A DNA stretch of 58,940 nt from Candidatus Symbiothrix sp. (lineage in GTDB: Bacteria > Bacteroidota > Bacteroidia > Bacteroidales > Azobacteroidaceae): NCBI GenBank assembly GCA_031272095.1, contig JAISUM010000072.1, forward strand, positions 1-58,940, in the 5' to 3' direction. The notes beneath the pieces were generated by a model that saw only the letters and a list, made by a program, of their open reading frames with translations, was not told the origin of the DNA and did not search any database. Made by a program: the position numbers and the translations under genes. Below are positions 1 through 58,940 of the stretch, piece after piece; within the stretch, counting starts at the first letter, position 1; the number at the start of each line of letters is the position of its first letter.

Positions 1-98
1 AACCCGGCGGTTCAATCAAAGACAATCTTTCGGTCGATTATTGCAATGCCAACGGTATGGCGATGGTTATGACCGGAACACGACATTTCAAACATTAA
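1..98 (+). CDS. purH: PurH C-terminus (partial)
   Basis: The window opens inside a gene read in the frame that starts at base 3. The last 31 residues begin PGGSIKDN, contain NGMAMVMTG, and end TRHFKH before a TAA stop. This is the conserved C-terminal tail of the bifunctional AICAR transformylase/IMP cyclohydrolase, which carries out the last two steps of de novo purine synthesis (the usual family tail is PGGSI...GIAMVFTGMRHFRH). Only the tail is present, so catalytic residues cannot be checked. It lies 25 bp upstream of mreB on the same strand with no visible terminator, so read-through into the shape operon is possible. Confidence 0.85.
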
Positions 99-123
99 AT
101 AAAAAATATAAATACACAAAAAT

Positions 124-1143
124 ATGGGATTATTTTCATTCACACAGGAAATCGCCATTGACTTGGGAACAGCCAACACCATCATCATTCACAACGGGCA
201 AATCGTAGTCGATGAACCCTCTATTGTGGCGTTGGACGATCATACCGGCAAATTGCTGGCAATCGGAAAAGAAGCGCAAAAAATGCAGGGTAAGACACAC
301 AGTAAGATCCGCACCATCCGTCCTTTGCGCGATGGCGTGATCGCCGATTTCGACGCCGCCGAACAGATGATTCGCGGCATGATCAAGATGATCAGCAGTA
401 AATCGCATTTCTTTGCACCTTCGTTGCGTATCGTTATCTGTGTGCCGTCAGGCAGTACAGAAGTGGAACTTCGCGCCGTGCGTGATTCTTCGGAACATGC
501 AGGCGGTCGCGATGTGTATATGATTTACGAACCGATGGCAGCCGCTATCGGTATCGGTCTCGACGTCGAAGCGCCGGAAGGAAATATGATCGTCGATATA
601 GGCGGCGGCACCACCGAAATCGCCGTTATCTCGCTGGGCGGTATTGTCGCCAATAAATCTATCCGCGTGGCAGGCGATGACCTGACCGACGATATTATGG
701 AATACATGGGACGCCAGCACAATATGCGCGTAGGCGAACGCACGGCAGAATTGATCAAAATGAATGTCGGCGCAGCATTGGTGCATTTGGACGACGCACC
801 CGAAGATTACGTCGTTTTCGGACCTAACCGAATGACTTCGTTGCCGATGGAAGTTCCCGTTTCCTATCAGGAAATTGCGCATTGCCTCGACAAATCCGTT
901 TCAAAGATAGAAATGGCGGTGCTGAACGCTTTGGAAAATACGCCGCCCGAACTTTATGCCGATATTGTGCGCAATGGCATCTATTTGACAGGCGGCGGCG
1001 CGTTGTTGAAAGGTTTGGATAAACGTTTGCAAGACAAAGTCAATATTCCTTTCCACATTGCGGAAGACCCTTTACATTCGGTCGCACGCGGGACAGGGGT
1101 TGCTTTGAAAAATATCAACAAATTTAAATTTTTGCTCCGATAG
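124..1143 (+). CDS. mreB: Rod shape-determining actin homologue MreB
   Basis: A 339-residue bacterial actin that polymerises on the inner face of the cytoplasmic membrane and guides the elongation machinery. The actin-fold nucleotide motifs are in order: phosphate-1 loop IDLGTANT near residue 13, phosphate-2 loop DIGGGTTE near 158, and adenosine motif TGGGALLKG near 290. The length matches the family (about 335-350). It is first in a tight same-strand cluster with mreC, mreD, the PBP2 gene and rodA, the standard elongasome operon. No clear TAnnTTTG promoter is seen in the 25 bp before it, so transcription may come from further upstream. Confidence 0.97.
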   Translation: MGLFSFTQEIAIDLGTANTIIIHNGQIVVDEPSIVALDDHTGKLLAIGKEAQKMQGKTHSKIRTIRPLRDGVIADFDAAEQMIRGMIKMISSKSHFFAPSLRIVICVPSGSTEVELRAVRDSSEHAGGRDVYMIYEPMAAAIGIGLDVEAPEGNMIVDIGGGTTEIAVISLGGIVANKSIRVAGDDLTDDIMEYMGRQHNMRVGERTAELIKMNVGAALVHLDDAPEDYVVFGPNRMTSLPMEVPVSYQEIAHCLDKSVSKIEMAVLNALENTPPELYADIVRNGIYLTGGGALLKGLDKRLQDKVNIPFHIAEDPLHSVARGTGVALKNINKFKFLLR

Positions 1144-1974
1144 TTGAAAAATCTGATTTTGTTTGTTTTCAAAAACATTCATTGGCTGCTCTTTCTTATT
1201 TTGGTTTATATTTCGCTTGCGTTGATCAATCATAACACGGGATTTCAACGCAGTCAATGGATGGCAGTCGTTCGAGAATTTACCGGAAATGTCTATACCG
1301 TATCCAACAGTTTTCGGGCGTATTTGCATTTGAACACAATCAATGAGCAACTTTCCGCGCAGATTGCCGAACTCGAAACGCGGGTCAGCAATTACGAAGC
1401 ACAAATCGCCAATTACAGATTGTTGCAGCAAGACAGTTTGCCGCCTTTGCCTTCGCAGTCTCCGTATAAATATATAGCGGCGCGGGTGATCAACAATACG
1501 ACCACTCGTTCCGAAAATTATTTGACTTTGAACAAAGGCGCAGATGAGGGTTTGGGCGCAGATATGGGCGTATTGACCGTCAGTGGGGTAGTGGGCATGG
1601 TGGAAGTATCGTCTTCGCATTTTTCGCGGGTGATTTCCATCTTAAATCCGAAATTCAAATTGAGCTGTATGCTGAAAAGCAATCAATATGCGGGACCCTT
1701 AGTCTGGGATGGCAAAGATTCGCGCTATACCTATCTGACCGAATTGCCGGTGCATATCACCACTTTTGTTGGCGATACGGTAGTTACAAGCGGCTATTCG
1801 GCTGTCTTTCCGAAGAATATTCCGGTAGGCGTCGTCGAATCACTGCCAGAATCGAAAAACGGCATCTACGCTTCGATAAAAGTGCGCTTGTTCGTCGATT
1901 TCAACAATATCAATGAAGTAAGGGTGGTGAGCAACGAATATCGAAAAGATCAACTGCAAGTGGAGATGAATTAG
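1144..1974 (+). CDS. mreC: Rod shape-determining protein MreC
   Basis: A 276-residue bitopic membrane protein that links MreB and MreD to the penicillin-binding proteins in the periplasm. It has a hydrophobic N-terminal segment (about residues 10-28), then a coiled-coil-like stretch (about 60-90), then the beta-rich MreC domain with VVGMVE and GDTVVTSGYSAVFPKNIPVG. The start is inferred to be a TTG that directly follows the mreB TAG stop, because no ATG lies near the expected N-terminus and the first residues match the usual short cytoplasmic tail. The TAG stop at 1972-1974 lies inside a TTAGTGG repeat array. Confidence 0.92.
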   Translation: MKNLILFVFKNIHWLLFLILVYISLALINHNTGFQRSQWMAVVREFTGNVYTVSNSFRAYLHLNTINEQLSAQIAELETRVSNYEAQIANYRLLQQDSLPPLPSQSPYKYIAARVINNTTTRSENYLTLNKGADEGLGADMGVLTVSGVVGMVEVSSSHFSRVISILNPKFKLSCMLKSNQYAGPLVWDGKDSRYTYLTELPVHITTFVGDTVVTSGYSAVFPKNIPVGVVESLPESKNGIYASIKVRLFVDFNNINEVRVVSNEYRKDQLQVEMN

Positions 1975-2009
1975 TGGTTAGTGGTTAGTGGTTAGTGATT
2001 AGTGGTTAA
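1970..2009 (+). repeat. TTAGTGG tandem array at mreC 3' end
   Basis: The units TTAGTGG, TTAGTGA and close variants run head to tail for about 40 bp between mreC and mreD. The mreC stop codon is part of the first unit. The same degenerate array occurs near 34030, 34499 (inverted), 38960, 50735 (inverted) and 51358. Confidence 0.85.
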
Positions 2010-2026
2010 GATAATTAGAAATTAGC

Positions 2027-2542
2027 ATGTCGAGAGTCGGATTGATATATTACACGGGCTTGTTTTTGCTGTTAGTGTTTTTGCAAGTGTTTTTGTTTGA
2101 CAAAATACACCTGTTCGGCTATGCTACGCCAATGTTGTCGGTCTATTTCATCATCAAATTGCCTGTCGGCGACAGTCATCGAATTGCTAATATGTTCTTA
2201 ACGGCATTGCTCGGCTTGACGATTGACTTGTTCGGCGGCGTTCTGGGCGTCAATATGCTGGCATGTGTCTTGGTCAATTTCGTGAGACCCTGGCTGTTAG
2301 ATCGTTTCGTAACCGAAGATATCCACAACAATTACACGCCTTCGACCTACGACATGGGAAAATCGCTGTTTCTGCAATTTGCGTTTGTGATGGTTTTGTT
2401 GCACCATGCGACAGTATATATAGTGGAAGCCTGTTCTCTGTTCGATTTCTGGGGCTTGATATTTCGGATTACGGGCAGCGTGGTCGTAACGATGCTGTTA
2501 GTCGCCGCGATGGAAAATTTTCGTTTTGATCCGGGAAAATAA
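2027..2542 (+). CDS. mreD: Rod shape-determining protein MreD
   Basis: A 171-residue, strongly hydrophobic protein with about five predicted membrane segments, starting MSRVGLIYYTGLFLLLVFLQVFLF. Size, hydrophobicity and position between mreC and the PBP2 gene identify MreD, the integral membrane partner of MreC in the elongasome. MreD is poorly conserved in sequence, so the call rests on context and topology. Its TAA stop shares its last base with the ATG of the next gene, suggesting translational coupling. Confidence 0.9.
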   Translation: MSRVGLIYYTGLFLLLVFLQVFLFDKIHLFGYATPMLSVYFIIKLPVGDSHRIANMFLTALLGLTIDLFGGVLGVNMLACVLVNFVRPWLLDRFVTEDIHNNYTPSTYDMGKSLFLQFAFVMVLLHHATVYIVEACSLFDFWGLIFRITGSVVVTMLLVAAMENFRFDPGK

Positions 2543-4404
2543 TGAGCGGAAAAAATTTAAATACCGAACGGCGCAAAAACGTATGGATTTTTGTTGTCTG
2601 TGCTATTGCGTTGATCTATCTGATACAGCTATTTAATATTCAGATATTGAATCCCGATTATGGCATCAAGGGTGACGGCAATGCTTTTCTGAAACGGACG
2701 CGCTATCCGGCTCGCGGCGCTATCTACGACCGCAACAACAAGCTGATGGTTTCGACGCAACCTTCTTACGATGTGATGGTTACCATGCGCGAAATGCGAC
2801 CCGATTTCGATACTGTAGCCTTTTGTAAAGCCGTCAATATCTCGGTCGAGCGTTTCAAATACCGGATGGCGGAAATCAAAAATCCAAAGAAAAATCCGGG
2901 CTATTCGACTTATACGCCCCAAACCTTTATCACGCAGCTGGGCAATCAGGAATACGGCGTGTTGAACGAAAAACTCTATCAGTTTTCGGGCTTTGAAATT
3001 CAAAATCGAACGGCGCGAAAATATACCAATCCTTATGCCGCGTTGTTGTTGGGATACGTTGCCGAAGCCGACAAAAAAGATATTGAAAAAGACGCTTATT
3101 ATCAGCGCGGCGACTATATCGGCAAAACCGGCGTAGAACGTTCCTACGAAAATGTTTTGCGGGGCGAAAAAGGCGTAGAAATTCTGCTGCGCGACAGTCA
3201 TGGACGTATTCAAGGCGCTTACAACAACGGGCAGGACGATGTAGAGTCCGTTCCGGGAAAAAATATCACTTTGTCGATAGACATGGATTTGCAAGCATAC
3301 GGAGAAGCACTGATGCAAAACAAACTGGGCACCATTATTATGATTGAGCCTAAAACCGGCGAAATTCTTTGTATGGTATCTTCGCCGACTTATGATCCGG
3401 CGGATTTGGTCGGACGGCAATTCAGCGAAAATTTTGCGCGCTTGGCAACCAATCCTTATAAACCTTTGATCAATCGCGCTTTGAACGGAACTTATCCGCC
3501 CGGATCCACCTTCAAAACTACGCAAGGATTGACTTTCTTGCAGGAAGGCATCATTTCGCCCGAAACAGCTTATTCGTGCTATCACGGCTGGCCTCTCGGC
3601 AATGGTCGCCCCGCCTGTCACGGACATCCTTCGCCCTTGAGCTTGGTGCAGGCAGTCGGAATGAGTTGCAATGCATATTTTTCTTGGGGATTGAAAGCAA
3701 TGTTGGACAATAAAAAATACGGATCAGTGCAAGCTGCGATGGACAAATGGCGTGATTATATGGTGGCGCAGGGGTTTGGCTATCCTTTGGGCGTGGATGT
3801 TCCTGGTGAAAAACGCGGAATGATTCCCAACAGTTCCTATTACGATAAGGTCTATAAAGGGCGTTGGAATGCCTTCACGGTGATTTCTATCGCTATCGGA
3901 CAGGGCGAAGTTACGCTGTCGCCGATTCAGATCTGTAATTTAGCGGCTACTATTGCCAATCGCGGGTATTTTTATACGCCTCACGCCGTCAAAGCCATTC
4001 AGGACACTGTTTTGGACACGCTTTACACCCATCCGCATTATACCGGCATCGACGCCAAAAACTACGAGACTATTGCCGCAGGTATGCGTTGGGCAGTTGC
4101 CGGAGCAGGCGGCACTTGCCATGTGGCGAATATCTCCGACATCACCGTTTGCGGAAAAACCGGAACAGCCCAAAACAGCGGCAAAGACCACTCCATTTTT
4201 ATGGGTTTTGCGCCGATGGACGACCCGAAAGCCGCCGTGCTGGTATTTGTCGAAAATGGCGGATTCGGCGCTACTTATGCCGTGCCAATCGGACGACTGA
4301 TGTTGCAGAAATATCTCAAAGGCGAAATACCGCCGTCGGATCAGGCTTTGGAAACACGCATCAAAAACTCGGTAATTTTACGCAATGTCATACAGAAAAA
4401 ATAG
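2542..4404 (+). CDS. mrdA: Penicillin-binding protein 2 (elongasome transpeptidase)
   Basis: A 620-residue class B penicillin-binding protein that cross-links peptidoglycan during cell elongation. It has one N-terminal membrane anchor (about residues 14-32), then the pedestal region with RYPARGAIYDRN, then the transpeptidase domain. The three active-site motifs are present: SxxK as STFK (near 323), SxN as SCN (near 374) and KTG in CGKTGTAQ (near 535). It overlaps mreD by one base and rodA by 20 bases, so the three are translated from one message. RodA is its obligate polymerase partner. Confidence 0.96.
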   Translation: MSGKNLNTERRKNVWIFVVCAIALIYLIQLFNIQILNPDYGIKGDGNAFLKRTRYPARGAIYDRNNKLMVSTQPSYDVMVTMREMRPDFDTVAFCKAVNISVERFKYRMAEIKNPKKNPGYSTYTPQTFITQLGNQEYGVLNEKLYQFSGFEIQNRTARKYTNPYAALLLGYVAEADKKDIEKDAYYQRGDYIGKTGVERSYENVLRGEKGVEILLRDSHGRIQGAYNNGQDDVESVPGKNITLSIDMDLQAYGEALMQNKLGTIIMIEPKTGEILCMVSSPTYDPADLVGRQFSENFARLATNPYKPLINRALNGTYPPGSTFKTTQGLTFLQEGIISPETAYSCYHGWPLGNGRPACHGHPSPLSLVQAVGMSCNAYFSWGLKAMLDNKKYGSVQAAMDKWRDYMVAQGFGYPLGVDVPGEKRGMIPNSSYYDKVYKGRWNAFTVISIAIGQGEVTLSPIQICNLAATIANRGYFYTPHAVKAIQDTVLDTLYTHPHYTGIDAKNYETIAAGMRWAVAGAGGTCHVANISDITVCGKTGTAQNSGKDHSIFMGFAPMDDPKAAVLVFVENGGFGATYAVPIGRLMLQKYLKGEIPPSDQALETRIKNSVILRNVIQKK

Positions 4405-5842
4405 TCTATTGAAACGTCCCGACTGGCTGACCATCGCCATCTATCTGATTTTGGTGATCACAGGCTGGTTCAGCATCTATTCCGCTGCATCTACTTACGA
4501 TGCGACGTCCGGCGGCAGTTTTTTCGATTTGCAGGGACGCGCCGGTATGCAAATGCTGTGGATTTGGATTTCATTGGCGGTCGGTTTTTCGCTGCTGATG
4601 ATCGAATGCAATTGGTACGAAGTGTTTGCGACTTGGATCTATATGCTGATTATGGGGGTGCTGTTGCTGACGATTTTCATTGCGCCCAATATCAAAGGGT
4701 CGCACTCGTGGTTGGTGCTGGGTCCGATTCGATTTCAGCCTGCCGAACTCGCCAAATTTGCTACGGCGCTGATGGTTGCCAAGTGTATGAGCGCTTATCA
4801 GTTCGATCTGCTGAAAATGCGTAATTTCACAACGGTTATTTCGATGATATTTTTGCCGATGCTTCTGATTTTGATGCAAAACGAAACCGGTTCGGCATTG
4901 GTTTTTCTGTCGTTTTTCTTTGTCCTGTATCGTGAAGGTTTGCCGGGAGCTATCTTGCTATGCGGTATTTCGGCGATCCTGTTTTTTGTGCTGAATGTGC
5001 GTTTTGCCAATGTCTTTTGGGGGCAGACGACAGTAGGGGAGTGCTTGGTGTTGGCGCTGATTATCCTGTTTTCGTGGGGCTTTCTCTACAATCACCCGAA
5101 ACACCGCGAACATTTGAAATATATGGTTTATGCCTTGTTGGGGATGCTGTTGGTATCGGCGATTGTAGATTGGTGGCTGCCGGTTTTCGATTGGTGTTGG
5201 ACGCTGAATATCTATATCGCTTTGATGTCGGTCTATCTGTTAGTCTTGTTTGTGTATTATCGCAGTTATAACTATTTATGGATTGCGCTGTTTGCATTGG
5301 GTGCGATTGCATTTTCCTATTCGGTCGATTATGTCTACGACGAAGTGCTGCAAGCACATCAAAAAACGCGCATCGACGTCGCATTGGGGATGATCGAAGA
5401 CCCTAACGGCGCAGGCTACAACGTCATTCAATCGAAAATTGCAATAGGATCCGGCGGACTGACCGGCAAAGGTTTTATGCGAGGCACGCAAACAAAATTG
5501 AAATATGTGCCGGAACAGGACACCGATTTCATTTTTTGCACCATCGGCGAGGAAAAAGGCTTTGTCGGCGCAACCGTTGTTTTGCTGCTGTTTGTCGGAC
5601 TGATTTTGCGGCTGATCTACCTTGCCGAGCGTCAATCCTCCGCTTTTCATCGCATCTACGGCTACATTGTCGCCGGAATTTTGTTCTTTCATATCTTGGT
5701 CAATATCGGGATGGTCATTGGCATCATGCCAGTGATCGGGATTCCGCTGCCGTTTTTCAGCTATGGCGGATCGTCTTTGCTTTCATTCACCATCTTGCTG
5801 TTTATTTTCCTCTGTTTCGACGCAAGCAGAGAGTATAAATGA
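4385..5842 (+). CDS. rodA: RodA, SEDS peptidoglycan glycosyltransferase
   Basis: A 485-residue polytopic SEDS-family protein that polymerises lipid II with PBP2. The C-terminal SEDS signature is clear: IAIGSGGLTGKGF, then YVPEQDTDFIFCTIGEE, then GIPLPFFSYGGSS close to the end. The start overlaps the last 20 bases of the PBP2 gene. It is about 100 residues longer than classical RodA (about 370); the extra length falls between roughly residues 205 and 310 and consists of additional hydrophobic segments. The catalytic region looks intact. Confidence 0.95.
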   Translation: MSYRKNSLLKRPDWLTIAIYLILVITGWFSIYSAASTYDATSGGSFFDLQGRAGMQMLWIWISLAVGFSLLMIECNWYEVFATWIYMLIMGVLLLTIFIAPNIKGSHSWLVLGPIRFQPAELAKFATALMVAKCMSAYQFDLLKMRNFTTVISMIFLPMLLILMQNETGSALVFLSFFFVLYREGLPGAILLCGISAILFFVLNVRFANVFWGQTTVGECLVLALIILFSWGFLYNHPKHREHLKYMVYALLGMLLVSAIVDWWLPVFDWCWTLNIYIALMSVYLLVLFVYYRSYNYLWIALFALGAIAFSYSVDYVYDEVLQAHQKTRIDVALGMIEDPNGAGYNVIQSKIAIGSGGLTGKGFMRGTQTKLKYVPEQDTDFIFCTIGEEKGFVGATVVLLLFVGLILRLIYLAERQSSAFHRIYGYIVAGILFFHILVNIGMVIGIMPVIGIPLPFFSYGGSSLLSFTILLFIFLCFDASREYK

Positions 5843-5861
5843 AGAAAAAAATCCTGAAAAA

Positions 5862-5892
5862 TTTGGCGTTTTCAAAATTATGCTTACCTTTG
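5862..5892 (+). promoter_or_regulatory. Bacteroidetes-type promoter ahead of AC-repeat leader
   Basis: TTTG at 5862-5865, 19 bases, then TACCTTTG at 5885-5892, matching the primary sigma factor consensus of Bacteroidetes. Predicted transcription starts near 5896-5900, just ahead of a small open frame and about 270 bases before the GT8 gene, for which no nearer promoter is visible. Confidence 0.7.
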
Positions 5893-5900
5893 TCGCCGTT

Positions 5901-6053
<153 letters not shown>

Positions 6054-6103
6054 AAAAGCGCAAAGGTACGGAAAATTTTTCTCAAATCATATATATCATC
6101 GTA

Positions 6104-6124
6104 GAGACGTAAATATTATGTCTC
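6104..6124. repeat. GAGAC/GTCTC hairpin
   Basis: GAGACGTAA and TTATGTCTC form a 9-bp stem (one G-T pair) around a 3-base loop, 52 bp before the GT8 start. The rest of 5843-6175 holds the promoter, the leader frame, the AC tract, and a second imperfect hairpin at about 5942-5961 (AACGCCAAA / TTTGGCGCT). Confidence 0.5.
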
Positions 6125-6175
6125 CGTATCCTGTTGTATCACAATTTGTTAACACCTCATCTGATGAATAATATC

Positions 6176-7180
6176 ATGCACATACTTTTTGGAATAAATG
6201 ACGGTTTTGTGATGCCCTGCGGCGTTTTGATGGAGTCTGTTTTGCGCACAAACAAAACCGAAAAAATCATTTTTCACATCATCACCAACCATATTTCAGA
6301 AGACAATCAACAAAAATTACGGACAACAGCAGGAACGCATGCCGATGTCAATTTTTATACAGTCGCTGATTATGCCGATCTGTTGCAAGGTTTTCTGCAA
6401 ATAGGCTCTTGGGGCATATCCATCTATTTCCGGCTTTTTGCCACAAAATTATTGCCGCCCGATGTTTCCAAAGTCTTATATCTTGATGCGGATATGCTGG
6501 TAACCGATTCGCTCACTGAATTGTGGAATACAGATCTGACAGATTGTTCGGTCGCAGTCGCCATCAATCACAATTTTGACAATATTGTCAGAATGAATAC
6601 CTTGCAATACGACCGCAATGAAGGCTATTTCAATTCCGGTATGCTGTTGATCAATTTGGACTATTGGCGGAAAAATGATATTGCGGAAAAGATATTCGAT
6701 TATATCCAAAAAAACTCAAAAATATTACAGGCGCCCGATCAATATGCGCTCAATGCTATCACCGCCGGAACGCGAAAATTAGTGCCTTTTCGCTATAATA
6801 TGAATAATGTTCGGAATGTGGCAAATATGCAGGTGCGGCGCGAATGGCACGAAATGATGCGGGAAAGTCAGATCCATCCGGCAATCATCCATTTCATCGG
6901 CGTCAAACCATGGCACCGCGAATGTACACACCCCTATCAGCCGCTTTGGCTATATGTTCAAAGTCAAACATTGTGGAAATACACAAAATTGCGCAGTCAT
7001 ACCCCAAAAAGCGAAACCCTGAAATGTGGCTTTTGGACCATATTGAAAGGCATCAAATTAATACTGATCAGCCTCTTTGGACAAAGCTTTGTCGAACGGA
7101 TTATTTTCAAAAAGAAAGGCGATTCCGACACTTTTTATCTAAAAAATGCAGAAAAATTGCTTGAAAAGTTGAGAAATTGA
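6176..7180 (+). CDS. Glycosyltransferase family 8 protein
   Basis: A retaining GT-A glycosyltransferase of about 334 residues, related to LgtC-type galactosyl/glucosyltransferases of surface polysaccharide synthesis. It shows MHILFGINDGF at the start, the metal-binding DxD in YLDADMLV (near residue 105), GYFNSGMLLINLDYW, and the C-terminal HFIGVKPWH motif. The frame is open further upstream, and ATG 6164 is an alternative start, but 6176 aligns best with family N-termini. Donor and acceptor cannot be read from sequence. The gene stands alone, ends just before the thrS promoter, and may be controlled by the AC-repeat leader. Confidence 0.88.
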   Translation: MHILFGINDGFVMPCGVLMESVLRTNKTEKIIFHIITNHISEDNQQKLRTTAGTHADVNFYTVADYADLLQGFLQIGSWGISIYFRLFATKLLPPDVSKVLYLDADMLVTDSLTELWNTDLTDCSVAVAINHNFDNIVRMNTLQYDRNEGYFNSGMLLINLDYWRKNDIAEKIFDYIQKNSKILQAPDQYALNAITAGTRKLVPFRYNMNNVRNVANMQVRREWHEMMRESQIHPAIIHFIGVKPWHRECTHPYQPLWLYVQSQTLWKYTKLRSHTPKSETLKCGFWTILKGIKLILISLFGQSFVERIIFKKKGDSDTFYLKNAEKLLEKLRN

Positions 7181-7199
7181 AAAAAGTGTCGTACCTTTG
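7169..7199 (+). promoter_or_regulatory. Promoter of thrS operon
   Basis: TTG at 7169-7171, 20 bases, then TACCTTTG at 7192-7199, about 20 bases before the thrS ATG. The leader is far too short for a T-box. Confidence 0.75.
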
Positions 7200-7219
7200 C
7201 CGATTATTTTTAAACAAAG

Positions 7220-9166
7220 ATGATAAATATTACATTTCCAGATGGTTCTGTGCGTGAATATGCCGAAGGAACTACCGCTTTGCAAATAGCAGAAAGTATC
7301 AGTTCGCGATTGGCACAAGAGGTTTTAGTGGCAAGCGTGGATGGCGAGTTATACGATTTGACTCGTCCGATACGGCACAGCGCCTCAGTCAAACTTCATA
7401 AGTGGGACGATGCGGAAGGCAAACACGCGTTCTGGCATTCGTCGGCACATCTCTTGGCAGAAGCTTTGCAAATTTTGTATCCTAATATTCAATTCGGAAT
7501 AGGTCCTGCCATCGAAAACGGATTTTATTACGACGTCAATCCGGGCGAAGGCGTAGTCATCAAAGATGCCGATTTGGCTGCCATCGAAAAAAAAATGCAG
7601 GAATTAGCTGCCGAAAAATCACCGATCTGCCGCGCCGATATTGCTAAAAAAGATGCACTGAAAATGTTCGCCGATAGAGGCGAAACCTATAAAGTGGAAT
7701 TAATTTCCGAATTGGAAGACGGCAAAATAACGACCTATACGCAAGGCGATTTTACCGATCTCTGTCGCGGTCCCCATTTGCCGGATACCTCGTATATCAA
7801 AGCGATCAAACTGACGTCGATAGCCGGAGCCTACTGGCGCGGCGACGAAAAACGCCAACAGCTGACCCGTATCTACGGTATCTCCTTCCCGAAAAAGAAA
7901 CTCTTGGACGATTATCTGTTGCTGTTAGAAGAAGCCAAAAAGCGCGACCACCGAAAAATCGGCAAAGAAATGGAATTGTTCACGTTCTCTCAAAACGTGG
8001 GACAAGGTTTGCCGCTCTGGTTGCCAAAAGGTACACAATTGCGCCTGAAATTAGAAGAGCTTTTGAAGAAAATTCAAATGGAATACGGCTATCAACAAGT
8101 CATCACACCACACATCGGACATAAAATATTATATGTAACGTCGGGACATTACGCCAAATACGGAAAAGATTCCTTCCAACCGATTCACACGCCGGAAGAA
8201 GGTGAAGAATTTTTGCTGAAACCGATGAACTGTCCACATCACTGCGAAATCTACAAAGCATTTCCACGCTCCTACAAAGATTTGCCCCTGCGTTTAGCAG
8301 AATTTGGAACGGTCTATCGTTACGAACAAAGCGGCGAATTGCACGGTTTGACCCGCGTGCGTGGTTTTACGCAAGACGATGCGCATATTTTCTGTGCGCC
8401 TGAAGATGTGAAAGGTGAGTTTATTAAGGTGATGAATATTATCCACATCATTTTCCGCGCCTTGAATTTCACCGATTATGAAGCGCAAATTTCCTTGAGA
8501 GATCCCGAGAACAAAGAAAAATACATCGGCTCGGAAGAAAATTGGCAACAAGCAGAACAAGCAATCATCGAAGTCTGCGAAGAAAAAGGTGTCAAAGCCA
8601 AAATAGAATTGGGAGAAGCAGCATTCTATGGACCTAAACTCGATTTTATGGTCAAAGATGCACTCGGACGTCGCTGGCAACTCGGTACAATACAGGTCGA
8701 TTACAACCTGCCGGAACGTTTTGAACTCGAATACACAGGCGCAGACAACCAAAAACACCGTCCGGTGATGATCCACCGCGCCCCTTTCGGCTCAATGGAA
8801 CGTTTTGTGGCAGTGCTGATCGAACATACTGCCGGAAAATTCCCCTTGTGGCTCGTCCCCGATCAAGCCGTCATTTTGCCCATCAGCGAAAAGTTCAACG
8901 ACTATGCACATGAAGTAGCAAAAGAGCTGCGTAAACACGAAGTTCGCGTCATTATTGATGAACGAAACGAAAAAATCGGACGTAAAATCAGAGACAATGA
9001 ACTGAAAAAAATCCCTTATTTATTGATAATTGGGGAAAAAGAAATAGAAAATAACGAAATTTCTGTAAGAAAACAGGGCGAAGGTGATGTAGGTTCAATG
9101 AAAATTACTACCTTTGCAGCGCTTTTGAAAGAAGAAGTAGAAAAACAAATGGTAAAAATGCAATAA
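7220..9166 (+). CDS. thrS: Threonine-tRNA ligase
   Basis: A 648-residue class II aminoacyl-tRNA synthetase that charges tRNA-Thr in the cytoplasm. In order: N-terminal TGS domain (about 1-62), editing domain with [11 protein letters not shown] (about 75-230), class II catalytic core with [11 protein letters not shown] and the motif-2 loop [18 protein letters not shown], and a C-terminal anticodon-binding domain from about 545. The length is normal. It heads the conserved thrS-infC-rpmI-rplT translation operon. Confidence 0.98.
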
Positions 9167-9192
9167 CTAAAAGGAAACGAGTACCCTCGTAT

Positions 9193-9735
9193 ATGAAGAA
9201 AGAGAACTTGAAAGACCAATATCGGATCAACGAAAGAATCCGTGAAAAAGAAGTCCGCGTAGTCGGTGAAAATGTAACACAAGGAGTTTATCCTATCGCC
9301 GAAGCCCTGCGAATGGCACACGGGCAAGACTTGGATTTGATAGAGATATCACCGAATGCCGTACCACCGGTATGTCGGATTGCAGATTACCAGAAGTTTC
9401 TATACCAACAGAAAAAGCGGCAAAAAGAACAAAAGGCAAAATCAGTCAAGATTGTCATCAAAGAGATTCGGTTTGGACCTCAAACAGACGACCACGATTA
9501 CAATTTCAAGCTGAAACACGCCAAAAGTTTCTTGGAAGAAGGAGCAAAAGTCAAAGCCTACGTTTTTTTCAAAGGACGTTCGATACTTTTTAAAGAACAA
9601 GGCGAAGTGTTGCTGCTCCGTTTTGCTAACGATCTGGAAGATTATGCAAAAGTAGAACAACTGCCACTTTTGGAAGGCAAAAAAATGATTATCATGCTGG
9701 CGCCCAAAAAAGCAGCTAACAAAAAAAGTGAGTAA
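9193..9735 (+). CDS. infC: Translation initiation factor IF-3
   Basis: A 180-residue IF-3 that binds the 30S subunit and checks start-codon pairing. The N-terminal domain begins with [15 protein letters not shown] and contains [20 protein letters not shown]. The C-terminal domain has [20 protein letters not shown] and [16 protein letters not shown]. It starts with a plain ATG rather than the rare ATT/AUU seen in enterobacteria, 26 bp after thrS. The short lysine-rich C-terminal tail is usual. Confidence 0.97.
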
Positions 9736-9779
9736 ATATTAGAGATTAATTAATTTATAAATTTAAAAACAGACGTAAA

Positions 9780-9977
9780 ATGCCTAAAATGAAGACTAAT
9801 TCCGGTGCCAAAAAAAGATTCGCTCTTACCGGAACAGGAAAAATCAAGAGAAAACACGCTTTTAAAAGCCACATTCTCACGAAAAAAACTAAAAAACAAA
9901 AACGGAGACTGACGCATTTCTCCATTTTGGACGGTTCTAACAGAGACAGTGTAAAATCAATGTTGGGATTGAAGTAA
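9780..9977 (+). CDS. rpmI: 50S ribosomal protein L35
   Basis: A 65-residue basic protein starting [14 protein letters not shown] with the [14 protein letters not shown] motif, which identifies L35 of the large ribosomal subunit. It follows infC by 44 bp in the standard operon order. Confidence 0.97.
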
Positions 9978-10090
9978 AGTGATTTTCAAACAGATTTATT
10001 AACAGAGATTCAGTAATAAGATTATTGGAAGTTGCGGATCAAGTCCACAAAGACGGTAACGCTGACTCTCACAATTCATTCAATTAAATT

Positions 10091-10438
10091 ATGCCACGTT
10101 CAGTGAATCATGTAGCCTCAAGGGCTAAAAGAAAAAGAATCCTCAAATTGACAAGAGGATATTACGGCGCCCGCAAAAACGTGTGGACCGTAGCCAAAAA
10201 CACTTGGGAAAAAGGTTTGACTTACGCTTTTCGCGATCGCCGAGCCAAAAAACGTAATTTCCGCGCTTTGTGGATCCAACGTATCAATGCAGCCGCCCGT
10301 TTGGAAGGTTTGTCTTACTCCAAATTAATGGGCGCTTTGCATAAAGCCGGTGTAGAAATTAATCGTAAAGTCTTGGCAGACTTGGCGATGAATCATCCCG
10401 AAGCGTTCAAAGCCATAGTAAAAAAAGCAGTGAAGTAA
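10091..10438 (+). CDS. rplT: 50S ribosomal protein L20
   Basis: A 115-residue L20 protein ([18 protein letters not shown], then [14 protein letters not shown]), needed for early large-subunit assembly. In other bacteria L20 also represses its own operon by binding mRNA; the 113-bp gap before this gene could hold such a site but I cannot show one. The gene is followed at once by a strong terminator. Confidence 0.97.
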
Positions 10439-10458
10439 ATTTTATGTTTCATTTGACA

Positions 10459-10503
10459 GAAGACGTTTCAAAAGTCGATCTTTTTGAACGTCTTCTTTTT
10501 TTA
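10459..10503 (+). terminator. Intrinsic terminator after rplT
   Basis: GAAGACGTT... and ...AACGTCTTC form a stem of roughly 15 bp with minor imperfections, followed by a run of eight T. The next gene starts only 2 bases after the T-run. Confidence 0.9.
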
Positions 10504-10505
10504 TT

Positions 10506-11396
10506 ATGCTGTCTATTCTGTTGCCCGTCTATAATTTTCCTTGCCTGAAATTGGTCAAAACCCTGTCGGAACAAGGATCTAAATTGTCCATCCCATTTGA
10601 AATCATTTGTATGGACGACGCCTCTACGCAATATCGCAAAGAAAATCAGGCAATCGCCGCTGTTCCGCACGCCAGGTATATTGAATTGCCGGAAAATATC
10701 GGCAGAAGCCGAATCCGCAATCGCTTGGCTGCGCAGGCAAAATACGACAACTTGCTCTTTATGGATTGCGATTCGGAAATTCGCACTCCCGATTATATAG
10801 CAAAATATGTAGCAACAATTCAAGACCGCGATTTTGTGTCGGGTGGTACCTTGTATGCATCGCAACCGCCTTCCGACCACCAATATTACCTGCATTGGAA
10901 ATACGGCGTCCATCGAGAACCGAAACCGAATACACAATGCAAAGCCGTTTTCACCTCCAATAATTTTCTGATTAAGAAAAAAATCATCCTGAAATATCCA
11001 TTCAATGAAAATATTGTGCGATACGGACATGAAGATACCATTTTTCAGTTAGAATTGGAGCAACATGGAATCCGTTTGCAGTACATCGTCAATCCGGTGG
11101 TACATATCGGTTTGGAAACCAATCGGGCTTTTCTTTCCAAAACAGAAGATAGCATCAGAAATTTGTATGATATGTATCGGTCGGGAATATTGGACAATTT
11201 CAATATCAAAAAAATTCGTTTGTTATACACCTATCTTTGTTTGAAAAAATATCATCTAACCCGTTTTTTGGTCATAACAGCGCCGATAATCCGAATCATT
11301 CATCGCAAAATAAACTTTGGAAAACATCCGAATTTAATTTTGTTTGATGTGTATAAATTGGCGTTTTTGAGTCGAATTTTTTATGATAAATCGTGA
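10506..11396 (+). CDS. Glycosyltransferase family 2 protein
   Basis: A 296-residue inverting GT-A glycosyltransferase. It opens with MLSILLPVYN, followed by FEIICMDDAST, the NIGRSRIRNRLA helix, and the metal-binding LFMDCDSEI (near residue 84), all standard for GT2. HEDTIFQLELEQHG near 180 fits the ED acid/base region. A specific sugar or pathway cannot be assigned and no polysaccharide cluster surrounds it. Its start lies directly behind the rplT terminator and no TAnnTTTG promoter is visible in between, so it depends on read-through or on a promoter inside rplT. Confidence 0.85.
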   Translation: MLSILLPVYNFPCLKLVKTLSEQGSKLSIPFEIICMDDASTQYRKENQAIAAVPHARYIELPENIGRSRIRNRLAAQAKYDNLLFMDCDSEIRTPDYIAKYVATIQDRDFVSGGTLYASQPPSDHQYYLHWKYGVHREPKPNTQCKAVFTSNNFLIKKKIILKYPFNENIVRYGHEDTIFQLELEQHGIRLQYIVNPVVHIGLETNRAFLSKTEDSIRNLYDMYRSGILDNFNIKKIRLLYTYLCLKKYHLTRFLVITAPIIRIIHRKINFGKHPNLILFDVYKLAFLSRIFYDKS

Positions 11397-11463
11397 AAAA
11401 ACCCTTAAAAAACGTCCCAAATGAATTTTTAACAAATATTTCTTCAAAAAAATGGGCGAAACA

Positions 11464-11494
11464 TTTGCATAATTTCATAGAAATATTACCTTTG
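11464..11494 (+). promoter_or_regulatory. Promoter of histone-like gene
   Basis: TTTG at 11464-11467, 19 bases, TACCTTTG at 11487-11494: a near-ideal Bacteroidetes promoter 25 bases ahead of the start codon. Confidence 0.8.
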
Positions 11495-11519
11495 CAAGCG
11501 ATTTTCAAATAATAAAGTT

Positions 11520-11693
11520 ATGAAGAAGTTAGTAGAAAGTTTAAACGAGCAATTTGCAGCCTTTTCTAAAGACGCTGCAGCACAAGTGGAAAACGGAAAC
11601 AAAGCAGCGGGTACCCGCGCCAGAAAAGTTTCTTTGGGAATTGAAAAAGCTTTGAAAGAATTCCGTAAGCAATCCATCGCAGCCGCTAAGTAA
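11520..11693 (+). CDS. Histone H1-like small basic protein
   Basis: A 57-residue lysine- and alanine-rich protein starting MKKLVESLNEQFAAF, with the motif QVENGNKAAGTRARK and ending QSIAAAK. This matches the small histone H1/Hc1-like family common in Bacteroidetes, thought to bind DNA. It is predicted helical with no membrane segment. The gene is monocistronic, with its own strong promoter and terminator, which suggests high expression. The family call is from recalled sequence pattern; the exact cellular role is not established. Confidence 0.8.
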   Translation: MKKLVESLNEQFAAFSKDAAAQVENGNKAAGTRARKVSLGIEKALKEFRKQSIAAAK

Positions 11694-11720
11694 AATGGAC
11701 TGTGATTGTTAGACAATGGG

Positions 11721-11772
11721 AAATGAGGCAGGGTTAGTTTTGAAAGAGACTATCTGCCTCATTTTATTTTTA
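11721..11772 (+). terminator. Terminator after histone-like gene
   Basis: AAATGAGGCAG (11721-11731) pairs perfectly with CTGCCTCATTT (11754-11764), followed by a T-rich stretch. Confidence 0.85.
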
Positions 11773-11812
11773 ATTATCTGTTTTAAGTAATAAATTTATA
11801 TTTCATTGTACA

Positions 11813-12463
11813 ATGAACGTCAATAACATTTTAAGTGTCTTTACGCCGAAAGACGTCAAATTTTTGCCGTTATTAAAAGATTTATCCGACACGATGGTCA
11901 AGGCAAGCGGTTTATTAAACGATTTGTTTGCTTTTACCGAAAGGGATCAGCGTCCGGAGATTTGTCGGCTGATTAAAGTAGAAGAATCCGCAGGGGATAA
12001 AATATCAGCTCGGATTTCAAAAGAGTTGAATAATACTTTCATTACGCCCTTCGACCGCGAAGATATCAATGCACTTGCGGATAAAATCGAGGAAGTAATA
12101 GACGTCATCAATCGTGCAGCGCACAAAGTTTTGCTCTATAATCCGGGCAAATTTCCCATTCATGCCATTCAGCTGACGGAAATTATACAGCAAGGAACGC
12201 TGGAAATTCAGGGCGCCGTGTATGGTCTGAAAACCTTCAAAAAATCGGACATCGTATTTCGTAAGCATTACAAAGAAATCAAGGCATTGGAAGAACAAGC
12301 GGACGGCGTTTACGAAAAAGGTATTATGGATTTGTTTCGCAACGAAAAAGACACGATTGAGTTGATCAAGTTGAAAGAAATCATTCAGGAATTGGAAAAG
12401 ACTGCCAACAAAGTAAATACGACCGGAAAAGTATTGAAAACCATTTTTGTCAAATACGCCTAA
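11813..12463 (+). CDS. DUF47 (PhoU-like) phosphate transport accessory protein
   Basis: A 216-residue all-helical protein of the DUF47/PhoU-like family, with paired helical repeats and acidic metal-binding patterns such as EESAGDKISARI and EEVIDVINRAAHKVLLY. Such proteins are almost always encoded directly before a Pit phosphate permease and are believed to regulate it. Here the permease gene follows 15 bp downstream. No TAnnTTTG promoter is obvious in the gap after the preceding terminator. Confidence 0.9.
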   Translation: MNVNNILSVFTPKDVKFLPLLKDLSDTMVKASGLLNDLFAFTERDQRPEICRLIKVEESAGDKISARISKELNNTFITPFDREDINALADKIEEVIDVINRAAHKVLLYNPGKFPIHAIQLTEIIQQGTLEIQGAVYGLKTFKKSDIVFRKHYKEIKALEEQADGVYEKGIMDLFRNEKDTIELIKLKEIIQELEKTANKVNTTGKVLKTIFVKYA

Positions 12464-12478
12464 TCAGACACAAATATT

Positions 12479-13522
12479 ATGGTACTATTGTTCAGTATTA
12501 TTGTTTTGGCATTGATATTCGATTACATCAACGGATTTCATGATGCTGCCAACTCCATATCCACAGTGGTAACGACGAAAGTGCTTACGCCGGTACAGGC
12601 AGTTTTGTGGGCGGCGTTTTTTAATTTTGTGGCATTCTTTTTAGCAAAATATTGGTTGGGATTCAAGATTGCAGAGACTGTTTCTAAAACCGTCATTGCA
12701 GAGTATGTTACCCTGCCGGTTATTCTGTCTGCCTTGATAGCCGCTATTATTTGGAATTTAGCTACTTGGTGGTTTGCCATACCCTCGTCGTCGTCGCATA
12801 CGCTTTTGGGCAGTCTTGCGGGCGCAGCAATCGCCTACGGAGGTTTCAATTCCATCCATTACACGGGACATAACGGAATGATCGTCATTATTGCATTTAT
12901 TGCTATCGCACCGCTGATCGGTATGATTGCCGGTGTGATTGTTACGGTGATCACCTTGCATCTTGCCAAAAAAATGAAGCCCAAAAATGCAGAAAGGCGA
13001 TTCCGACATTTGCAGCTATTGTCGTCGGCGTGGTTGAGTATTACTCACGGATTGAATGATTCGACCAAAGTGATGGGCGTTATCGGCGTGTCGTTAATTG
13101 CTTATAATGCCTCCGTAGGCAGCGAAACTTTGCCTCATTGGTTACGGCTCTCCACGATGAAAGATATTCATGACTGGGTGCCTTTCGCCTGTTTTACGGC
13201 AATCGCATTGGGAACATTGTCGGGCGGTTGGAAAATAGTCAAAACGATGGGCAACAAAATCACCAAATTGACGGCGGTGGAAGGTTTCTGTTCGCAAATG
13301 GCGAGTTCGATCACCTTGCAGATGACCGAACAGATGGGTATTCCGGTCAGCACCACACACGTGATTTCCGGCGGTATTATGGGCGTAGGCGCAGTCAAAC
13401 GATTGTCTGCAGTGCGTTGGAGCGTAACCATTAATCTGTTGTGGGCGTGGGTTTTGACCATTCCGGTCAGCGCATTGTTAGCGGCAGGGATCTACAGCCT
13501 TATCCATTTGTTTGGCGTATAG
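12479..13522 (+). CDS. pit: Low-affinity inorganic phosphate transporter (Pit family)
   Basis: A 347-residue polytopic membrane protein of the PiT family, which moves metal-phosphate with protons or sodium. Both halves of the internal duplication carry the family signature: DYINGFHDAANSISTVV near residue 12, with FNFVAFF after it, and THGLNDSTKVMGV plus STTHVISGGIMGVGA in the second half. It is paired with the DUF47 gene. Its last 23 bases overlap the convergent dtd gene. Confidence 0.94.
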   Translation: MVLLFSIIVLALIFDYINGFHDAANSISTVVTTKVLTPVQAVLWAAFFNFVAFFLAKYWLGFKIAETVSKTVIAEYVTLPVILSALIAAIIWNLATWWFAIPSSSSHTLLGSLAGAAIAYGGFNSIHYTGHNGMIVIIAFIAIAPLIGMIAGVIVTVITLHLAKKMKPKNAERRFRHLQLLSSAWLSITHGLNDSTKVMGVIGVSLIAYNASVGSETLPHWLRLSTMKDIHDWVPFACFTAIALGTLSGGWKIVKTMGNKITKLTAVEGFCSQMASSITLQMTEQMGIPVSTTHVISGGIMGVGAVKRLSAVRWSVTINLLWAWVLTIPVSALLAAGIYSLIHLFGV

Positions 13523-13967
13523 TGCTCTTGCTGTCGATCCAGATAGTTACCGGACCGTCATTGATGAGTTCGACCTGCATATCGGCGCCGAAAACGCCGG
13601 TAGCTACGGGTTTTCCGAAAAACAGGCTTAAATCCTTGCAAAATTGTTCGTAAAGCGGGATGGAAATTTCCGGTTTGGCAGCATGAATATACGAAGGTCG
13701 ATTGCCCTTGTGCGTAGTCGCCAATAAAGTGAATTGACTGACACAAAGTATTTCTCCGTTGATGTCCATTACAGAGCGATTCATCACGCCATTGTCATCG
13801 TTGAAAATACGCAAATTGACTATCTTTTTTACCAAATAATTCACATCGGACGGCGTGTCTTCACATTCGATTCCGAGAAGAATCAACAAGCCTTGTCCGA
13901 TAGCCGAATGGAGTTGTTCGCGGATCGTAACGGACGCTTTCCGAACTCGTTGGATGACTACGCGCAA
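13500..13967 (-). CDS. dtd: D-aminoacyl-tRNA deacylase
   Basis: A 155-residue DTD enzyme that removes D-amino acids wrongly attached to tRNA. It begins MRVVIQRVRKASVTI and carries the two active-site motifs, SQFTL (near 80) and NDGPVT (near 137). The C-terminus extends about ten residues past the usual DS end and overlaps the 3' end of the convergent pit gene. It lies 12 bp downstream of the pyridoxal kinase gene on the same strand. Confidence 0.95.
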   Translation of the reverse strand: MRVVIQRVRKASVTIREQLHSAIGQGLLILLGIECEDTPSDVNYLVKKIVNLRIFNDDNGVMNRSVMDINGEILCVSQFTLLATTHKGNRPSYIHAAKPEISIPLYEQFCKDLSLFFGKPVATGVFGADMQVELINDGPVTIWIDSKSTIRQTNG

Positions 13968-13979
13968 AATTTCGACGGA

Positions 13980-14831
13980 TTAAATCAGTTTCAAATCTTT
14001 CAGCAATTCCGGCAGACTTTGTTCAAAATGAACGCCAAAACGAAGGTCTGTACCTGCCGCCGCTGTCTTTCTGATAGCCGAAGTCGTAAAACGCACAGCC
14101 ACAGCCGCCGCCTCCGCCAGCGTGAACTCGTTCAACAATGCCGCCAGCAAAGCCGAGCCAAATACGTCGCCTGTGCCGTGATAATACCCCGAAATATGTT
14201 GATCAAAAGCGTAAGACACTTTGTCGCTGTCGGCGTCATAAGTGGCTGCACCCAATTCTGCATCGTTGAAATATACGCCGGTCAAAACAATTTTTCGGGG
14301 ACCAATCGCACTTAATTTTTTCAATACAGATTCGATATAATCCTGCGTATAAGGACCGGGGTTGTAGGGTTCATCCAACAACAGCGCCGCTTCGGTCAGG
14401 TTAGGAACAATGATATCGGCTTTTTTACAGAGTTTTTTCATTCCGGCAGGAAATTCTTTCGGAAAAATCTTATACAGTTCGCCATTATCAGCCATCACCG
14501 GATCGACCAAGATCAGGTTGTGGTCTGTTTTGAAATCGTCGAAGAAACGACCGACCAAATCCAACTGTTCAAACGATCCCAAAAAACCTGTATAAATGGC
14601 GTCAAATTGTATATTGAGCGATTTCCAATGGGCGGCTATGGGCGCAATATCTTCCGTCAAATCGCGATAGGTAAAACCGGTAAAACCGCCGGTATGGGTA
14701 GATAATACGGCTGTCGGCAAGACAGTAGTTTCGATGCCGGCAGCGGAAATAATAGGCAAGGCAACCGTCAATGAACATTTGCCGAAGCCTGAAATGTCGT
14801 GGATTGCAGCGACTCGTTTCAATTCTTTCAT
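13980..14831 (-). CDS. pdxY: Pyridoxal/pyridoxamine kinase
   Basis: A 283-residue ribokinase-fold kinase that phosphorylates B6 vitamers in the salvage pathway. Visible features are the N-terminal HDISGFGKCSLTVALPIISA, the lid region STHTGGFTG, DPVMADNG near 140, NLTEAALLL, and the anion-hole motif GTGDVFGSALLAALL near 225 with the catalytic Asp. This pattern is that of PdxY/PdxK rather than ThiD. Which vitamer is preferred cannot be told. It lies between fabD and dtd in a minus-strand series. Confidence 0.87.
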   Translation of the reverse strand: MKELKRVAAIHDISGFGKCSLTVALPIISAAGIETTVLPTAVLSTHTGGFTGFTYRDLTEDIAPIAAHWKSLNIQFDAIYTGFLGSFEQLDLVGRFFDDFKTDHNLILVDPVMADNGELYKIFPKEFPAGMKKLCKKADIIVPNLTEAALLLDEPYNPGPYTQDYIESVLKKLSAIGPRKIVLTGVYFNDAELGAATYDADSDKVSYAFDQHISGYYHGTGDVFGSALLAALLNEFTLAEAAAVAVRFTTSAIRKTAAAGTDLRFGVHFEQSLPELLKDLKLI

Positions 14832-14855
14832 TGGTGTAAATGTAGTTTTTTTATG

Positions 14856-15734
14856 TTACGATATGCCGTTCAGAATGGCGGTATCATCAATTTTCTTAAT
14901 TAAACCCTGTAAAACAGCGCCGGGACCGATCTCTGTGAACTGTTTGGCGCCGTCGGCAATCATGTGTTGAACCGATTGTGTCCATTTGACGGGAGCGGTC
15001 AGTTGCGCGATCAAATTGGCTTTGATAGTCGCCGGATCTTTTTCGCCGACGGTGCTGACATTTTGATAGACAGGGCAGATGGGTGCATCAAATTTTGTTG
15101 CCTCAATCGCTTCTGCAAGTTTGGTGCGAGCCGATTCCATCAATGGAGAATGAAAAGCGCCGCCGACTTTCAGTTTTAATGCACGTTTGGCGCCTGCTGC
15201 CAATAGTTGTTCGCAAGCAGCGTCAATGCCGGTCAAAGTACCGGAAATCACGATTTGTCCGGGACAATTATAATTTGCAGGGACAACGATATCGTCTATC
15301 TTGGCGCAAATTTCTTCGACTGTTTCATTGGATAAGCCCAAAATGGCTGCCATTGTGCCGGGGTTTTGTTCGCCTGCTTTCTGCATTGCCAAAGCGCGTT
15401 GATAGACCAATTTCAGACCTTCTTCAAACGCCAACGACTGTGCGGCAACCAATGCCGAAAATTCGCCCAGCGAATGTCCGGCGGTCATATCGGGCTGTTC
15501 CTTTTTATCCAAAGTTTTGGACAAAATGACCGAATGGAGGAAAATTGCGGGTTGGGTAACTTTGGTCTGACGTAAATCTTCGTCCGTGCCTGTAAACATT
15601 ATATCGGTAATACGAAAACCCAGAATATCGTTTGCCTGTTCAAACAGATTGCGAGCAAGAACAGACTCTTTGTATAAATCGGCTCCCATACCTGTAAATT
15701 GCGCTCCCTGTCCGGGAAAAACAAAAACTTTCAT
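14856..15734 (-). CDS. fabD: Malonyl CoA-ACP transacylase
   Basis: A 292-residue FabD that loads malonyl groups onto acyl carrier protein for fatty acid synthesis. It has the start MKVFVFPGQGAQ, the nucleophile elbow GHSLGEF (Ser near 93), and the active-site His in GGAFHSPLM near 195. The length is standard. Other fab genes are not in the window. A -7 element on the minus strand lies 34 bases before the start. Confidence 0.96.
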   Translation of the reverse strand: MKVFVFPGQGAQFTGMGADLYKESVLARNLFEQANDILGFRITDIMFTGTDEDLRQTKVTQPAIFLHSVILSKTLDKKEQPDMTAGHSLGEFSALVAAQSLAFEEGLKLVYQRALAMQKAGEQNPGTMAAILGLSNETVEEICAKIDDIVVPANYNCPGQIVISGTLTGIDAACEQLLAAGAKRALKLKVGGAFHSPLMESARTKLAEAIEATKFDAPICPVYQNVSTVGEKDPATIKANLIAQLTAPVKWTQSVQHMIADGAKQFTEIGPGAVLQGLIKKIDDTAILNGIS

Positions 15735-15767
15735 TGATTATTTGTTTTAAAAATTAATTTCGGGGTG

Positions 15768-15775
15768 CAAAGGTA
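15768..15775 (-). promoter_or_regulatory. Promoter -7 element of fabD
   Basis: TACCTTTG on the minus strand. No clear -33 TTTG is seen at the expected distance. It is back to back with the -7 element of the GT2 gene at 15819. Confidence 0.6.
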
Positions 15776-15818
15776 CAAAATAATTATGAAACATGACCTA
15801 TAAATGGCAAATTATGCT

Positions 15819-15826
15819 TATCTTTG
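15819..15826 (+). promoter_or_regulatory. Promoter -7 element of GT2 gene
   Basis: TATCTTTG on the plus strand, 23 bases before the ATG at 15850. Its place rules out the more upstream start of the open frame at 15793. Confidence 0.6.
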
Positions 15827-15849
15827 TTGGCAATTTAGAATTAAAAACA

Positions 15850-16680
15850 ATGAAATTATCAATCGTTACGGTGAATTTTAATGATGCGCAAGGCTTAAAA
15901 AAAACAATTGAAAGCGTTGTGTCGCAAACATTTAGCGATTACGAATATATTGTGATAGATGGCAATTCGACCGACAACAGCCTTGCTGTTATCAAAGAAA
16001 GTTTGGGCAAACGCGGACATTGGTTGAGCGAGCCGGATACCGGTATTTATAATGCGATGAACAAAGGAATCGCGATGGCGAAAGGCGATTATATTCAATT
16101 TTTGAATAGCGGCGACACGCTGTATTCCGATACCGTTTTGGACGAAATTTTTTCGCAGGAACATACGGCGGATATGCTCACCGGAGCCATTGTGCGCCAA
16201 TATCAATATGCCGAAGTGGTGGATAAAGGGCAGTTGTATGTACGGCTAAAAAAGGGTGAGCAGTTAACTTTGATGGATTTTTATTTAGGCACGTTACCGC
16301 ATCAGGCGACTTTCATTCGACGCGACCTCTTTCAGAAATATGGGATGTATGATGAACGGTTTCGCATTGTTGCCGACTGGTTGTTTTTTTTAAAAACAAT
16401 TGGTATTCACGGAGTTAGCATCGAATATGTAAACAAAATTATTGTACGTTTCGATTCTTATGGTGTCAGTAATATTGACGACGAAAAGTTAAAAACAGAA
16501 CGTGCGGCAGCATTGGCAAGCCTTTATCCGCCGTTTATCGTCAAAGACTATGATTTTTTTGAGAGCTACCACAAAATTTTCCGTTATGCTTGGGGCTATC
16601 GCTTGCTGCGTTTTTTGCAACGCAGTATCACTGTTTATGATATGACCCGTCAGCGGGTTAATCGGATTTTAAAACGTTGA
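15850..16680 (+). CDS. Glycosyltransferase family 2 protein (WcaA-like)
   Basis: A 276-residue inverting GT-A glycosyltransferase. It shows MKLSIVTVNFND, YIVIDGNSTDNS near 37, SEPDTGIYNAMNKGI near 64, and GDYIQFLNSGDTLY with the Asp pair near 85, a pattern typical of colanic-acid-type GT2 enzymes. The frame is open back to 15793, but the promoter -7 element lies between, so ATG 15850 is chosen. It is an isolated single gene and its substrate is unknown. Its last codons overlap the 3' end of the convergent chorismatase-like gene. Confidence 0.87.
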   Translation: MKLSIVTVNFNDAQGLKKTIESVVSQTFSDYEYIVIDGNSTDNSLAVIKESLGKRGHWLSEPDTGIYNAMNKGIAMAKGDYIQFLNSGDTLYSDTVLDEIFSQEHTADMLTGAIVRQYQYAEVVDKGQLYVRLKKGEQLTLMDFYLGTLPHQATFIRRDLFQKYGMYDERFRIVADWLFFLKTIGIHGVSIEYVNKIIVRFDSYGVSNIDDEKLKTERAAALASLYPPFIVKDYDFFESYHKIFRYAWGYRLLRFLQRSITVYDMTRQRVNRILKR

Positions 16681-17817
16681 AAATGAGTCGGGTAGGGCAT
16701 ACTCTCCTTCGATTTCGACCAATAAATCATCCCTGCAAATATCGGCTTTGACATACAGAATGGGAATGTTTCCGTATTTTTGTTGACAGATTTGTTCGAC
16801 GAGCGGTATGTCTTCGATGTTTTTGACATATACGCGCAAATAACAACTTTCGGTCTGTGGAATATCAATGCCCGCTTTTTCCAAATTTTCAAAATTGGTC
16901 AGCTGACTGATATTGTCGCAAGTTGTGTTCGTCTGTATTGCTATATCATTTTTGCCGATGGTTTGTTCGCCGATGATTGATGCTGTTCCGGATACAAAGA
17001 CAACGGCAAGTTCGGGTGTGCCGATGTATTTGGCGCGTTCAAAAAGCGGCGCTTTTTTAATTCCGGATTCTTTGAGTGGCGATCCGACCAATACTTCTTG
17101 TCCGTATTGATAGGCATTGACTTGATTCGGATTTTTCAACTCTCGTGTGAGCGTTTGCGAATTGGGTATCAGTGCTATAAAATCAATATTGACCATTCCG
17201 CAATCCATGCCGATGCCGGTAGCAGCCGGATATGACATTTTTCGTTTGTAGATTCCGTAATAATATTGCCTGATGTCGTTGAAGATCTGATAATTTTGAT
17301 ACAATCGCCCGTATGCCGCAGTAGTGTGCAAAATGCGCGGAATATAATTCCATTGCCGAATCACATGATCCATCGTGAAGTCTTCGATATAGAGCAGATT
17401 TTGCATCTGCTCAAAGGAATGCGAAACCTGTTCGCGGAAAGGCATATTTGCGTCATTTGCCGACATTCCGAATCCGAACAGCATTTTTCCGAAATTGGAT
17501 TGACAGAGGACATAATTGATGCCAAATGCTTGTTTATAAAGGAGTTTAGTATGTGTATTGAGCCAAACTTCCCAAGCGATGCCTACTGCTGACGGTTGCG
17601 CTATCACGCTGAAGGCAATGCATAATTGATATTTTTCAAACGTGCGTTTAATGATTTCACGTTTCGTTATAAAATCAAGGTCGTTATCCGCCGGGATAAA
17701 GATAGTAACTGCCACAATATACGCTTTTCTGAAAGGCTTCATGCTTCGTATTCCGAAATCAACGCTTTCTTCAAACGTTTTACGCAGTTTGGAGGAATAA
17801 AATGTTCGTTGCAGCAT
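16669..17817 (-). CDS. FkbO/XanB2-like chorismatase-family protein
   Basis: A 382-residue protein resembling the chorismatase family (FkbO, Hyg5, XanB2), which hydrolyses chorismate to dihydroxycyclohexadiene or hydroxybenzoate products, and whose C-terminal half has a RidA/YjgF-like fold. Supporting motifs are YPAATGIGMDCG near residue 200, FVSGTASIIGEQTIGKND near 280, and an ICQQKYGNIP..YVKADICRDDLLVEIEGE tail like that of RidA proteins. Substrate cannot be told from sequence, and recalled motif likeness is the only basis. Its ATG overlaps the bactofilin TGA (TGATG), so the two are translationally coupled. Confidence 0.65.
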   Translation of the reverse strand: MLQRTFYSSKLRKTFEESVDFGIRSMKPFRKAYIVAVTIFIPADNDLDFITKREIIKRTFEKYQLCIAFSVIAQPSAVGIAWEVWLNTHTKLLYKQAFGINYVLCQSNFGKMLFGFGMSANDANMPFREQVSHSFEQMQNLLYIEDFTMDHVIRQWNYIPRILHTTAAYGRLYQNYQIFNDIRQYYYGIYKRKMSYPAATGIGMDCGMVNIDFIALIPNSQTLTRELKNPNQVNAYQYGQEVLVGSPLKESGIKKAPLFERAKYIGTPELAVVFVSGTASIIGEQTIGKNDIAIQTNTTCDNISQLTNFENLEKAGIDIPQTESCYLRVYVKNIEDIPLVEQICQQKYGNIPILYVKADICRDDLLVEIEGEYALPDSFSTF

Positions 17818-18155
17818 CAGCTCATTTTACAAAATCCGTTTAAAAATGCGCCGGATTCAACCGAAAGTTGTCCGACTATCAACTCACCGACGATATTTCC
17901 CGAAGACTTGATATTCAGCGTTTCCCGCACGACGAGATTGCCTTTAATTTTGCCGAAAACGTCTAAATTATAGCAATGAATGTCTCCGGTAATTTCTGCT
18001 TGCGGACCTATTACCAATTTGCCGGAACAATCAACAGAACCTTCGATTTTGCCGTCAATCCGAAAATCTTCTTCTGCCGTAATATTTCCTTTGACCAATG
18101 TGCCGGTAGCTAAAGCGTTGTGCGCCATGCCTGTGGCATTGTGATGATTTTTCAT
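17817..18155 (-). CDS. Bactofilin (polymer-forming cytoskeletal protein)
   Basis: A 112-residue protein with a central right-handed beta-helix of the DUF583/bactofilin type: short turns such as GTLVKGNITAEEDFRIDGKIEGSVDC and GKLVIGPQAEITGDIHCYNLDVFGKIKGN, with short unstructured ends. Bactofilins polymerise without nucleotide and localise envelope enzymes. The ATG at 18155 is chosen over the open upstream frame (to 18209) because it starts MKNHHNATGM and sits 24 bases after a good promoter. The stop overlaps the start of the chorismatase-like gene. Confidence 0.88.
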   Translation of the reverse strand: MKNHHNATGMAHNALATGTLVKGNITAEEDFRIDGKIEGSVDCSGKLVIGPQAEITGDIHCYNLDVFGKIKGNLVVRETLNIKSSGNIVGELIVGQLSVESGAFLNGFCKMS

Positions 18156-18178
18156 AAGAATTACACTTTTTTGATATG

Positions 18179-18210
18179 CAAAGGTAGTTATTTGTTTGGA
18201 AGAAATCAAA
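18179..18210 (-). promoter_or_regulatory. Bactofilin promoter
   Basis: Minus-strand TTTG at 18210-18207, 20 bases, TACCTTTG at 18186-18179. Its -33 region is interleaved with that of the divergent folB promoter. Confidence 0.7.
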
Positions 18211-18226
18211 ATAAATTATACTTTTG
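18195..18226 (+). promoter_or_regulatory. folB promoter
   Basis: TTTG at 18195-18198, 20 bases, TACTTTTG at 18219-18226, 22 bases before the folB ATG. Confidence 0.65.
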
Positions 18227-18247
18227 CGCAATTTTTTATCAATAAAT

Positions 18248-18598
18248 ATGCAATATTTGGAATTGAAGGGGATGATTTTTCACGCTTATCACGGCGTCAT
18301 GGCGCAAGAACGGATGGTAGGAAATACCTATACGGTCGATTTGAAATTGTTTTTTGAGCTGACGCCGGCTGCTTTGTCCGACAATTTGGATGACACGATC
18401 AATTATGCGGTCGTTTATGAAACGGTCAAACACGAGATGGCTACGCCGTCGAATTTGATTGAACATGTGGCGTATCGCATTGTTTCTGCGCTGAAAAAGC
18501 AGTTTGAGAACATCGAAAGCGTCGAAATTCGTCTATCAAAAAAAAATCCGCCGGTGAGCGGCGATGTGCAGGAATCGGCAGTTTTTATCAAACTCTAA
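18248..18598 (+). CDS. folB: Dihydroneopterin aldolase
   Basis: A 116-residue FolB that cleaves dihydroneopterin to hydroxymethyl-dihydropterin in folate synthesis. Family marks are MQYLELKGMIFHAYHGVMAQERMVG at the start region, NYAVVYETVKHEM near 60, LIEHVAYRI, and the final VEIRLSKKNPPVSGDV with the conserved Lys. The start at 18248 is chosen over a TTG at 18224 because the latter lies within the promoter -7 element. The 3' end overlaps the convergent tsaD gene by 4 bp. Confidence 0.94.
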   Translation: MQYLELKGMIFHAYHGVMAQERMVGNTYTVDLKLFFELTPAALSDNLDDTINYAVVYETVKHEMATPSNLIEHVAYRIVSALKKQFENIESVEIRLSKKNPPVSGDVQESAVFIKL

Positions 18599-19623
18599 CA
18601 AGTGATGCGGGCAAATGGAGCGACGTCCATCGGACAAAACTCTTGTTCCATATACTTAAAATAGCCGCTCATAGCCACCATTGCCGCATTGTCGGTCGTG
18701 AAAGCGAAGGGTGGGATGTGAATGTTCCATCCGTATTTTTTGGCATATTCGGCAAAAGCAGCGCGTAGTTCGGAATTGGCAGATACGCCTCCGGCAACTG
18801 CGATTTCGTTGATCTGCAAATCGTTGGCGGCTTGGAGCAGTTTATCCATCAAAATATCAATGATGGTTGTTTGCAGGCTGGCGCACAAATCGGATTTGTT
18901 TTCTTCGATAAAATTCGGATTTTCTTTTTTATGATCACGCAGAAGGTACAAAAAAGAGGTTTTCAAGCCGCTAAAACTGTAATTGTAATCGGCAATGTGT
19001 GGTTTGCTGAACGTGAAAGCTCGCGGATTGCCCGTCTTTGCCATACGGTCGATCATCGGACCGCCCGGGTAAGGCAAGCCCATCACTTTGGCGCATTTGT
19101 CGAAAGCTTCGCCCGCCGCATCGTCAATCGTTTGCCCAATGACTTCCATTTCTTTGTGCGATTTGACCAAAATGATTTGCGAATTGCCGCCCGAAACCAG
19201 CAGACACAAGAATGGGAATGTCGGAATTTGTTTATCCACATTCGGCTCCCTTATATAATGAGCCAGAACATGCGCCTGCAAGTGATTGATTTCGATCATC
19301 GGGATATTCCGCGCCGTAGCCCAGCCTTTGGCAAAGGAGACGCCAACCAACAAAGATCCCAACAGTCCGGGTCCGCGTGTGAAAGCAATTGCCGAAATAT
19401 CCTTTTGCCTGACACCGGCTTGTTTGATAGCCGTATCGACGACTGGAATAATGTTCTGCTGATGCGCCCGCGAAGCCAATTCCGGCACCACGCCGCCATA
19501 GCGTTCATGCACTTTTTGACTTGCAATTACATTCGACAACAAAACATCGTTGCACAAGACTGCCGCCGATGTATCGTCGCAAGAAGATTCGATGCCTACT
19601 ATTATTATGTCCTTTTTATCCAT
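18595..19623 (-). CDS. tsaD: tRNA N6-adenosine threonylcarbamoyltransferase TsaD
   Basis: A 342-residue ASKHA-fold enzyme that transfers threonylcarbamoyl to A37 of ANN-decoding tRNAs. It shows GIESSCDDTSAAV at the start, VVPELASRAHQQNI, the metal-binding HxxxH in NHLQAHVLAH near 115, LVSGGNSQI, and AVAGGVSANSELR near 270. The start is the ATG at 19623; the codon before it is a TTG. A minus-strand TACCTTTG at 19660-19653 precedes it by 29 bases. Confidence 0.97.
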   Translation of the reverse strand: MDKKDIIIVGIESSCDDTSAAVLCNDVLLSNVIASQKVHERYGGVVPELASRAHQQNIIPVVDTAIKQAGVRQKDISAIAFTRGPGLLGSLLVGVSFAKGWATARNIPMIEINHLQAHVLAHYIREPNVDKQIPTFPFLCLLVSGGNSQIILVKSHKEMEVIGQTIDDAAGEAFDKCAKVMGLPYPGGPMIDRMAKTGNPRAFTFSKPHIADYNYSFSGLKTSFLYLLRDHKKENPNFIEENKSDLCASLQTTIIDILMDKLLQAANDLQINEIAVAGGVSANSELRAAFAEYAKKYGWNIHIPPFAFTTDNAAMVAMSGYFKYMEQEFCPMDVAPFARITC

Positions 19624-19652
19624 CAATTTTTAAGCAATATGATTTGCGATTG

Positions 19653-19660
19653 CAAAGGTA
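19653..19660 (-). promoter_or_regulatory. Promoter -7 element of tsaD
   Basis: TACCTTTG on the minus strand, 29 bases before the start codon. No matching -33 element is apparent. Confidence 0.55.
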
Positions 19661-19683
19661 GTAAAAATTAATAGATTTTTGCC

Positions 19684-20166
19684 TTATTCTTCCGGCACTA
19701 ATACCACATGTGTCTTGTTTTTGAATAAAATAATTACTTTGTCAATATTTTCAGACAAAGATAATTGCGAGCTAATTGACTGATAATGAAGCTTTTCATC
19801 TTTGTTTTCGGCTTTCTGAACTACTTTTTCCTTGCGATATTTTAAATCATTCGGCTGATTGGTCGGATTTAGGGAATTGTGAGCAAACAAATCGCGGTTG
19901 TCCGTTGGAAACAAAATGGGTTTCTCGCTCAGCAGCATTGTGCCTGTCCCTGTTCGCAACCAGTCGGGATTAATATCAGGAAAAGCCTGTTCGATGCGTT
20001 GCCAATGTTTTTCGTTGGGCTGTTGGGTGCGTTTGCCATTAGCGACGATAAACGAAAGGCTTGTCTTGTCTATTCCGGTTTTATCGGAAAAGGCGGCTTG
20101 TGTCAAATGATAGTGGCTGATCACTTGTTTGATTCGCATGCGTTGTTCTTGTTCTTGAAGATCCAT
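19684..20166 (-). CDS. XRE-family helix-turn-helix regulator
   Basis: A 160-residue protein with an N-terminal Cro/CI-type helix-turn-helix (about residues 10-65: QVISHYHLTQAAFSDKTGID, then TSLSFIVANGKRT) and the DINPDWLRTGTGTML linker common in Bacteroidetes phage-type repressors. The C-terminal half is charged and unrecognised; no peptidase-type SK dyad is evident, so it is probably not a LexA-like self-cleaving repressor. The promoter is immediately upstream and lies among several TGYAAATTTRCA palindromes, which makes autoregulation likely. Its other targets are unknown. Confidence 0.82.
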   Translation of the reverse strand: MDLQEQEQRMRIKQVISHYHLTQAAFSDKTGIDKTSLSFIVANGKRTQQPNEKHWQRIEQAFPDINPDWLRTGTGTMLLSEKPILFPTDNRDLFAHNSLNPTNQPNDLKYRKEKVVQKAENKDEKLHYQSISSQLSLSENIDKVIILFKNKTHVVLVPEE

Positions 20167-20191
20167 AATGTATGATTTTTTATTTGGGATG

Positions 20192-20223
20192 CAAATGTAA
20201 TTTAAATATTTGATATTTGCAAA
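20192..20223 (-). promoter_or_regulatory. Promoter of XRE regulator
   Basis: Minus-strand TTTG at 20223-20220, 20 bases, TACATTTG at 20199-20192. The -33 element lies inside a variant palindrome TGCAAAATTTACA (20218-20230), a plausible operator. Confidence 0.65.
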
Positions 20224-20652
20224 ATTTACAGCGAATATTTTGCATGTAAATTATTTTGCAAATTTACAGTTTGCAAAATATGTAAATTTACAAACTAAAC
20301 TATTAAAGTGAATGGGATTCAGTTTTTATATACTTGTGAGAAGGAATATTGCCAAATATGACTATATTGAGAAATTGCTCCAATAAAACGATGTATCTTA
20401 TTGGTTTTTAGGTTATTAATCTGAAAAATAGGCTGTTTTATTATCTGAAACAAATGTAAATTTGCATTTACTCAAAAAAACAGGTGAAAAATACTTGTTA
20501 AAATACATCTTATTACTTTGGTTTTCAATAAATTATAAGTTAATAATTTGATTCTGAAAAGAGTGCAAATTGCCTCTTTTTGTGCAAATAATAATTTGTG
20601 AATTTATATGTAAATATTTAATGTTTTACAAACAAATATTTGCAAATTTGCA
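20218..20652. promoter_or_regulatory. Cluster of TGYAAATTTRCA palindromes in a 0.55-kb AT-rich gap
   Basis: The gap 20167-20718 has no credible gene. It holds TGCAAATTTACA (20257-20268), TGTAAATTTACA (20281-20292, perfect palindrome), TGTAAATTTGCA (20455-20466), TGCAAATTTGCA (20641-20652, perfect palindrome) and a 13-base variant at 20218-20230. The first two are 24 bp apart, two helical turns and a bit. They look like operators for a dimeric repressor, most simply the adjacent XRE protein. I see nothing else clear in the gap apart from the two flanking promoters. Confidence 0.6.
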
Positions 20653-20681
20653 AGTTGCAAAGGAAAATATATTTGTTGTAA

Positions 20682-20712
20682 TTGCGAAGTTAAAGAAAAA
20701 TGTTTACCTTTG
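20682..20712 (+). promoter_or_regulatory. rnpB promoter
   Basis: TTG at 20682-20684, 20 bases, TACCTTTG at 20705-20712. Predicted transcription start (about 20718) coincides with the 5' end of the RNase P RNA. Confidence 0.8.
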
Positions 20713-20718
20713 CAGTCG

Positions 20719-21072
20719 GTAGTCAATCGGTCTGTCGCTTTTTCAAGAAAAAAAGAGGAAAGTCCGGACAACAGAGAGCGCCCTACTATCTAACGGATAG
20801 CTGTTTGCGAGAGCAGAGTCAGGTAGAAGAAAATAACCGCCTCTGAAAAGAGGTAAGGGTGAGAAGGTGAGGTAAGAGCTTACCGTTCTTGCAGCGATGT
20901 GAGAAGCCGTACCGCTTAGGGGTTGCAATATCGTGTATATCAGCGCAATAAGGATGGCTCGTCCTTGCTGAGGGGTAGATAGCTTGAGTTTCGGTGTGAG
21001 CCGAAATCCAGATAAATGACAGACGCCCCGATGATTCGGGATACAGAATCCGGCTTACAGATTGACTGCTTT
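20719..21072 (+). ncRNA. rnpB: RNase P RNA (class A)
   Basis: The catalytic RNA of RNase P, which trims tRNA 5' ends. The universal core elements are present: GAGGAAAGTCCGGACA (20755 on) for the P4/J3-4 region and ACAGAATCCGGCTTACAG (21044 on) for the 3' P4 strand. The P1 helix closes the molecule: AGTCAATC (20721-20728) pairs with GATTGACT (21060-21067). A T-rich stretch follows P1 and probably ends transcription. Exact ends are inferred from the promoter and P1. Confidence 0.95.
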
Positions 21073-21104
21073 TTTTATTAGAAATAATCGTCAAAAAACA
21101 ATAT

Positions 21105-22442
21105 ATGTCATTGAAACATAATGGTTTAACAGAAAGGATAAAAGTACTTTGGCTATTTATTACGGAAGACATTTGGCGGACAACTCCCTCCGAATTGACC
21201 GATAAACAGCGAAAAAGTTATACTATTCTCAAAATTATTACGCTGGCTATTCGGCGCTATCGTGCCGATCACCTGCAACGGAACGCTTCGGCGCTGACTT
21301 ACAGCATGTTTTTGTCGCTGATTCCGACTTTAGCCGTCTTATTGTCTATTGCCAAAGGTTTTGGTTTTCAGAATATTGTAGAAAGTCAGTTGTTTCAATA
21401 TTTTCCCGGACAACAAGAGGTTTTCAGTCAAGCATTCACGTTTGTCGATTCGTATATGCAGCATGCGAAAGGCGGCGTTTTTTTAGGTTTGGGACTTCTT
21501 TTACTGTTTTATACGGTCTATATGTTGATTGCGAACATCGAAAACACCTTTAATATGGTGTGGCAAATTCCCAAAGGAAGAAAATTTTCGCGGCAGCTAA
21601 CCGACTATTTTTCAGCGTTTTTGCTGTTACCGGTGTTTCTGGTATGTTCGGCGGGCTTGTCGTTTCTCACGGCGACCACTTTTGATACTTTGAAAGAATA
21701 TCAGGTAATCGGCATGGTTTCCGAAATTGGAGCAACAGTTATCCCACTGTTAGTTAGTATTTTAATGTTCACAGGACTGTATATTTTTATTCCGAACACG
21801 TCAGTGCGCTTGCGGCATGCCATTGTAGGAGGTGTTTTTGCCGGTATTTTTTTCCATTTGCTTCAACATGTGTATATCAGCGGGCAAATTTGGGTGTCGA
21901 GTTACAATGCTATTTACGGTAGCTTTGCATTTATCCCTTTGCTGTTGTTGTGGATGCAATTGTCGTGGGTGATCTGCCTGATCGGAGCAGAAATCACATT
22001 TGCTTGTCAAAATGTACAAAATTTTGATTATGAGTTAGATAGCCAAAATATTTCACGCAGATATTTAGATTTTGTGATATTGTCGATGGCAGCTTTAATT
22101 TTTCAACGCTTTGAAACGGGCGAAAAAGCTTACAGCGATACGGAAATTTCAACGCTATATAAAATACCTATTCGATTGACCAAAAGGGTATTATTAATGC
22201 TTGTGGATTTGGGGTTTATCAACGAAATAAAAGACGACAACAACGAATGTAACTACCAACCGGCGGTAGATATTAACCATGTAACGGTGGCGCATCTGTT
22301 TGAAGTCTTGGAAAAATCCGGCGCCGAGAATTTTAAAATAGAAAAGAACAAAAAATTTCAATCGGAATGGAATCTAATACTTCAATCTCGAAAGGATATG
22401 TTCTTGAATAATAATGAGTTATTAGTTAAAGATTTGAAGTAG
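21105..22442 (+). CDS. YihY/BrkB family inner membrane protein
   Basis: A 445-residue polytopic protein of the YihY/virulence factor BrkB family (the family once misnamed RNase BN). It has RNASALTYSMFLSLIPTLAVLLSIAKGFG near residue 60 and about six hydrophobic segments to residue 300, including GSFAFIPLLLLWMQLSWVICLIGAEI. A C-terminal cytoplasmic extension of about 130 residues resembles a winged helix and is usual in Bacteroidetes members. Function is not established. It begins 33 bp after rnpB and may be transcribed by read-through from it. Confidence 0.88.
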   Translation: MSLKHNGLTERIKVLWLFITEDIWRTTPSELTDKQRKSYTILKIITLAIRRYRADHLQRNASALTYSMFLSLIPTLAVLLSIAKGFGFQNIVESQLFQYFPGQQEVFSQAFTFVDSYMQHAKGGVFLGLGLLLLFYTVYMLIANIENTFNMVWQIPKGRKFSRQLTDYFSAFLLLPVFLVCSAGLSFLTATTFDTLKEYQVIGMVSEIGATVIPLLVSILMFTGLYIFIPNTSVRLRHAIVGGVFAGIFFHLLQHVYISGQIWVSSYNAIYGSFAFIPLLLLWMQLSWVICLIGAEITFACQNVQNFDYELDSQNISRRYLDFVILSMAALIFQRFETGEKAYSDTEISTLYKIPIRLTKRVLLMLVDLGFINEIKDDNNECNYQPAVDINHVTVAHLFEVLEKSGAENFKIEKNKKFQSEWNLILQSRKDMFLNNNELLVKDLK

Positions 22443-23616
22443 TCATTGTGCCAATATAAGCGTGGTAACGGCTGTCATTTTTGATGGGACAAAGCGGCAA
22501 ATAGTGTTCATCTGTATGTAGAAGATTTTGGTGCTGTTGCCATACTCGATGCGGATCGGTGAAATAATCAATCTGCAAAAACGCTTTATTATTTTTATGT
22601 AATTGTTTATTATACAGCTTATTATACAACATAATAGCCAAATATCCCATTGTTTTTCTCATATTAATTTCCACACACGGGTGCATACGGTATTGTCTGT
22701 CCGCCGAATAAATCATCATATCCACGCCAAGAATGCCTTGGTAATGGAGTGAATATTGCCTGTGCAGCAATTCTGTTAATTTCTGTTTTACGCTGAATAT
22801 CAACTGTTTATCTATATATTTGAAAAGTGTTTCTTGTATATCATTTTGATCGGTAATCACACTGCCTTTGTACCTGCCTTTCGTATCTGTCAGAAATAAA
22901 GAATAGCCGATAAATTTTGTAGCTAATTCATTGATTTCAAATTGCATAGAAAAATCAATACATTTGTTTAAAGCTCTTTCTAAAGAAACAGCTGATTGTT
23001 TTTTCAGCATGCCCTGAATAATTTGGCGTTCCGAACGTGCCAAAGGCTTTTGCAGTAACCACAACAGACCGCGTCCGGACGAAGAATATGGTGATTTAAG
23101 TAATTGATTTTCAAGCGATTGAAGTATTTTCTGCTCTATGGATTGCAGATCTTCGCAACGAACAGGCAACAGCGAGGCGTCAATATCCGGAATAGCCTCA
23201 ATTAGTTCCTTCAGCACGCTGTGGCTGCTCCATCGACTGCTTAACTCTCGATAAATATTTTTCCATTGTGATATATTCCATTGAAAATCAAACTTTTGAT
23301 TGAGATTGTTGAAGTAATGAATACTTGCTGGTGATAATCCCCAAAAGTCAATGGTTTCATGCTGCAATACTTGTTTTTTAGCATGTAATTCATTGATAGA
23401 TAAAGTATTATGACTAATATTACTGAAACCGGATATGGATTTGAGAAAATCAAAAGTCAATGGCGTATCCGTCCAAATATAGTCATCCGATTCGGCATAC
23501 CAAGCCGGAAGAAACGACAAATCTTGCTGCATTTTGATTTGTTGTGCAGGCGGTCGGTAATTGGGCGAATTATTCAAAACAGCTGTTTCGTGTCCCGGAT
23601 TGAAATAATGAATCAT
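22426..23616 (-). CDS. ATP-grasp-like protein of unknown function
   Basis: A 396-residue soluble protein that I cannot assign to a named family. It begins MIHYFNPGHETAVLNNSPNY. The middle and end carry features like those of ATP-grasp ligases: LLKSPYSSSGRGLLWL (near residue 180, similar to the flexible lid/Lys region), GILGVDMMIY near 295, and CVEINMRKTMGYLAI near 320, where the EIN motif would bind metal. Base composition is more AT-rich than neighbouring housekeeping genes. Its ATG overlaps the stop of the ABC ATPase gene (ATGA), so the two products are made together and may work together. The 3' end overlaps the convergent YihY gene. Confidence 0.6.
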   Translation of the reverse strand: MIHYFNPGHETAVLNNSPNYRPPAQQIKMQQDLSFLPAWYAESDDYIWTDTPLTFDFLKSISGFSNISHNTLSINELHAKKQVLQHETIDFWGLSPASIHYFNNLNQKFDFQWNISQWKNIYRELSSRWSSHSVLKELIEAIPDIDASLLPVRCEDLQSIEQKILQSLENQLLKSPYSSSGRGLLWLLQKPLARSERQIIQGMLKKQSAVSLERALNKCIDFSMQFEINELATKFIGYSLFLTDTKGRYKGSVITDQNDIQETLFKYIDKQLIFSVKQKLTELLHRQYSLHYQGILGVDMMIYSADRQYRMHPCVEINMRKTMGYLAIMLYNKLYNKQLHKNNKAFLQIDYFTDPHRVWQQHQNLLHTDEHYLPLCPIKNDSRYHAYIGTMTTSNL

Positions 23617-24326
23617 TGTGGTAGCGGATAACAGATGATCTGTTTCAATTCATCGGCGGAAACCGGACGGATACCTTCCGTATCCATAAATAGCAGATTA
23701 TCAGCAAGTTGAATAGCGATATCCACATCATGAGTTGAAAGAAAAATCAGCTTGTTCATGGTGGAACTCAAATGGCGCAGCAAGGACATAATTTCCATTT
23801 TGCTTGGAAAATCTAAAAAAGCAGTTGGTTCGTCTAATATAATGATAGGCGTTTGTTGGGCTAAAGCTTTGGCAATCATTACTTTTTGACGCTCTCCATC
23901 GCTTAATGTTGCCATCATTCGCGTTGCCATGTCTTCTATATGTACCTGTTGCATCGCCTCTCGGACGATTTTTTCGTCTTGTCGGCTCAATTTTCCCCAA
24001 AATCCGGTGTATGGCGAGCGTCCTATCGCGACGACTTCGGCAAGCGACAAATCCTGTACGTCGATTTTTTCCGTCAGCACGACGCTGATCAGGCGGGCGC
24101 GTTCCGAATCGGATAGAGAAAAAAGCTTAATATTATCGAATATAACTTCCCCTGATAGAGGAGGTTGTGAAGCGGAAAGTGTGCGCAATAAAGTAGATTT
24201 TCCAATGCCATTTTTGCCCAGCAAGCAAGTGAGTTCTCCGTTTCGGATTTCTGCGTTCAGATGCTTGGCAACGGTGCGATGTTTATAGCCGGTGCTTAAC
24301 TCTCTTAAAATCAATGATTTATTCAT
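23613..24326 (-). CDS. ABC transporter ATPase (FecE/BtuD-like), orphan
   Basis: A 237-residue ABC ATPase of the iron-siderophore/cobalamin importer type. It has Walker A GKNGIGKST at residues 37-45, the Q-loop region, signature LSDGERQKVMIAKALAQ near 137, Walker B IIILDEP, and the switch His in STHDVD. No FecCD-type permease or binding protein is encoded nearby, so it is an orphan here or serves a permease elsewhere. It lies 3 bp after pyrD and overlaps the ATP-grasp-like gene by 4 bp. Confidence 0.88.
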   Translation of the reverse strand: MNKSLILRELSTGYKHRTVAKHLNAEIRNGELTCLLGKNGIGKSTLLRTLSASQPPLSGEVIFDNIKLFSLSDSERARLISVVLTEKIDVQDLSLAEVVAIGRSPYTGFWGKLSRQDEKIVREAMQQVHIEDMATRMMATLSDGERQKVMIAKALAQQTPIIILDEPTAFLDFPSKMEIMSLLRHLSSTMNKLIFLSTHDVDIAIQLADNLLFMDTEGIRPVSADELKQIICYPLPQ

Positions 24327-24329
24327 GAA

Positions 24330-25241
24330 TCATACCTGCAATGAAGCTGTCAATTCCTGCACGGAAGAGAAACCATGTCGTTCCAAATATTCATTGATTC
24401 CTTCGGCGACTTTGACGGATATGGTCGGGTCGATAAAGTTATAAGTGCCTATCTGTATGGCAGTTGCACCTGCAATAATAAACTCAATTGCGTCTTTGGC
24501 ACAAGATATTCCGCCCATTCCGATCACCGGAATTTTCACAGCTTTGGCAGTTTGATAGACCATTCGCAGTGCGACCGGTTTGATGCAGGCTCCCGATAAT
24601 CCGCCTGTTATTGTCGATAATACCGGTTTGCGAGTTTCTGTATTGACTGCCATTCCTAATAAAGTATTGATTAAAGAAACGGCGTCAGCTCCTTCTGTTT
24701 CAACGGCTTGTGCTATTTTGGTGATGTCCGTAACATTGGGTGAAAGTTTCACAATCAGCGTTTTGTTATAGACTTGACGCACGGCTTTTACCACTGCTGC
24801 CGCACTTGCACAGTCGGTTCCGAATGCCATTCCGCCTTGTTTGACGTTGGGACAGGAGATATTCAGTTCGATTGCCGGAATCTTTTCTAAGTCGTTGATT
24901 CGTGCTGCGCATGCAACGTAATCGTCTATGGTTGAGCCACTTACATTGACAATCATACAAGTATTTATCTCTTTGATAGCAGGATAAATATGCGACACAA
25001 AATAATCGACGCCTTTGTTTTGTAAGCCGACTGCGTTCAACATTCCTGCCGGAGTTTCCGCCATACGGGGATACGCATTTCCTTCACGCGGATGCAAGGT
25101 CGTGCCTTTTACAACAATACCGCCAATTTCGGACAAATCAAAAAAATCCGCATATTCCAATCCATAACCGAATGTGCCTGATGCAGTTAGCACCGGATTT
25201 TTAAGTGTTAGTTGACCTATTTTTACCGTTAAATCTGCCAT
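24330..25241 (-). CDS. pyrD: Dihydroorotate dehydrogenase B, catalytic subunit
   Basis: A 303-residue class 1B dihydroorotate dehydrogenase (PyrDB) that makes orotate in pyrimidine synthesis, using FMN. The barrel begins [26 protein letters not shown]. The loop [17 protein letters not shown] near residue 128 holds the Cys base that marks class 1 enzymes. C-terminal [26 protein letters not shown] binds FMN phosphate. It overlaps pyrK by 13 bp, in keeping with the NAD-dependent PyrD-PyrK complex. Confidence 0.96.
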
Positions 25242-26008
25242 AGTAGTTCATTTATATTGAATACCGGACCTTCCGTACAGACGCAAGTATTGCCGTCGAC
25301 GGTTTTTTCCACACAGCACAGACAAGCGCCAATTCCGCATGCCATTGTGTTTTCTAATGAGACCTCACAAGGGATATTGTGGCGTTTGGCATAGCGAGCT
25401 ACCGCCATCATCATCGGTTTTGGTCCGCAAGTATAAATAAAATCCGCTTTTGTATTCGACAAAACGGAATGATTGCTGACAAAGCCTTTTTCGCCTATTG
25501 ATCCGTCTTCGGTTGTGATATACACGGCGCCGACTGCGGCGAAATCATCCAAGCAAAGCAGATCGTTGCGAGTGCGGGCTCCCAATAAAAATTCAGGTAT
25601 AAATCCTTGCTGTTTAAGTGTTTGTCCTAAGAAAAGTAAAGGAGCAATGCCCACGCCGCCACCGATTAAAAGCAATGTTTGTTTCGTCTTATCGGGCTTC
25701 GGGATAGAAAAACCTTTGCCTATCGGATAAATCAGATTCAGTTTCTCTCCGACAGTGAGCGACGCCAATTTTTGTGTTCCGTTGCCGACGATTTGCACTA
25801 ACAGACCGATTTCGCGTTTGTCGCGATGGACATAATGAATCGAAATCGGGCGGCGCAAAAACGTAGAGGGAGAATTTTCGATTTTTGCTTGCACAAATTG
25901 ACCCGGCTGCATTTCCGGCAATTCTTGATTCAGACGCAAGCGCAGCAGACAGTAGCGGACGTTCAGGGGGGTATTTTCAACCACAATCCAATCTGCCAAA
26001 TACTTCAT
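25229..26008 (-). CDS. pyrK: Dihydroorotate dehydrogenase B, electron transfer subunit
   Basis: A 259-residue flavoprotein that passes electrons from PyrD to NAD. Order: FAD-binding beta barrel with [14 protein letters not shown]-binding domain with [15 protein letters not shown] and YTCGPKPMM, then the 2Fe-2S cluster site [12 protein letters not shown]...TCVC near the end. The chosen start, [13 protein letters not shown], aligns with family members; an in-frame ATG 18 bases earlier (26026) is possible. The start lies only about 28 bases after a tRNA-Ser on the same strand, so tRNA and pyrKD are probably one primary transcript. Confidence 0.93.
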
Positions 26009-26035
26009 TGTGTTGCAGTTATTCATTGATTTTTG

Positions 26036-26123
26036 CGGAAAGAACAGGATTCGAACCTGCGAAACCCTTTAGGGGTTTACACGCTTTCCAGGCGTGCCTC
26101 TTCAACCACTCGAGCATCTTTCC
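26036..26123 (-). tRNA. tRNA-Ser (GGA)
   Basis: An 88-base class II tRNA on the minus strand. Acceptor GGAAAGA pairs with TCTTTCC, discriminator G, anticodon stem-loop CTGGAAA gives anticodon GGA, a long variable arm (AACCCCTAAAGGGTTT) and the T-loop GGTTCGAATCC. CCA is not encoded. Confidence 0.95.
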
Positions 26124-26139
26124 ATATCAAAAGGCGGCG

Positions 26140-26170
26140 CGAAGGTACGAATAATTTGGCAAAAATCAAA
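26140..26170 (-). promoter_or_regulatory. Promoter of tRNA-Ser and probably pyrKD
   Basis: Minus-strand TTTG at 26170-26167, 19 bases, TACCTTCG at 26147-26140; one mismatch in the -7 element. Confidence 0.5.
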
Positions 26171-26190
26171 GTCTTTGGCAAGAAAAAAAA

Positions 26191-26721
26191 TCAAACAATA
26201 TCCAACATCCCTTCCGGCAGCTCCGTAAATATTTGTTTCAGGTCGTGATTGATGTGGGAAATAAAAGCAGGTGTAGCTGGTATAAGCAGTTCATTATCAG
26301 ACGTTTCTATAATAAATAAAACATTCTGAGTGGAGTCTTCGATGGCGACGATGCGTCCAATATTGCCTGCCTGTCGGTCAATCAGCGTATAATCGAGAAA
26401 ATAATCCCAAGTGGCAAAGTCGCTGTTGTTCGGGCGCGAAGAATTCAGGTATTTTTTTGCAAAATAGACCTCTTTGTTGGCAAAAGCGGAGGCTTGTGCT
26501 GCCGAATCAATGCGGTTTAACTTCACAAAAGCCGTCGTATCGGAGACAAAACGGCAAGATACTATCCGAAACGGAACAAAAATACCGTCCATTTCGCAAA
26601 TCAGAAAAGGATGTTCCGATTCGTCAAAAACGTCGTCGGTGAATGTAAAGGATAATTCGCCCCTCACGCCATGCGGTTTACCGAAACGTCCAATGCTGAT
26701 AAGTTCTTCTCTTGCAATCAT
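26191..26721 (-). CDS. rimM: 16S rRNA maturation factor RimM
   Basis: A 176-residue ribosome maturation factor acting on the 30S head. The N-terminal domain starts MIAREELISIGRFGKPHGVRGELSF, the family signature. A C-terminal PRC-barrel domain follows, with DYTLIDRQAGNIGRIVAIEDS and LIPATPAFI. Its ATG directly follows the murA stop, so it is co-transcribed with murA; the pairing of these two genes is common in Bacteroidetes. Confidence 0.94.
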   Translation of the reverse strand: MIAREELISIGRFGKPHGVRGELSFTFTDDVFDESEHPFLICEMDGIFVPFRIVSCRFVSDTTAFVKLNRIDSAAQASAFANKEVYFAKKYLNSSRPNNSDFATWDYFLDYTLIDRQAGNIGRIVAIEDSTQNVLFIIETSDNELLIPATPAFISHINHDLKQIFTELPEGMLDIV

Positions 26722-28026
26722 TTAGATGCGTGTTATTCGTGCGCCGAGTGCGTTCAGACGTTTGTCGATGTCTTGATAGCCTCTGTCGATTTGGTCAATA
26801 TTATGAATTCGGCTGGTGCCTTGTGCGCTCATCGCGGCAATCAGCATCGCTATTCCGGCGCGAATGTCGGGCGAAACCATATTGGCGGCACGCAGGGGAT
26901 AGCGTCGTGCGGAACCGATCACCGTAGCGCGATGGGGGTCGCAAAGGATGATTTGTGCGCCCATATCGATTAGTTTATCCACAAAAAACAGGCGGCTTTC
27001 AAACATTTTCTGATGAATCAGGACGCTACCGTTTGCCTGTGTCGCCACCACCAAAAAGACGCTCAGGAGGTCGGGCGTCAATCCGGGCCACGGCGCATCG
27101 GCAATCGTCATAATGGATCCGTCGATAAATGTTTCGATGGTATAAACGTCCTGCGCAGGAATCACGATGTCGTCGTTGTCTTGCTTGACGGTGATTCCGC
27201 ATTTGCGAAATGCATCCGGAATGATACCCAGATCGCTGTAAGACACGTTTTTAATGCGCAGTTGAGAGGCAGTCATCGCCGCCATTCCGATAAAGCTGCC
27301 CACTTCGATCATATCCGGCAAAATGGTATGTTCGCAGCCATGCAGGTTTTCTACGCCTTCGATTTTCAGCAGGTTAGACGCCAAACCGTCAATATGTGCG
27401 CCCATACGGATCAGCATTTTCGTCAGTTGTTGCAGGTAGGGTTCGCAGGCAGCGTTGTAGATCGTAGTCTGTCCTTGTGCGAGCGTCGATGCCATCAGAA
27501 TATTGGCGGTTCCGGTAACGGAGGCTTCGTCCAAGAGCATATAGGCGCCTTGCAGTTTTTTGGCTTTCACTTCGTAAGCTTGACGTTCCGTATTGTATTG
27601 AAAATCAGCGCATAGCTTCTGTATTCCGAGAAAATGCGTATCCAAACGGCGGCGCCCGATTTTATCGCCTCCGGGTTTGGGAACAATGGCATATCCGAAT
27701 CGGGCGACCAAGGGTCCGACCAGCATCACCGATCCGCGCAGGGCAGCGCTCTGACGGAAAAAATCGTCGGTTTGCAGATAATCCGTATTGACTTTGTCTG
27801 CCTGAAAGGTGTAGGTATTGGGGGACGGATGGTCGATCGTTACGCCCATATTTTTCAGCAAAACAATCAGATTATTGACATCCAAAATATCGGGAATATT
27901 GTGGATCGTAACTTTTTCCGACGTGAGCAAAGTGGCGCAGATGACCTGTAATGCCTCGTTTTTTGCGCCCTGAGGCACAATTTCACCGGACAATTTGTGT
28001 CCGCCTTCGATGATAAATGACGCCAT
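26722..28026 (-). CDS. murA: UDP-N-acetylglucosamine 1-carboxyvinyltransferase, Asp-type
   Basis: A 434-residue EPSP-synthase-fold enzyme that adds enolpyruvate to UDP-GlcNAc, the first committed step of peptidoglycan synthesis. It has the N-terminal GAKNEALQVICATLL with the conserved Lys-Asn, and LVGPLVARFGYAIVPKPGG. The active-site loop reads GGDKIGRRRLD: Asp at residue 121 stands where E. coli has Cys115. Cys-to-Asp enzymes are known to be active but insensitive to fosfomycin. It lies 12 bp after the M49 peptidase gene and abuts rimM. Confidence 0.95.
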   Translation of the reverse strand: MASFIIEGGHKLSGEIVPQGAKNEALQVICATLLTSEKVTIHNIPDILDVNNLIVLLKNMGVTIDHPSPNTYTFQADKVNTDYLQTDDFFRQSAALRGSVMLVGPLVARFGYAIVPKPGGDKIGRRRLDTHFLGIQKLCADFQYNTERQAYEVKAKKLQGAYMLLDEASVTGTANILMASTLAQGQTTIYNAACEPYLQQLTKMLIRMGAHIDGLASNLLKIEGVENLHGCEHTILPDMIEVGSFIGMAAMTASQLRIKNVSYSDLGIIPDAFRKCGITVKQDNDDIVIPAQDVYTIETFIDGSIMTIADAPWPGLTPDLLSVFLVVATQANGSVLIHQKMFESRLFFVDKLIDMGAQIILCDPHRATVIGSARRYPLRAANMVSPDIRAGIAMLIAAMSAQGTSRIHNIDQIDRGYQDIDKRLNALGARITRI

Positions 28027-28038
28027 ATCAGTTATTGT

Positions 28039-30090
28039 TTAATCGTTATAGCTCGGCAGGGTAGAATATTCTTTGGAGTAACGCATCATTTGTTCGGCGT
28101 ATCCTTCTTTGTAGCTGACTTTTACGTCAATCACATTGCCTTTTTTGTCTTTCACGAGTTCATAGACCGGATTGACAAAACCTCTGTATGGCGGAATATT
28201 CAGTTGGTCGTAGCGTTCTTTGATTTCTTTGTGCAGTTCGGGATTAACTTTGACGGCGTAAGTTTCCACCAATTTTTGTGCTGCCCGAAAATCGCCGGTT
28301 GATTTGATGCGTTGAATTTCTGCTAACAGTTGCCCAAACAGCGTGCGCAGCTTGCCGTAGTCGTTAATAAAGACGTATGATTTGCCGTTTTCTTTGCGAA
28401 TTTCGACGACATTGTCGGCTTGTCCGTGTTCCAAAACCCAATAGGCGATCAGGGCGCGGTTGCGCATGTGCGCTTCTTCAATGTCTTTGCCCAATTCGAT
28501 GCGCGAGAGCTGTGTCATCAAGCCGTTCATCATATATTTGTAATATTGCGCTTTGTAGGCGTTGGAATCATTTAAAAATCCGTATTCCAGCATTTTAGCG
28601 TCCGGAATATAATACAGTCCGAAGAGGTCGGCGCGGGTTTCTTCGATGGTTGATCCATAGACTTTCAAGGCGTCTTGATCGACTCCCGGAAGTAGCTGTC
28701 CCGAAGCGTGTCCCAGACATTCGTGCAAGTCGGTATGCAAGTTATCTGTCTGTGCGCCAAAGTGTTTCATCAATTCTTTTTCATAGTCGCAGCAAACAAA
28801 TTCGTCCAAAAATCCGTTGCCGGCAGCAGCTTTGTCATAGGCTTCGGTGATGTTGGAAATGGTTACGGATTTGGATCCGAAATCTTTGCGTATCCAGTTG
28901 GAATTTGGCAAGTTGATGCCGATGGGTGTTGCCGGATAGCAGTCGCCGCCCAAAATGGACACTTCGATGGTTTTGAAGGTAATGCCTTTGACCTGTTTTT
29001 TCTTGAAAATCGAATCCACCGGCGAGTGGTCTTCAAACCATTGTGCATTTTCACCCAGCATTTTCGATAATTTTTCGGCGCGGGGGTCTTTGAAATTTAC
29101 GATAGATTCCCAGCTGGCTTTGATGCCGAGTGCATCGCCGTAAGATTCGGTGAAACCGTTGACGAAATCCACACGCGATTCGGTATCTTTCACCCATTCG
29201 ATCGCGTATTGGTCAAAAGTATGCAAATCGCCGGTCTGATAATATTCTATCAATACGTCGATCACTTTGTTTTGTTGCGCGGTTTCGGCAAACTGCTTTG
29301 CCTGTTGCAGCCAATAGACAATTTTGGTGAGCGCTTCCGAATAGAGACCGCCGATTTTGTAGGTTTCTTCTGTCAAAACGCCGTCTTTTTTTACTAAGCG
29401 ACTGTTCAGTCCGTAGGAAACAGGCGTCGTGTCGCTCGGAGATTTCAGGGCGTTATAAAAATTTTCCGCCTCTTTTTGTGTAACGTCCTCTCCGTAATAA
29501 TTATTGGCAGAGGCGACAATCACATCCAAACGGCTATCCTGATTGACTTTTTTAGCATACAGATCGGGATCGAACATCACCGGAATGATTTCCGCAAAAA
29601 AAGCGTCTATCGTTTCACCCTTGCGCAGGGGGAGCAGAGATGCATCCAAACTGCAAACGGCTTCCGTAAAAAAGCCTTTCGAGAAAGCGGGCAGGAATTT
29701 TTCTTCGCCATAGTGGTGATGAATACCGTTGGAAAACCACACCCTTTTGAGATAGACTGTCAGATCCTGAAACTCTTTTGAGTCGCGGTCGCCCCGATAA
29801 TTGTCGTAAATGGCTTCTAAGGTGCGGCGGATCGCCAAATTGTAACGATTGTTCTGGTCATAAATAATGTCGCGTCCGTATAGCGCGGCTTCGTTCAAAC
29901 AGTAAATCAACTGTTTTTGATTGACCGAAAGGCTGTCCCAATCGGGGACTTGATAGCGTAGAATGCCCAAATCGGCAAAATGCTCAACATTGTAGTTAAA
30001 ATTTTCCGTATCGGAACGGAGGCTGTTACCGTTATTTTTGCACGATAAACAAAGCAGGGCTGGAATAAGTGCCATAAATGCGTACTTCAT
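28039..30090 (-). CDS. M49 dipeptidyl-peptidase III-like lipoprotein
   Basis: A 683-residue zinc peptidase of family M49. The zinc motif HECLGH is at about residue 456, and the second motif EETRADLFGLYY, supplying the third ligand, about 30 residues later. The N-terminus MKYAFMALIPALLCLSCKNNGN is a lipoprotein signal peptide with lipobox LSC, so the enzyme is exported and lipid-anchored, unlike the cytosolic eukaryotic enzyme. It probably trims dipeptides from peptides at the cell surface or in the periplasm. It has its own promoter. Confidence 0.9.
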   Translation of the reverse strand: MKYAFMALIPALLCLSCKNNGNSLRSDTENFNYNVEHFADLGILRYQVPDWDSLSVNQKQLIYCLNEAALYGRDIIYDQNNRYNLAIRRTLEAIYDNYRGDRDSKEFQDLTVYLKRVWFSNGIHHHYGEEKFLPAFSKGFFTEAVCSLDASLLPLRKGETIDAFFAEIIPVMFDPDLYAKKVNQDSRLDVIVASANNYYGEDVTQKEAENFYNALKSPSDTTPVSYGLNSRLVKKDGVLTEETYKIGGLYSEALTKIVYWLQQAKQFAETAQQNKVIDVLIEYYQTGDLHTFDQYAIEWVKDTESRVDFVNGFTESYGDALGIKASWESIVNFKDPRAEKLSKMLGENAQWFEDHSPVDSIFKKKQVKGITFKTIEVSILGGDCYPATPIGINLPNSNWIRKDFGSKSVTISNITEAYDKAAAGNGFLDEFVCCDYEKELMKHFGAQTDNLHTDLHECLGHASGQLLPGVDQDALKVYGSTIEETRADLFGLYYIPDAKMLEYGFLNDSNAYKAQYYKYMMNGLMTQLSRIELGKDIEEAHMRNRALIAYWVLEHGQADNVVEIRKENGKSYVFINDYGKLRTLFGQLLAEIQRIKSTGDFRAAQKLVETYAVKVNPELHKEIKERYDQLNIPPYRGFVNPVYELVKDKKGNVIDVKVSYKEGYAEQMMRYSKEYSTLPSYND

Positions 30091-30117
30091 AAGTTATATT
30101 AATTTAATTTGAAACCG

Positions 30118-30125
30118 CAAAAGTA
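30118..30125 (-). promoter_or_regulatory. Promoter -7 element of M49 peptidase
   Basis: TACTTTTG on the minus strand, 27 bases before the start. It is back to back with the PASTA-gene promoter. Confidence 0.55.
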
Positions 30126-30133
30126 GGAAAAAA

Positions 30134-30165
30134 TTTGGATATATCCGAATTTTAGCGTAATTTTG
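30134..30165 (+). promoter_or_regulatory. Promoter of PASTA-rluD-ddl operon
   Basis: TTTG at 30134-30137, 20 bases, TAATTTTG at 30158-30165, 23 bases before the first ATG. Confidence 0.65.
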
Positions 30166-30188
30166 CGGACTTAATTACAGAGATTTCG

Positions 30189-30800
30189 ATGAAAATAAAA
30201 AAGTATTTGTGGAACATTTACACAAGACAGATCATACTCGCCTTATTCATTTTATTGGTTTTGGTATTGGTTGTTTTGGCGTGGTTAAATCATTATACAA
30301 GACATGGAGAGCAGGTCGCGGTGCCGAATGTCTATGGTTTGCAGGTGGAGCAGGCGATCCCACTGTTTCGCAATAACGCCTTGCAATACGAAGTGATAGA
30401 TTCGATTTATGCAAAAAATCAGACGCCCGGCATCATTCTGAAAACCGTCCCTCCGATAGCTACCAATGTCAAAAAAGGGCGCAAAGTGTATCTGACTTTG
30501 AACGCTTTCACGGCGCAATTACTGACTGTACCCGCTGTCGCCGATATTTCGCAACAAACGGCTGTCGCTATGCTGCAATCTCTTGGATTTGAACATATTA
30601 CCACACGTGCTGTCCCCGGCAGTTATCGAGATTTGACAGTCGGATTGGAAACCGCAACCGGTCGGCGTCTCGAAGCAGGCGACCGCATCGCCGCCAATAC
30701 GCCATTGGTCTTGCTCATCAATTCGGGACAGGAAGCAACTACTTTTTTTGAAGAAGGAGCAGCCGTTACGGAAAGCGAATCGGACGAATCGTGGTACTGA
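30189..30800 (+). CDS. PASTA domain membrane protein
   Basis: A 203-residue bitopic protein: a short basic cytoplasmic tail, one membrane segment (about residues 14-33), then two or three PASTA repeats outside (VAVPNVYGLQVEQAIPLF from about 42; LLTVPAVADISQQTAVAML from about 110; a degenerate third). PASTA domains bind peptidoglycan fragments or muropeptide-like ligands. The acidic C-terminus (TESESDESWY) is unstructured. There is no kinase domain. It leads an operon with rluD, ddl and an acyltransferase; the placement by ddl suggests a wall-related role. Confidence 0.88.
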   Translation: MKIKKYLWNIYTRQIILALFILLVLVLVVLAWLNHYTRHGEQVAVPNVYGLQVEQAIPLFRNNALQYEVIDSIYAKNQTPGIILKTVPPIATNVKKGRKVYLTLNAFTAQLLTVPAVADISQQTAVAMLQSLGFEHITTRAVPGSYRDLTVGLETATGRRLEAGDRIAANTPLVLLINSGQEATTFFEEGAAVTESESDESWY

Positions 30801-30815
30801 AATTTGGCGAAAGCA

Positions 30816-31907
30816 ATGGAAGAAACAACTTGGAATAACGATTTTGAAGAAGATGACGAACAGTTTTCAGCGGATTTTGCAGAGCAAACCGATGAGTCGC
30901 TGTACGAACACTTTCGTTTTGTTGCCGATAAAGGACAATCCTTACTGCGTGTCGATAAGTTTTTGACGGATCGCATCGAAGGCACCTCGCGCAGTCGGAT
31001 TCAACAGGCGGCTGATGCAAATTATGTGCTTGCCAACGGCGTGGCTGTCCCTTCCAACTACAAAGTGAAGCCTTTGGATGTGATTACAGTCGTTATGGAT
31101 CGCCCGCGCCACGAATTGGAAATCATTCCCGAAGATATTCCTATCAATATTGTCTATGAAGATGAAGATGTGTTGGTAGTGAACAAAGCCGCCGGAATGG
31201 TGGTGCATCCGGGACACGGCAATTATACAGGCACACTGATCAACGCGGTAGCATGGCATCTGAAAGACAATGACCAGTTTGAGGCAAAAGACCCGCGTAT
31301 GGGCATCGTACATCGAATAGACAAAGACACTTCCGGTCTGTTGGTGGTGGCAAAAAATCCGATGGCAAAAACGCATCTGGGCTATCAGTTTTTCCGCAAG
31401 ACGACCAAACGCCAATATATCGCCGTTGTCTGGGGCAACGTCAAAAACGATACCGGCGTGATCGACGTCAATCTCGGGCGGCATCCGACCAATCGGCTCT
31501 GGATGACGGTTTTTCCCGATGGCGACACAGGCAAACACGCCGTTACGCATTACAAAGTCTTGGAACGATACGGTTATGCCACGTTAGTGGAATGTCATTT
31601 GGAAACCGGACGCACGCACCAGATTCGCGTCCACATGAAACATATCGGGCATACCTTGTTCAACGACGAGCGCTATGGCGGCGATATTATCCTGCGCGGC
31701 ACCTATCAGACAAAATACCGACAGTTTATTTATAACTGTTTCAACACCTGCCGCCGACAGGCTTTGCACGCCCAGACTTTGGGTTTTGTGCATCCGCGAA
31801 CAGGCGAAGAAGTGTTTTTTGAAAGTCCGATACCGGAAGATATGAGGCTGTTGATTGAAAAATGGCGCCGATATATCGCCAACGAAGATTGGGAAGATAT
31901 TTATTAG
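30816..31907 (+). CDS. rluD: Large-subunit pseudouridine synthase RluD family
   Basis: A 363-residue pseudouridine synthase. An acidic N-terminal extension is followed by an S4 RNA-binding domain (LRVDKFLTDRIEGTSRSRIQQ, about 40-100) and the catalytic domain with GIVHRIDKDTSGLLVVAK, where Asp169 is the nucleophile, and ETGRTHQIRVHMKHIGH. ATG 30816 is taken; a TTG 12 bases upstream is possible. The target is probably helix 69 of 23S rRNA as in E. coli RluD, but RluC-like targets cannot be excluded. Confidence 0.92.
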   Translation: MEETTWNNDFEEDDEQFSADFAEQTDESLYEHFRFVADKGQSLLRVDKFLTDRIEGTSRSRIQQAADANYVLANGVAVPSNYKVKPLDVITVVMDRPRHELEIIPEDIPINIVYEDEDVLVVNKAAGMVVHPGHGNYTGTLINAVAWHLKDNDQFEAKDPRMGIVHRIDKDTSGLLVVAKNPMAKTHLGYQFFRKTTKRQYIAVVWGNVKNDTGVIDVNLGRHPTNRLWMTVFPDGDTGKHAVTHYKVLERYGYATLVECHLETGRTHQIRVHMKHIGHTLFNDERYGGDIILRGTYQTKYRQFIYNCFNTCRRQALHAQTLGFVHPRTGEEVFFESPIPEDMRLLIEKWRRYIANEDWEDIY

Positions 31908-31915
31908 AATATATT

Positions 31916-32908
31916 ATGTCGAACAAAAAGATTATTGCTATTGTGGCAGGAGGCTATTCCTCCGAAATGCAGGTGTCGCTGAAAAGCGCAGAGGGTATCT
32001 GTTCCTTTTTAGACGCTGATAGGTACAAGGCTTATATTGTGCTGATAGACAGAGAAAAATGGCTCGTAAAAATCGCCGAAAACAACTTGGTTCCGGTTGA
32101 TAAAAATGATTTTGGTTTTACGGACACCGCCGGACAAAAAGTCAAATTCGATTACGCTTATATCACTATACACGGCACGCCCGGAGAAAACGGTTTGTTG
32201 CAGGGCTATTTCGAGATGTTGCAGCTTCCGTATTCCGGTTGCGATGTGCTGACGTCGGCGCTGACTTTCAGCAAATATGTCTGCAATCGCTATTTGAATG
32301 GCTATGGCGTAAAAACTGCGGCGTCCGTCCTGCTCCGTTCCAACGATTATGATGCGGAATCCCTTGTTACCGCTTTGGGCTTACCGATCTTCGTAAAACC
32401 CAACGACGGCGGTTCGAGTTGCGGCACTACAAAAGTCCGCCGCGCCGAAGACCTGTCGGCAGCTATCGATACTGCCTTTGCCGAAGGACGTGAGGTCATT
32501 GTCGAAAGTTTTATGCGCGGCACGGAAGTTACCTGCGGCTGTTATCGGTCGGGGAACGGCGATTTGATCGTGTTTCCGGTAACGGAAGTGGTCAGTAAAA
32601 ATGAATTTTTTGATTTCGACGCCAAATATAATCCGCAGAGCGTAGAAGAAATCACTCCGGCGCGGATTTCTCCGGAATTGACGGCGGCGGTGCAGCATAC
32701 CACCCGACAAATCTACGAATGGATCCATGCGAAGGGAATCATTCGGGTGGATTATATTCTCTCGTCTGCAGGCGAAATTCGGATGCTGGAAGTCAATACG
32801 ACTCCCGGAATGACGGTTACGAGTTTTATTCCACAACAAGTACGCGCTGCCGGACTGAATATGACAGACGTGCTTACAGATATCATAGAACATGGAAACA
32901 GCAGATAA
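31916..32908 (+). CDS. ddl: D-alanine-D-alanine ligase
   Basis: A 330-residue ATP-grasp ligase that makes the D-Ala-D-Ala dipeptide for peptidoglycan precursors. It starts MSNKKIIAIVAGGYSSEMQVSLKS (the GGxSxE..VS signature), has HGTPGENGLLQGYFEM, the ATP-binding GREVIVESFMRGTEVTCG and the metal site RMLEVNTTPGMT near the end. The ATG at 31916 is chosen over an upstream frame that overlaps rluD. It overlaps the next gene by 17 bp. Confidence 0.95.
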   Translation: MSNKKIIAIVAGGYSSEMQVSLKSAEGICSFLDADRYKAYIVLIDREKWLVKIAENNLVPVDKNDFGFTDTAGQKVKFDYAYITIHGTPGENGLLQGYFEMLQLPYSGCDVLTSALTFSKYVCNRYLNGYGVKTAASVLLRSNDYDAESLVTALGLPIFVKPNDGGSSCGTTKVRRAEDLSAAIDTAFAEGREVIVESFMRGTEVTCGCYRSGNGDLIVFPVTEVVSKNEFFDFDAKYNPQSVEEITPARISPELTAAVQHTTRQIYEWIHAKGIIRVDYILSSAGEIRMLEVNTTPGMTVTSFIPQQVRAAGLNMTDVLTDIIEHGNSR

Positions 32909-34040
32909 CAATTTCGACGACATTCGTCCTTATGCCGACGCAGAAGTGCCGGCAGTCATCGCCGATTTATTAAAAAACAAGGACTTTATGGAGGTTTTGG
33001 AGTATATTTTCCCCAAGAAGACCACCGAAGAAATCGTCGCCAACTGGCAGACGATCAAAAGCATACACGATTTTCAATATGGCATTTCCGTTCCGACGGT
33101 GCTGTCGGTGATCCGTCGCACCTCTACCTCTATTGATTTTTGCGGATACGAGCAGTTGCAGAAAAATCAGGCATACACTTTCATCTCCAACCACCGCGAC
33201 ATTGTGGTTGATGCGGCTGTGTTAAGTACGATGTTGGCGCATCACGGACACGACACGGTGGAGATTGCGATTGGCGACAACCTTTTGTTGCGCCCTTGGG
33301 TGAAAGATTTGGTGCGCCTCAATAAAAGTTTTATTGTCAAACGAAGCGTCGAAATTCGTCAGATGTTGGAAGTTTCGATGCACCTTTCCCGTTATATTCA
33401 TCACACGGTCGGTGAAAGAAAGCAGTCGGTTTGGATTGCGCAACGCGAAGGACGCGCCAAAAATTCGGACGACCACACACAGGAAAGCGTAATCAAGATG
33501 TTGGCGATGGGTGGCGACAGCGATTTCCTGTCAAACATTAAAGCTTTGAACATTACGCCGCTATCAATCTCTTACGAATACGATCCATGCGACTATTTGA
33601 AGGCAAAAGAATACCAGCAAAAGCGCGACCAAGCCGATTACAAAAAAGCCTATTCCGACGATCTGTTGAATATGCAGACCGGCATTCTGACCAATAAGGG
33701 GCGCATTTGGTTTCAGATCGGACAGCCGATTGGGCAGTCGCTCGAACAGATTCCCGCCGGTCTGCCGCGCAACGAATTGGTCAAAACAATTTGTCGCGTG
33801 ATTGACCGTGAAATTTTTCGCAACTATCATTTCTATCCTATCAATTACATCGCCTACGACCGTCTGTGGGGTGGCAATCGCTTTGCCGCATATTATACCG
33901 CTACCGACATAGCCACCGTCGACAACTATTGGCAACAGCAGTTAGCAAAAATAGATTTGCAGGACAAAGACTTGCCATTTCTGACCGAAAAAATATTAGA
34001 AATGTATGCCAATCCGCTAAAAAACGCAATTAGTGGTTAG
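32892..34040 (+). CDS. PlsC-type glycerophosphate acyltransferase
   Basis: A 382-residue protein with an acyltransferase domain. The catalytic HX4D motif is in FISNHRDIVVDAAVL (near residue 98), followed by LNKSFIVKRS and WIAQREGRAKNSDD, the equivalent of the substrate-binding EGTR block. No membrane span is obvious. It probably acylates glycerophosphate or lysophospholipid; the exact acceptor cannot be told. It is co-translated with ddl. The final residues ISG and the TAG stop are encoded by the first units of a TTAGTGG repeat, so its native C-terminus may have been altered. Confidence 0.82.
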   Translation: METADNNFDDIRPYADAEVPAVIADLLKNKDFMEVLEYIFPKKTTEEIVANWQTIKSIHDFQYGISVPTVLSVIRRTSTSIDFCGYEQLQKNQAYTFISNHRDIVVDAAVLSTMLAHHGHDTVEIAIGDNLLLRPWVKDLVRLNKSFIVKRSVEIRQMLEVSMHLSRYIHHTVGERKQSVWIAQREGRAKNSDDHTQESVIKMLAMGGDSDFLSNIKALNITPLSISYEYDPCDYLKAKEYQQKRDQADYKKAYSDDLLNMQTGILTNKGRIWFQIGQPIGQSLEQIPAGLPRNELVKTICRVIDREIFRNYHFYPINYIAYDRLWGGNRFAAYYTATDIATVDNYWQQQLAKIDLQDKDLPFLTEKILEMYANPLKNAISG

Positions 34041-34061
34041 TGGTGAGTGATTAGTGGAGAG
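34030..34061 (+). repeat. TTAGTGG array (left end of 34-kb element)
   Basis: About 32 bp of TTAGTGG/TGAGTGA units that include the acyltransferase stop codon. An inverted counterpart lies at 34499-34538. Confidence 0.85.
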
Positions 34062-34090
34062 TGATAGTATCACTGCCGGTGATGCTATCA
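34062..34090. repeat. TATCAC hairpin, copy 1
   Basis: TGATAG...CTATCA outer stem and ATCACT/GGTGAT inner stem around a 3-base loop. The same structure recurs at 50681-50712 and 51391-51420 with compensating changes in the inner stem. Confidence 0.8.
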
Positions 34091-34103
34091 GTAAAAGCCG
34101 CTT

Positions 34104-34131
34104 GTCATAGCGGACTTGATCCGCCATCCCC
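34104..34131. repeat. REP-like palindrome GTCAT-stem-ATCCCC
   Basis: GTCATAGCGGA, loop CTTGA, TCCGCCATCCCC. Nearly identical to 51433-51460. It is in inverted orientation to the palindrome at 34462-34490. Confidence 0.8.
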
Positions 34132-34198
34132 ATACTGTCTGAACTTTGATTGTCTGAACCTTGATTTTCATAAGATTTCCTTGATTGCCTTGATTTAT

Positions 34199-34358
34199 AC
34201 ACCCTTATTTATTAAGGTTCCCTTAGTAGCCGGATATAAAACGCTCCATCATCCTGCCCTTATTCCATTATTAATCTTTGGAAAATAAGGGAATAAGGGT
34301 AAAAAATTGCAAACATTCAACTCCAAGCTACTAAGGGCGCCCGCAGGAATAAGGGTGT
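34199..34358. repeat. Nested inverted repeat, 160 bp
   Basis: Outer arms 34199-34229 and 34328-34358 are both 31 bases long; their outer 10 (ACACCCTTAT / ATAAGGGTGT) and inner 10 (CCCTTAGTAG / CTACTAAGGG) bases match exactly, with an unmatched middle of 11. An inner pair, CCCTTATTCC (34257-34266) and GGGAATAAGGG (34289-34299), nests inside. No open frame of note. The remainder of the intergenic gap (34359-34461) holds only A/G-rich low-complexity sequence. Confidence 0.75.
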
Positions 34359-34461
34359 CTGTTTTTACCGCGAAGGCAAAGAAGGCAAAAAAAGGGGGAT
34401 GGGGTCTGAACTGTGATTTTAATGTGATTGAAATGATGAATATGATTGTTTAACGATTAGC

Positions 34462-34490
34462 AGGAGATCCCGCGTCAAGCGCGGGATGAC
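34462..34490. repeat. REP-like palindrome, stem-ATGAC orientation
   Basis: ATCCCGCG, loop TCAAG, CGCGGGAT, then GACGCG: a perfect 8-bp stem. Head-to-head with the copy at 34104-34131. Confidence 0.8.
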
Positions 34491-34498
34491 GCGCCCCC

Positions 34499-34538
34499 AC
34501 TCACCATTCACCACTAATCACTAATCACTAACCACTAT
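34499..34538 (-). repeat. Inverted TTAGTGG array (right end of 34-kb element)
   Basis: On the plus strand it reads CACTAATCACTAATCACTAA and similar units, the reverse complement of the 34030 array. It encodes the last residues and TAG stop of the aldo/keto reductase on the minus strand. Confidence 0.85.
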
Positions 34539-35483
34539 CTCATCTATTTGCCTCAACTCGCTGTCGGTGAAGGTGATGTGGTTGATAGCTTTCAGGTTAT
34601 CCTGTAACTGCGAGACCGAACTGGCGCCGACAATAACCGACGAGACCGATTTTTTGTGCAGCAACCATGCCAACGACATTTCGGCGAGACTTTGTCCGCG
34701 CTCGTCGGCGAGGATGCTCAACTGTTTGATTTTGTTGATGATTTCCGGCGTAACGTCTTCTCGTTTCAGAAAGCCATGACTTTTTGCCGCTCGCGAGTCG
34801 TCGGGAATACCGTTCAGATAGCGATTGGTCAATAGACCCTGCGCCAAAGGTGAAAAAACGATGAATCCCACGCCATAAGTTTCGTTTAAGTCGATCAATT
34901 CGCGTTCAGGTTTGCGGTGCAAAAGGTTGTATTTGTCCTGAAAAATCAGACAACGGACGTGCTGTTCCTGCATCATATTGTAAGCTTGTCGCGCTTTTTC
35001 TGCCGGATATTTCGACAAGCCCACATAGAGCGCTTTTCCCTGTTTGACGATGTCGATCAGGGCTTGAACGGTTTCTTCTATCGGCGTATTTGGGTCGTAA
35101 CGGTGGCTGTAAAAAATATCGAAATAGTCCAAACCTGTCCGTTGCAGGCTTTGGTTGATACTCGCCATCATGTATTTGCGCGATCCGCCGTCACCGTAGG
35201 GACCCGTCCACATCGGGTGTCCCGCTTTGGACGAGATGAGCAATTCGTCGCGATGCGTTTTCAAATGATTGCGAAAGAGCCGTCCGAAATTGATTTCTGC
35301 GCTTCCCGGAGGCGGACCGTAATTGTTTGCCAAATCGAAATGCGTAACTCCCTGTTCGTAAGCATGTAAGACGATTTGAGTGGCGGTCGTAAAATCATCC
35401 ACATCGCCAAAATTGTGCCACAATCCCAGCGAAATCAAAGGGAGTTGCAAGCCGCTGTTTCCGCAAAATCTGTATGTCATCAT
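34521..35483 (-). CDS. Aldo/keto reductase (YghZ-like)
   Basis: A 320-residue NADPH-dependent TIM-barrel reductase. It starts MTYRFCGNSGLQLPLISLGLW, and shows the catalytic Asp-Tyr in THFDLANNYGPPPGSAE, Lys in ISSKAGHPMW, and His in DIFYSHRYDPNTP. The GPPPGSAE insertion is typical of YghZ, which reduces L-glyceraldehyde 3-phosphate and methylglyoxal. The last four residues (VVSD) and stop are encoded by an inverted TTAGTGG array. It lies 21 bp after the GH2 gene and may share its transcript. Confidence 0.9.
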   Translation of the reverse strand: MMTYRFCGNSGLQLPLISLGLWHNFGDVDDFTTATQIVLHAYEQGVTHFDLANNYGPPPGSAEINFGRLFRNHLKTHRDELLISSKAGHPMWTGPYGDGGSRKYMMASINQSLQRTGLDYFDIFYSHRYDPNTPIEETVQALIDIVKQGKALYVGLSKYPAEKARQAYNMMQEQHVRCLIFQDKYNLLHRKPERELIDLNETYGVGFIVFSPLAQGLLTNRYLNGIPDDSRAAKSHGFLKREDVTPEIINKIKQLSILADERGQSLAEMSLAWLLHKKSVSSVIVGASSVSQLQDNLKAINHITFTDSELRQIDEIVVSD

Positions 35484-35504
35484 GATATTAGAAATAAATA
35501 TGGT

Positions 35505-37595
35505 TTATAATCCTATGTGTTCCTGTGTGCGCTGACCGGCTGATTTTTCAGGTACAATCGGCTGGTTTTCAGGCGTATAATGCCATCGAACCGTATCGCT
35601 CAACTGTGCGCCTTTGTGGTGCACTGTCGCAATAATGATGTTGTCGCCTTCCTGCAATGCCACGTCTTTGAAAATATAATGCACGGCAGTCGTGCCTTGC
35701 GTTGCCGTCGTGATTGTTACGCCATTGACCGTTATTTGCGGCGTGCCGACATTGGAATAAACCGTTACGTCGGTCAAAGCGTTTTTGCGTTCCGTCAAGC
35801 GACGTTGCGTCAGATACAAGACCGGTTCTTTGCTCCAATTGGCTTTGTACCAATAAAATGCGTCTTTTTTGACTTTGCGGTCGAAAGTAACCAAGCCTTT
35901 CATATTTCGTGCTTCGACGCCACCTTGCGTATTGATCGGCGTGGCAAAATCGAATGTATTCCAAACGTATGACGCCAACAAAAACGGGTGTTTTGCAATG
36001 ATGCTCCATTGTTTTTCGTGAAATTTGGTGGCGAAAGTTTCGGGATAGAACTGCGAAAAATAGCGTCCAAATTCGCCCGGGTGTTCTTCCTGCTGGTTAA
36101 TATTGGCTTCTGCGCCATATTCCGCCAGCATAATTTTATAATCATGGAATTGGGTTTCGATAGCGTTTGCCCAGTTTTCCAATTCGTCAATGGTCTTTTC
36201 GTACCAACCGAAATAGCGGTTGATGCCCTGAATATCGGCGTTGAGATTGACTGCCTGATTGACCGTTGCATAGCCATTGACCGACACGGTATAGCGGTCG
36301 GGATCTTCTGTTTTTGCCAAATCGTTCAGCTCGGTCGTCAGCGCAATGGTGTAATTGGCTGGCGAATAGACCTCGTTGTGCAGTCCCCAAACGTAGATCG
36401 ACGGGTGATTATAATTTTGACGAATCAGTTCAGTCAATTGCTGTTTGGCATTGCCGGCTTCCTGCGTACTCACACGATTGACGAAGGGGATCTCTGCCCA
36501 AACAATGAAGCCGATGCTGTCGCATTTGGCGTAAATCTGCTCGGCTTGCTGGTAATGCGCAAAACGAATGGTGGTTGCCCCGATTTCGCGAATGATATCC
36601 AAATCCGTATTGTGCTGTTCGTTGCTCAATGCGCTGCCGTATTGCCACCAATCCTGATGACGACAAACGCCGTACATCGGGACTTTTTTGCCGTTTAAAA
36701 ACATTCCTTCCCTGCGCAATTCAAAGCGACGCAAGCCCAAAGGCTGCACTACTTCGTCGGAAATTTTGCCGTCCGTTTCGATTTGCACGGTGGTTTTATA
36801 CAAATACGGATCGTCTAAACCCTGCCACAGATGCGGTTGGGCGATGCGAATGTGCTGTTCGAGCGTTTGGCGTCCTTGCGGAGATAGTTGGATGGGCGTC
36901 GTTTGACGGGCTTTGATTGTGCCATCCGTTTCATAAATCGTTGTGATCAGTCGCACCGGAACCGTCGCTGTTTGTTTATTTTCCAATTTGACTTTGACGG
37001 TCAGGTCTGCCGATTTGGCGCTGACGTTTTGCTGCCGAAGATACACGCCCGACGAGGCATAATCATTCACCGCAATATGCACTTTTTCCGTAACAATCAG
37101 AGAAACAGGACGATAGATGCCGCCATAAACGCCAAACAAAGTCTGGTTAATGGGAATGACATCCGGACGCGATGCGTTATCTGCCTCCACCAAAAGCTCG
37201 TTCATTTGATTGTATTTCAACAACTTGGTCAATTCGACCGTGAATGCCGAATATGCGCCCTCGTGATTGCCTGCGGGCGTTCCGTTCAGATAAATCTTGG
37301 CGGTCGCACCCACGCCTTCAAAGCGCAAAAAAACCCGTTTATCTTTCCACAAATCATTGGGCTGAAACGATTTTTTATAATACGCCTTTCCTTCATAAAA
37401 AATATTTTTCTTCACCTGCATATCTTCGGCGTTCCAAGTATGCGGGATGTCCACCTGTTGCCAAGTGTCGGAGGTCGTTTGCAGCAGATTTTCCGGTTTT
37501 TTGAATTGCCAACCATCGTTAAAAGGGACGGTTTCGCGGCAAAATCCCGAAAAAATCGTCGTTAACAATATTAATATAAAGGCGGAGCGTTTCAT
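35505..37595 (-). CDS. Glycoside hydrolase family 2 (beta-galactosidase-like)
   Basis: A 696-residue exported glycosidase. A signal peptide (MKRSAFILILLTTIFSGFC) leads into the jelly-roll sugar-binding domain (PFNDGWQFKKPE, GKAYYKKSF), an immunoglobulin-like domain, and the TIM-barrel catalytic domain from about 305 (VCRHQDWWQYGSALS, RFAHYQQAE). The acid/base Glu is in GLHNEVYS (near 407) and the nucleophile Glu in MLAEYGAEAN (near 497). A C-terminal beta domain follows. Family GH2 is clear; galactosidase versus glucuronidase or mannosidase is not decided. It overlaps glmM by 4 bp, with no SusCD pair nearby. Confidence 0.9.
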   Translation of the reverse strand: MKRSAFILILLTTIFSGFCRETVPFNDGWQFKKPENLLQTTSDTWQQVDIPHTWNAEDMQVKKNIFYEGKAYYKKSFQPNDLWKDKRVFLRFEGVGATAKIYLNGTPAGNHEGAYSAFTVELTKLLKYNQMNELLVEADNASRPDVIPINQTLFGVYGGIYRPVSLIVTEKVHIAVNDYASSGVYLRQQNVSAKSADLTVKVKLENKQTATVPVRLITTIYETDGTIKARQTTPIQLSPQGRQTLEQHIRIAQPHLWQGLDDPYLYKTTVQIETDGKISDEVVQPLGLRRFELRREGMFLNGKKVPMYGVCRHQDWWQYGSALSNEQHNTDLDIIREIGATTIRFAHYQQAEQIYAKCDSIGFIVWAEIPFVNRVSTQEAGNAKQQLTELIRQNYNHPSIYVWGLHNEVYSPANYTIALTTELNDLAKTEDPDRYTVSVNGYATVNQAVNLNADIQGINRYFGWYEKTIDELENWANAIETQFHDYKIMLAEYGAEANINQQEEHPGEFGRYFSQFYPETFATKFHEKQWSIIAKHPFLLASYVWNTFDFATPINTQGGVEARNMKGLVTFDRKVKKDAFYWYKANWSKEPVLYLTQRRLTERKNALTDVTVYSNVGTPQITVNGVTITTATQGTTAVHYIFKDVALQEGDNIIIATVHHKGAQLSDTVRWHYTPENQPIVPEKSAGQRTQEHIGL

Positions 37596-38956
37596 TGCAT
37601 CACAGCTTTTGCCAAGTTTTCCGCTTGTTGCTGCGTTGGCGCTTCGGTATATATACGGATGATCGGCTCGGTATTCGACTTGCGAAAATGCACCCAGCTG
37701 TCGGGGAAATCCACTTTTACGCCGTCTTCGGTATTGATCGGATAGGCGGCATATTTTTGTTGCAGACTGCGCAAGAGGGCATCCACATCGGTATCCGGCG
37801 TCAAATCCATACGCTGTTTTGCCATATAATAGGTCGGATATTGCGCCCGCAATTCGCTAACTGTTTTGCCCGATTTGGCAAGCAAGGTCAAAAACAAACC
37901 GATGCCCACCAAAGCGTCGCGTCCGTAGTGAGAGGCGGGATAGATGACGCCGCCGTTGCCTTCGCCGCCGATAACGGCATGGGTCGCTTTCATTTTCGTT
38001 ACGACATTGACTTCGCCGACTGCCGATGCAGTATATTGTTGTCCGTATTTTTCGGTGATGTCGCGCAGGGCACGGGTCGAACTCATATTGGAAACGGTAT
38101 TGCCGGGAGTATGCGAAAGGACATAATCGGCGACAGCAACGAGCGTATATTCTTCGCCGAACATATCACCTTTTTCCGTAACGATAGCCAAACGATCCAC
38201 GTCGGGATCTACAACAAAACCGACGTCTGCTTTACCTGATTTCATCACAGAGGCAATTTCCGTCAAATGTTGCGGCAGCGGTTCCGGGTTATGCGCAAAA
38301 TTGCCGGTCGGATCGGTATTCAGTTCAATGATTTCTTTGACGCCCAAAGCTTTCAGCAGAACAGGCAGCGCAATGCCGCCTACCGAATTGACGGTATCAA
38401 TAGCTACCGTGAAAGCGGCTTTGCGGATGGCTTCGACGTCCACCAACTGCAAACTCAAAACGTGATCAACATGCTTTTGCGTGTAGGTGAAATCGGTTTT
38501 TACCTTGCCCAACTGATCTACATCTGCAAAGACAAAGGTTTCAGCCTCTGCTATTTTCAGAATTTCATTGCCTTCTGCGGCGTTCAAAAATTCGCCTTTG
38601 GCGTTGAGAAGTTTCAGGGCGTTCCACTGTTTGGGGTTGTGCGACGCCGTCAGGATGATGCCGCCGTCGGCTTTTTCCATCGTTACGGCAAGCTCGGTGG
38701 TCGGCGTGGTCGCCAAACCGATATCGACGACGTTCAAGCCCATACCGACGAGCGTTCCGACAACCAAATCGCGCACCATAGCGCCTGAAATGCGTGCATC
38801 GCGCCCGACAACAATGGTTTGCGCTTGCGGGTTGTTGTTTTTAATCAGCGTTGCATAAGCCGCCGTAAATTTTACTACATCCACAGGAGAAAGTCCTTCA
38901 CCGGCGTGTCCGCCGATCGTTCCGCGTATGCCGGAAATAGATTTAATCAAAGACAT
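37592..38956 (-). CDS. glmM: Phosphoglucosamine mutase
   Basis: A 454-residue alpha-D-phosphohexomutase that makes glucosamine-1-phosphate for UDP-GlcNAc. The four domains show SGIRGTIGG at the start, the phosphoserine loop LTASHNPKQWNALK (near 100), the metal loop DPDVDRLAI (near 240), the sugar loop GGEGNGGVIYP (near 325) and the phosphate site RKSNTEPIIRIYTEA. The length fits bacteroidete GlmM. A phosphomannomutase role cannot be fully excluded. UDP-GlcNAc is the MurA substrate, also made in this window. Confidence 0.9.
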   Translation of the reverse strand: MSLIKSISGIRGTIGGHAGEGLSPVDVVKFTAAYATLIKNNNPQAQTIVVGRDARISGAMVRDLVVGTLVGMGLNVVDIGLATTPTTELAVTMEKADGGIILTASHNPKQWNALKLLNAKGEFLNAAEGNEILKIAEAETFVFADVDQLGKVKTDFTYTQKHVDHVLSLQLVDVEAIRKAAFTVAIDTVNSVGGIALPVLLKALGVKEIIELNTDPTGNFAHNPEPLPQHLTEIASVMKSGKADVGFVVDPDVDRLAIVTEKGDMFGEEYTLVAVADYVLSHTPGNTVSNMSSTRALRDITEKYGQQYTASAVGEVNVVTKMKATHAVIGGEGNGGVIYPASHYGRDALVGIGLFLTLLAKSGKTVSELRAQYPTYYMAKQRMDLTPDTDVDALLRSLQQKYAAYPINTEDGVKVDFPDSWVHFRKSNTEPIIRIYTEAPTQQQAENLAKAVMQ

Positions 38957-38957
38957 A

Positions 38958-38991
38958 TTTTTAGTGTTTAGTTGTTAGTGTTTAGTGATTC
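38958..38991 (+). repeat. Degenerate TTTAGTG array
   Basis: Units TTTAGTG and TGTTAGTG between the start of glmM and the 3' end of the DUF4827 gene. It is a looser version of the TTAGTGG array found at five other sites. Confidence 0.65.
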
Positions 38992-38998
38992 ATTCCGA

Positions 38999-39604
38999 TT
39001 AATAAAAACGGGTGTATTTCAAGCGTTTATAGTAGACGGGCTGAAAATTGGTGTTGTCGGTCGAATTGCCCGAAACGGACGGAATGATCAGATCGACAAT
39101 AGCGCCTTCGCCTACGGCTCCTTCAAAATCCGGCGTTAAAGGCGTTGCCCATCCGGCACATGCCAAGCCGCTCAAATCGGCGGTATAGCTGGCGGAATTG
39201 CCGTATCTAAATTCCAATGGTTGGCTGGCGTAATAGGGACCTACATCCGCAAAAGCATAGCGTGTGGTATCGCCCGAAACGTATGTTTTAATGTAGGTCA
39301 AGGATTCAAATCGAACCTGTACCCAATCTTTTGTTGTTACCTTACGCGCAGTATCGCCTATATCAACGATGTGCATATAGACATAAGTTGTGCCGTCGGT
39401 CTTGTAATACAACTTATCGTTTTTCTGAAAAGCTTCAAATCCGGGCCACTTGGTGGTTACGTCGAAGTTTTCTTTTTTGAGAAAGCGTTCAATCGCTTGC
39501 TCTTCTTCTCGGAGATATTCCTGTATCGTTTTTGAATCATTACAGGACATTGTGCTAATAATCAACACGATAGCAGTAGATATGAAAAGTGTTACTTTTT
39601 TCAT
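38999..39604 (-). CDS. DUF4827 family lipoprotein
   Basis: A 201-residue exported lipoprotein. Signal peptide MKKVTLFISTAIVLIISTMSC has a lipobox ending in Cys at residue 21. The mature part (EEEQAIERFLKKENFDV, VYMHIVDIGDTARK, GAIVDLIIPS) matches the Bacteroidetes DUF4827 family, whose fold has some likeness to FKBP-type domains; function is unknown. ATG 39604 is chosen because the longer upstream frame runs through the promoter and into folA. A promoter lies 28 bases upstream. Confidence 0.82.
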   Translation of the reverse strand: MKKVTLFISTAIVLIISTMSCNDSKTIQEYLREEEQAIERFLKKENFDVTTKWPGFEAFQKNDKLYYKTDGTTYVYMHIVDIGDTARKVTTKDWVQVRFESLTYIKTYVSGDTTRYAFADVGPYYASQPLEFRYGNSASYTADLSGLACAGWATPLTPDFEGAVGEGAIVDLIIPSVSGNSTDNTNFQPVYYKRLKYTRFY

Positions 39605-39631
39605 TGCGTCTTTATTTTTTGTTTGAGTAGG

Positions 39632-39662
39632 CAAAGGTACGGGATATTCTGCTAATTTCAAA
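39632..39662 (-). promoter_or_regulatory. Promoter of DUF4827 gene
   Basis: Minus-strand TTTG at 39662-39659, 19 bases, TACCTTTG at 39639-39632. The -33 element overlaps the last codons of folA. Confidence 0.7.
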
Positions 39663-40152
39663 ATTTTCTTTCGTATTCTGCAAAAGTAAAAGCGTAGGGA
39701 TGCTGCTCGTCTGCCGGATGCCGTTCCTGCCAAACTTTGCGCCATTGCTTGTAATCGATGACAGGAAAATAGGCGTCGGCGTCGGGTAGCTGCATCTCTA
39801 TATGCGTCAGATAGAGTTTGTCTGCGCACGACAAGGTCTGCTGATAGAGTTGCGCCCCGCCAATGATAAAGATTTCATCTTCGTCTTTCAGTTGCAACAA
39901 CGCCAAATCGGGCGAGGCATAAATTTCAGCGCCGACGAGTTGCAGATCGGGATTTCGGCTGATGACGATGTTGCGCCGATAGGGTAGGGGTTTGACCGGC
40001 AAGGATTCGTAAGTTTTTCGTCCCATAACGACCGAATGATCGGTGGTCAAAGCCTTAAATCGTTTCAAATCTGCCGGAAGATGGCACAAGAGGGCATTTT
40101 CTTTGCCGATCTCGTTGTTTTGCCCCAGCGCTGCGATAATTGATATTTTCAT
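39658..40152 (-). CDS. folA: Dihydrofolate reductase
   Basis: A 164-residue DHFR that regenerates tetrahydrofolate with NADPH. It starts MKISIIAALGQNNEIGKENALLCHLP, has the helix ADLKRFKALT, the cofactor motif VVMGRKTYESLP, NIVISRNP, and IFIIGGAQLYQQ. The Glu/Asp base position falls in PADLKRF. ATG 40152 is chosen because an upstream in-frame start (40188) precedes the -7 element. The neighbouring window also encodes folB. Confidence 0.95.
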   Translation of the reverse strand: MKISIIAALGQNNEIGKENALLCHLPADLKRFKALTTDHSVVMGRKTYESLPVKPLPYRRNIVISRNPDLQLVGAEIYASPDLALLQLKDEDEIFIIGGAQLYQQTLSCADKLYLTHIEMQLPDADAYFPVIDYKQWRKVWQERHPADEQHPYAFTFAEYERKF

Positions 40153-40176
40153 GTTTGATATGATGAATTTCGGCTG

Positions 40177-40184
40177 CAAAGTTA
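40177..40184 (-). promoter_or_regulatory. Promoter -7 element of folA
   Basis: TAACTTTG on the minus strand, 24 bases before the folA start codon. Confidence 0.55.
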
Positions 40185-40197
40185 GCATATTTTTTTC

Positions 40198-40235
40198 ACA
40201 AAAAAAAGGACGGCGAACAATCGCTGTCGCCGTCC
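40198..40235 (-). terminator. Terminator of the modular secreted protein gene
   Basis: GGACGGCGA (40208-40216) pairs with TCGCCGTCC (40227-40235); read on the minus strand the stem is followed by a run of at least seven T. Confidence 0.85.
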
Positions 40236-40298
40236 CGCTCTTTTCTGAACAAAATTTTACCTTTAAAAAATATTTATCAATGTGTTGATGTAGTTTTT

Positions 40299-43007
40299 CT
40301 ATTTAACTATAACTTTTTGTTTGTCAATCAGATAGACGCCCGGTGCTAAAGCTACGGTTGTCAATCCATCTACGCTGACTGCTTTCACCAATTGACCGGT
40401 TACCGAATAGATGCGAACATCCGACGCTCCACGCGACAAGAGTTGTACAGCGCCCTTCGTTCCGTGTGCATAGAGTGTTTTTCCTGCTACGCTCGGTGAA
40501 TTGATGCCTGCTGCTTTTTCATTACAAGCCAAGTGGAAATCGTCGATTTGGAACCAGCCTGCCTGATTGCTGCCGTCGTTGCTGGAACGTGCGCCGATGC
40601 GTACATAACCATCTTCTTCCACAGGGAACTCTACTTCTAACCGCACCCACGCTTCGTAGGTTTGCCAGTCTGTTGTAAAGACGTCCTGATTGAATGCATA
40701 AGGTCCCGAAGGATAATCATTTAATCCGATAGCGGCATATATTTGCTGCGTTCCTTCGGCTGTGTATTGATCTAACAGATAGATGGCGCCATCGTCCAAT
40801 GACCATTCGGAGCGAATGACTGCCGTGAGCAGATATTCGCCTGCGGGCAACCAGAGATCCTGATAGAGATCAATGCTTTCGATATTGGGCGACCAGATAT
40901 TATAGAATTTCGTGCCATCGAAGGGATCTGTCGTCATCAAGATACGGGCTTCGCTACCTGCATCCATCTTTTTCTGTTCCGAACTTGTTGCGCCCCATTG
41001 TCCGACATAATCCAATGTCCAGCTTTCGGCGGTATAATAGGTGGATCCGTCGGGATAGGTTTGCGTTTGGTAGCTACCGCCTTCAAAGCTCGGATTGAGA
41101 ATAGCAAACGTTGCGTCAAACGGTGCGGGTTGCGTCAAACGGCAAACAACGGCTGCTTCTTGCAAAGCTTTGACTGCTGCGGCAACGCCTTCGTTGTCTA
41201 AACTGTGTGTGCTATAAGCGCTTTCTGCTGTAGCAATAGCGGTTTCGTAAGCGCCGTATCCCGGGAAGGTCGTATAATCGCCTTTGTTTGTATTGGCGTC
41301 GGCGATAGCGGTATTCAAAGTCGTGTAGGCTGCAATAGACGATTCCGCAGCGGTAATGGCTGCCGTGATGCGAATGATAGCTGCCTCCAATGCTGTTTTT
41401 GACGAGCTGCCGACTGCTGTATTTCCTTGTGTAATAGACCCTTGCAATTCGTTTTTGTAAGTGTCGCTCATCACATCGGCAGAAATTTCGGTGGCGTGAT
41501 CGATTTTAGCCTGCAAGGTATTGGCGGCTGCCACCAAATCGTAACCATTATAGAACAGTTTGAAATTATCGACGCCAAACCAGTTGCCTACCAAATCGGT
41601 AATCACGATACCGATTTCCAAGGTGCTGTCGTTGACCAAACCGTCGGTTGTCCAAGTCATACAATGTCTGGGTTGCGTTACCGGAGCGCGTCCTTCGTTG
41701 GCATAAAGGAAGAGCCAATCCTGATAGGGTGCGACGTCGGTGCCGATGACTGTTTCGCCGTCGGTGTCATAAATATTGACGGTTTTTACTTCTTCCCACG
41801 ACAGATTGGAAAATACGGTAGCACTCAACGTATATTTGCCATTGGGCAAACCGGTGATCAGTTGATACATTTTTCCGGTATAGGCACTGGAAGACCAGTT
41901 TTCCCAGACGCCGCCGACCATATCGCCGATGCCGTTGGGGAACTGTGTGAGGTTGGTAAATTCCGTCTTTGTTTCAGCAGTGAAGATTCCATAGTTTTGA
42001 GAGCCTGTGGTGCGCGACCATCCCGAATTGTTGATGTCGAAATTAGGATTGACAATCAAGCCGGTCATGTCCAATGGATTTTCAGGCGTTGCCAAGTCGA
42101 AACGGTAAGTCCATAGCGCTTTTGTCATAGCGGTCGTAGCAGCGGTCGTAGCGGCGTCGTCGGTCGTGGCAGCAGTCCATATCGCTGTAGCCGTAGCAAT
42201 AGCTGTTTCCAAAGCTGCTAAACCTTCACCTCCGGCAACTTTTTCGGTAGTTGCCTGATCAATCACTGCTTTGAGCGCCGCATAATTGGCAATCGACGTA
42301 TTAGCAGCGGTGATAGCGGCGTCCATGGCCAAGTTTGCTGCTAACAATGCATTGTAGGTGTCGGTAGCGAGGGCTGACTGTCCGGTGCTGATCGCGGAAT
42401 TTAATAGCGTAACGACCGCATCTTGCATTTTTTGGGGCAACAAATTGGTTTGTACCTCCGTGATTTTTTCGTTCAAGCTGGTAATCAAAGCTTCTTTACC
42501 ATAGTACAATAACTGAAAGACGTCGGCGCTGACCCAGACTCCTGCGGCGCCATGTCCTCTAATTCCCAGCGTCATGGTGCCGTCGGTAACCTCGATATTT
42601 TCTACCGTCAGGTATTGCCAACCGCCACCTAACACATTGCCGCTGTTTCCGGTATTCGGAATGGTCGTGGTGAAATCGCCCGCTGCGGTCGTTGCAAATA
42701 GCTCAAACGTGTTGTCGCTGGAACGAACGGCAGCCGTCAAAGAATAAAGCCCGTTGGGCAAACCGGTAACTGTCTGCGAGGCTTCGTAATCATAAGCGGA
42801 GGCGTTCCACATATCCAAATAATAGGGATCGGGCGCTTCGGCGAACTTTTCTCCGCTGAGAACGCGGGTGTTCGACCAAGCCTCATTTGCAGGATTTGAC
42901 TCAATAGCTGCATCTATGATGTAGCTCGTATAGTCTTGTTGTGCGCGCGTGGTGAAGACGCTTACGCATGCCAAGCATGCCACCAAAAAATAAGTACTGT
43001 TTTTCAT
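40299..43007 (-). CDS. Large modular secreted protein with type IX secretion tail
   Basis: A 902-residue exported protein. Signal peptide (about 1-22, ending TRAQQ), then three beta-rich modules that look like galactose-binding or carbohydrate-binding domains, each with a phrase like GLPNGLYSLTAAVRSS, GLPNGKYTLSATVFSN or LPAGEYLLTAVIRSE (about residues 75, 380 and 690). Between them are two Ala/Thr-rich helical segments with repeats such as AAITAAxxSIAxYxxL, similar to FIVAR-type helical spacers. The last 60-70 residues (VRIYSVTGQLV, APGVYLIDKQKVIVK) form a type A sorting domain of the type IX system. No catalytic domain is recognised. ATG 43007 is chosen because it starts the signal peptide and follows the promoter. 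Confidence 0.8.
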   Translation of the reverse strand: MKNSTYFLVACLACVSVFTTRAQQDYTSYIIDAAIESNPANEAWSNTRVLSGEKFAEAPDPYYLDMWNASAYDYEASQTVTGLPNGLYSLTAAVRSSDNTFELFATTAAGDFTTTIPNTGNSGNVLGGGWQYLTVENIEVTDGTMTLGIRGHGAAGVWVSADVFQLLYYGKEALITSLNEKITEVQTNLLPQKMQDAVVTLLNSAISTGQSALATDTYNALLAANLAMDAAITAANTSIANYAALKAVIDQATTEKVAGGEGLAALETAIATATAIWTAATTDDAATTAATTAMTKALWTYRFDLATPENPLDMTGLIVNPNFDINNSGWSRTTGSQNYGIFTAETKTEFTNLTQFPNGIGDMVGGVWENWSSSAYTGKMYQLITGLPNGKYTLSATVFSNLSWEEVKTVNIYDTDGETVIGTDVAPYQDWLFLYANEGRAPVTQPRHCMTWTTDGLVNDSTLEIGIVITDLVGNWFGVDNFKLFYNGYDLVAAANTLQAKIDHATEISADVMSDTYKNELQGSITQGNTAVGSSSKTALEAAIIRITAAITAAESSIAAYTTLNTAIADANTNKGDYTTFPGYGAYETAIATAESAYSTHSLDNEGVAAAVKALQEAAVVCRLTQPAPFDATFAILNPSFEGGSYQTQTYPDGSTYYTAESWTLDYVGQWGATSSEQKKMDAGSEARILMTTDPFDGTKFYNIWSPNIESIDLYQDLWLPAGEYLLTAVIRSEWSLDDGAIYLLDQYTAEGTQQIYAAIGLNDYPSGPYAFNQDVFTTDWQTYEAWVRLEVEFPVEEDGYVRIGARSSNDGSNQAGWFQIDDFHLACNEKAAGINSPSVAGKTLYAHGTKGAVQLLSRGASDVRIYSVTGQLVKAVSVDGLTTVALAPGVYLIDKQKVIVK

Positions 43008-43048
43008 TTTTATGAGAATTAAAAAATTAATAGTAATAAATTGATGCG

Positions 43049-43076
43049 CAAAAGTAGGTAGAAAAATAAGTAACAA
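43049..43076 (-). promoter_or_regulatory. Promoter of modular secreted protein
   Basis: TACTTTTG at 43056-43049 on the minus strand with TTG at 43076-43074, spacing 17, slightly short. Confidence 0.5.
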
Positions 43077-43131
43077 GGTGTATTTTTAAGTCAAAAAGGT
43101 GGAAAAATCGTTCATTTCGGGCAAAAAACTC

Positions 43132-43162
43132 TTGTGTAATTCATAAATTTAGAGTACGTTTG
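43132..43162 (+). promoter_or_regulatory. cca promoter, start codon at the predicted +1
   Basis: TTG at 43132-43134, 20 bases, TACGTTTG at 43155-43162. Only 4 bases separate the -7 element from the ATG, so the transcript should be leaderless or nearly so. Confidence 0.65.
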
Positions 43163-43166
43163 CAGC

Positions 43167-44585
43167 ATGGAACAAGAAATTACGTTTATCCGCGAAAAAT
43201 TATCCGGTAAAATATTTAAAACATTAACCTGCGCCGCCGATTCCTTGGGGGTCGATACTTATTTGATAGGCGGTTATGTGCGCGATTTGTTTTTGCGCCG
43301 TCCGTCGAAAGATATTGATGTGGTTTGTATCGGCAGCGGCATCGAATTGGCAAATGAAGTTGCCCGTCTGTTGGGAAAATCGGCGTATATGTCTGTGTTT
43401 AAGAATTTTGGGACGGCGCAAATCAAATACAAAGAGACGGAAATAGAGTTTGTAGGGGCGCGAAAAGAATCCTACAACCGCAATTCGCGCAAACCTGTCG
43501 TCGAAAACGGCAGCTTGCAGGACGACTTGAACCGCCGCGATTTCACCATCAATGCGATGGCGATTTGCATCAACAGCGAGCGTTTCGGAGCATGGATCGA
43601 CCCCTTCAACGGTTTGCGCGATTTGGACGAATACCGCATCAAAACGCCATTAGACCCCGATATTACGTTCAGCGACGACCCGTTGCGGATGTTACGCGCT
43701 GTCCGATTTGCCTCTCAGCTCGGTTTTTATATCGAATCGGAAACCTTCGATGCCATCACACGGAACAAAAACCGCCTCGAAATCATATCCCAAGAGCGCA
43801 TTGTCGATGAATTGAACAAGATAATGCTGTCGCCGCGTCCGTCGGTCGGTCTGGAATTGTTGGAACAAACCGGTCTGTTGGAACTGATTTTGCCCGAATT
43901 GGTGGCGCTGAAAGGCATTGAAACCCGCGAAGGCATCGGACACAAAGACAATTTCAGCCATACTTTGAAAGTCATCGACAATCTGGCGCGGACAACCGAT
44001 AAATTGTGGCTGCGTTGGGCTGCGCTGTTTCACGACATTGGCAAACCGCGTTCCAAACGTTTCGACGCCAAGCTCGGATGGACTTTTCACGGGCATGAAT
44101 ATAAAGGTAAGAATATGCTGAAAGCGATTTTTCAGCGTTTGAAGATGCCCTTGGGCGACAAGTTGCAATATGTCGAAAAATTGGTGTCGCTGCACATGCG
44201 CCCGATCTGTTTAGCGGACGATGAAGTTACGGATTCGGCTATCAGGCGATTGTTGTTCGATGCGGGCGACGATATAGACGACCTGATGCTGCTTTGCGAG
44301 GCGGACATTACGTCGAAAAATCCCGAAAAAGTCAAACAGTTTCTGAACAATTTTCAATTGGTGCGCAGCAAACTGAAAGATATCGAAGAAAAAGACCGTG
44401 TCCGCAATTTTCAACCGCCTGTCGATGGTCTGGAAATTATGGAAATGTTTCATTTGCCGCCCGGAAGGGTAGTGGGGGAATTGAAATCAGCAATCAAAGA
44501 GGCTATTTTAGATGGGGAATTGCCCAATGATTACGAAGCTGCTCGCGCTTTTTTGCTGAAATTGGCGAAAGAAAAAGGTTTGTGA
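43167..44585 (+). CDS. cca: tRNA nucleotidyltransferase with HD domain
   Basis: A 472-residue class II nucleotidyltransferase that adds or repairs the tRNA 3' CCA. The head has LIGGYVRDLFL and the metal pair in KDIDVVCIG (near residue 52); the neck has RRDFTINAMAI and DPLRMLRAVRFASQLGF. An HD phosphohydrolase-type domain follows (ALFHDIGKPRSKRF near 290). The three tRNAs in this window lack encoded CCA, so the activity is required. No upstream in-frame ATG fits better than 43167. Confidence 0.93.
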   Translation: MEQEITFIREKLSGKIFKTLTCAADSLGVDTYLIGGYVRDLFLRRPSKDIDVVCIGSGIELANEVARLLGKSAYMSVFKNFGTAQIKYKETEIEFVGARKESYNRNSRKPVVENGSLQDDLNRRDFTINAMAICINSERFGAWIDPFNGLRDLDEYRIKTPLDPDITFSDDPLRMLRAVRFASQLGFYIESETFDAITRNKNRLEIISQERIVDELNKIMLSPRPSVGLELLEQTGLLELILPELVALKGIETREGIGHKDNFSHTLKVIDNLARTTDKLWLRWAALFHDIGKPRSKRFDAKLGWTFHGHEYKGKNMLKAIFQRLKMPLGDKLQYVEKLVSLHMRPICLADDEVTDSAIRRLLFDAGDDIDDLMLLCEADITSKNPEKVKQFLNNFQLVRSKLKDIEEKDRVRNFQPPVDGLEIMEMFHLPPGRVVGELKSAIKEAILDGELPNDYEAARAFLLKLAKEKGL

Positions 44586-44593
44586 ATAACTAA

Positions 44594-45967
44594 CTACCCA
44601 AACAATTCTTTAAAAGCCTCTTCTACTTTTTTGACGGATTTGATCGAAATAGCTAATTTTTTGGTATTAAAACCTTTAAGATTGTTTTGTGGGATAATAA
44701 TTTGCTTAAATCCCAGCTTTTCCGCCTCCAAAATCCGCTGTTCGATGCGGTTGATCGGACGGATCTCTCCCGATAGCCCGACTTCGCCGCACATACAGGT
44801 TTCACGCTCAATAGCAACGTCCAAATTGGAAGACAAAACCGCCGCGATAACCGCCAAATCCATCGCCGGATCATTGACGCGCAAGCCGCCGGCAATGTTC
44901 AGAAAAACGTCTTTTTGACCCAATTTAAATCCGACGCGCTTTTCCAATACCGCCAACAGCATATTCATACGACGGATATCGAAACCGGTGGCGCTCCTTT
45001 GCGGCGTTCCGTAAGCGGCAGTGCTGACCAAAGATTGCGTTTCTATCAAAAAAGGTCTAATCCCCTCTATTGCAGCCGAAATGGCTATGCCGCTCAAACC
45101 TTCGTGATTCTGTGTCAGTAAGAGTTCTGAGGGATTATTGACTTCGCGCAAACCGTTTTGTCGCATTTCATAAATTCCTAATTCAGAGGTGCTTCCAAAG
45201 CGATTTTTAATGTTGCGCAAGATGCGGTACATATAATGCTGGTCGCCTTCAAACTGCAAAACCGTATCAACGATATGTTCCAAAACTTTCGGACCGGCAA
45301 TGTTACCTTCCTTATTAATATGTCCGATCAGCAGGGTAGGGGTACCTGTCTCTTTGGCAAATTTTAGCAGCGCTGCCGAACATTCGCGCACTTGAGCAAT
45401 ACTTCCCGGACTTGATTCAATTCGCTCTGTATAAACCGTTTGTATAGAATCTATAATCAACAAATCGGGTTGAATATTGTTAAGATGTGTGAAAATCTGT
45501 TCCAAATTTGTTTCGCAAACAATCAATAACTGTTCATTGGATGCTTCCAAGCGCTCGGCACGCAGTTTCAGTTGTTTGGCGCTTTCTTCTCCGGAAACGT
45601 ATAATGTTTTGTATTTCTGCAATTTAAGTGCTGTTTGTAAAACCAAAGTTGATTTACCGATTCCCGGTTCGCCGCCAATCAGCACCAGAGAGCCCGGCAC
45701 CAATCCGCCACCCAAAACGCGGTTAAGTTCCAGATCATTCATGTCCAAACGCACTTCATTTTCTGTCTGTATATCCTTCAAATACAAAGGTTTGGACTTA
45801 TACGGCTCAAAATTACTTAAACTTGCCGCCGACTGTGCCGGAGGGTTTTTTGTAATGATTTCTTCCACATAAGTATTCCATTCGCCACAGACCGGACATT
45901 TGCCCAACCATTTCGGCGAATCATTGCCGCACTGCGTACAAACAAAAGCTGTTTTAGTTTTTGCCAT
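44594..45967 (-). CDS. radA: DNA repair protein RadA
   Basis: A 457-residue RecA-like branch migration ATPase. N-terminal zinc finger with Cys10, Cys13, Cys24 and Cys27. Walker A GEPGIGKST near 95, the RadA-specific KNRFGST motif near 250, and a C-terminal Lon-protease-like domain (DPAMDLAVIAAVLSS, EVGLSGEIRPI) of the inactive type. It is convergent with cca. It lies 83 bp downstream of the M3 peptidase gene with no clear promoter in between. Confidence 0.96.
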   Translation of the reverse strand: MAKTKTAFVCTQCGNDSPKWLGKCPVCGEWNTYVEEIITKNPPAQSAASLSNFEPYKSKPLYLKDIQTENEVRLDMNDLELNRVLGGGLVPGSLVLIGGEPGIGKSTLVLQTALKLQKYKTLYVSGEESAKQLKLRAERLEASNEQLLIVCETNLEQIFTHLNNIQPDLLIIDSIQTVYTERIESSPGSIAQVRECSAALLKFAKETGTPTLLIGHINKEGNIAGPKVLEHIVDTVLQFEGDQHYMYRILRNIKNRFGSTSELGIYEMRQNGLREVNNPSELLLTQNHEGLSGIAISAAIEGIRPFLIETQSLVSTAAYGTPQRSATGFDIRRMNMLLAVLEKRVGFKLGQKDVFLNIAGGLRVNDPAMDLAVIAAVLSSNLDVAIERETCMCGEVGLSGEIRPINRIEQRILEAEKLGFKQIIIPQNNLKGFNTKKLAISIKSVKKVEEAFKELFG

Positions 45968-46050
45968 AAATATTATTTTTTTGAGGCGATAGCGCCGGAT
46001 TATCAGGGGTATAAAAATTGCTATTAAACATAATAGAAATTATATTGAAA

Positions 46051-48141
46051 TCATTCTATAATTCCGCTACGACGTTTTAGCGCCTCTGTGGTCGGTTTTT
46101 TCCCTCTGAAACGCAGATACAATTTCATCGGATCGTCGCTGCCGCCTTTGGAAAGAATATTTTGATAGAAAGATTGCGAAACTTCTGTGTTGAAAATTCC
46201 TTTTTCTTTGAACATCGAAAATGCATCGGCATCCAAAACTTCCGCCCATTTGTATGAATAATAACCGGCGGCATAACCACCTGAAAAAATATGACTGAAC
46301 GCAGGCGAATGTATCGCGCCCTTGACCGGCGGCAACACTTCGGTCGATTTGACGGATTGTTCTTCAAAGGCGTACAAATCTCCCATAAATGGCTCTGTTA
46401 TAGTGTGATAAGCCATATCTGAAAAAGCAAAACTTAACTGTCGCAAACAGTAATAACCGGTATTGAAATTGGAGGCGGCTAAAATATTATCTATCATTTC
46501 TGCGGGCATTTTTTTGCCGGTTTCATAATGCACGGCAATCTGTTCCAAATATTCGCGCTCCATCATAAAATTTTCCATCAATTGCGACGGCAACTCTACA
46601 AAATCGCGATAAACGTTTGTCCCTGAAAGACTTGGATAGGTTACTCTTGACAACATTCCGTGCAATGAATGTCCAAATTCGTGCAAAAATGTCTTCACTT
46701 CTTCGTAGGTCAGCAGCGAGGGTTTGGTAGCGGTCGGCGGCGTGAAATTCATCACAATAGAAATATGCGGACGGCGATCTTTGCCCGCGATAATCCCCTG
46801 TTCCTGATATTCTGTCATCCACGCGCCCGGTCGTTTGCCCGTTCGCGGGAAAAAATCGGTATAGAGTACTGCAAGGTATTTCCCGTCTTTGTCATAGACT
46901 TCATACGCATCTACATCTTTTTGATATACAGGTATTTGTGCGTTTTTCTTAAAGCTGATTCCGTAGAGTCGCGTTGCCAAACCGAAGACACATTCTTTCA
47001 CTCGGCTCAATTCAAAATAAGGACGAACAGCTTCATCGTTAATGGAAAACTTGCTGTTTTTCAGCTGATTGGCATAATACGCCCAATCGTAAGCCTGCAC
47101 CGGAACGTATCGTCCTTCTTTGCCCGTCACATAGCCTTGTACTTCGCGATATTCTGCTTTGGCTGCCCCGCCGAATCCGCTTAACAATTCGTTGAGTAAA
47201 TCATAGACGTTCTGCGGATTAGCTGCCATACGGCGACGCAAAACATAATCGGCATACGACTTGTAGCCCATCAGATTGGCGATTGCCAAACGGGTATTGA
47301 TGATGCCGCGTATGTTTTCGAGGTTATCAAATTCGCCGCCTACGCACTTGGTATTGTATGCCATATACAGTTGCTGACGCAAATTGCGATTTTCGGAATA
47401 CTTCATAAAAGCAGTGTAACTCGGTGCCGACAAGTCGATGATCCAGCCTTCTTTACTTTGCGTTTTTGCTTTCAAAGCTGCGGCATCTATCACATCTTGC
47501 GGCAAACCTGCCAAATCTGCCGCATCCGTCAACAACAGCGTATAGGCATTGGTGGCTTTCAACACATTTTGTCCGAAATTCAAGGTGTAGCTGCTTAATT
47601 GCATGGAAAGTTGGCGGTAGATTTCCTTGTCCTGCGTGTTTAGATTGGCACCGTTATCGACAAAACGGTCGTAAGTTTTTTCGAGCAGTTGAAGCTGTTC
47701 GGTTGTTAAGTTCAACTTTTCTTTTTGCTCGTAAACAGCTTTAATTCTTCGGAATAGACGGTCGTTCAGACGAATATTGTTGCCGTGTTCCGTCAGTTTC
47801 GGCTGGATACTTTGTGCAAGCTTCATCATCTCATCGGAACTTTCTGCCGACAACAGATTGAAAAAGACGCTACTGACTTTGTCCAACTGCGAACCGGTGT
47901 ATTCCAACGCCTCTATGGTGTTTTGGAAAGTGGGCGGTGCCGTAGCGGACACAATTTTGTCGATTTCACGGTTTTGCGCTTGCATCGCGGACTCAAAAGC
48001 CGGTTTGTAATCGTCTATTTTGATTTCGTTGAAGGGCGCCGTTGCGTGAGGCGTGCGGTAAGTCGCCAAAAACGGATTTTTTGACTGTAACATATTGATA
48101 GATAATAAAATAAACGAAAATAATAAACTTATTTTTTGCAT
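46051..48141 (-). CDS. dcp: M3 family peptidyl-dipeptidase (Dcp-like), exported
   Basis: A 696-residue zinc metallopeptidase of family M3A. The zinc motif HEFGHSLHGML is at about residue 487, with the downstream ligand region in PSQLMENFMMERE. A hydrophobic N-terminus (MQKISLLFSFILLSINMLQS) looks like a signal peptide, so it probably works in the periplasm, releasing dipeptides from peptide C-termini. With the M49 lipoprotein this window encodes two exported dipeptide-releasing enzymes. Confidence 0.92.
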   Translation of the reverse strand: MQKISLLFSFILLSINMLQSKNPFLATYRTPHATAPFNEIKIDDYKPAFESAMQAQNREIDKIVSATAPPTFQNTIEALEYTGSQLDKVSSVFFNLLSAESSDEMMKLAQSIQPKLTEHGNNIRLNDRLFRRIKAVYEQKEKLNLTTEQLQLLEKTYDRFVDNGANLNTQDKEIYRQLSMQLSSYTLNFGQNVLKATNAYTLLLTDAADLAGLPQDVIDAAALKAKTQSKEGWIIDLSAPSYTAFMKYSENRNLRQQLYMAYNTKCVGGEFDNLENIRGIINTRLAIANLMGYKSYADYVLRRRMAANPQNVYDLLNELLSGFGGAAKAEYREVQGYVTGKEGRYVPVQAYDWAYYANQLKNSKFSINDEAVRPYFELSRVKECVFGLATRLYGISFKKNAQIPVYQKDVDAYEVYDKDGKYLAVLYTDFFPRTGKRPGAWMTEYQEQGIIAGKDRRPHISIVMNFTPPTATKPSLLTYEEVKTFLHEFGHSLHGMLSRVTYPSLSGTNVYRDFVELPSQLMENFMMEREYLEQIAVHYETGKKMPAEMIDNILAASNFNTGYYCLRQLSFAFSDMAYHTITEPFMGDLYAFEEQSVKSTEVLPPVKGAIHSPAFSHIFSGGYAAGYYSYKWAEVLDADAFSMFKEKGIFNTEVSQSFYQNILSKGGSDDPMKLYLRFRGKKPTTEALKRRSGIIE

Positions 48142-48166
48142 ATAAATCAGAAATAATTAAAATTGA

Positions 48167-48198
48167 TTTGCAAATTTAAGAATTATATTTTAGATTTG
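48167..48198 (+). promoter_or_regulatory. Promoter of patatin gene, abutting dcp -7
   Basis: TTTG at 48167-48170, 20 bases, TAGATTTG at 48191-48198. The dcp -7 element (minus-strand TAAATTTG, 48178-48171) begins at the next base after the TTTG, so the two divergent promoters overlap. Confidence 0.65.
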
Positions 48199-48235
48199 CA
48201 GCCTGAATCATAAAAAAATAAAGATTAATAACAAA

Positions 48236-50524
48236 ATGAAAAGAGCATTTGTATTTTATTTACTTTCGACAGGCTGTTTTTTGCTGCTTTCTGCGCAACA
48301 GGTCGGTTTGGTACTTAGTGGCGGCGGTGCAAAAGGCGCCATCCATATAGGAGTGATTAAAGCATTGGAAGAGAATGAGATACCGATAGATTATATTGCA
48401 GGAACGTCTATCGGGGCTATCGTTGGCAGCTTGTATGCAATGGGTTATACGCCGGAAGATATGTTAAATTTGTTGCTGTCCGAAGATTTTTACTACTGGC
48501 AAACCGGCAAAGTGGAAGAATATTATCAATATTATTTTCGTAAAGCGCCGGAAGATCCCGCTTTTGTACGTTTCAATATCCCGTTGCGCGACTCGATCGT
48601 CGATTTGCAGAAGTCGCTCTTGCCTAACAGTCTGATCAATCCGATACAGATGAATCAGGCTTTTATGCAGCTCTACGCCGCCTCTACCGCGCAATGTCGG
48701 GGGAATTTCGACAGTTTGATGGTGCCGTTTTTGTGCGTTTCGTCGGATGTCTATAACAAACGTCCTATCATTTTTCGCGACGGCGATCTGGGTGACGCCG
48801 TGCGCTCGTCGATGTCTTTTCCCTTATTTTTCAAGCCGATACTGAAGGACAATATTCCTTTGTGGGATGGCGGAATCTACGACAATTTTCCGGTGAGACC
48901 AATGCAGCAGGCGTGGCAACCTGATGTGATTATCGGCTCGCAGGTCGCCGGTATCGACACTACCCCACCCGACAAACAAAATCTCTACGGGCAGTTGGAA
49001 CGGATTGTGATGCAAAGCACCAACTACGGCTTGAACGAGGCGGATGGCATATTGCTGAACTTCGCCCCTACCAACGTGAATCTTTTGGATTTCGATAAGG
49101 CACAAATGCTCTACGATGTTGGTTATCAGACTACTATGCAGCGAATCGACGAAATCAAGAGCCGTGTTTCGAGACGTGTCCCGCAGACGGCGGTAGCGGA
49201 ACGCCGACAAGCCTACAAAGCCGCTTTGCCCGACTTGCGCTTTCGCAATATCTATATTTCCGGCGTTACAGATGCGCAAAAAGCCTATATCGAAAGTCAG
49301 ATACATCACGGTAAAAATCAATACTTTACGATAGAAGATTTCAAACAGACTTACTTCCGTATCTTGACCAATTCAAAGATCAAAGAAATCCTGCCACATG
49401 CGCAATACGATCCCGAGAACAAGGTGTTCGACCTCTATTTGGACATTAAAATAGAAAACGAAATCGGCATCTCGTTTGGTGGAAACATCTCGTCAATGAG
49501 TGCCAATCAGGTCTATTTCGGGCTGAACTACCAGACTTTGCAACCCGTCGCAGCGCAATATAATTTCAGTATGCAGTTGGGAAATGCCTATAATAATGTC
49601 ATTTTTGCAGGCGATTGGGAGTTGCACAAAGCGAAAAAACCGATGAGTCTGTCGTTATTGCTGGTCTATTCGGCACAAAAATATTTTGAACAGAAAAAAC
49701 TCTTTATTAATAATGACTTGTCGGCACTGATCAACAAAAAAGAAAATTTTGCCCGTCTCGGACTGGGTTTTCCGACCAACAACAATTCAAAAATAGATAT
49801 TACGGCGGCTTATGGCTATTTGGAAGACCTCTATTTTGAACGCAACGACCTGATAGAGTACGACAAAAGCAAATATTCGCTGGGCAATTTGGGGGCAATC
49901 TACCAAAAATATACTTTGGACGCCCGGCAATTTCCAATTTCCGGAAAAAATTATCAATTGGCGGTCAATTATGTGTTCGGAAACGAAAATTACCAGCCTG
50001 CGCAATCCGAAAACAGGCTTTCCAAAAAACCGAAACAGTCTTATTTTCAAACCTATATCAAATGGAACAACTATATGGAATTGAGCCGAAAATTCAATCT
50101 CGGCTATTTGATCGAAGGCGTGATGTCGAACAAAAAGATGTGGAGCAACTACACGGCGTCGATTTTGCAGGCGCCCGGCTTCTCCCCTACCCCGCACAGT
50201 CAGTTGGTTTTCAATGAGGCATTTCACGCCAATCAATATGCCGCCGGAGGCGTGATTCCAATCTGGAAACTCAATAACACTTTCCATTTGCGGGGCGATT
50301 TTTACGGATTTATGCCCTTGCGCCCAATTCTGCGCGACAACAACGCGGCAATTTACGGCAATTATTTGGAAAATCCGGCGTATATGGGCGAAATCAGTCT
50401 TGTCGCGCAACTGTCGTTTATGTCGGTCAGTCTCTACGCCAATTATTACAGTTATCCGCGAAACAACTGGAATTTCGGGCTGAATATCGGCTATTTAATC
50501 TTCGGCACTAAATTTATCAAGTAA
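48236..50524 (+). CDS. Patatin-like phospholipase with outer-membrane barrel (PlpD-like)
   Basis: A 762-residue exported protein. After a signal peptide (about 1-20) comes a patatin domain: oxyanion motif GGGAKGA (29-35), nucleophile Ser58 in GTSIG, and catalytic Asp211 in WDGGIYDNFPV. A POTRA-like segment follows (RFRNIYISGVTDAQKAYIE, about 335-405), and the final 350 residues alternate in the manner of a 16-strand Omp85-type barrel, ending YLIFGTKFIK. This is the type Vd (PlpD) layout, in which a lipase is displayed on or released from the surface through its own barrel. Substrate lipid is unknown. Confidence 0.9.
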   Translation: MKRAFVFYLLSTGCFLLLSAQQVGLVLSGGGAKGAIHIGVIKALEENEIPIDYIAGTSIGAIVGSLYAMGYTPEDMLNLLLSEDFYYWQTGKVEEYYQYYFRKAPEDPAFVRFNIPLRDSIVDLQKSLLPNSLINPIQMNQAFMQLYAASTAQCRGNFDSLMVPFLCVSSDVYNKRPIIFRDGDLGDAVRSSMSFPLFFKPILKDNIPLWDGGIYDNFPVRPMQQAWQPDVIIGSQVAGIDTTPPDKQNLYGQLERIVMQSTNYGLNEADGILLNFAPTNVNLLDFDKAQMLYDVGYQTTMQRIDEIKSRVSRRVPQTAVAERRQAYKAALPDLRFRNIYISGVTDAQKAYIESQIHHGKNQYFTIEDFKQTYFRILTNSKIKEILPHAQYDPENKVFDLYLDIKIENEIGISFGGNISSMSANQVYFGLNYQTLQPVAAQYNFSMQLGNAYNNVIFAGDWELHKAKKPMSLSLLLVYSAQKYFEQKKLFINNDLSALINKKENFARLGLGFPTNNNSKIDITAAYGYLEDLYFERNDLIEYDKSKYSLGNLGAIYQKYTLDARQFPISGKNYQLAVNYVFGNENYQPAQSENRLSKKPKQSYFQTYIKWNNYMELSRKFNLGYLIEGVMSNKKMWSNYTASILQAPGFSPTPHSQLVFNEAFHANQYAAGGVIPIWKLNNTFHLRGDFYGFMPLRPILRDNNAAIYGNYLENPAYMGEISLVAQLSFMSVSLYANYYSYPRNNWNFGLNIGYLIFGTKFIK

Positions 50525-50540
50525 TTTTTTTCCGAAAAAG

Positions 50541-50571
50541 TTGCAAAATAGAAAAATGATGATTACCTTTG
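50541..50571 (+). promoter_or_regulatory. Promoter of tRNA-Arg
   Basis: TTG at 50541-50543, 20 bases, TACCTTTG at 50564-50571. The -7 element and the next 13 bases are identical to those of the tRNA-Gly promoter at 57883. Confidence 0.75.
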
Positions 50572-50591
50572 CACCCGCAAACGCAAAAAAC

Positions 50592-50665
50592 GGCTCCGTA
50601 GCTCAACTGAATAGAGCATCTGACTACGGATCAGAAGGTTGGGGGTTTGAATCCCTCCGGAGTCA
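50592..50665 (+). tRNA. tRNA-Arg (ACG)
   Basis: A 74-base tRNA: acceptor GGCTCCG with CGGAGTC, D-arm GCTCAACTGAATAGAGC, anticodon loop CTACGGA giving ACG, T-loop GGTTTGAATCC, discriminator A. CCA is not encoded. The ACG wobble A is normally deaminated to inosine by TadA. Confidence 0.95.
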
Positions 50666-50680
50666 CGAAAATCTTTTTTA

Positions 50681-50719
50681 CTGATAGTATCACCGCGAGG
50701 TGAAGCTATCAGTTTTTTT
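50681..50719 (+). terminator. TATCAC hairpin copy 2, terminator of tRNA-Arg
   Basis: CTGATAG (50681-50687) pairs with CTATCAG (50706-50712), inner stem ATCACC/GGTGA, followed by seven T. It is a copy of the repeat hairpin at 34062 and 51391. Confidence 0.8.
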
Positions 50720-50734
50720 ATTACCGGTGATTTT

Positions 50735-50783
50735 CCACTAATCACTAATCATTTACCACTAATCAATCACCACTAATCACTAA
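50735..50783 (-). repeat. Inverted TTAGTGG array
   Basis: CCACTAATCACTAATC and similar units over about 49 bp, just upstream of the bacterioferritin promoter; reverse complement of the array at 51358. Confidence 0.85.
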
Positions 50784-50822
50784 AAAAAATCCTTTTTCCG
50801 TTCATAATTCAAAAATACTTAC

Positions 50823-50830
50823 TACCTTTG
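50823..50830 (+). promoter_or_regulatory. Promoter -7 element of bfr
   Basis: TACCTTTG, 26 bases before the bacterioferritin ATG. The -33 region is weak (TTC). Confidence 0.6.
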
Positions 50831-50856
50831 CGAACATTTTCTAAAAACTAAATTTT

Positions 50857-51360
50857 ATGATTTCCAGAGAAAAATCAATCGAACTGCTCAACAGAGCAGT
50901 AAATGACGAACTGACGGCGGTACATCAATATATGTACTTCCATTTTCGTTTAGACGATATGGGTTACGACCTGCTATCGACCTATTTCAAACGCACCGCC
51001 ATCGAAGAAATGATGCACATCGAGCAACTGGCAGAGCGTATTCTGTTCCTCAAAGGCGAAGTAGAAATGAAACCGTCGCACGCCGTCGAAAAAATTCACG
51101 ACGTGAAAGCGATGCTCGACAAAGCCGAAGCGATGGAAACACAGACCATTACGGACTATAATCAGTTTGCGCAGGAATGTGCCGCAGCATTAGACTCGGC
51201 TTCCAAAAAACTGTTTGAAGACCTGATTGTGCAGGAAGAACGCCACCAAGACCAGTTCGACACCGAAGTATCAAACCTCGAAACTTACGGCGACAACTAC
51301 CTTGCGCTGCAATCCATCGAACACGCCAAAAAAGCCTCTGCGGGAACACAAACCACTTAA
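50857..51360 (+). CDS. bfr: Bacterioferritin
   Basis: A 167-residue four-helix iron-storage protein that forms a 24-subunit shell. All ferroxidase ligands fall at the same positions as in E. coli Bfr: Glu18, Glu51, His54, Glu94, Glu127 and His130. The heme ligand Met52 is also present, so it is a heme-binding bacterioferritin and not a plain ferritin. The C-terminus ends TQTT at a TAA stop that touches the start of a TTAGTGG array. Monocistronic. Confidence 0.95.
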   Translation: MISREKSIELLNRAVNDELTAVHQYMYFHFRLDDMGYDLLSTYFKRTAIEEMMHIEQLAERILFLKGEVEMKPSHAVEKIHDVKAMLDKAEAMETQTITDYNQFAQECAAALDSASKKLFEDLIVQEERHQDQFDTEVSNLETYGDNYLALQSIEHAKKASAGTQTT

Positions 51361-51387
51361 TAGTGGTGAGTGGTTAGTGATGAGTGC
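51358..51387 (+). repeat. TTAGTGG array at bfr 3' end
   Basis: TAATAGTGGTGAGTGGTTAG and further units starting at the bfr stop codon. Confidence 0.8.
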
Positions 51388-51390
51388 TGT

Positions 51391-51420
51391 CTGAAGTATC
51401 ACTGCGAGTGATGCTATCAG
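51391..51420. repeat. TATCAC hairpin, copy 3
   Basis: ATCACT (51398-51403), loop GCG, AGTGAT (51407-51412), inside CTGAAG/CTATCAG. Followed by an A-run, not a T-run, on the plus strand. Confidence 0.75.
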
Positions 51421-51432
51421 TAAAAAAAGCCC

Positions 51433-51538
51433 GTCATGGCGGACTTGATCCGCCATCCCCCGAAGATCGTTAAATGCTAAATAATTATATATTAGGACTT
51501 AACGATTGGAAGGGGATTCCGGCTTTCGCCGGAATGAC
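51433..51538. repeat. Inverted pair of REP-like palindromes
   Basis: Left unit GTCATGGCGGA-CTTGA-TCCGCCATCCCC (51433-51460), right unit GGGGATTCCGGC-TTTC-GCCGGAATGAC (51512-51538). Each has a perfect 8-bp stem. The conserved GTCAT and CCCC/GGGG flanks face each other head to head, while the stem sequences differ. The gap 51361-51750 contains this pair, the array, the third hairpin and the dnaK control region, and no gene. Confidence 0.8.
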
Positions 51539-51653
51539 GCGGTTTTTCTACTTATGAGACAGCCTCGTCAGTTTTTTTATTACCATGATTGTCGTCCGCG
51601 TCATCCAAATAGCTATAATTTTTCCTTTTACAGCGTTTTTTCTTTTTCAGTCT

Positions 51654-51692
51654 GTCATTTCGTCAGTCATTTTGTCTGGCACAGGCTTTGCA
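51654..51692 (+). promoter_or_regulatory. Sigma-54-type promoter of dnaK with tandem upstream repeats
   Basis: TGGCAC (51677-51682), five bases, TTGCA (51688-51692): an exact match to the -24/-12 consensus TGGCACRNNNNTTGCW with GG and GC ten bases apart. Directly upstream are two near-identical 11-mers 12 bp apart, GTCATTTCGTC (51654-51664) and GTCATTTTGTC (51666-51676). Transcription should start near 51703, giving a leader of about 48 bases. No TAnnTTTG element lies in this region. Confidence 0.65.
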
Positions 51693-51750
51693 GTAGATAG
51701 GGCGTTAGAACGAAAAAAATTAACAACAAAATAAAAAAGGAATTTAGATT

Positions 51751-53715
51751 ATGAGTAAAATTATTGGAATTGACTTGGGAACGACCAACTCGTGCGTTGC
51801 TGTGATGGAAGGCAACAAACCGGTCGTCATCCCTAATAGCGAAGGCAAAATGACTACGCCTTCGATTGTAGGTTTTGTAAATAACGGCGAACGCAAAATC
51901 GGCGACCCCGCCAAGCGTCAGGCAATTACAAATCCGACGAAAACGATTTTTTCTATCAAACGTTTCATGGGTGAAACTTACGACCGTGTTACGAAAGAAA
52001 TTGAACGTGTTCCTTATAAAGTAACACGCGGCGACAACAATACTCCTCGTGTAGATATTGATGGACGCCTGTATTCACCGCAAGAAATTTCGGCGATGAT
52101 TTTGCAAAAAATGAAGAAAACCGCCGAAGATTATTTGGGACAGGAAGTAACGGAAGCGGTCATTACCGTACCGGCTTATTTCTCTGATTCCCAACGGCAA
52201 GCGACTATCGAAGCCGGAGAAATTGCCGGTTTGAAAGTCAAACGTATCATCAACGAGCCGACCGCAGCTGCTTTGGCATACGGTCTCGACAAAGCCGATA
52301 AAGATATGAAGATTGCCGTATTCGACTTGGGCGGCGGCACCTTCGATATTTCCATATTGGAATTGGGCGGCGGCGTCTTTGAAGTCAAATCGACCGACGG
52401 CGATACACACTTGGGCGGCGACGATTTCGACCATGTGATTATCGACTGGTTGGCAGGAGAATTTCAACGCAACGAAGGTTTGGACTTGCGTAAAGACGCG
52501 ATGGCAATGCAACGACTGAAAGAAGCTGCCGAAAAAGCCAAAATCGAACTTTCGAGTTCAACCTCCACCGAAATCAATTTGCCGTATATTATGCCGGTAG
52601 ATGGTATGCCGAAACATTTGGTTACGACTTTGACCCGCGCTAAATTTGAACAGTTAGCCGATTCACTGATCCGTAAAACCATCGCTCCTTGCGAAAAAGC
52701 ATTGAAAAATGCAGGACTGACGGCAAAAGATATCGACGAAGTGATTCTTGTAGGCGGTTCCACCCGTATTCCGGCTATTCAGGCAGAAGTTGAAAAGTTC
52801 TTCGGACAAGTACCTTCCAAAGGCGTCAATCCCGACGAAGTTGTTGCTGTCGGCGCCGCTATTCAGGGAGCCATTTTGTCAGGCGACAGCAATTTAGGCG
52901 ATATGGTCTTGTTGGATGTTACGCCGCTGTCGCTCGGTATCGAAACGATGGGTAGCGTGATGACCAAACTGATTGAAGCAAACACCACTATTCCTATCAA
53001 GAAATCGGAAGTTTTCACTACCGCAGCCGACAATCAACCTTCGGTAGAAATACACGTTTTGCAGGGCGAACGACCTATGGCAAAAGATAACAAAACAATC
53101 GGTCGTTTTCACTTGGATGGTATTATGCCTGCTCCGCGCGGCATACCTCAAATCGAAGTAACCTTTGATATTGACGCTAATGGTGTGGTCAGCGTATCAG
53201 CCAAAGACAAAGCGACGGGCAAAGAACAGAGCATCCGCATCGAAGCCTCCAGCGGATTGAGCGACGACGAAATCAAACGGATGAAAGCCGAAGCAGAAGC
53301 CAATGCCGAAGCTGACAAAAAAGAACGCGAACGCATCGACAAACTGAATCAGGCTGACAGCGTGATTTTTCAGACCGAAAAACAGTTGAAGGAAATCGGT
53401 GATAAAATCCCCGCAGACAAACGCGGCGCTATCGAAGCGGCATTGAACAAACTGAAAGAAGCCCACAAAGCGCAGGACATTGCAGGCATTGATGCCGGTT
53501 TGGCGGAAGTCAATAGCGCTTTCCAAGCTGCAAGTCAGGAAATGTACAACGCACAGGCACAAGCTAACGGCGGCGGCGCACAAGGTAATCCTTTCGACGG
53601 TGCAGGCAATCCCTTTGGAGGTGCAGGTTTTGGTGGAAATCCCAACGCAGGCGGACAACAACCCCCGAAAGATGACGGTGGCGTAACAGATGTTCCGTAT
53701 GAAGAAGTGAAGTAA
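51751..53715 (+). CDS. dnaK: Chaperone DnaK (Hsp70)
   Basis: A 654-residue Hsp70. The ATPase domain opens [19 protein letters not shown], with [16 protein letters not shown] (phosphate 2) and [12 protein letters not shown]. The linker and substrate-binding domain begin near [17 protein letters not shown] helical lid follows, then a Gly/Asn-rich disordered stretch, and the GrpE/DnaJ-related EEVK-type tail. dnaJ and grpE are not adjacent, which is usual in Bacteroidetes. It is monocistronic, with its own terminator and a sigma-54-type promoter. Confidence 0.98.
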
Positions 53716-53741
53716 GGTAGCTTACTTGATATTAAGTGATG

Positions 53742-53779
53742 AAACTTTCCAAGTCTTCGAGACTTGGAAAGTTTTTTTT
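53742..53779 (+). terminator. Terminator after dnaK
   Basis: AAACTTTCCAAGTC (53742-53755) pairs perfectly with GACTTGGAAAGTTT (53761-53774) around loop TTCGA, followed by a run of T to 53779. Confidence 0.95.
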
Positions 53780-53782
53780 CCC

Positions 53783-54787
53783 CTACTCTACCCTCTCCAA
53801 TGCGTTGCCGCGCAAAAATTCGCTAATTGGCATACGTTTTTTGCCGACTGCCTGAATTTCCAAAACATTGATCAAACCGTCGAGCGTGGCAATCGCTAAG
53901 TTTGTTTTGTTATCGGTCAGCACAGCGCCAACCGGATAAGGGCGGTTCATCGGCAGTTTTTCTGTCTCAAACAGTTTGAATTGTTGCAGATCGCCTTTGG
54001 CTGTCCGTAATTCCGTCCAAGCGCCGGGGTACGGCGACAGTCCGCGAATGAAATTATAGACCGTTTGAACGGGTTGATTCCAGTCTATTCGGCAAGTATC
54101 CCTGAAAATCTTCGGCGCCGGTTGCAGCAAAGCTCCATCAAGTATCAAATCAGATTGCGCTATCGTCTGAACGCTCCCATCGGCAATAGCGTCCACCGTT
54201 TGCATCACCAAATTTGCCCCCAGCAACATCAATGTATCGTGAATATCGCCCGCATTGTCCGTATCCGCTATGGATATTTTTTCCTGATACATAATTTTTC
54301 CGGTATCGATTTCGTGCGTCAGAAAAAACGTAGTTACACCGGTCTCTTTTTCGCCGTTAATAATCGCCCAGTTGATAGGTGCAGCGCCACGATATTGCGG
54401 TAAGAGCGAGGCATGCAGATTGAATGTTCCTAATGCCGGCATTGCCCAGACTACTTCCGGCAACATTCGGAAGGCAACCACAATTTGCAGATCGGCTTGC
54501 CACGACTGCAAGGCTGTCAAAAAATCCGGATCTTTCAACTTTTCAGGCTGCAAAACCGGTAAATTGTGGGCTACAGCATACTGTTTCACCGGACTGGATT
54601 GCAGCGTGCTGTGGTGTTTGCCTATCGGTTTGTCGGGCATCGTTACTACGCCCACTACGTTATAACCCTTTTCAACCAATGCCTGCAAGGAGGCAACAGC
54701 AAAGTCCGGAGTACCCATAAAAACAATGCGCAAGTCGTCCGACTTACGCACTGTCACAAATTCACTTTTTTTTATATTAAAATTCAT
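53783..54787 (-). CDS. fmt: Methionyl-tRNA formyltransferase
   Basis: A 334-residue enzyme that formylates initiator Met-tRNA using 10-formyl-tetrahydrofolate. It has FMGTPDFAVASL near residue 23, the catalytic Asn-His in NLHASLLPQYRGAAPINWAI (near 125), and the Asp in LTHEIDTGKIMY. A C-terminal tRNA-binding domain follows. The N-terminus is about 18 residues longer than usual, but no later ATG precedes the conserved fold. Its ATG overlaps the secDF stop by 4 bases. Confidence 0.95.
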   Translation of the reverse strand: MNFNIKKSEFVTVRKSDDLRIVFMGTPDFAVASLQALVEKGYNVVGVVTMPDKPIGKHHSTLQSSPVKQYAVAHNLPVLQPEKLKDPDFLTALQSWQADLQIVVAFRMLPEVVWAMPALGTFNLHASLLPQYRGAAPINWAIINGEKETGVTTFFLTHEIDTGKIMYQEKISIADTDNAGDIHDTLMLLGANLVMQTVDAIADGSVQTIAQSDLILDGALLQPAPKIFRDTCRIDWNQPVQTVYNFIRGLSPYPGAWTELRTAKGDLQQFKLFETEKLPMNRPYPVGAVLTDNKTNLAIATLDGLINVLEIQAVGKKRMPISEFLRGNALERVE

Positions 54788-57744
54788 TTTACAGTTTTCA
54801 ATGCTTTCTTGATTTTATTTTGTTGGATGGTATAAGCTATCGGAGAAGCCACAAACAAAGAGGAGAGCGTTCCGATAATCACACCTAATATCATTGCAAA
54901 CGAAAAACTGCGAATAGATTCGCCGCCGAAGAAGAAGATGATTAACAGCACCAACAACGTACTGAACGAGGTATTGAACGTTCGGTCTATCGTTGAATTT
55001 AATGCGCCGTTGAAGATTTCAAATTTATCTTTCTTCGGATAAAGCTGGGTATATTCGCGCACGCGGTCGAAGATCACCACCTTGTCGTTGATAGAGTAAC
55101 CGACAACCGTCAGAATAGCGCCGATAAACGTTTGATCGACTTCCAACGAGAACGGCACAAAGCCCCACAGCAGACAGTAGGCGCCGATCACAAACAGCGC
55201 ATCAAACGTCAATGCAACGATAGAGCCTACCGAATAGGATATGTCGCGGAAACGGCACAAGATATACAAACCGATTGCCAAGACCGCCAAGCAAATCGCC
55301 CAAATCGCTTTTTGTTTCAAATCGTCGGCAATACTCGGACCTACTTTGGTTTGACTTTGGATATAGTCGCCGTTCATAAACTGGTCGTATGTAGTACCTT
55401 CCGGCAAAAGCGTTTTCAGCCCTTCATACAATCTGCGTTGGATCGTACTATCTACCGACGTTTCATTACTGTCGATCATATAGTTGGTCGAAACGCGCAC
55501 CTGATTTGATTTTCCGATCGTGATCACGCTCGGCGTATGGTTTTCAAATTCGGGATCTAACAATTCCTGTGCCTGCACCGTATTGATCGGCTGTTCAAAT
55601 TTGATCACATAATTGCGACCTCCGGTGTAATCGATCCCCTGATTCAATCCGCGACCGACAAAAGCGCCGACGGAAATCAATACTAACACGCCTGCTACGA
55701 TAAACAGATTTTTGGTGTTTTTCAAAAAATTGAATTTGGTATCGACCAAGAAATTCTGCGTCCAGCGGGTATTAAAGGTGATGTTCTGCAATTTACCTGC
55801 TTCAAACAGCATTTCATAGGTCAAGCGGGTCAGGAAGACTGCCGTAAAGAACGACACGCCGATACCGATAATCAAAGTAAACGCAAAGCCGCGAATAGGT
55901 CCGGTACCGAATATCAACAGGATAAAACCGGTGATAATAGAGGTCAGGTTGGCGTCGAAAATTGCCGAGAAAGCTTTGCCGTAGCCTTCTTCCACCGCTT
56001 TTTTCAGGACGCGACCGCCGCGCAGTTCTTCTTTGATACGTTCATATATAATCACATTCGCATCTACCGCCATTGCCAAAGCCAAGACGATACCGGCGAT
56101 CCCCGACAAGGTCAAGACGACATGGAAGGACGCCATCACACCGACCGAGAAGAAGAGGTTCAACAGCAGAGCGCTGCTGGCAATTGCACCGGGTTTCCAT
56201 CCGTACATAAAGACCAGATAGAGCATCAAAATCACCAATGCGAAGATGAAAGAGGTGAAGCCCTGATTGATTGCCTGTTGTCCTAACGAAGGACCGACGA
56301 TTTCTTCCTGCACGATATGTGCGCGAGCCGACATACGACCTGATTTCAGCACGTTAGCCAAGTCTTTGGCGTCTTCGGTGGTGAAGTTACCGGTGATTTG
56401 CGATTGTCCGCCGGTGATTTCTGTTTGCACACGCGGATAGGAATACACCAAATCGTCCAAAACAATAGCCACCGATTTGCCTATATTTTCTTTGGTAACA
56501 CGCGCCCAGATTTTTGCGGCTTCGCTTTTCATCGTCATGCTTACTTCCGCATAAGACGAATATTGCGAAAAGTGGTCGCTGGCGTCTTGAATCACATCGC
56601 CGCTCAACACCGGTTTCGGTTTGCCGTCTATATAATTGACTTTCAGTGCGATCAGTTCATAGACATCTGTTTCTTCGCCGTGTTCATTGGTGCGCGGTTT
56701 GACCGTCCATTTCAGACTGATGCGGTGCGCATCCAAGAGCGCTTTCACTTTGGTATTGGTCAGATAAGCATTGATTTTCGGCATATCGCTTTTGCGGGCA
56801 GCCGACACGATGCAAGCCTGATAGGGTTGGCTCGGATCCAAGCCCAGCGCTACGAACAGCGGAAATTGCGTATTGACAGGCGATTGCGTCTGTGCTACCG
56901 CTGTCGAATCGGCAAACAGCGAATCGTTGCTTGCGGCTATCGGTGTTTCTGCTGCCGCAGCTTGTTGTGAGGCATATTGCAGCGAATCGCGAATGATATT
57001 GTTTGCCTCAACCAAATACTGATGAATTTCAGATTCGAGATAGGTTTCCCAAAATTCGAGATTAGCCGTTCCCTGCAAGAGGTCGCGCACGCGGTCGGGT
57101 TCTTTCACCCCCGGCAATTCAATTGAGATTTGCCCTTCGTTATTGGGCATCCGTTGAATGTTGGGCGCCACAACGCCGAATTTGTCGATACGGTTACGCA
57201 AGACATTGAACGAATTGTCGTAAGCGCTGGTCAGTTCTTTGCGCAAGACGGCAATCACTTCGTCGTTGGTACTTTGCGGACGGATTTTGTCTTTCAATTC
57301 ATACGTTCCAAAGATGACCGACAATTTGGCATTGGGGTCTAATTCTTTGTAAGCGGCAGCAAAAGCAGTGATAAAATCACTTTGTCCTTTGTTTTGCGCT
57401 TCGGTGGCTTTGGCAAGCGCTGCATTGAAATTGGGATCGAGATTGTTGTCCGACAAGGCTTTCAGCACGTCGGAGGCAGCAATTTCCATAATCACGTTCA
57501 TGCCGCCTTTCAAGTCCAAGCCCAGATTGATTTCCATTGAGCGACATTTTTCGAGGGTATAACCCAACCATACCTTTTGTTTGGCTAACGAATCCAGATA
57601 CTGATTTTCCAAGGCAGGAACGCCTCCTGAATAGATTTTTGCCTCTTTGTAATATTTATTTGTCACAAAGGTAAACGACAAATAAAACACACTCACTAAT
57701 GTAAGTGCAATTGCAAGAAATTTGATGAATCCTTTTTGTTGCAT
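54784..57744 (-). CDS. secDF: Fused protein translocase subunit SecDF
   Basis: A 986-residue fusion of SecD and SecF, the proton-driven motor that pulls proteins through SecYEG. One N-terminal membrane segment, then the periplasmic P1 domain (MEINLGLDLKGGMNVIME, GVVAPNIQRMPNNEGQISIELPGV). The first RND-like bundle contains LSGIAGIVLALAMAVDANVIIYERIKEELR. The SecF half has the GIDYTGG motif and VGYSINDKVVIFDRVRE near the end. Fusion is usual in Bacteroidetes. Twelve membrane segments are expected. Confidence 0.96.
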   Translation of the reverse strand: MQQKGFIKFLAIALTLVSVFYLSFTFVTNKYYKEAKIYSGGVPALENQYLDSLAKQKVWLGYTLEKCRSMEINLGLDLKGGMNVIMEIAASDVLKALSDNNLDPNFNAALAKATEAQNKGQSDFITAFAAAYKELDPNAKLSVIFGTYELKDKIRPQSTNDEVIAVLRKELTSAYDNSFNVLRNRIDKFGVVAPNIQRMPNNEGQISIELPGVKEPDRVRDLLQGTANLEFWETYLESEIHQYLVEANNIIRDSLQYASQQAAAAETPIAASNDSLFADSTAVAQTQSPVNTQFPLFVALGLDPSQPYQACIVSAARKSDMPKINAYLTNTKVKALLDAHRISLKWTVKPRTNEHGEETDVYELIALKVNYIDGKPKPVLSGDVIQDASDHFSQYSSYAEVSMTMKSEAAKIWARVTKENIGKSVAIVLDDLVYSYPRVQTEITGGQSQITGNFTTEDAKDLANVLKSGRMSARAHIVQEEIVGPSLGQQAINQGFTSFIFALVILMLYLVFMYGWKPGAIASSALLLNLFFSVGVMASFHVVLTLSGIAGIVLALAMAVDANVIIYERIKEELRGGRVLKKAVEEGYGKAFSAIFDANLTSIITGFILLIFGTGPIRGFAFTLIIGIGVSFFTAVFLTRLTYEMLFEAGKLQNITFNTRWTQNFLVDTKFNFLKNTKNLFIVAGVLVLISVGAFVGRGLNQGIDYTGGRNYVIKFEQPINTVQAQELLDPEFENHTPSVITIGKSNQVRVSTNYMIDSNETSVDSTIQRRLYEGLKTLLPEGTTYDQFMNGDYIQSQTKVGPSIADDLKQKAIWAICLAVLAIGLYILCRFRDISYSVGSIVALTFDALFVIGAYCLLWGFVPFSLEVDQTFIGAILTVVGYSINDKVVIFDRVREYTQLYPKKDKFEIFNGALNSTIDRTFNTSFSTLLVLLIIFFFGGESIRSFSFAMILGVIIGTLSSLFVASPIAYTIQQNKIKKALKTVK

Positions 57745-57800
57745 TTGAATTTTATTTAATTTTATTATGTAATTCTGTTTCCTGTTTCTTTTTCAGCCCG

Positions 57801-57832
57801 CAAATGTAGTCTTTTTTATGAAATTACACAAA
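57801..57832 (-). promoter_or_regulatory. Promoter of secDF-fmt
   Basis: Minus-strand TTTG at 57832-57829, 20 bases, TACATTTG at 57808-57801. Confidence 0.65.
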
Positions 57833-57859
57833 TTATTATGCAGATTTTCTTCCGATAAA

Positions 57860-57890
57860 TTTGTTTTTTAAAGAAAAAGTCTTACCTTTG
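57860..57890 (+). promoter_or_regulatory. Promoter of tRNA-Gly
   Basis: TTTG at 57860-57863, 19 bases, TACCTTTG at 57883-57890, 11 bases before the tRNA. Confidence 0.75.
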
Positions 57891-57901
57891 CACCCGCAAA
57901 C

Positions 57902-57974
<73 letters not shown>

Positions 57975-57985
57975 CTCCTCCCGTT

Positions 57986-58615
57986 TTATTTTCCATTTTT
58001 CTTTTGTTGCCGACGCTGAAGATTTTTGTTGTTATTGGTGTTCTTTTTCGACAAAATCTCTTTCGATTCGGTAAGTTTATACTGCGATTCATCTACCACG
58101 ATGCGTCCTTTGGATATCAGTTTCAGATCGTCAAATATTTTACGGTCATCTACCACTTCTTTGTTCCAAGTCAGAAACAGCTTTTTCATCTGATTAGCCA
58201 GCATGCTGACTAACTGGTCTTTGATTTCGCCATCCTGATACTTGGTCGCTTCCTGCACCATCCGTTCCATAAATTTGCCGTAATGTTTGTGCGTAACTCT
58301 CGTTTGCGGATAGGGCAATTTGGCAGGACGAAGGTAGAGGTCTTCGCGTTTAATCACTTCGTAGGGATAATCGATATCCAACGCGAAATCTGCCATAATA
58401 GCTAAATGATCCCACAAGATATGCTTGAAATCATTGACGTCGCGCAGATGCGGAAACATATTTCCCATAATATTAATAATGGAATGAGCGCATCGGGTGC
58501 GTTCTTCTCGGTCGGCGATGGATACGCAATAATCTACCATATTTTGTATGTTGCGTCCATATTCCGGCAATACCAACCGCTTCAATTGCGTGTTGTATTT
58601 TAATGCTGTAATCAT
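57986..58615 (-). CDS. DUF4290 family protein
   Basis: A 209-residue soluble, mostly helical protein beginning MITALKYNTQLKRLVLPEYGRNIQNMVDY, with HLRDVNDFKHILWDHLAIMADF and LYLRPAKLPYPQTRV. This matches DUF4290, a family confined to Bacteroidetes with no known function. The last 30 residues are Lys/Asn/Gln-rich and probably disordered, perhaps nucleic-acid binding. It is convergent with tRNA-Gly and has a good promoter of its own. Confidence 0.85.
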   Translation of the reverse strand: MITALKYNTQLKRLVLPEYGRNIQNMVDYCVSIADREERTRCAHSIINIMGNMFPHLRDVNDFKHILWDHLAIMADFALDIDYPYEVIKREDLYLRPAKLPYPQTRVTHKHYGKFMERMVQEATKYQDGEIKDQLVSMLANQMKKLFLTWNKEVVDDRKIFDDLKLISKGRIVVDESQYKLTESKEILSKKNTNNNKNLQRRQQKKNGK

Positions 58616-58636
58616 ATTAATTTAAAAAATTTGCCG

Positions 58637-58668
58637 CAAAGGTAGCAATATTTTAGCAAACAAACAAA
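58637..58668 (-). promoter_or_regulatory. Promoter of DUF4290 gene
   Basis: Minus-strand TTTG at 58668-58665, 20 bases, TACCTTTG at 58644-58637. Confidence 0.7.
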
Positions 58669-58758
58669 CTTCTGCGCCTGCAATTTACAAAATGATGATT
58701 TTTTTCGACCGATAATTGGAAACGCTATTTGAAAATCGGCACAAAGTCAGGAAAACTT

Positions 58759-58788
58759 TTTGAAAACGAAAAATTTCATGTATCTTTG
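58759..58788 (+). promoter_or_regulatory. Promoter of ahcY
   Basis: TTTG at 58759-58762, 18 bases, TATCTTTG at 58781-58788, 33 bases before the ATG. Confidence 0.6.
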
Positions 58789-58821
58789 CAGGCTCAAATC
58801 AATAAATACAACAAAAATATT

Positions 58822-58940
58822 ATGTCAAATAATTTATTGCCTTACAAAGTCGCCGACATCTCGCTCGCAGATTTCGGTCGCAAAGAAATAGAAATCGCCG
58901 AGCACGAAATGCCCGGCTTGATAGCCCTGCGTAAAAAATA
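58822..58940 (+). CDS. ahcY: Adenosylhomocysteinase N-terminus (partial)
   Basis: The first 39 residues of a gene cut off by the window end. It reads [20 protein letters not shown] followed by [19 protein letters not shown], the highly conserved opening of S-adenosylhomocysteine hydrolase, which splits the methylation by-product SAH into adenosine and homocysteine. The NAD-binding and catalytic residues lie beyond the end. It has its own promoter. Confidence 0.93.

Follow-up and report, generated by a model that had tools for sequence, protein, structure and literature searches.

A gap between two convergent genes of Candidatus Symbiothrix looks like a stripped-down selfish element ending in seven-base repeats

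What kind of sequence fills the half kilobase between two convergent genes of Candidatus Symbiothrix sp., in which both genes come to their end? The window (the whole stretch of DNA that was analysed, 58,940 nucleotides of contig JAISUM010000072.1) carries a gene for an acyltransferase (PF01553; 32892-34040, forward strand) and one for an aldo/keto reductase (PF00248; 34521-35483, reverse strand), and the stretch in question spans 34030-34538. It looks like a stripped-down selfish element ending in seven-base repeats. It is probably a non-autonomous foldback element, that is, a gene-less and repeat-loaded relative of elements in which an IVP gene is enclosed by inverted heptamer arrays. IVP stands for "23S rRNA intervening sequence protein" (PF05635/TIGR02436), a four-helix-bundle protein.

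The outer bounds of the stretch are inverted TTAGTGG arrays, and its interior is full of nested inverted repeats. The left terminal array (34030-34061, forward) consists of TTAGTGG/TTAGTGA-type heptamers, and the right one (34497-34538, reverse) is its inverted counterpart. The terminal arms at 34031-34063 and 34505-34537 are 33 nt each, are 88% complementary, and both have a best period of 7. Scored as an inverted pair, they reach 23. By comparison, 2000 pairs with equal spacing, taken from the window, average 6.2, and only one of them equals the value of the arms, a draw that begins at 34015 and is again the element. Inside the left array, a TATCAC hairpin (module B, 34062-34096, unstranded), which is also present at other loci of the same genome, is followed by a REP-like palindrome (module C, 34100-34132, forward; palindrome at about 34104-34131). 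Module D (34137-34198, forward) has a GTCTGAAC cap and GATT repeats of about 9 bp. The nested 8-mer foldback of module E (34199-34358, unstranded) contains CCCTTATT/AATAAGGG repeats; its arms at 34199-34230 and 34327-34358 match at 78%, and an inner 16-nt pair matches at 94%. A short-period stretch of GCAAAGAAGGC (module F, 34359-34400, forward) and a second GTCTGAAC/GATT stretch (module D2, 34403-34450, forward) lead to another REP-like palindrome (C2, 34458-34494, reverse; palindrome at about 34462-34490), whose orientation is by eye opposite to that of C. The preliminary description had already reported the inverted arrays, the hairpin, the two opposed palindromes and the nested repeat, and all of them are present at these positions.

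The predicted RNA fold of 34030-34538 has an energy of -194 kcal/mol, compared with -130.8 +/- 6.8 kcal/mol for 100 shuffles (z -9.3), and the terminal arrays pair with each other in this fold. No Rfam family matched the stretch at gathering thresholds, and no rRNA was listed by Rfam anywhere in the window. The terminator and promoter scan gave about the same result as shuffled sequence, with 1 terminator-like site versus 0.8 in shuffles.

Both flanking genes take their last residues and stop codons from the terminal arrays, as had been proposed from the letters. The acyltransferase ends in ..KNAISG*, with its TAG stop supplied by the left array. Among its homologues in the same genus, 19 of the 29 shown end in ..N-x-L-S/E.. 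followed by a few residues, and one (L150) is interrupted earlier. By eye, other short-period arrays lie right at the acyltransferase stop codons of three loci in other species (L133, with inverted 9-mers, L144 and L149), a REP-like insert lies at the end of the homologue at L141, and the remaining homologues shown have no array or insert at the gene end. The aldo/keto reductase ends in ..IDEI-VVSD*, and the last four residues together with the TAG stop come from the right array. Six of the 11 reductase homologues shown end in ..I-L plus 0-3 residues (L238 and L240-L244), three end differently (L237, L246 and L247), and one is interrupted earlier (L245). At L239, in genome G061, the reductase reads ..IMRI-NNDE* and is followed by a complete IVP gene with TAATGAA-type arrays. 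By eye, this reductase and that of the window enter the array at the same codon without gaps, and the array units differ. The preliminary description had also suggested a search for empty sites and for the ancestral C-termini of the two proteins. Homologous gene ends without the element were found; a syntenic empty site was not found among the relatives shown, in which the sequence beyond both genes differs. As the genes farther out are not the same in these species, the relatives show how the two genes end when the element is absent but do not amount to syntenic empty sites. No target duplication was noticed when the gene ends of the relatives were compared by eye, a comparison in which the arrays obscure the borders.

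How often TTAGTG arrays meet stop codons was assessed by listing arrays of at least three units in the window and in the matching stretches of its own genome and comparing them with mechanically called ORFs of at least 100 aa. The 41 array rows correspond to 39 distinct arrays, because one of the stretches (L025) overlaps the window and duplicates two rows. Thirteen of the 39 arrays overlap a stop codon within 3 nt, and 18 lie within 30 nt of one, with the gene reading TTAGTG in 17 of these 18. The heptamer has a stop codon in every frame, and any ORF that enters an array must end there. The proximity of arrays to stop codons is therefore partly trivial, and comparing the genes with their homologues gives better evidence. 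Five ORFs near array pairs (L032 and L042) matched the Pfam families SPOR, FUR or PDT or gave no match. Elsewhere in the window, two outward-facing TTAGTG arrays (50680-50783 and 51367-51387) enclose a ferritin-like gene (50857-51357), with 7 nt between its stop codon and the second array. Just after a tRNA at 50592-50665 there is a TATCAC hairpin with T residues behind it.

The many arrays at stop codons and the strong predicted fold are also what would be seen if the arrays were ordinary heptamers grown by slippage, with a local role in translation stop, mRNA stability or termination. The inversion between convergent genes would then have arisen by template switching, and IVP genes would merely accumulate at such places. 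Intergenic direct repeats of heptamers are known in other bacteria, according to the accessible text of PMC4679880, which fits this explanation. The terminator scan, being near shuffle level, speaks against it, as does the behavior of the inner modules, which are multicopy and occur twice in nearly full order.

The copy number of the element was determined in the genome to which the window belongs, which is 87% complete. The preliminary description had proposed a search for further copies and had regarded confinement to this one locus as an argument against a mobile element. A query of 571 bases gave 116 matches in the own genome; manual merging reduced them to 39 further stretches, one of which (L025) is inside the window. 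Nine modules were mapped on these stretches and were found in many different combinations. Module E is present over at least 68 bp at 13 loci including the window; the other twelve have 83-98% identity, and four of the 13 end at a contig end. Another near-complete copy, in almost the same module order, is found on contig C92 (L009); it has arrays on both sides and starts at a stop codon. The element is real, multicopy and gene-less. The earlier proposal of a non-autonomous element inserted at gene ends holds as far as a multicopy, gene-less, foldback-type sequence is concerned; the stretch is, however, not one simple element but a mosaic, and its modules are also found on their own at other places.

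Such a mosaic could also be a chance pile-up, in which independent small repeats gathered in one permissive convergent gap and no single element exists. We consider this quite unlikely. As a pile-up would predict, single modules and many permutations of them are found in the own genome and in the genus, but nearly the full order is found again at C92, and all five gene-free array pairs shorter than 700 bp among the listed arrays face inward (window 34030, L009, L020, L027 and L030).

At least 25 of 58 genomes, the own genome included, have a match to element sequence when ten candidates are scored per genome, and the longest match outside the own genome among the matches listed is about 160 bases. 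Perfect TTAGTGN x3 arrays are found in six of 38 genus genomes, with 245 overlapping hits in the own genome, 46 in G022, 14 in G018, 6 in G004, 3 in G014 and 1 in G015. The reversed pattern cannot serve as a control here, since TTAGTGA gives a rotation of itself when it is read backwards. Neither PF05635 nor PF13366 nor any perfect TTAGTG array was seen in the two small, near-complete genus genomes of 1.0-1.2 Mb (G003 and G021). A link of this absence to genome reduction is only a guess, and several larger genomes also lack all three.

REP modules are dispersed through genomes of the same genus, and the window carries two REP-like palindromes in opposite orientation. Both features would suit a REPIN/BIME-type element moved by a RAYT transposase, with the arrays being secondary, and the preliminary description had mentioned a REPIN-like element as one option. 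This assignment was not borne out, and we now regard it as very unlikely. The own genome, at 87% completeness, gave no match to RAYT (PF01797). Some 330 bp, taken up by other modules, separate the two palindromes, and the outer ends of the stretch are heptamer arrays instead of REPs.

The arrays led us from the window to IVP genes. Inverted heptamer arrays flank IVP genes both in this genus and across several bacterial phyla. PF05635 was matched in 29 of the 38 genus genomes, in 28 of them above the cut-off. The search listed 79 hits, 59 of which were above the cut-off, and 48 loci were taken (47 above it, plus L104 from below), 46 of which had flanks long enough for scoring. A clear inverted array was defined as an inverted match of at least 12 between the flanks of a gene. 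By this measure, 42 of the 46 scored IVP genes have inverted arrays, compared with one of 85 genes at the acyltransferase loci and three of 46 genes of the window. Adding a broken gene (L082, 7.0) and a gene below the family cut-off (L083, 8.5), both without inverted arrays, gives 42 of 48. The genus arrays have units of 7-9 bp, with period 7 dominant and periods 8 and 9 in the minority.

The same pattern is seen in named genomes. These were scanned with an alignment of one IVP subfamily (A2), and the best 80 of 578 relatives were taken, so that the sample is the part closest to that subfamily; judged from sequence titles it covers about a dozen phylum-level groups, and two of its loci (L156 and L157) repeat genus loci. 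Inverted arrays flank 66 of the 79 scorable IVP loci in this best 80 of 578, versus none of 38 other genes there. Nearly all arms with a score of at least 10 have 7 as their best period, namely 54 of 56 on the upstream side and 58 of 59 on the downstream side. A clear inverted match is absent from 6 of 48 IVP genes in the genus and from 13 of 79 in the named genomes (best 80 of 578). All these counts take the loci as they stand and ignore kinship.

The two arms of a locus resemble each other, with a mean cosine similarity of 0.65 within a locus versus 0.06 between loci. The array unit also follows the sequence of the IVP (Mantel r 0.49, 0 of 2000 permutations, for 40 of the 48 loci, chosen for having arrays on both sides), a correlation that may reflect common descent of whole elements instead of recognition. 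Only one IVP gene was found in the own genome, and the arrays around it have periods of 15 and 8 bp and are not of the TTAGTGG type. This protein matched the Avd models with E values of 3.4e-6 (below the cut-off of the model) and 1.1e-9; the other IVPs tested gave no match to them. A single IVP chain with a solved structure was found, PDB 2RLD. At L055 (G000:C120, 1121-1215) a gene-less inverted array pair lies inside an apparent ligase reading frame and has the unit type of a nearby IVP element, and at L070 two gene-less inverted AATTGAG pairs (572-714 and 2726-2815) lie near an IVP element with AATTGAG units. The IVP reading frames of four loci (L074, L088, L092 and L101) continue into the downstream array and thereby acquire repeat-coded C-terminal tails.

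Several loci connect the window element with elements that carry an IVP gene. At L085 (G004), TTAGTGG arrays surround an IVP ORF that lacks its middle through an internal deletion, and another internally deleted IVP ORF lies between TTAATGA arrays at L103. Deletions of this kind are how a full element would be expected to become gene-less. At L011, a 24-residue IVP match (E 0.004) lies beside its array. No TTAGTGG arrays around a full-length IVP gene were found in the genus search, and the window element contains no IVP remnant by tblastn at E < 1. At a homologous junction between a kinase and a regulator gene, for which 26 loci were found, 16 were examined and 13 could be judged, three loci carry an IVP element (L296, L302 and L311), one has a clear gene-less inverted 7-mer pair with a score of 21 (L297), one has a single array (L305), and seven, including that of the own genome (L299), have no array. 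A further gene-less pair seen by eye at L301 scored 8.5, within the control range, and was set aside as doubtful. The presence of gene-less and IVP-bearing pairs at homologous junctions counts against growth by slippage, and so does the rarity of inverted arrays at control genes; we therefore judge that explanation unlikely.

The inner modules of the foldback element point to a second gene family. PF13366, which bears the Pfam name PDDEXK_3 and which we take to be the "GxxExxY" family, was matched in 12 of 38 genus genomes and gave no match in the own genome (87% complete). It gave 21 hits, of which seven fragments were left out and 14 were examined; 12 of the 13 scorable loci have inverted flanks. 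The GTCTGAAC/GATT sequence of module D is also present at three of the PF13366 loci (L110, L115 and L118), so that this module resembles the end of another gene-bearing element. Judged from such sequence likeness, the window stretch looks like a nest of gene-less ends.

In its build the window element is reminiscent of eukaryotic foldback (FB) elements, which have long inverted ends of short tandem subrepeats around a variable middle. The window element is bacterial and has a 7-bp unit, and the likeness is one of build, not of sequence. Like a MITE, it is small, multicopy and gene-less and has inverted ends; unlike a MITE, it ends in tandem arrays, and no parent IS or target duplication was noticed. 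It shares opposed palindromes with REPINs and BIMEs, but its outer ends are heptamer arrays and no RAYT was found in the own genome. With the IVP/inverted-array class it shares inverted 7-bp tandem arrays at both ends.

IVP genes are already known from intervening sequences (IVSs) of 23S rRNA. In the accessible text of PMC4990558, the IVS of C. burnetii is described as a stem cut by RNase III with an S23p ORF in its loop, tandem heptamers upstream of the ORF and ORF decay, and an older suggestion that IVSs are mobile is cited. The accessible text of PMC11270868 describes rRNA insertions of CPR bacteria that contain IVP ORFs, and that of PMC10053308 the resemblance of PF05635 to Avd of diversity-generating retroelements. 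The window element resembles an IVS in its complementary ends, which form a stem in the predicted fold; the tandem heptamers and the ORF decay reported in PMC4990558 are further points of likeness, and the ORF in the loop is matched by the IVP/array class, not by the window copy. In contrast to an IVS, the window element is located outside rRNA genes, with a protein gene on either side, has no IVP ORF (none at E < 1) and is loaded with other repeats. Intergenic 7-bp tandem arrays (TAACTGA and others) are described in Beggiatoaceae, Cyanobacteria and Bacteroidetes (PMC4679880, accessible text). These also lie between genes, but they are mainly direct repeats upstream of start codons, and the terms "four helix", "S23" and "intervening" are absent from the main text of that article as accessible. 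No link between IVP genes and intergenic inverted heptamer arrays was found in the titles and abstract openings of the open-access papers listed. What is new here is the association of IVP genes with inverted 7-9-bp arrays, and rRNA intervening sequences seem to be a special case of IVP/array elements.

For the foldback element of the window, a mode of propagation can be proposed. An IVP acting in trans may recognize the arrays in the form of either hairpin RNA or single-stranded DNA, and an IVP that does so would help the element to move or copy. Insertion at gene ends would be tolerated because the arrays offer stop codons in all frames, and the present copy would have no host function beyond supplying two gene ends. 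A wider proposal, which we offer tentatively and consider possible rather than probable, is a mobile foldback class that crosses phyla. Such elements would have no known transposase, and their sole gene would encode an Avd-like four-helix IVP able to recognize its own heptamer arrays. Like its relative Avd, the IVP would bind hairpin RNA and bring it to a reverse transcriptase in trans; rRNA IVSs would be those members of the class that had inserted into rRNA, and copies lacking the gene, like that of the window, would be carried along.

The interest of the window element lies mainly in the IVP/array class to which it led. IVPs are widespread, and the literature covered gives no function for them. 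The location of most of the examined IVP genes between inverted heptamer arrays, together with the gene-less copies, offers a common and testable explanation for the IVP family and for the scattered rRNA intervening sequences. IVP/array elements may also account for part of the heptamer repeats that have been reported across many genomes.
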